Below, piece after piece: positions 1-21,372 of a DNA stretch of 21,372 bases; position 1 is the first letter of the stretch, and every line of letters starts with the position of its first letter. The translations under genes were made by a program, and so were the position numbers. The DNA lies in contig JAFGON010000048.1 in assembly GCA_016926475.1 (NCBI GenBank), positions 1 through 21,372 of the forward strand, given 5' to 3'. The notes beneath the pieces were generated by a model. That model was not told the origin of the DNA. It searched no databases and worked only from the letters and a program-made list of their open reading frames with translations. The stretch comes from a candidate division WOR-3 bacterium (GTDB lineage: Bacteria > SDB-A).

Positions 1-1
1 G

Positions 2-1405
2 AAAAGGATTATCAAAGACACTATAGATGTCTGCCTGAACGCCGCAGTGTCATCCGGAAAAATAAACGTAATTCTTTTCGACGATCAAATAGAAAAAAAC
101 ACGGCTCTTCTGGAGAGAATACAGAAAGACCTCGAAATCAATTTTGACAAAATAAACACGGACAAACTGCACCTGGACAACATTGTCCCGTATATGCTCG
201 GGTTGCTTTTCGACGAAAACGTAAGCATACTCGAACAAAATGAATCAAAACTTAAAAGTGCTTACGCCTTGATCGCGGGATTTTGGACGATTTTTCAGGC
301 TTACCTGATAAAACTCGGGTACGGAAAAACGGACAGGGAAAGTTTTCTCCAGTATTTAGAGAGCATTGCGAAAAAAGAAGACAGGGCGGACATTATCGAA
401 AACGACCTTTCAAACTGCGAAATAAGATCGAACAGGCTTATTGAAGAGATAAACCGCTACATACCGAAATCCAAAAAAATGCTCTATTCGATTGATGACA
501 AAATTGAATACACGATAAAGAAAATGAGGTATCAAAAAGAATCCCTGTCGAAACTGACGAACATGGAGATGAGTTTTCTGGAAAAATCGTCAAACGAGAT
601 TTTCGAGAGGAAAGACGACGACAAAAAGGAAATGTTCACCGCTGAGTCCGACACAGAGAGAGGTTCCGCGATTTTCCCCATTCAGGCGAAAATTGAAATT
701 ATCAAGGAAATCTTCAACATCCTTAAGGTTTTGGGAAGCTCGGAAAAAGAAATCCTTTCGACGACAGATAAAATTTCAATTATGGAATTCAGATTTTACA
801 TATACGAAAAAGCTTTGGATCTCGTAAGGGATATAATAACAAACCCTGACACGGATAAATACGAAAAAGAAAAAAAAGAGCCGATAATAGACTTCGGGGA
901 AGTGGCGATTTACATAGATGAAATCGTCGATTTCAACGTCATTATGCTGGACGACAATCTGAGGGAGATAATTGAAGAACTCGGCGGTAAAGCTATAGAA
1001 AAAAAGAAACTTGAAAGAGAAAAGATCATCATTGAATCGATTTCAAAAGCCCAGGAATACCTTGAAAAACCCACTGAAAAAAACATCAAGGGCGTAAACG
1101 AGATAATGCTTCTGGGAAAAGAAATTCTCGAAAGCTACTTTACCGACATTGAAATAGTGAACTTTTACAGGAACGAATTTATTGCCAAAGACGAAAAGAT
1201 TGTCAGGTACGCCCTCGGTTACAGAGCGGCTCAAAATATTTACATGTCTTCAATACTATCAAAGGATATCGGTTACACTTTCAACTATCTTCCGACAAAC
1301 ATCTATAATCCGTTCAACATGATAAATGTTCTCGGGAAAATCGAGGAGATAATCAGCAGAACGCTCAAATCATCCGCGGGAAAAATAAAAAAGAATAATA
1401 TTTGA
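2..1405 (+). CDS. 3' portion of an unrecognised charged, helical protein (5'-truncated by the window edge)
   Basis: The frame is open from base 2 to the TGA at 1403-1405, so the gene begins outside the window. The GTG at 47 is only the first in-frame start codon visible; in-frame codons before it read as ordinary coding sequence, and no Shine-Dalgarno decides for it. I do not recognise the family. About 467 residues are visible, very rich in Lys, Glu, Ile and Asp, with long predicted helices, probably coiled coil in the middle third, and no signal peptide or membrane segment, so it is likely cytoplasmic. The C-terminal tail is lysine-rich. AAA and ATA codons are frequent. It converges on trxB with 17 bp between stop codons. 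The reading frame is firm; the function is unknown. Confidence 0.8.
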   Translation, partial: KRIIKDTIDVCLNAAVSSGKINVILFDDQIEKNTALLERIQKDLEINFDKINTDKLHLDNIVPYMLGLLFDENVSILEQNESKLKSAYALIAGFWTIFQAYLIKLGYGKTDRESFLQYLESIAKKEDRADIIENDLSNCEIRSNRLIEEINRYIPKSKKMLYSIDDKIEYTIKKMRYQKESLSKLTNMEMSFLEKSSNEIFERKDDDKKEMFTAESDTERGSAIFPIQAKIEIIKEIFNILKVLGSSEKEILSTTDKISIMEFRFYIYEKALDLVRDIITNPDTDKYEKEKKEPIIDFGEVAIYIDEIVDFNVIMLDDNLREIIEELGGKAIEKKKLEREKIIIESISKAQEYLEKPTEKNIKGVNEIMLLGKEILESYFTDIEIVNFYRNEFIAKDEKIVRYALGYRAAQNIYMSSILSKDIGYTFNYLPTNIYNPFNMINVLGKIEEIISRTLKSSAGKIKKNNI

Positions 1406-1422
1406 AATTTACAGACTTCGTT

Positions 1423-2349
1423 TCAAGAAGAATGTTCTATGTATTCTTGTGCGGAGAAAGCGGCGATAGCTCCATCTCCAACAGCGGTGGCTACCTGCCG
1501 TAAGTTCTTTTTTCTGACGTCGCCGGCGGCGAAAAGCCCTGGGATGCCCGTTCTCATTTCGTCATCGGTCAAAAGATAACCTCTTTCGTCGAGAACATTA
1601 AAACTCTTGAAAATATCGGTGTTTGGTACTGACCCGACCAAAACGAAAACTCCGTCTATCGGCATCTCTTTAATTTGGGAGGTCTTGACGTTTTTCAAAA
1701 GCAGGGATCGGACGTTTTTCTCGCCTAAAATTTCCGAGACAACAGTGTCCCACTCGAAATGAATGTTGTCTTTATCAAAAGCGTTTTTTTGGATTATCTT
1801 TTCCGCTCGGAGTTTGTCTCGCCTGTGTATGACGGTGACGCTGGAGCAAATCCTCGAAAGGAAAAGAGCTTCTTTTACAGCCGAGTCTCCGCCGCCTACA
1901 ACCGCGACGTTTTTTCCGCGATAAAAAGGACCGTCGCATGTGGCGCAGTAGGAAACGCCCCTTCCGGTGAATTCCTTTTCGCCTGGCGCTTCCAGTTTTT
2001 TGTCGGTCGTCCCTGTGGCTATTATAACTGATCGGGATTTGATTTCGAATTCTCCGTCGGTAATTATCGCAAACCTGTCGTCTTCTTTTTGTAATTCGGT
2101 GGCAATTTCCATTTCGAGCTGGGCTCCGGCGCCGGAAGCTTGTTCACGCATAATCTGCGAAAGGTCAAAACCTGAAATCCCCCCTGAAACACCCGAATAA
2201 TTTTCGACGATGTCAGTCAGGCTTATTCTGCCGCCGGGGAGAGGCCCCTCGAGAACCAAAGTTTCAACTTCCGCTCTCGCGGCGTATAGAGCCGCGCAGT
2301 ATCCCGCAGGTCCTCCGCCGATTATCACGAGTTGGTATTCGCTTTTCAC
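1423..2349 (-). CDS. trxB: Thioredoxin reductase (NADPH, FAD)
   Basis: Low-molecular-weight flavoprotein that passes electrons from NADPH through FAD and a redox disulfide to thioredoxin in the cytoplasm. The 308 residues match the family's usual length. Visible motifs are the FAD-binding GGGPAG at 11-16, the redox CATC at 135-138, the second Rossmann GGGDSA at 152-157, an HRRDKLR stretch at 175-181 whose arginines recognise the NADPH 2'-phosphate, and the C-terminal FAD-binding GLFAAGDVR at 271-279. Arg-41 replaces the Gln usual in the PGGQ segment. The start is GTG: the upstream frame reaches a stop within eight codons with no ATG, TTG or other GTG. No Shine-Dalgarno is present, and a promoter-like sequence ends just before the GTG (see the promoter entry). 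Divergent from the lamin-tail gene. Function is confident; physiological partner not seen here. Confidence 0.95.
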   Translation of the reverse strand: MKSEYQLVIIGGGPAGYCAALYAARAEVETLVLEGPLPGGRISLTDIVENYSGVSGGISGFDLSQIMREQASGAGAQLEMEIATELQKEDDRFAIITDGEFEIKSRSVIIATGTTDKKLEAPGEKEFTGRGVSYCATCDGPFYRGKNVAVVGGGDSAVKEALFLSRICSSVTVIHRRDKLRAEKIIQKNAFDKDNIHFEWDTVVSEILGEKNVRSLLLKNVKTSQIKEMPIDGVFVLVGSVPNTDIFKSFNVLDERGYLLTDDEMRTGIPGLFAAGDVRKKNLRQVATAVGDGAIAAFSAQEYIEHSS

Positions 2350-2356
2350 GGCGTTA

Positions 2357-2385
2357 AATAAACCACATTTTTATCATTAAATCAA
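2357..2385 (-). promoter_or_regulatory. Probable trxB promoter, near-leaderless
   Basis: On the minus strand: TTGATT at 2385-2380, a 17-nt spacer, then TTTATT at 2362-2357 preceded by TGG (extended -10). The predicted +1 is about 2350, one base before the GTG at 2349. The -10 matches consensus at only four of six bases, so this is a moderate call. An alternative TAAAAA-centred -10 a little upstream has no good -35. Confidence 0.45.
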
Positions 2386-2490
2386 CCCCTGAAAAGATCT
2401 TGTCTATTGGCTCTTTGCTCGTCCGTATTTTCAAATTTAACCCAGATGGAATTTTCCGGTGACGATGTGCTGAATTGGTACAAAATACAG

Positions 2491-2519
2491 TTGACAATTT
2501 ATCCCCTTGCTGGTATAAA
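2491..2519 (+). promoter_or_regulatory. Strong sigma70-type promoter with extended -10; leaderless start
   Basis: TTGACA at 2491-2496, exactly 17 nt of spacer, and TATAAA at 2514-2519 preceded by TGG (extended -10). Counting the last -10 base as -7 puts +1 at 2526, the A of the ATG. No Shine-Dalgarno fits before that ATG. The remaining intergenic DNA (2386-2490) shows no other clear element. Confidence 0.75.
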
Positions 2520-2525
2520 ACAGAT

Positions 2526-3125
2526 ATGAAAACAACTGTGATTTTCTTGATTTTATTGTTCCCAGCTCTGATTCTGTCCAAAGTAAACATAAACGAAGTT
2601 TTTTATAGCATACCTGATTCTCCGGGTTGGAATAATCAAGATCAATGGATAGAGGTGTTCAACTTTTCTAACGAAAAAGTGACGATGAATTCTTGGAAAT
2701 TGGAGACCTCGACAGGGGATGTTTTCACGTTTTCTATTTCTCTCGATCCGAACCAGAGGGTCGTTTTTGTGGCAGACAGCTCTAAATTTATAGCACACTG
2801 GGATTCCTGCCTATCTTCAGCCACTTTGATAGTCGAATACGGAGCATCGATTGATGTGTGCCATAGTGTTGGAAATATTGAAATAAAAGATTCCCAGGGA
2901 GGGGAAATATCTTCAGTCTCTTGGGGCGGGACCGGAACTTCTCCCGCTGTTTCCCCCGGTTATTCTTTGGGGCTTTTCCCAGAAAACAATTTCTCTCCAT
3001 CACCTGAGGATTACACTGTCTGCAAGCCTACCCCTGGCTCGACTAACAGTGAGATTCCGGCTTCAGCCATCAACCCTTCGACGTGGGGCCGAATAAAGGC
3101 GATGTTTTCAACCGAACGCAGGTAA
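2526..3125 (+). CDS. Secreted lamin-tail-domain (LTD) protein
   Basis: 199-residue exported protein. Start chosen at the ATG at 2526 because it begins a clean signal peptide (MKTTVIFLILLFPALILS) and sits at the predicted transcription start; a longer frame from 2475 would place 17 residues before it, upstream of and inside the promoter. The mature part has the lamin-tail pattern: INEVFY at 22-27, a WIEVFN block at 41-46, NSWKL at 55-59, a D-P-N-Q-R-V-V-F strand near 74-81, and the terminal CKPTPGSTN motif at 166-174. LTD domains are immunoglobulin-like folds found in many secreted or surface bacterial proteins; the ligand is not predictable here. The last 25 residues form a polar tail. One base separates its TAA from the TTG of the downstream PorV/PorQ-like gene, so the two are almost certainly co-transcribed. 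Confidence 0.8.
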   Translation: MKTTVIFLILLFPALILSKVNINEVFYSIPDSPGWNNQDQWIEVFNFSNEKVTMNSWKLETSTGDVFTFSISLDPNQRVVFVADSSKFIAHWDSCLSSATLIVEYGASIDVCHSVGNIEIKDSQGGEISSVSWGGTGTSPAVSPGYSLGLFPENNFSPSPEDYTVCKPTPGSTNSEIPASAINPSTWGRIKAMFSTERR

Positions 3126-3126
3126 T

Positions 3127-4125
3127 TTGAGACTTAGAGCTTTCCTTTTTTTGGTGTTTTTACCGGTTGCCTGTCTTCTGGGTTCAAAATACGCCGGAGA
3201 GTTCATGTCTCTGGGCTTTGGGGCCAGAAGTTTCGCCATGGGGCAAATGGAATCTAATTTGACCGGGGAACATTCATTTTACGGAAACCCCGCGGCTATG
3301 AATTTTTCCAGAAAATCATACAGCGCTACACATGCCTACGTCTTCTCGAGCAATCTTTCGATAAACGGATTTTCGGTTATATTTCCCGAAGAGAAAAGAT
3401 CCATGGGTATTGGTCTTGTTCACCTCGGATTATCGGGAATACCATACACAGTTGACGCTTTAAGGGATTATGGTGAAGATGGTTTGCCGGGCACCAACGA
3501 TCAGGGTGAAAACAACGGAGCACTTGACCCCGGTGAATGGCTGGATTATGACATGGTTTCTTATTTCAGCGACGACGATTACACCATGTACGTCTCTTAC
3601 GGGCACAAGGCAAATCAAAATCTATCCTTTGGAGCTTCGGCAAAAGTGGTCTACAGAAAAATTGGTGATTATTCGGCATACGGTGCCGGCGTGGATTTTG
3701 GCTGTTTCTATAGAACTCAATTTTTCGACTTGTCGGCGGTTTTGAGAAACGCCACCACTACTGTTCTCTCTTGGAGCACGGGTACAAAAGAGTACGCCTA
3801 CCCGTTTCTAAAGAGCGGGATTTCTGTTAAAGCCCCCCTTTCATGGAGAGACGTGGGACTTGTCTTCGGAATAGAGACAGACATATATTTTGAAAACAGA
3901 AAACTCGCCTCGCAATGGAATATTTCTTCACTCAGCATTGACAGCCATTACGGAGCGGAAATTTCAATAAAGGAAAACTTTTTCCTGAGAGCGGGAAGCA
4001 ACACCGGTCATTTGACAGCCGGTGGCGGATTCATATACAGGTCTTTTTCCGTGGATTACGGTTTTATGAGCCACCAGCAGCTTGGTTCGACTCATAGATT
4101 TTCAATCTCCTATTTTCCTGGCTAA
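3127..4125 (+). CDS. PorV/PorQ-family (UPF0164-like) outer-membrane beta-barrel protein
   Basis: 332 residues from a TTG start, the only start that includes the signal peptide (MRLRAFLFLVFLPVACLLGS); the next in-frame Met, residue 27, would remove it. An AGGT lies about four bases before the TTG. The mature N-terminus has the family hallmarks: AGEFMSLGFGARSFAMG at 23-39 and GNPAAMN at 53-59. The rest is alternating amphipathic beta strands with aromatic girdles, ending in RFSISYFPG, consistent with an outer-membrane barrel. Relatives in FCB-group bacteria include type IX secretion components and transport-like barrels; which role applies here is open. Residues 114-142 form an unusually acidic loop (D114, E117, D118, D125, E128, D134, E137, D140) with spacing like calcium-binding repeats. 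Second gene of the pair started at 2526; its stop codon overlaps the convergent phosphorylase gene by 4 bp. Confidence 0.8.
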   Translation: MRLRAFLFLVFLPVACLLGSKYAGEFMSLGFGARSFAMGQMESNLTGEHSFYGNPAAMNFSRKSYSATHAYVFSSNLSINGFSVIFPEEKRSMGIGLVHLGLSGIPYTVDALRDYGEDGLPGTNDQGENNGALDPGEWLDYDMVSYFSDDDYTMYVSYGHKANQNLSFGASAKVVYRKIGDYSAYGAGVDFGCFYRTQFFDLSAVLRNATTTVLSWSTGTKEYAYPFLKSGISVKAPLSWRDVGLVFGIETDIYFENRKLASQWNISSLSIDSHYGAEISIKENFFLRAGSNTGHLTAGGGFIYRSFSVDYGFMSHQQLGSTHRFSISYFPG

Positions 4126-4130
4126 GCCAG
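4118..4130. terminator. Short palindrome at convergent stop codons, possible weak bidirectional terminator
   Basis: CTGGC-TAA-GCCAG is a perfect 5-bp stem with a 3-nt loop. The loop is the TAA of the PorV-like gene, and the TAG of the phosphorylase gene reads from the opposite strand at 4124-4122. Only short T runs flank it, so terminator strength is doubtful. Confidence 0.3.
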
Positions 4131-6692
4131 AGAGTTTTCAAACCACTTGATATAACCTGGAACGAGTTTTCTCGTCAGGCTGTTGTGCCTAGGCAGAATT
4201 CTTACTGAAAAACCGTTTTTCCCTGTTTCGGTTGCCGGAATCTTGCCTCTGAAAACGTACTGACCTTTTCCGGTGTTTTGAACGGAAGACAGTGTCAAGT
4301 ATGATGGATTTTCTATTTCGCCCTTGTAATTCAATTTACCGTGGCATACTTCGACGAGTACGTCGTCGGGGTCCAGTCCGTCCATTTGAACCGTCGCCAC
4401 TAAATCTATTTGAGTGCCCATCTGAACAGGTGTTGTTGTGTCCGCCTGGACATCGGTGATTTTGACTTTATCCCATTGTTTTAGAATTAGATCAAACCTG
4501 CTTGCGAATTCTTTTACTCCTCGGAAATTATTTTCTGACAAATTTTGGAAAGAGTTGTGCGAAGGTATGTAAAACTTCTGCGAATATTCGTATATCATTC
4601 TATTCGTGTTGAAAACAGGACAGAGAGATCTCATGGACTCTTTTATCATCTGAATCCATTCTCTCGGCAAACCGTCCCTGGCGATGTTGTAAAATTTTGG
4701 CACTACATCGTTTTCGAGAGTATCGTATAGTGAAGCTGTTTCCACTTCGTCTTCCGCATTGTAATCTTGGTAAACTTCGCCCACGCCTATAGCCCAACCG
4801 TTTTTTCCGTTGTAAGCTTCGCTCCACCAGCCGTCAAGAACGCTGAAATTCAGGCCGCCGTTGATGCAGGCTTTCATTCCGCTCGTTCCGCTTGCCTCTA
4901 AGGGCCTCCTTGGAGTGTTCAGCCATACATCGCATCCCTGAACCATGTAACGTGCGACGTTCATGTCGTAATTCTGTATGAAGACAATATGGTTTCTCAG
5001 GTGGGGAAGCCTGGAAACCTGGAATATGTGCTTTATAATTTCCTTTCCGGCGTCGTCCTTGGGATGAGCTTTACCAGCGAAGATAAGCTGAACGGGTCTT
5101 TCTCTGTCTGTCAAAATTTCGGTGATTCTTTCAAGATCGCTGAGAATCAGAGATGCCCGTTTGTATGTGGCGAATCTTCTGGCAAATCCAATCGTCAAAG
5201 TGTCGGGGTGAAGGACTTCTTCAGCTTCCTCTATGTCTCTGGGTGATGCGCATTGTTCGGCTAATTGTTTTTTCAGCTTTCTCCTTATGAAAGCGACAAG
5301 TCGCTCCCTTCTTCTCTCGTGCGTTCTCCATAGCTCATTGTCTGGGATTGTGAGGACCCTTTCCCAGATTTTCTGGTTTTCGGGTTCCTCAAGCATTTTC
5401 GGACCCAAGTATCTCAGAAAAAGCTGCTGCATTTCGCCGGAAGTCCAGCTGTTGGGGTTTATCCCGTTTGTGATGTGCGTTATGGGGACTTCATCCGGGT
5501 CAAGACCCTGCCATAGACCCGCCCACATGGATCTTGAAACTGAAGCGTGGAGTTTGCTGACGCCGTTGCAGTAATGCGAATTCTTGATCGCGAAAACAGT
5601 CATTCCAAAGTGCTCGTTTGAATTTTTGGGGTCAATCCTACCCTGAGAAACGAGTTCTTCCTTTGAAATCCCGATTTCCTGACGAAGATAACCGATGTAA
5701 TATTCCACCATATCAGGATGGAAAAACTCGTTGCCTGCCGGAACCGGAGTGTGGGTGGTGAAAACGCAAGAAGAGGAGGAAAGAAATTTTGCTTCGTTGT
5801 AGGAAAGCCCGTTTTCTTTCATCAACTGCCTGATTCTTTCGAGAATTATAAATGCGCTATGCCCTTCGTTGATGTGAATGACGGTTGGACTAAGACCTAT
5901 CTTCCTCAGAGCTCTCAAACCTCCTATTCCGAGAAGGATCTCCTGCTTTATTCGCATGTCTTTGTCTCCGCCGTATAACTGTTCGGAGATATACCTGTCG
6001 TTTGAATCGTTTTCAGGTATGTTGGTGTTGAGAAGATAAAGCTTTGTCCTGCCGACCATCGTCTCCCAGATTTCCGCGTAAACCTCTTTGTCTGCCATTT
6101 TGACTGAAATTTTCATTGGCAAACCGTCTGGCTCCGTCAGGGACTTGACGGGCATATTGCTGAAATCATTTTCGACGTATTTTTCATGTTGCCATCCGTC
6201 GCTGGAGAGGTACTGCGTCAGATACCCCTGTCCGTACAAAAGGCCTACTCCGACGAGCGGAATTCCAAGTTCGCTCGAAGATTTGAGATGGTCCCCGGAC
6301 AGGACTCCCAGACCTCCGGAATAAAGAGGCAGACAGTCGTTGATTCCGAATTCCATGGAGAAGTATGCCACGACGGTGTTCGAGATTTCAGAGTGTTCTC
6401 TTTCGAACCACTTCGGGTTGTTTATATAAACGTCAAGGTCTTCTTTGACTCTCTTCATGTGGGCGATGAAACTTTCGTCTTTTACAAGAGCGTACCAGTT
6501 TTCCTGAGGCACTATTCCAAGCATTGCCACCGGGTTGTGATTTGTCGTCTCCCAAAATTCAGGAGAGATCCTGTGGAAAAGTTTTACCGCTTCTTCATTC
6601 CAGCCCCACCACAAATTGAAAGCTATTGTTTTAAGATCTGAGAGTTCTTCGGGTAATGAGGGCATTACTTTGAAAGTTCTCACGGGTTTCAT
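4122..6692 (-). CDS. glgP: Alpha-glucan (glycogen/maltodextrin) phosphorylase
   Basis: Pyridoxal-phosphate enzyme releasing glucose-1-phosphate from alpha-1,4-glucans in the cytoplasm (GT35). Of the two bacterial types, this is the Thermus/Thermotoga-like one with an N-terminal DUF3417-like segment (about residues 1-110, containing NLWWGWNE). Further landmarks are SMEFG at 112-116, SGGLGVLSGDHLKS at 125-138, NEGHSAF at 275-281, HTPVPAGNE at 314-322, ITNGIN at 407-412, GFARRFATYKR at 502-512, and the cofactor motif SGTSGMKACINGG at 601-613 with Lys-607 as the PLP lysine. Residues about 740-856 form an additional C-terminal beta-rich domain. Length 856 is normal for this subgroup. The ATG at 6692 has a GGGAG Shine-Dalgarno and lies one base after the stop of the inositol-monophosphatase-family gene, so it is the last gene of the operon. 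Its end overlaps the convergent barrel gene by 4 bp. Confidence 0.95.
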   Translation of the reverse strand: MKPVRTFKVMPSLPEELSDLKTIAFNLWWGWNEEAVKLFHRISPEFWETTNHNPVAMLGIVPQENWYALVKDESFIAHMKRVKEDLDVYINNPKWFEREHSEISNTVVAYFSMEFGINDCLPLYSGGLGVLSGDHLKSSSELGIPLVGVGLLYGQGYLTQYLSSDGWQHEKYVENDFSNMPVKSLTEPDGLPMKISVKMADKEVYAEIWETMVGRTKLYLLNTNIPENDSNDRYISEQLYGGDKDMRIKQEILLGIGGLRALRKIGLSPTVIHINEGHSAFIILERIRQLMKENGLSYNEAKFLSSSSCVFTTHTPVPAGNEFFHPDMVEYYIGYLRQEIGISKEELVSQGRIDPKNSNEHFGMTVFAIKNSHYCNGVSKLHASVSRSMWAGLWQGLDPDEVPITHITNGINPNSWTSGEMQQLFLRYLGPKMLEEPENQKIWERVLTIPDNELWRTHERRRERLVAFIRRKLKKQLAEQCASPRDIEEAEEVLHPDTLTIGFARRFATYKRASLILSDLERITEILTDRERPVQLIFAGKAHPKDDAGKEIIKHIFQVSRLPHLRNHIVFIQNYDMNVARYMVQGCDVWLNTPRRPLEASGTSGMKACINGGLNFSVLDGWWSEAYNGKNGWAIGVGEVYQDYNAEDEVETASLYDTLENDVVPKFYNIARDGLPREWIQMIKESMRSLCPVFNTNRMIYEYSQKFYIPSHNSFQNLSENNFRGVKEFASRFDLILKQWDKVKITDVQADTTTPVQMGTQIDLVATVQMDGLDPDDVLVEVCHGKLNYKGEIENPSYLTLSSVQNTGKGQYVFRGKIPATETGKNGFSVRILPRHNSLTRKLVPGYIKWFENSLA

Positions 6693-6693
6693 T

Positions 6694-7491
6694 TCATCTC
6701 CCTTGCTTGTAATTTGTGTAAGTTACTGCGGCGGTTTTGAAAAAATCCGTAAAAATCTTTTTGTTGGAGCATATAACGCTCCCTTTTTCGTGAGGATTGT
6801 CCCCGCCGAAAAAATCTTCAACTGTTCCTCCGGCCTCTTTAACAATAAGCTCTCCAGCGGCTATATCCCAGGGGGAGAGATTGTCTTCCCAAAAGCCGTC
6901 AAAACGGCCGCATGCGACAAAACAAAGATCTAAAGCCGCGCTGCCGCAGCGTCTTATCCCTGATGCTTTTTCAAAGACGGATCGGAAGCTTGCGAGATAT
7001 CTGTCAATTCTTTCGTGGGCTCTAAAAGGAAAACCTGTCGCGAATAAACCGCCTTCCAAGGATTCTATTTGCGATACAGATATTTTTTTATCGTTGAGAT
7101 AAGCTCCTTCTCCCTCAGAAGCCCAAAAATATTCTTTTAACAAGGGAAAATAGATTGCGCCGAAAATTATTTTTCCATTTTCCTCCAGGGCTGTTGAGAT
7201 TGAGAAAATCGGGAAGGAATGAATATAGTTTGTTGTGCCGTCAAGGGGATCTACAATCCACCTGAAAGGCGAAGATGAAAACTGAAAACCGTCTTCTTCT
7301 CCCAAAAACGAAGAACCAGGTACGATGGTTTGCAGTTTCTGTTTTAAAAACCTCTCGGTCTCTATATCCTTTTCGGTGACATAGTCGAACTTGGATTTCT
7401 CGGTTATCACATTGACCGAGTTCATGCTTGTCAGAAGATGATCACCCGCCTTTACAAGGGTGGACCTCAAATCTTCCCTGCTGAAGTTCAA
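6694..7491 (-). CDS. suhB: Inositol-monophosphatase family phosphatase (SuhB-like)
   Basis: Mg2+/Li+-sensitive sugar- or inositol-phosphate phosphatase family. The three metal-binding motifs are intact: GEE at 64-66, DPLDGT at 81-86 (here DPLDGTTNYIHSFP), and WDIAAG at 208-213. Length 265 is typical. The start is TTG at 7491, inside a TTGA overlap with the purC stop, the TTG counterpart of the common ATGA coupling; an AGG lies about ten bases upstream. Its own stop is one base before the phosphorylase ATG. The substrate cannot be read from sequence: relatives act on inositol-1-phosphate, fructose-1,6-bisphosphate or PAP, and SuhB also binds RNA polymerase factors in enterobacteria. Placement next to a glycogen phosphorylase would fit a sugar-phosphate phosphatase, but that is weak evidence. 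The symbol is a family-level label. Confidence 0.85.
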   Translation of the reverse strand: MNFSREDLRSTLVKAGDHLLTSMNSVNVITEKSKFDYVTEKDIETERFLKQKLQTIVPGSSFLGEEDGFQFSSSPFRWIVDPLDGTTNYIHSFPIFSISTALEENGKIIFGAIYFPLLKEYFWASEGEGAYLNDKKISVSQIESLEGGLFATGFPFRAHERIDRYLASFRSVFEKASGIRRCGSAALDLCFVACGRFDGFWEDNLSPWDIAAGELIVKEAGGTVEDFFGGDNPHEKGSVICSNKKIFTDFFKTAAVTYTNYKQGR

Positions 7492-8369
7492 TTAGACAGC
7501 CTGGTGAAAATATCTTTGTAGGTTAGAGAAATCTTTTCTATTAAATCTTCTGGTATAGCGGGGGAAGGGGGAGTTCTGTTCCAGTTCTGCGCGTCAAGCC
7601 AATCCCTGAGCAATTGTTTGTCCAAAGAAGGAGGATTCACCCCAGGAAGAACAGATTCAGCAGCCCAGAATCTCGATGAGTCCGGAGTTAGAACTTCATC
7701 GACAAGATAAATCGAACCTGATTTGTCGCAGGCAAACTCGAATTTTGTGTCTGCTATTATAATCCCCTTATCCGCCGCCGAATCCGAAGCGCTTTTATAA
7801 AGCTTTATTGCGACCTCTTTTAGTTGAGCGGAAGTGTATTCTCCCAGGCTTTCTGATAATTCGTCCCATGATACCGGTTTGTCATGACCTTCTTTGGCTT
7901 TTGTAGTCGGGGTGAAGACGGGAATCGGAAATTTTGACGCTAAAAGCAATCCTATAGGCGGAACTACATCGACGATTTTTCCTTTGCTCTTGTACATCTG
8001 CCAAGCAGAACCGCATAAATATCCTCTGACTATGAATTCAAAGGGCAAAACTTCAAGTTTCTTGACGAGTACCGACCTGTGTCTGCATATTTCTTTTTCT
8101 TCCGGAAGGATAAAATCCATACTATCTACATCGCTTTCGATTACGTCGTTTGGAATCAGGTCAACGAACTTGTTTTTCCAGAAAAGACTCAGTGAGTTGA
8201 GGGTTTCCCCTTTGCCTGGAATCCCTTCGTTCATGACAGAATCATAAGCGCTTATTCTGTCTGTGGTCACTATAAGGAGTTTATCCTTTCCGAGCTCATA
8301 GATATCGCGAACTTTGCCTCTTGTTAAAAGACTGACAGATTTAAGATTGGTTTCTGTTATAACCGCCAT
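7488..8369 (-). CDS. purC: Phosphoribosylaminoimidazole-succinocarboxamide synthase (SAICAR synthetase)
   Basis: ATP-dependent ligation of aspartate to CAIR in de novo purine synthesis. The family signatures are all present: GKVRDIYE at 18-25, TTDRISAYD at 35-43, VRGYLCGSAW at 114-123, DTKFEF at 207-212, DEVLTPDSSRFW at 224-235 and DKQLLRDWL at 250-258. Length 293 places it in the longer PurC type (yeast Ade1-like) rather than the roughly 240-residue E. coli type. The ATG has a good GGAGG Shine-Dalgarno eight bases upstream. It follows recO by 12 bp and overlaps the phosphatase start by 4 bp. No other purine gene and no purine riboswitch is visible, so it is probably expressed constitutively with the operon. 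Confidence 0.95.
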   Translation of the reverse strand: MAVITETNLKSVSLLTRGKVRDIYELGKDKLLIVTTDRISAYDSVMNEGIPGKGETLNSLSLFWKNKFVDLIPNDVIESDVDSMDFILPEEKEICRHRSVLVKKLEVLPFEFIVRGYLCGSAWQMYKSKGKIVDVVPPIGLLLASKFPIPVFTPTTKAKEGHDKPVSWDELSESLGEYTSAQLKEVAIKLYKSASDSAADKGIIIADTKFEFACDKSGSIYLVDEVLTPDSSRFWAAESVLPGVNPPSLDKQLLRDWLDAQNWNRTPPSPAIPEDLIEKISLTYKDIFTRLSN

Positions 8370-8381
8370 AGATCCTCCACT

Positions 8382-9110
8382 TCATAGAAATATTTCAGGT
8401 GTTTTTTTCGAAAACTGATTAAATAAGTATATCTCAAGGTTTTTGACCAAAGCAATAACTGTTTTTTTTTCGATTTGGTCTTTTAGATAATTTCTTTGAG
8501 GCCGGGACATTGTTTTTTTCAGCAATGCCGTGTCTATGTCTAAAACATCGGGAGCCTTTTTTGAACAAGCAAAACAAACCGGCCCTCCCTCGGAAGGAGA
8601 AATTCCTCTAATATTATTAGAATTGCAAAATTTGCACTTTTCAAGGTCGAATCCTAACCCAAAATGCCTTATCAGGGAATAATAGTAAGGAGGAAGAAGC
8701 AGAAGTGAACTGATTTCATTTTCGGATTCGCAAATCGCCCTGAAAACCCTGTCCGTGAGTTTGAAAAGGTGCTCATCAGAAGATCCAGGTTGTACTATTT
8801 TCACCAAAGGCGAAAGGACATGCCAGCTTGTTTTTAGTTTGCAGAAATCCCTATGAATATCCCTGTAAGGATCTATCTCTGATGCTTCTCTTATGTAAAA
8901 ATTGTTTCCAGTGGTCCTGTAAAAAGACACATGGAATTTGGCGGGAATGTTCCCGAATGGCCATGAAGCCGTTTTTTTTAAGTTTCGCCTTAAATGCGCC
9001 CAGACAAGACCTTGTTTTTGAGTCAGTAGGCACAGTGAATTTCTGTTTTCGCCCGACCTGACAGATCTCATTAAAATCGAAGGGGTTACGCTGAATCTGT
9101 TCTGAATCAT
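8382..9110 (-). CDS. recO: DNA repair protein RecO
   Basis: Recombination mediator that, with RecR, loads RecA onto SSB-coated single-stranded DNA. The 242 residues have the expected order: an N-terminal OB-fold region (about 1-78, with the TQKQGLVWAHLRR strand-turn), a helical middle, and a zinc-binding site with two Cys pairs, CKFC at 159-162 and CFAC at 179-182. The Cys-rich segment GGPVCFACSKK is typical of RecO proteins that keep the zinc finger. The ATG at 9110 is one base after the stop of the barrel-sandwich gene, so translation is probably coupled. Overall identity to well-known RecO proteins looks low, so the call rests on the layout, length and zinc site. Confidence 0.75.
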   Translation of the reverse strand: MIQNRFSVTPSILMRSVRSGENRNSLCLLTQKQGLVWAHLRRNLKKTASWPFGNIPAKFHVSFYRTTGNNFYIREASEIDPYRDIHRDFCKLKTSWHVLSPLVKIVQPGSSDEHLFKLTDRVFRAICESENEISSLLLLPPYYYSLIRHFGLGFDLEKCKFCNSNNIRGISPSEGGPVCFACSKKAPDVLDIDTALLKKTMSRPQRNYLKDQIEKKTVIALVKNLEIYLFNQFSKKTPEIFL

Positions 9111-9111
9111 T

Positions 9112-10377
9112 TCAATATATCAAATCACTTAACTTTTCGCTGACTATCTCGTCCGTTTCATCCAAACAGATGGAAACCAGCGGAACATCTGATCTCGTGG
9201 AAGATCCGTGAAATTCGACTTTGATTACTCTGCCGGTTCGTATGCTGTATTGTCCGGAAGCGATAATGACTTTTTGTAGGGGCTGAGGGATTCCGGAATG
9301 CCTTTGTTTTAAATCCGAGGCTTTTGCCGGGATAAAAATAAACTCGTCTTCCGTCCTTTCAAGTTTTGAAAGGTATAGTGTTTTGCCTTTTGAAGTTTTG
9401 AAAAAAGAAATAAAATTTTCAGGAAATTTGTTGACTCCTTTGAAGAAAACTGAAGCGACCGTCAAATCAGTTGTCTTTTTATTCATCGCTTTTTTCAGTT
9501 CATCCTCATAATACGGACAGATAAAAATCTTGAGACCGTGATTCGCGGCTTCAACTATTGAATCGAGGGTGAGGGGCTCGTCGAAAATACCCGCGATTTC
9601 AGAGACGCATTTTTGCTGGTAAAAGGATTTTCTCTCTTCGATATTTGAGGGGATCATGTCTATTCTGCCTTGCCTGGGCTTTCCCAATAAATTTGAGGGC
9701 TTGATAAAATAACCCGTGGTTTGTATAGACAAGGAAGCGCAGAAACCAGTGCTTGAAATCCCTACGATCTTTCCAGGCAGTGGAACGGTTATGTGCTTTT
9801 CACAGTCAAATCTCCTTATTGTCACATTGCCTTTAGTAAAATCTATGTCTTCTACGATTCCTTCGATGGGTGAAACAGCCCTTAAACGCGTGAAATTGTC
9901 TTCGAGAAATCTCTCGGCTAATATGGTTCCTTTGGAGACATTCGAGCCCTTCGATATTTTAAGGTGCTTGAAAAGCTTTTTGGGTTTTATTTCGAGTGGA
10001 TCGCTCAGGTTCACGCAAAGATCTTTTTTGTTTGATTTTACGAATAGGGCGTTTCCGTTGGGAACCATTATGAATTTTAAAACACCTTGAAAAGGGGCGA
10101 GTGTCTGTGCGTCGCTGGGAAGAAGTTTTCTGTTGAAGATTTTCTTGTAGAGCGGGAATTTTTCGCCGCAGGATACGAGCAAGCTTTTTTCTATGGTTTT
10201 TAAATCAGCACCAGCGAGCAGTGAATTCAGGTTTACGAATACTTCCTCCTCAGTCGGTGAGTAAGCGAGAGCAACTTCTTTGAAAGAAGTGAAATCTCCC
10301 ACTTTGAAGTGAGTTTTAGCGGGGAAAGGGGAAATGAGATTATAAAAAAGAGAACCAAACCTGATAATTTCATTCAT
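9112..10377 (-). CDS. Unknown protein with a barrel-sandwich (lipoyl-like) core, coupled to the GlmL-like gene
   Basis: The 421-residue start is chosen at the ATG at 10377 because it forms an ATGA overlap with the upstream stop; an 11-residue-longer frame from 10410 would overlap far more. No signal peptide or membrane helix, so probably cytoplasmic. Residues about 138-187 look like a barrel-sandwich hybrid (ISKGSNVSKGTILAE, then SPIEGIVEDIDFTKGNVTI), the fold of biotinyl/lipoyl carriers and of RnfC-like N-termini, but without the usual modified-lysine motif. A second beta segment follows (VPLPGKIVGISSTG at 198-211), then an alpha/beta region (about 258-400). I do not recognise a named family. 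From memory, GlmL-family genes in other phyla can also be followed by a protein of similar layout; that is unchecked. Coupling to the GlmL-like gene is the best clue to its role. Confidence 0.75.
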   Translation of the reverse strand: MNEIIRFGSLFYNLISPFPAKTHFKVGDFTSFKEVALAYSPTEEEVFVNLNSLLAGADLKTIEKSLLVSCGEKFPLYKKIFNRKLLPSDAQTLAPFQGVLKFIMVPNGNALFVKSNKKDLCVNLSDPLEIKPKKLFKHLKISKGSNVSKGTILAERFLEDNFTRLRAVSPIEGIVEDIDFTKGNVTIRRFDCEKHITVPLPGKIVGISSTGFCASLSIQTTGYFIKPSNLLGKPRQGRIDMIPSNIEERKSFYQQKCVSEIAGIFDEPLTLDSIVEAANHGLKIFICPYYEDELKKAMNKKTTDLTVASVFFKGVNKFPENFISFFKTSKGKTLYLSKLERTEDEFIFIPAKASDLKQRHSGIPQPLQKVIIASGQYSIRTGRVIKVEFHGSSTRSDVPLVSICLDETDEIVSEKLSDLIY

Positions 10378-12005
10378 ATCAGGGTCCTTAAACCGAGATT
10401 TTTTTTCCAAGACAAAAGAGAAGGAAACCAGTTTTCTCCGTAAAGAAAAGGTGAAACAGGTCTGCCCCTTGAATCCACGAGGATTCCGTTTTCGGAAATC
10501 TTAACGAGTTTTCTGACGGGTGCTCCCTGACCTGACCCCGCGTCGACATTCGCCGATGGGACGATTGTGATTTCCGCTTCGGAAAAACCTGGATCAATGA
10601 ATTTTAAATCCCCTGATTTTATTGAAACGCTGACATCTTTGCCGCCGGATGAAAACACTATTTCGGCAAGATCGGATCCCGAATCACTGTAAGAAAAACC
10701 GAGCGATACAACTGGGCAGTATGAACTGAAAACAGGTTTTATATCGAAATTTTCTGAAAAAAGTTTAACCAACCCGTAGTTTGTCAGATATCCGTCGTCT
10801 ATTTGGATCTGTGAAAAACCTGTGGGAAGAAGACAGTTGAGAATCGTCTCAAAGACCTTTTCAGGCTGGGAGAAAGAAAATATAAACGAAGTGGCGTATA
10901 TTGTGTCAAATTTTTTAAAATGCTCCTTGGAGTCGAGATAATTTAGTTCTTTGATAATCTCCGAGGAAATTGAATGCAGAAGTTCGGTTTCGTAAACCCC
11001 CGGAGAAAGAGAAGGAAAATGGGATCTTTTTCTGGCGATGTTTTCGGATATTTCATGGTCTATTTTTTTCTGTAGCCACAAGGCGGTTTTTTCCGTAAAT
11101 AAGTTCCTGAAAGACGTCAAAGCTTTTTTACCGACCCCCAGGGGAATTGAGTACCTTTTCAAAAGAGCCGGGCTGGAGAGGTTTTCTCTGTAGGCAGTTA
11201 TCAACTCGGTGTAAGAACTTCCGCAGCTTACAACCGACAGTTTATTTTCAAAAGACAGGTTTTCTGCCGCTTTTAAAAGGCATAAAGACGAAGGGACAAT
11301 CGGCTCTGATAGTTTCTTTAAAAAAGCTTTCCATCCCTGGTACTTTTCTCCCAGTATCCTGTTGCTCATATCCTTTATCTCGTCTACAGCGGGATATATG
11401 TCGAGCGTGCTGTCATCGGGCATTATGTTCGGGACAATTTCTAAAATACAATCCGAACCGAGCATTCTCTCGACTGTTCTCTGAGCTTTGCTGTTTCCGG
11501 CGAAAACGACATAGACTTTTCCTTTTGGGCTCATAAGACGGACGGCGTGAGATACCGCTCTGGCAGTTTCTATAACAGGAGTTATGCTCTCGGATTCGGT
11601 CTGACCCGCCAAAAGTATTATGTCTGGGTCGAGTTCGACTATTTTTTTCACCCTCTCTGAGAAATTCAGACCATCGTCGTTTGAAACTGTTCCGACTACG
11701 TTGCTTCCAGAGTGTGACAGCGCGAGAGAAGCGGCTTTTCCGCTTAGAGAGAGTACAGTTGAAGCCGCAAGAGCCTTCATCCCTCCTCCTATGGAAGAGC
11801 AGGCGAGAGTTGTTAAAAGAAATTCTCCTGATTGGTTTATCAGGTTCAATCCGGATTTTCTTTCAAGGCAATCGCATGCAGTCTTAACTGTGATCTCGAC
11901 TTCATCTTCAAAGACCGTGGGCACAATTACTTTTGATATAGGGCCTTCTTCGGAAAAAAGTACTGCTCTCGTGAATGTCGTCCCTATGTCAAACGTCAAA
12001 ATCAT
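10374..12005 (-). CDS. GlmL/MutL-family ASKHA protein (glutamate-mutase-L-like), orphan
   Basis: Family named for the accessory protein encoded with B12-dependent glutamate mutase. The ATG at 12005 is preferred because the protein then opens directly with the ASKHA phosphate-1 strand (MILTFDIGTTFTRAVLF); a TTG at 12026 would add seven residues. A GGAG lies about 11 bases before the ATG. Matches to the GlmL pattern: ACSSIGGGMKALAAS at 68-82, PDIILLAGQTES at 127-138, VVFAGNSKAQ at 166-175, VPNIMPDDSTLDIYPA at 191-206, and a C-terminal extension with LLPTGFSQIQIDDG at 392-405. The extension resembles that of the long actinobacterial and Chloroflexi forms. The second glycine-rich phosphate motif is degenerate: AGQTES instead of AGGxxGG. 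No mutase subunit genes are in the window. Its stop overlaps the next start as ATGA. Family call fairly sure; function not. Confidence 0.75.
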   Translation of the reverse strand: MILTFDIGTTFTRAVLFSEEGPISKVIVPTVFEDEVEITVKTACDCLERKSGLNLINQSGEFLLTTLACSSIGGGMKALAASTVLSLSGKAASLALSHSGSNVVGTVSNDDGLNFSERVKKIVELDPDIILLAGQTESESITPVIETARAVSHAVRLMSPKGKVYVVFAGNSKAQRTVERMLGSDCILEIVPNIMPDDSTLDIYPAVDEIKDMSNRILGEKYQGWKAFLKKLSEPIVPSSLCLLKAAENLSFENKLSVVSCGSSYTELITAYRENLSSPALLKRYSIPLGVGKKALTSFRNLFTEKTALWLQKKIDHEISENIARKRSHFPSLSPGVYETELLHSISSEIIKELNYLDSKEHFKKFDTIYATSFIFSFSQPEKVFETILNCLLPTGFSQIQIDDGYLTNYGLVKLFSENFDIKPVFSSYCPVVSLGFSYSDSGSDLAEIVFSSGGKDVSVSIKSGDLKFIDPGFSEAEITIVPSANVDAGSGQGAPVRKLVKISENGILVDSRGRPVSPFLYGENWFPSLLSWKKNLGLRTLI

Positions 12006-12036
12006 CGGCGGGATTTCTCCATCCAAAAATGTTTCA

Positions 12037-12453
12037 TTATTTGTTTATGTTTAGAAGAACTGCGCCAGTGAAAACAAGCACAAAACCGATAACCTGGAGA
12101 AAAGAGAAGGTCTCTTTGAAAAAAATCATTGACAGGATTATAGTGACAATTGGATAAAGAGCAGTCATGGACACTACAATAGAAGCGCTTCCGTGTGAGA
12201 GGGCTCCGTAAAAAGCCAAAGTGCCTAAAGTTCCCGCCGCCATGACGAGAAATATAAAAAGCAGAGCCGGAAACTTAATATCGATAGAGGACATGCGGTT
12301 TTTGACGAACAAAAGAAGAAACAAACCGAAAAGAGGGGCTATCAGGTTGTTTATACAAGTGACAGCCAACGGGCTGTTGTATTTTGTCGCGAGTTTTCCT
12401 AAAAAACCCCAGATTCCCCAGAAAAGTATCGCCAGAATGGAATACAAGAGCAA
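12037..12453 (-). CDS. Half-size EamA/DMT-family inner-membrane transporter
   Basis: 138 residues with about five hydrophobic helices, the size of single-EamA-domain proteins (COG2510-like) that are thought to dimerise, rather than the ten-helix fused form. The motifs ILFWGIWGFLGKLA at 8-21 and SMTALYPIVTIILSMIFFKE in the second half, ending in GFVLVFTGAVLLN, match the EamA pattern. The substrate is unknown; relatives export metabolites or drugs. The TTG start is firm: it directly follows the argS TAG and is preceded, at five bases, by a near-perfect GGAGGTGA inside the last codons of argS. It is followed after 31 bp by the GlmL-like gene. Confidence 0.85.
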   Translation of the reverse strand: MLLYSILAILFWGIWGFLGKLATKYNSPLAVTCINNLIAPLFGLFLLLFVKNRMSSIDIKFPALLFIFLVMAAGTLGTLAFYGALSHGSASIVVSMTALYPIVTIILSMIFFKETFSFLQVIGFVLVFTGAVLLNINK

Positions 12454-14166
12454 CTACATCACCTCCACGGCGTCTATTCCGAGCATAAAAAGACCTCGGG
12501 ATAGTGTTGTTTTGCATGCTTCAATAAGGCTAAGACGAGCTCTTTTTAGCTTTTCATCCGGAGCGGCGAGTACTTTATGGGAATGGTAAAAAGATGAGAA
12601 GTTCTGAGCGAGATCCAAAAGGTATCTGGATATCACCGAAGGTTCGTATTCACGCGCCGCCGTCGCGACGGCTTCAGGAAACATGTCTATTGAAAGTGCG
12701 AGTCTCTTCTCTTCTTCCGTGACGAGTAAATCGCAATGAGAAGGATCTGGTGTGGAAGTTCCCGCTTTTCTAATTATCGAGCAGATTCTCGCGTGAGCGT
12801 ATTGGAGGTAGGGGCCGGTCTCACCTTCGAAAGAGAGGACTCTGTCCCAGTCGAATTCGATGTCTCTGACCCTTTTGTTCTTGAGGTCGTTGAAAATTAC
12901 AGCTCCCGCCCCAATGCTGAAAGCGAGTTTTTCTGCGTCAATTTCTTTATCTGAAGCTCTCTGCCCTTCTTTGATTTTTGAAAGCGCTCTTTCTGTTGCT
13001 TCATCCAAAAGGTCTTCAAGAAAAATTATTGTGCCTTTTCGCGTGCTCATTCCATGAATGTGACCGAACATTACGTGGACAATCATTCCTTCTTCTATCG
13101 AGCCGGCTTTTTGAAGAGCCGCGCTAATTTGCTTGAAATGAAGTTCCTGCGGAATGCCGACTACATATATCAACTTCAGCGGTTTGAACTTTTCGATCCT
13201 GTAAAAAACAGAAGCCAGCTCCCTCGTCGAGTAAAGAGTTGACCCGTCTGACTTGGTCAGCAGAACAGGAGGCAGGTCATACTCGTCTAAGGGAATTATG
13301 GTCGCTCCCTGGTCCTTTTTGGACAGTTTTTTTTCGAGGAAGAAGTCGAGTGTTTTTTGAATCTTGTCCGCGTAAAAGCTCTCTCCTATGTAGTAATCGA
13401 AGCTGATTCTCAGCTTTGAATATGTCCTTTTGAATTCTTCAAGGCTTGAATTTTTGATTATTTTCCAGAATTTGACTGCGGTATCGTCTTCATTTTCGAG
13501 TTTCGAAAACCATTCCTTTGCCTTTTCCCTGAAAACGGGGTCTTTTTCTGAAACTTCTGAATACTTGATGTATATCTCGTAAGCTTTTTTCACCGCATCA
13601 GGTTCAAGGTCTTCTAAAACGGTGTTTTCGGCTTCAAACCCGGCTAATATTATTCCAAATTGGGTACCCCAGTCGCCTATGTGGTTTATTCCAACAGTGT
13701 TGTATCCGACAGCTTGTAAAATCCTGTAAAGGCTCGCTCCAATGGCTGTAGACCTCAAGTGCCCTACTCCGAAAGGCTTGGCGATGTTCGGTGAGGAATA
13801 GTCTATTACGACAGTCTTCCCTCCTCCAAAGTCGGATTTTCCCCATTCATTCTTCGCTTTTAATACGGTTTCTACGGAGTGTCTGCAGGCAAACGATGGG
13901 TTCAAGACAATGTTGAGGTATGGACCGGAACTGGAAACCTGGAATTCACGCGTTGAATCCATCTTTTGTCGGATTTCTTGGGCTATAGCTTGCGGAGGCA
14001 GTTTCATTTTTCTGGCGAAAGAAAATGTTTTCAGGGCTAAGTCTCCGTAAGACGGATCCGGAGGATCCGAAAAGTTCGACAGTATATCCGCCTTTTCAAG
14101 GCCAGTCCTGTTCGATATTTTTTCGGCGACGATTTCCTTTAAGCTTTCTAATTTGTGAACAGCCAT
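12454..14166 (-). CDS. argS: Arginyl-tRNA synthetase
   Basis: Class I aminoacyl-tRNA synthetase that charges tRNA-Arg. Order of parts: ArgS-specific N-terminal tRNA-binding domain (about 1-90), catalytic Rossmann domain with the HIGH-equivalent GVGH in PFGVGHLRST at 131-140, the KMSKS-equivalent MSTRKG at 373-378, and the helical DALR anticodon-binding domain starting near GPYLQYAHARI at 451-461. Length 570 is normal. The protein ends in VEVM, whose codons carry the Shine-Dalgarno of the next gene. The ATG at 14166 lies inside the last 19 bp of the barrel gene, so the two are translationally linked. A tRNA-Arg(ACG) gene is in the same window but in another, divergent transcript. Confidence 0.97.
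   Translation of the reverse strand: MAVHKLESLKEIVAEKISNRTGLEKADILSNFSDPPDPSYGDLALKTFSFARKMKLPPQAIAQEIRQKMDSTREFQVSSSGPYLNIVLNPSFACRHSVETVLKAKNEWGKSDFGGGKTVVIDYSSPNIAKPFGVGHLRSTAIGASLYRILQAVGYNTVGINHIGDWGTQFGIILAGFEAENTVLEDLEPDAVKKAYEIYIKYSEVSEKDPVFREKAKEWFSKLENEDDTAVKFWKIIKNSSLEEFKRTYSKLRISFDYYIGESFYADKIQKTLDFFLEKKLSKKDQGATIIPLDEYDLPPVLLTKSDGSTLYSTRELASVFYRIEKFKPLKLIYVVGIPQELHFKQISAALQKAGSIEEGMIVHVMFGHIHGMSTRKGTIIFLEDLLDEATERALSKIKEGQRASDKEIDAEKLAFSIGAGAVIFNDLKNKRVRDIEFDWDRVLSFEGETGPYLQYAHARICSIIRKAGTSTPDPSHCDLLVTEEEKRLALSIDMFPEAVATAAREYEPSVISRYLLDLAQNFSSFYHSHKVLAAPDEKLKRARLSLIEACKTTLSRGLFMLGIDAVEVM
12459..12466 (-). promoter_or_regulatory. Ribosome binding site that fixes the TTG start of the EamA gene
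   Basis: GGAGGTGA on the minus strand, five bases before the TTG at 12453. It lies within the final codons of argS, so ribosomes can reinitiate after argS. Confidence 0.8.
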
Positions 14167-15464
14167 ACGACCCCGTAATCTATTGTATAATCTTCTTCGT
14201 CAAACTGTATTCTCCAGTCCATGAAAAGGTTTATTATTCTCGATTTGAAAGAAAAGAAAGGGTAATAATCCCACTTTTCTGTATGGCTTGCAACTGTTCC
14301 CGCTGAAAACGATAGGTCGAGGTCACCCTCGAAAAGACTTTTGGAAAGGGTCGAGAAAGCGCAAATTCTCTGCGCCGTGTCGGAAAAAGCGAGAGCGGAT
14401 ACGGAAATGTATTCAACCGGAGAAAAAATCGAAAGGAATGCGCCGAAGAAGTACGGGTCTTCTTTTTTATCTTTCCACATGTTTTGTCCGTAAATAGAAC
14501 GGGACAGTTCGAAAGAATACCCAGCCGAAAAGTCTAATTTCAGGTGTTTTCCTGAGTGCCTGAAACCCGCGTAAGCCGCAGAATGAGAAGTTGCATAAAA
14601 AGAGTCGGTTGTAACGGTGAATACCGGATGATTCCTCTTGAGATAACACCCTCCCGCGTATAAGGCTTTGGTTAAATCGGGTCTGTAGGAAAAGTTTACG
14701 TCGATGTTGAACGATGAATCGCTTTTGATTTCAATCTGAGACCAGACCCGCGCAAGTCTGAATATTTCGCGGGAAATAGATAAGCCTGCGCTGTAAATTT
14801 CCTTTTCGGTTTCTGTGTCCGAAATTTCAGCGGTTGAGAAAAGTTTTATCTGCGTGGAGAGAGACGGTGAAAATTCCACAAAAAATTCCGTGCCCATTGT
14901 TTTCACCGAAAAACTGTTGAGCAGGAAGGACCTGTTGAAAAAGAAATATTTGTATCTTACACCAAAAAAAGATTTTCTGAGGGTCAATGAGGCTAAATCG
15001 AAGGAAGTTTTGAAAGGAAGAGAATCCTTGTGACCCTGTCTTTCAAAATTGTGAACAGCGAATCCTTCTGCTGACAGAAAAAAAAGGGGGAAAGATGTGC
15101 TCAAATATCCCTTTTGAGATTCGTAAGTCGAGAATGAGAGACTTTCGCACCCTCTGTCGAAATTTCCGCCGAAAGAAAGCCTCGCCATGTCGAGGAAATT
15201 TCTTGAAAAGTTTATCTGAGAATTTTCGGCTTCGTTTCCCAACCTGAAATGTGAGAGTTTTGTCTTCGGCATTTTCGAAAATGCCGGAAAAAGCCTGAAG
15301 CGTATGTAGCTTTTCATTTGTGAAAATTCCGTCACGGGAAAGAAAGAAAGGTCTCCGTCAAAAAGATGTGTTCCATAAAATCTGTCAGACAGTTCAAAAT
15401 CTTCTATGAAAACTCTATTTTCCCCATAAAACAAGCTTGTTTGAGCGCGAGTTCGCGGGTCCAT
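14148..15464 (-). CDS. Large outer-membrane beta-barrel protein (first ATG; true start lies upstream)
   Basis: From the first ATG the frame gives 438 residues of alternating amphipathic strands, rich in Phe, Tyr and Ser, ending in DYGVVWLFTN, as expected of an outer-membrane barrel. It is not a family I can name. This ATG lacks a Shine-Dalgarno and cuts off a signal peptide that is encoded in the same frame upstream (see 15465-15681), so the real protein is longer by about 60-72 residues. It follows the NHL/FlgD-Ig gene, whose end the upstream extension overlaps, and its last 19 bp overlap argS. Together with the NHL and transglutaminase genes it looks like part of an envelope module. Porin, adhesin or secretion partner are all possible; nothing in the sequence decides. 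Confidence 0.65.
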   Translation of the reverse strand: MDPRTRAQTSLFYGENRVFIEDFELSDRFYGTHLFDGDLSFFPVTEFSQMKSYIRFRLFPAFSKMPKTKLSHFRLGNEAENSQINFSRNFLDMARLSFGGNFDRGCESLSFSTYESQKGYLSTSFPLFFLSAEGFAVHNFERQGHKDSLPFKTSFDLASLTLRKSFFGVRYKYFFFNRSFLLNSFSVKTMGTEFFVEFSPSLSTQIKLFSTAEISDTETEKEIYSAGLSISREIFRLARVWSQIEIKSDSSFNIDVNFSYRPDLTKALYAGGCYLKRNHPVFTVTTDSFYATSHSAAYAGFRHSGKHLKLDFSAGYSFELSRSIYGQNMWKDKKEDPYFFGAFLSIFSPVEYISVSALAFSDTAQRICAFSTLSKSLFEGDLDLSFSAGTVASHTEKWDYYPFFSFKSRIINLFMDWRIQFDEEDYTIDYGVVWLFTN

Positions 15465-15681
15465 GAAACTGAAAACAGGTTTCGGGTCAAAATCCGGAGA
15501 ATCGAGCCAAGTCTCTACAATAACTTCGTTTTTCTCGGGAATTTCGACTTTGAACTCTAACTCCGGTATTTCTCCGAAGACGATTTCAACAGCAGAGCTG
15601 TCGACAAAAGGTGTCGTTTCGGCGAAAGCCAGAAATGAAAAGATTATCAGAATTGAGAGTCCGATGGCTGTTCTTCTCCAT
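15465..15681 (-). other. In-frame N-terminal extension of the barrel gene: signal peptide without a canonical start codon
   Basis: Reading the barrel frame upstream of 15464 gives no stop until TGA at 15689-15687. Just after that stop come Trp, two Arg and a hydrophobic run (IGLSILIIFSFLAFA, 15665-15621), then ETTPFVDSSAVEI, a textbook signal peptide and mature start. No ATG, GTG or TTG occurs in this frame. An ATG at 15681-15679 is one base out of frame: reading ATG, skipping G15678, then AGA AGA ACA would give a Met-Arg-Arg n-region. Alternatively GGAG at 15679-15676 could serve an ATC start at 15665. Either a one-base sequence error, a real frameshift, or a rare start codon is involved. 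Confidence 0.7.
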
Positions 15682-17017
15682 TGAGATCAAGAATTGATTC
15701 AGTGCATTCGATTTCTACCGACAAAGCTTTTTTGAAATAACTTCTCGAAGAATATGTCGGTTCCAAATCAGCTTTCACTGTGTAAACTCCGGGGGAGACG
15801 ACATTCGAAGAATTGTCCTTTCCGTCCCAGAGAACCTGGGTGTAACCAGGAGTTTCTTTGAATTCAGGCAAAAGATTTCTCACCACCTGCCCTTTTTCGT
15901 CATAGACGGTAAGGGTTATAACGGCAGGTTGTGTTATAAAAATGGCTATTGTAGATCCCGGCATAGCGCTGTAAAAAGAAGAAGGATAAGCGCCTTTGAT
16001 GTATCCGTCTATCCCCGCCCAGTAATATTGAGCGGAAGAAGCTTCGAGTATTATGAATTGTCCGAATCTTCTCCAGACGGAAATTCCTCGCGGAGAAGTA
16101 AACTCCTTTTTTCCAGAGCCTTCCCTTCCGAAAGAAGTTATGTGTACAAGGTCTCTTGAGAATATATGGATCTGAGAATTATCCGTGTCCGTGACGTATA
16201 TCATTCCGTAGTAATCAATTGCTACATAGTTTAGGGATATGTTCTCGAATCCGAGATCAAGACCGTCGAGGGATTTGATTCTGTCGCCGGCAAAGTTGAA
16301 CATAGTAAGCCGTTTGTTGGAGTTGTCGCTGACGACTATATAGTCCCTGTCCCTGTAGTAGTTCCAAGGGTCTTTTCTGTCAATAAGAGCTATACCGAAG
16401 GGGTCGTTGAGAAATCCGACGCCGATGACTTTTATGAAATTGCCGTTTCTGTCGAAAACAGAAATTCTGTCGTTTTCGATTTCGGTCACCCAGACGTTTC
16501 CGGACTTATCGAGAGCGACTCCGCAGGGGCGGTTCATCTGGCCGGGGGAGGAGCCGAAACCATCCCCGAGAGACGAGACGTATTCAAGCTTTCCCTCTTT
16601 GTATTTGAGTCGCACGACTCTATGGTTGCTCTGGTCTGCGACATAGACATCTCCTTCAGGGTTAGCGGCTATACCCATGGGTTCCCATAAATTTTCCGTG
16701 CCTGTGCCGGTTGTTCCCCACGAGTTGACATCGTTGAATCCTATGTTGTATATGACCTGGCCCCTACCGCTGTTTACGGCGAAAAAAGCGAGTTCGTCGT
16801 CATCCCTGTCTGTCGAGAGATCGTCGTGTTCGATCAGTTTTACAATACTCACTCCCTGCGGGTTGTCAAAAGCGAGGTGTGAGCCAAGAATCATCGAAAT
16901 CGTAAAATTCGTAACTTTATTGTATCCGCCGGAATGGCCGGCTGGCGGATACACGAGAGTAGTCGGGTCGAAATTCGATCCGAGAGAGAAGATAAAAAGT
17001 AAAAATGTCAATGTCAT
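15647..17017 (-). CDS. Secreted NHL-repeat beta-propeller with C-terminal FlgD-like Ig domain
   Basis: 456 residues. A short signal peptide (about 1-14, MTLTFLLFIFSLGS) lacks a charged n-region. Six propeller blades can be traced at about 49-90, 111-150, 161-200, 205-250, 262-298 and 306-335. Their diagnostic segments include PMGIAANPEGDVYVADQSNHRV, PCGVALDKSGNVWVTE and NYVAIDYYGMIYVTDTDN. The FlgD-like immunoglobulin domain covers about 360-418, with VYDEKGQVVRNL and WDGKDNSSNVVSPGVYTV. Such Ig domains often end secreted proteins in FCB-type bacteria. The protein is probably periplasmic or surface-exposed and may bind a protein or glycan; no catalytic motif is seen. The ATG has GGAG seven bases before it and its own promoter, so this gene starts the long operon even though it follows the transglutaminase gene closely. 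Confidence 0.85.
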   Translation of the reverse strand: MTLTFLLFIFSLGSNFDPTTLVYPPAGHSGGYNKVTNFTISMILGSHLAFDNPQGVSIVKLIEHDDLSTDRDDDELAFFAVNSGRGQVIYNIGFNDVNSWGTTGTGTENLWEPMGIAANPEGDVYVADQSNHRVVRLKYKEGKLEYVSSLGDGFGSSPGQMNRPCGVALDKSGNVWVTEIENDRISVFDRNGNFIKVIGVGFLNDPFGIALIDRKDPWNYYRDRDYIVVSDNSNKRLTMFNFAGDRIKSLDGLDLGFENISLNYVAIDYYGMIYVTDTDNSQIHIFSRDLVHITSFGREGSGKKEFTSPRGISVWRRFGQFIILEASSAQYYWAGIDGYIKGAYPSSFYSAMPGSTIAIFITQPAVITLTVYDEKGQVVRNLLPEFKETPGYTQVLWDGKDNSSNVVSPGVYTVKADLEPTYSSRSYFKKALSVEIECTESILDLNGEEQPSDSQF

Positions 17018-17047
17018 ATTTTCTCCGTTTGTTTTTTTTTATGATAA

Positions 17048-17076
17048 TTTATATTATGCCACAAATGAAAGGTCAA
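17048..17076 (-). promoter_or_regulatory. Promoter of the NHL-to-phosphorylase operon
   Basis: Minus strand: TTGACC at 17076-17071, 17-nt spacer, TATAAA at 17053-17048; predicted +1 near 17041, giving a leader of about 24 nt that holds an A-rich stretch and a GGAG Shine-Dalgarno. The -35 contains the TGA stop of the transglutaminase gene, so read-through from that gene is also possible. Confidence 0.6.
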
Positions 17077-18812
17077 TTCTCTGTTGAGAAGGTTTTTTTT
17101 GTCAAGACAAGAGGTCTTCTCGATAGTATGTTGAGAGTTGAAAGGTTTTTCTGATAATCAGTCAAATCTTCAGGGTTAAGTGTTGATTTTTTAATCGAAA
17201 ATAAATGGGACACAAAAAGGCTGTCGTCTTTTTTTTTGTATGAAAATCGGACTTCCAGGTATTCGTCTTCGAAAAAATAGTCAAAGGGCAGAAATATTTC
17301 CATGTTGTTTGGTTTTTCAATTTGAAGGTCTATCGAATAAAAAACCGGTCCTCCAGTGAAAATGCCTTCCGGAGATGAAGGAACAATGTAAAGGAGAGGC
17401 AAATGAAAATAAGATGTGTCGGCGGAGAGGATTCTTCTGAATAACCTCGCTCCAATTGTCGCTATTCCGGGTGAATTCGAATAAGCCCAAGCACCGAGGA
17501 TTCTCCAACCCGGCATTTTCGAAGAAAACCATGAATAAGCGGGAGAATTTTCCGATGCCCGTATCGTTTGCCCGTAGAAGGCGGAAATTATGCCTCCAAT
17601 GCTGTCTGAGACCGTCAATTCGGCTGTTCCTTCTCCGGAAATAAATCCGGATATTTTTCTTTTGTAGAAGTCGGCGAATGAATCCGGTGTTTTTAAGAGT
17701 CTATAAGTATCTTCAAAAAGAACAAGAGCGTTTACGCCTCTGTCTTCAAAAGGCAAAGCCGAGAAAGGGGAACCTGGGTTGGACGGATCGCAGAATAGTG
17801 TTTCGTTTTCGACTTCAACCAGGGCTATCACGTGGTTGAAAAATACCGCCGGAGGATCAAATGATATGCAGGGGTTGTTTCTCGTGGCTATCAGTGCTGG
17901 CCATGCCTTTATTCCTACGGCTTGAAGCATAGCGATCAAAAGCGATACTTTGTCCTTGCAGTCCCCTTTACCCTGCGCGAGTGTCTGAGAGGGCTCGTTT
18001 GGGTAAAATCCTCTCCACCCCCATTCCTGCGCTGTGTATTCGATAGAGGAGCAGACCCAATCAAAAATCTTTTCAGCCTTTTCCGGTGGAGGATGACCTC
18101 TCGACACGAGAAGCGCTTTTCTTCTGACCTCTTCATCCGGGGTGAGTTTACCTCTGAAAAGGTTAAAACACCGACCGGCTATTTCGCCCATTTCATTGAA
18201 AGAACTCGCTAAGAATAGGTCCGTGTTTTGCGGTGAATTTCGGGGTTGAATGTCGGTAATTCTCAGGAACAGCTCATGTATCGAGTCCGGATTCGTTGTC
18301 GTTTTGCCGCTTTCAGAACCGCGTCGCCACGAAAACGGTTTTTCAGAACGGATTGTTATATCGAGCGTATCGATTGGGTAGTCTTCACCTAAAGGCAGGG
18401 AGAATATAAAATGCTCGCCCCAGATTGAGCTATCGGTGACAAGTGAGAATTCGGCTTCAAAAAAAGCGCAATCCGAGAATTTCGAGAAGACGGCGTATTC
18501 TTCCACGTATCCTGTGAGAGAGCTGTTTTGGAATGAAGATGAGATTCTTTCCGTTTTTAAAGGACAGATGTTTTCTCCCGTGGACACAATATATCCCACG
18601 GCACTAAAATCCTTTAAAGAGGTTCTGCTCTGATCGTATGAAATATAGGTAAATGTTGAAGCTTCTTCGTTTGAGTTGGCACAGAAAGTCATATTTACTT
18701 TGTAAGTTTCAGGCCCTTTTGTTTTTTCGAAAAAAACTTCGGCGTGGATGATTCTGGTTTGATGCGAGATCTGGCTGGAAAAAAGATAAATAGCGAGGAA
18801 GATTACGCTCAA
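17073..18812 (-). CDS. Exported transglutaminase-like protein with intact catalytic triad (DUF3857-type layout)
   Basis: 579 residues with an uncharged signal peptide (MSVIFLAIYLFSSQ), a beta-rich N-terminal half resembling DUF3857, and a transglutaminase core (about 240-345). The triad is complete: Cys-285 in GKGDCKDK, His-327 in FNHVIA and Asp-342 in FCDPS, in the order and spacing of PF01841. Such enzymes may act as proteases, amidases or cross-linkers; the substrate cannot be read here. The C-terminal 200 residues are beta-rich without known motifs. The TTG start at 18812 is fixed by GGAGGT four bases upstream, within the end of the preceding gene. That gene encodes a related protein with an apparently dead active site and lies one base away, so the pair is co-translated and probably works together. 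Confidence 0.85.
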   Translation of the reverse strand: MSVIFLAIYLFSSQISHQTRIIHAEVFFEKTKGPETYKVNMTFCANSNEEASTFTYISYDQSRTSLKDFSAVGYIVSTGENICPLKTERISSSFQNSSLTGYVEEYAVFSKFSDCAFFEAEFSLVTDSSIWGEHFIFSLPLGEDYPIDTLDITIRSEKPFSWRRGSESGKTTTNPDSIHELFLRITDIQPRNSPQNTDLFLASSFNEMGEIAGRCFNLFRGKLTPDEEVRRKALLVSRGHPPPEKAEKIFDWVCSSIEYTAQEWGWRGFYPNEPSQTLAQGKGDCKDKVSLLIAMLQAVGIKAWPALIATRNNPCISFDPPAVFFNHVIALVEVENETLFCDPSNPGSPFSALPFEDRGVNALVLFEDTYRLLKTPDSFADFYKRKISGFISGEGTAELTVSDSIGGIISAFYGQTIRASENSPAYSWFSSKMPGWRILGAWAYSNSPGIATIGARLFRRILSADTSYFHLPLLYIVPSSPEGIFTGGPVFYSIDLQIEKPNNMEIFLPFDYFFEDEYLEVRFSYKKKDDSLFVSHLFSIKKSTLNPEDLTDYQKNLSTLNILSRRPLVLTKKTFSTEN

Positions 18813-18813
18813 A

Positions 18814-20529
18814 TCAACCTCCGTGCATGAGTAAAAATTCCGGAAAAATGTCTTCGCTTGCTGACCTCATAAAGTCTTCGAAAACGCCGAATGATCCACG
18901 CGGCAACCTTTCCCCCCAGAACCTGACAGCAGAAGAGAAAAGTGTGTTTTGATTCAGAATTTCAAAATCAGCCCTTGAGAAAGGGGACTGACGGACGACC
19001 GGATAAACTGATAAAAATTTTCTGTCCCCTTTTATTTCGGTTTTTTGTATTATTTGTCCCGGAAATGGAAAAAGAAAATACCCTCCGATGAAAAAAGGCT
19101 TGAAACACGCGAGGAATGGTGATGGTTTGAAAAGATAAAGCGCTGAAAATCCGTCTTCATAGTCGTAGAGATTTCCAGAAAAACAAGCTTGAATCGTCAG
19201 CGAGTCAGAAAAGTCTCTCATGGAGAGATAATCCGGAGAGAACTTTGAATCAATGGACTGGATCTGAGAGATCAACCTTTCAATGATTTGCCCGTCATTT
19301 TTCAGCGCGATCAAAAAATCTCCGGTCAGGTTGATTTTGAGGTTGTATAATACAATGTTGCCTTCGATTTCAACGAATAATCCGACTGCGCAGGAAGATC
19401 TAAGCGGTTCAAACCATGGAGTTTTGATTAATTCCCCGTTTAAAACATCATAAGCCCATGAGTTCTGGCATTTCCCTGGAAGATGACCCAAAGGCGCTTT
19501 AAAAGTAGGGTCAACCCAAAAAGAATCATCTATTACTAAAAAAATGTCTTCAAAGCAGGGAAAGACGCCAAAAGATTCTCCGTTCTCTGAAATTCTCGGT
19601 GAAACCAGAAATATTTTTGCGTTTTGAGTTTCACCCAAGCAGGAATACAAAAAAACCGCTATTTCAAAAGGGGTGGCTTCCCTGTCTGCTAAAATTTCAT
19701 TTGCGCTTTTCACTCTGAAAAGGGATATTTCGAGAGGAATATTTTTCAAATTTACATTGTCTTTTAAAAAACCATACAGTTTAGAGAAATTTTCGAAACC
19801 GTTTTGCTCTTTGTCAAAACTTGCTACAAGCTCTTCTGCTTTTTTTGACAGATTCTTGAGAAAATATTGCTGATCAGTGATCTGAACGAAAATTCCGAGA
19901 GCGGAGTCGAAAACTTCATAAAATATATTTCTGTCACTCGGAAATCCTTGGGAGGGTATCAACCCCGAAAAGGCGCCTGATATTTTCAGGTGGACATAAG
20001 AACCGGAGGAAGGAGGTACGAAATAGAAAACAGAATAGCCCCCGGTGACTTCATCTACCGGCATCAAGTCGATATAGTACATATTTCCCGGGACCGCATT
20101 ATTGTCCGCCCATGCTCTAACCAAGGTGACTTCTGTGTATTGAGGGTTGAACGGGATTTCAATTTCATCGGATGTAAAAATTTTTATGTGACGGATAAAA
20201 GAATCTTCGGATACCGTATCTGTTATGAAAATTGTGTCAGGGTCAAAATCCTCACCCTTCATCCATTTGGAGAGTTCTTCTCTCGCCTTTATATTGAACT
20301 CGCCATTACCCATGGATATCGAATGGAGAAGGCTTAAAGAATAAGAAGTCTGTCCTTTTTCAAAGCCGACCATAGCTCTTTGGAGCACCTGTTCGTCGGT
20401 AGCTGTTCCGTTTTGTATCAGAGAATCAAGTTTGTATATGAACGAAGAGAGGTCTCTTTCATTATACTGATTGTGAAATGAAATCTGGAACATAAAGAGG
20501 AATATAAAAACCGCGACATTTGGAAGCAT
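18814..20529 (-). CDS. Exported transglutaminase-fold protein, apparently catalytically dead (pseudoenzyme)
   Basis: 571 residues. It has a hydrophobic, uncharged signal peptide (MLPNVAVFIFLFMFQIS), a short helical segment (about 25-92, possibly TPR-like), a beta-rich middle (about 100-220) and a transglutaminase-like core (about 265-371). Aligned by eye with the neighbouring active protein, SANEILADREATPFE at 275-289 matches SQTLAQGKGDCKDK, which puts Thr-286 where the catalytic Cys should be. The His position falls on Asp-328 (FEDIFLV against FNHVIALV). The Asp survives as Asp-340 in the family-typical WVDPT, and both cores end in a shared L-x-KTP. A binding or regulatory role is likely, but only by inference. 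First gene of its transcript, with no Shine-Dalgarno; the promoter ends almost at the ATG. Confidence 0.7.
   Translation of the reverse strand: MLPNVAVFIFLFMFQISFHNQYNERDLSSFIYKLDSLIQNGTATDEQVLQRAMVGFEKGQTSYSLSLLHSISMGNGEFNIKAREELSKWMKGEDFDPDTIFITDTVSEDSFIRHIKIFTSDEIEIPFNPQYTEVTLVRAWADNNAVPGNMYYIDLMPVDEVTGGYSVFYFVPPSSGSYVHLKISGAFSGLIPSQGFPSDRNIFYEVFDSALGIFVQITDQQYFLKNLSKKAEELVASFDKEQNGFENFSKLYGFLKDNVNLKNIPLEISLFRVKSANEILADREATPFEIAVFLYSCLGETQNAKIFLVSPRISENGESFGVFPCFEDIFLVIDDSFWVDPTFKAPLGHLPGKCQNSWAYDVLNGELIKTPWFEPLRSSCAVGLFVEIEGNIVLYNLKINLTGDFLIALKNDGQIIERLISQIQSIDSKFSPDYLSMRDFSDSLTIQACFSGNLYDYEDGFSALYLFKPSPFLACFKPFFIGGYFLFPFPGQIIQKTEIKGDRKFLSVYPVVRQSPFSRADFEILNQNTLFSSAVRFWGERLPRGSFGVFEDFMRSASEDIFPEFLLMHGG
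18817..18822 (-). promoter_or_regulatory. Ribosome binding site fixing the TTG start of the transglutaminase gene
   Basis: GGAGGT on the minus strand, separated by four bases (TGAT, including the upstream stop) from the TTG at 18812-18810. It is formed by the Gly-Gly codons that end the preceding gene. Confidence 0.8.
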
Positions 20530-20537
20530 TGCCAGTA

Positions 20538-20566
20538 ATGATAAGTTTTTTCCGTTGACAGGTAAA
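20538..20566 (-). promoter_or_regulatory. Probable promoter of the pseudo-transglutaminase gene, near-leaderless
   Basis: Minus strand: TTTACC at 20566-20561, 17-nt spacer, TATCAT at 20543-20538 (five of six matches). Predicted +1 is 20531-20530, one or two bases before the ATG at 20529. It interlocks with the rightward tRNA promoter. Confidence 0.5.
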
Positions 20567-20584
20567 GGTTTATCTGATTATAAA
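20555..20584 (+). promoter_or_regulatory. Promoter of the tRNA-Lys / tRNA-Arg / tadA transcript
   Basis: TTGACA at 20555-20560 and TATAAA at 20579-20584 with an 18-nt spacer; read as TTATAA at 20578-20583 the spacer is 17 and a TGA precedes it (extended -10). Predicted +1 is near 20591, six bases before tRNA-Lys. Confidence 0.7.
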
Positions 20585-20596
20585 GTGGTAGAAAAC

Positions 20597-20669
20597 GCGC
20601 TGCTAGCTCAAATGGCAGAGCAACGGATTCTTAATCCGTGGGTTCTGAGTTCGATTCTCAGGCAGCGCA
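20597..20669 (+). tRNA. tRNA-Lys (anticodon CTT)
   Basis: A 73-nt cloverleaf: acceptor GCGCTGC (20597-20603) pairs with GCAGCGC (20662-20668), D-stem GCTC/GAGC, anticodon stem ACGGA/TCCGT around the loop TTCTTAA with anticodon CTT at 20630-20632, T-stem CTGAG/CTCAG with TTCGATT loop, discriminator A. CCA is not encoded. It reads AAG codons. Six bases separate it from tRNA-Arg. Confidence 0.95.
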
Positions 20670-20675
20670 CTTTTA

Positions 20676-20748
20676 GCGCCCGTGGCTCAATGGATAGAGC
20701 GTCGGACTACGAATCCGCAGGTTGCAGGTTCGACTCCTGCCGGGCGCG
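20676..20748 (+). tRNA. tRNA-Arg (anticodon ACG, TadA substrate)
   Basis: A 73-nt cloverleaf: acceptor GCGCCCG (20676-20682) pairs with CGGGCGC (20741-20747), D-stem GCTC/GAGC, loop CTACGAA with anticodon ACG at 20709-20711, T-stem GCAGG/CCTGC with TTCGACT loop, discriminator G. The first anticodon-stem pair (T20702, C20718) is a mismatch. A34 at 20709 in the U33-A-C-G context is the classic site of A-to-I editing by TadA. CCA is not encoded. Confidence 0.95.
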
Positions 20749-20764
20749 ATTATTCCATTGATAT

Positions 20765-20771
20765 GAGGTGA
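20765..20771 (+). promoter_or_regulatory. Ribosome binding site of tadA
   Basis: GAGGTGA four bases before the ATG at 20776. It follows tRNA-Arg by 16 bases, so tadA has its own initiation signal within the tRNA transcript. Confidence 0.8.
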
Positions 20772-20775
20772 TTTT

Positions 20776-21231
20776 ATGACAGATGAAATATACATGAAGA
20801 AAGCGCTGGAAGAAGCTGAAAAAGCTTCAGAAGAAGATGAAGTTCCCGTTGGCGCTGTAGTTGTCAAAGATGGAGTCGTTATAGGTCGGGGTCACAACAG
20901 GACAGAATCACTTCTTGACGCCTCCGCCCACGCGGAGATAATCGCGATGACAGCGGCGGCTGAAACTCTCGGAAACTGGAGGCTCGAGGGATGTCAACTG
21001 TATTCGACAGTCGAACCCTGCATTATGTGCACGGGAGCGTGCCTTCTTTTCAGGATATCGAGGATAATATACGGTGCGGAAGATCCCAAATTCGGAGGTT
21101 GCATCTCGCAGGCGAAAATTCCGGAGATTCCGACGCTGAACCACAAGATAGAAGTCATAGGTGGAATTCTGGCAACTGAATCCGCACAGTTGATGAAAAA
21201 ATTTTTCAGTGCAAAAAGAAACAGACAATAG
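20776..21231 (+). CDS. tadA: tRNA-specific adenosine deaminase
   Basis: Zinc deaminase that converts A34 of tRNA-Arg(ACG) to inosine, so that one tRNA reads CGU, CGC and CGA. The cytidine-deaminase fold is complete in 151 residues: GAVVVKDGVVIGRGHNR at 26-42, the catalytic HAE at 52-54 (His-52 zinc ligand, Glu-54 proton shuttle), and PCIMC at 81-85 giving zinc ligands Cys-82 and Cys-85, spaced as in E. coli TadA. The RIIYGAEDPKFGG segment at 96-108 is also typical of TadA rather than of guanine or cytosine deaminases. The start has a strong Shine-Dalgarno. The gene lies 27 bp after the gene for its substrate tRNA and 62 bp before a tRNA-Ser; no terminator is evident between the tRNAs and tadA. 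Confidence 0.96.
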   Translation: MTDEIYMKKALEEAEKASEEDEVPVGAVVVKDGVVIGRGHNRTESLLDASAHAEIIAMTAAAETLGNWRLEGCQLYSTVEPCIMCTGACLLFRISRIIYGAEDPKFGGCISQAKIPEIPTLNHKIEVIGGILATESAQLMKKFFSAKRNRQ

Positions 21232-21253
21232 TCCTTAAAAAATCATATTCTTG

Positions 21254-21281
21254 TTTACAATTCTTTCTTTTAAGATAAAAT
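21254..21281 (+). promoter_or_regulatory. Possible promoter of tRNA-Ser
   Basis: TTTACA at 21254-21259, 16-nt spacer, TAAAAT at 21276-21281; predicted +1 about 21288, six bases before the tRNA. The A/T-rich spacer and the lack of a terminator after tadA leave open that tRNA-Ser is also co-transcribed with tadA. Confidence 0.4.
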
Positions 21282-21293
21282 ACCTTGTTTTCA

Positions 21294-21372
21294 GGAGAGG
21301 TGTCCGAGTGGTCTAAGGAGCACGACTCGAAATCGTGTGAACGGAGACGTTCCGTGGGTTCGACTCCCACCC
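21294..21372 (+). tRNA. tRNA-Ser (anticodon CGA), 3' end cut by the window edge
   Basis: Acceptor GGAGAGG at 21294-21300, anticodon stem CACGA/TCGTG around CTCGAAA with anticodon CGA at 21328-21330, a long class II variable arm, and T-stem GTGGG/CCCAC with TTCGACT loop. Only the first two bases of the 3' acceptor strand (CC) are inside the window. It reads UCG codons. Confidence 0.92.

Follow-up and report, generated by a model that had tools for sequence, protein, structure and literature searches.

Predicted leaderless initiation at a lamin-tail gene, and probably at trxB, in a WOR-3-like genome that mixes initiation signals

Leaderless ('TA-led') genes are widespread though not dominant in bacteria and reach their highest frequencies in Actinobacteria and in Deinococcus-Thermus; the Deinococcus-Thermus average exceeds 30% of genes (Zheng et al. 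2011, PMC3160421). In Deinococcus-Thermus, the -10 region adjoins the open reading frames (PMC12340547). Caulobacter crescentus has 375 leaderless mRNAs, corresponding to 9.6% of its coding sequences and forming a minority class (PMC4117421). For Sulfolobus, an arrangement in which proximal genes are leaderless and distal genes carry a Shine-Dalgarno (SD) sequence is attributed to Tolstrup (2000), as cited in PMC3160421. Leaderless initiation is already known from many bacteria, and the archaeal arrangement is an already published version of the lineage rule discussed below; our literature search found no report linking WOR-3 with leaderless genes. Here, we will describe a divergent gene pair from a WOR-3-like genome, a lamin-tail (LTD) gene and trxB, and then focus on how far the initiation signals at this pair are shared by the rest of the genome and by its relatives.

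The window is the whole stretch of DNA analysed at this locus (21,372 nucleotides), contig 48 of a 106-contig, 2.15 Mb WOR-3-like assembly (G000), of which 2.04 Mb were analysed. By trxB, its nearest named record is a candidate division WOR-3 MAG (76% identity). Comparison genomes were G001 and G002, of the same genus as G000, and G003, of the same family and a different genus. A self-trained coding-potential model with a start-codon prior called 1652 genes in G000, and no upstream signal entered the choice of starts. Divergent genes (n=314; 160 without and 154 with an SD) served as a proxy for transcript-first genes and were set against 749 internal genes. Near-start promoters were counted at a threshold of at least 8 bits, with the -10 ending 5-7 nt before the start codon and dinucleotide shuffles as the null, and +1 was assigned by the usual count, in which the last base of the -10 is -7. 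The 3' end of 16S rRNA was found in none of the four family assemblies: G000, G001 and G002 are without 16S, and G003 holds the 5' part alone.

The intergenic region between the two genes (2350-2525) would contain two back-to-back promoters of the housekeeping (sigma-70) type, presumably recognised by the corresponding sigma factor (Table 1). Our overall reading, which we regard as likely from the sequences compared here, is that these promoters make the LTD gene leaderless and trxB probably so, within a genome of mixed mechanisms.

Table 1. Positions of the genes and putative promoter elements within the window
Feature	Position	Strand	Evidence or remark
trxB, thioredoxin-disulfide reductase, 308 aa, start GTG 2349	1423..2349	-	TIGR01292 380 bits, cut-off 343
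trxB weak -10-like TTTATT, TGG just upstream	2357..2362	-	seven nt to GTG; 8.0 bits, shuffle P 0.008
trxB alternative promoter TTTTCA-16-TAAAAA	2368..2395	-	10.3 bits, 18 nt from GTG
trxB -35-like TTGATT	2380..2385	-	same element 28-30 nt before GTG in G000, G001, G002
LTD -35 TTGACA	2491..2496	+	aligned in all four family genomes
LTD -10 TATAAA, TGG just upstream	2514..2519	+	six nt to ATG; 15.2 bits
LTD gene, secreted Lamin Tail Domain protein, 199 aa	2526..3125	+	Pfam PF00932 E 1.3e-11
PorV/PorQ-like outer membrane protein, second gene of rightward unit, weak SD AGGT	3127..4125	+	NF052325 E 1.9e-32, under curated cut-off
Promoter TTTACC-17-TATCAT, eight nt before ATG 20529	20538..20566	-	9.3 bits, scored at distance 44 from alternative start 20493

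The rightward promoter is present as the initial annotation had described it, a TTGACA and a TGG-TATAAA separated by 17 nt that place the predicted +1 on the A of the ATG at 2526. Its score was matched by none of 4000 dinucleotide shuffles, and it is the top near-start site among the 763 upstream regions scanned in the analysed part of G000. The same arrangement is found across the family, with TTGACA-17-TATATT-7-ATG in G001, TTGACA-18-TATATT-6-ATG in G002 and TTGACA-17-TACCTT-7-ATG in G003; the best promoter site ends 6-7 nt from the ATG in all four genomes, and in none of them does an SD precede the gene. With a -10 that puts +1 at the start codon and no SD, the LTD gene has both sequence marks of a leaderless gene, and the prediction that it is leaderless is well supported. 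The absence of an SD at the LTD gene and at trxB, next to strong SDs at other genes of the window, had likewise been pointed out, and inspection of the upstream regions agrees on both counts, with GGAGG before purC, GGAGGT before the gene at 17073, GGAGGTGA before that at 12037 and GAGGTGA before tadA. The PorV/PorQ-like protein encoded immediately downstream of the LTD gene and a sub-threshold match to a type IX sorting domain elsewhere in the genome (L065:3413-4831) may be signs that the WOR-3-like lineage has a type IX secretion-like system.

On the leftward side, TTGATT-17-TGG-TTTATT lies where the initial annotation had placed it, with a predicted +1 at 2350, one base 5' of the GTG, but its strength is open to question: the -10 is weak, has no A at the key second position, and competes with a higher-scoring promoter located 11 nt farther upstream (10.3 versus 8.0 bits). 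It is possible, though we think it doubtful, that the LTD gene alone is leaderless and that trxB is transcribed from this competitor, with a predicted leader of 11-12 nt that has no SD and would offer the ribosome weak non-SD contacts. Such a leader fits the scores in G000, but no -10-like element occurs at the matching place in G001 or G002, whereas the TTGATT, the TG ahead of the -10, the distance of 28-30 nt from TTGATT to the GTG and the lack of an SD are all kept in G000, G001 and G002. The -10 hexamer itself is TTTTTT in G001 and G002, where the near-start site scores 5.8 and 3.3 bits, respectively; it is the top-scoring site in none of the three genomes, and no trxB-like promoter other than trxB's own was found in G000. 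Leaderless initiation at trxB is a moderately supported prediction, in which transcription would probably begin at the GTG or one base before it, from a weak promoter of the extended -10 type (TGn plus a T-rich hexamer), to yield an essentially leaderless mRNA with a GUG start. In G003, trxB is preceded by a normal SD (AAGGAG), and a TATAAT lies 19 nt upstream; the same-genus genomes are without an SD, a difference suggesting that trxB changed its mode of initiation in the history of the family. It is conceivable, but in our view unlikely, that trxB of this genus shifted from the SD-led state kept in G003 to leaderless initiation at GUG, driven by an unusual promoter (TTGATT, TGn and a T-rich hexamer) that an alternative sigma factor or an activator recognises, which would link redox control to leader-independent translation.

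Both predictions depend on the start codons. The gene caller itself picked both, but by narrow coding-score margins (1.2 and 1.6), and they could be misplaced, with the true starts downstream and ordinary leaders on both mRNAs. We consider this very unlikely. The ATG at 2526 gives an N-terminus with signal-peptide-like character and the GTG at 2349 a full thioredoxin-reductase N-terminus (TIGR01292, residues 5-304), and starting downstream would remove the signal peptide from the LTD protein or the FAD-binding motif from the reductase. In addition, the LTD start codons are aligned across the four family genomes, and random start errors would not yield the sharp peak at 5-7 nt that is seen genome-wide.

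This peak was evident in several counts. Near-start promoters precede 28 of the 314 divergent genes of G000 against a shuffle expectation of 2.4; all 28 genes lack an SD, and none of the 154 SD-led divergent genes has such a promoter (internal genes, 9/749). When the promoter model was left free in its placement, it converged on TTGACA-17-TATAAT; the distances it found were bimodal, the near-start mode showing the sharp peak at 5-7 nt and a shoulder at 9-10 nt, and it assigned to 5-7 nt about 31 of the 160 no-SD but only about 0.5 of the 154 SD divergent genes; its training genes included those scored, an overlap that is mitigated by the shuffles, by the consensus counts and by independent counts in G001 and G002. 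Consensus TTGACA/TATAAT sites in no-SD divergent genes are in excess at two distances from the start codon, ending 5-7 and 9-10 nt ahead of it, and the promoters of SD-led divergent genes begin about 18 nt upstream. Counts of TTGAC-N18-TAnnnT-N-ATG, which use no gene calling, gave the 5-7 nt peak in G000 (15 versus 5.4 expected), G001 (at least 14 versus 4.3) and G002 (14 versus 3.6). The upstream regions of G000 are 68% A+T, and near-start promoters might be functionless chance matches in such DNA; this is extremely improbable given the excess over dinucleotide shuffling, the full segregation from SD genes and the conservation across genomes. Since 28 sites were found where 2.4 were expected, all at genes without an SD and none at the 154 SD genes, we take the predicted leaderless class of G000 to be real, and it is visible also in G001 and G002. 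All three genomes show, in addition, a smaller second excess of promoters 9-10 nt before an ATG, with predicted leaders of about 2-4 nt.

The leaderless candidates start with ATG (22), GTG (5) or TTG (1) and the SD-led divergent genes with ATG (129), TTG (18) or GTG (7); the GTG-versus-TTG contrast between the two groups (Fisher P 0.022) comes from small numbers, and a purine preference at +1 would account for it. No functional theme is obvious among the candidates, which include LepA, NAD synthase, RibD, two Sir2 deacylases, TetR, ABC and ROK proteins and two transposase-like genes. The two Sir2-family deacylase genes (L043:3603-4307 and L113:18915-19661) both have a near-start promoter and no SD. 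A survey of 60 genomes found the strongest near-start excess in G032 (46 versus 6), with 58 versus 24 in family f1 and 579 versus 412 in the others; the excess is not peculiar to the WOR-3-like family, and several unrelated genomes are comparable or stronger.

The initial annotation had gone further and proposed a lineage rule, with transcript-first genes leaderless and operon-internal genes SD-led. Within the window the rule looks attractive, as trxB, the LTD gene and the gene at 18814-20529 have no SD and promoter-like sites near their starts, whereas several internal genes have strong SDs. Genome-wide scoring of -10-to-start distance and SD strength, the check suggested with the rule, instead found about half of the transcript-first genes to be SD-led. 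An SD is present at 49% of divergent and 57% of internal genes by a 4-nt match (controls 12-20%) and at 33% and 34% by a 5-nt match (controls 3-5%), and this parity is much the same among more confidently placed starts. The share of divergent genes that look leaderless runs from 9% (28/314, at least 8 bits) to 14% (about 44/314, free-placement model), as counted by a model that demands a -35 and is bound to overlook leaderless genes without one. Because SDs are similarly frequent at transcript-first and internal genes, and with the promoters of SD-led divergent genes lying about 18 nt or more upstream, the rule is unsupported and has next to no chance of being correct: leaderless genes are a minority class among the transcript-first genes of G000 rather than a species-wide rule. 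Neither an SD nor a near-start promoter was found at 113 of the 160 no-SD divergent genes, so wrong starts or other mechanisms are still common in this group; among these 113 genes TAnnnT does not form a clear peak at the start codon, and their weak SD matches are at background level.

The window is unrepresentative of the genome and locally rich in near-start promoters, since its third transcript-first gene, 18814-20529 on the minus strand, also lacks an SD, and eight nt separate its -10 from the ATG; this gene has a signal-peptide-like start and is a near-leaderless candidate. Beyond it, at 20676-21231 (+), a tRNA-Arg(ACG) is followed after 27 nt by the SD-led gene of a tadA-like deaminase, an assignment made from the sequence; A34 of this tRNA is the known substrate of such a deaminase, and the two may be co-transcribed behind a tRNA-Lys(CTT).

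G000 would thus mix mechanisms: most of its genes with an identifiable signal are SD-led, and a minority, which appears largely limited to transcript-first genes that have no SD, is predicted to be leaderless. At the LTD gene, transcription is predicted to begin on the A of the ATG and to give an mRNA without a 5' leader, and the ribosome would therefore have to recognise a 5'-terminal AUG. The WOR-3-like family can be added to the lineages with a real predicted leaderless class, for which we found no earlier report, and the conserved LTD example is usable as a test locus. Gene finders that assume SD leaders may misplace the starts of about one-tenth of the transcript-first genes of G000, and the pattern seen locally at a few genes has proved poor ground for a lineage rule.

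The predicted class resembles the leaderless genes described by Zheng et al. (2011, PMC3160421), in which the -10 puts +1 at the start codon, an SD is missing and transcript-proximal genes only are expected to be affected. In contrast to Deinococcus-Thermus, with more than 30% of genes (PMC3160421), it comprises about 9-14% of divergent genes. A -10 beside the open reading frame, giving a leaderless mRNA, is shared with Deinococcus-Thermus (PMC12340547), but the promoters found here, by a model that required a -35, have a clear TTGACA-like -35 at 17 nt. The Sulfolobus arrangement, as far as it is summarised in PMC3160421, corresponds to the proposed rule, from which the WOR-3-like genome differs in having an SD on about half of its transcript-first genes. 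Whereas the leaderless mRNAs of C. crescentus come from 5' mapping and ribosome profiling and ours are predicted, the two genomes are alike in mixing SD, non-SD and leaderless genes (PMC4117421).
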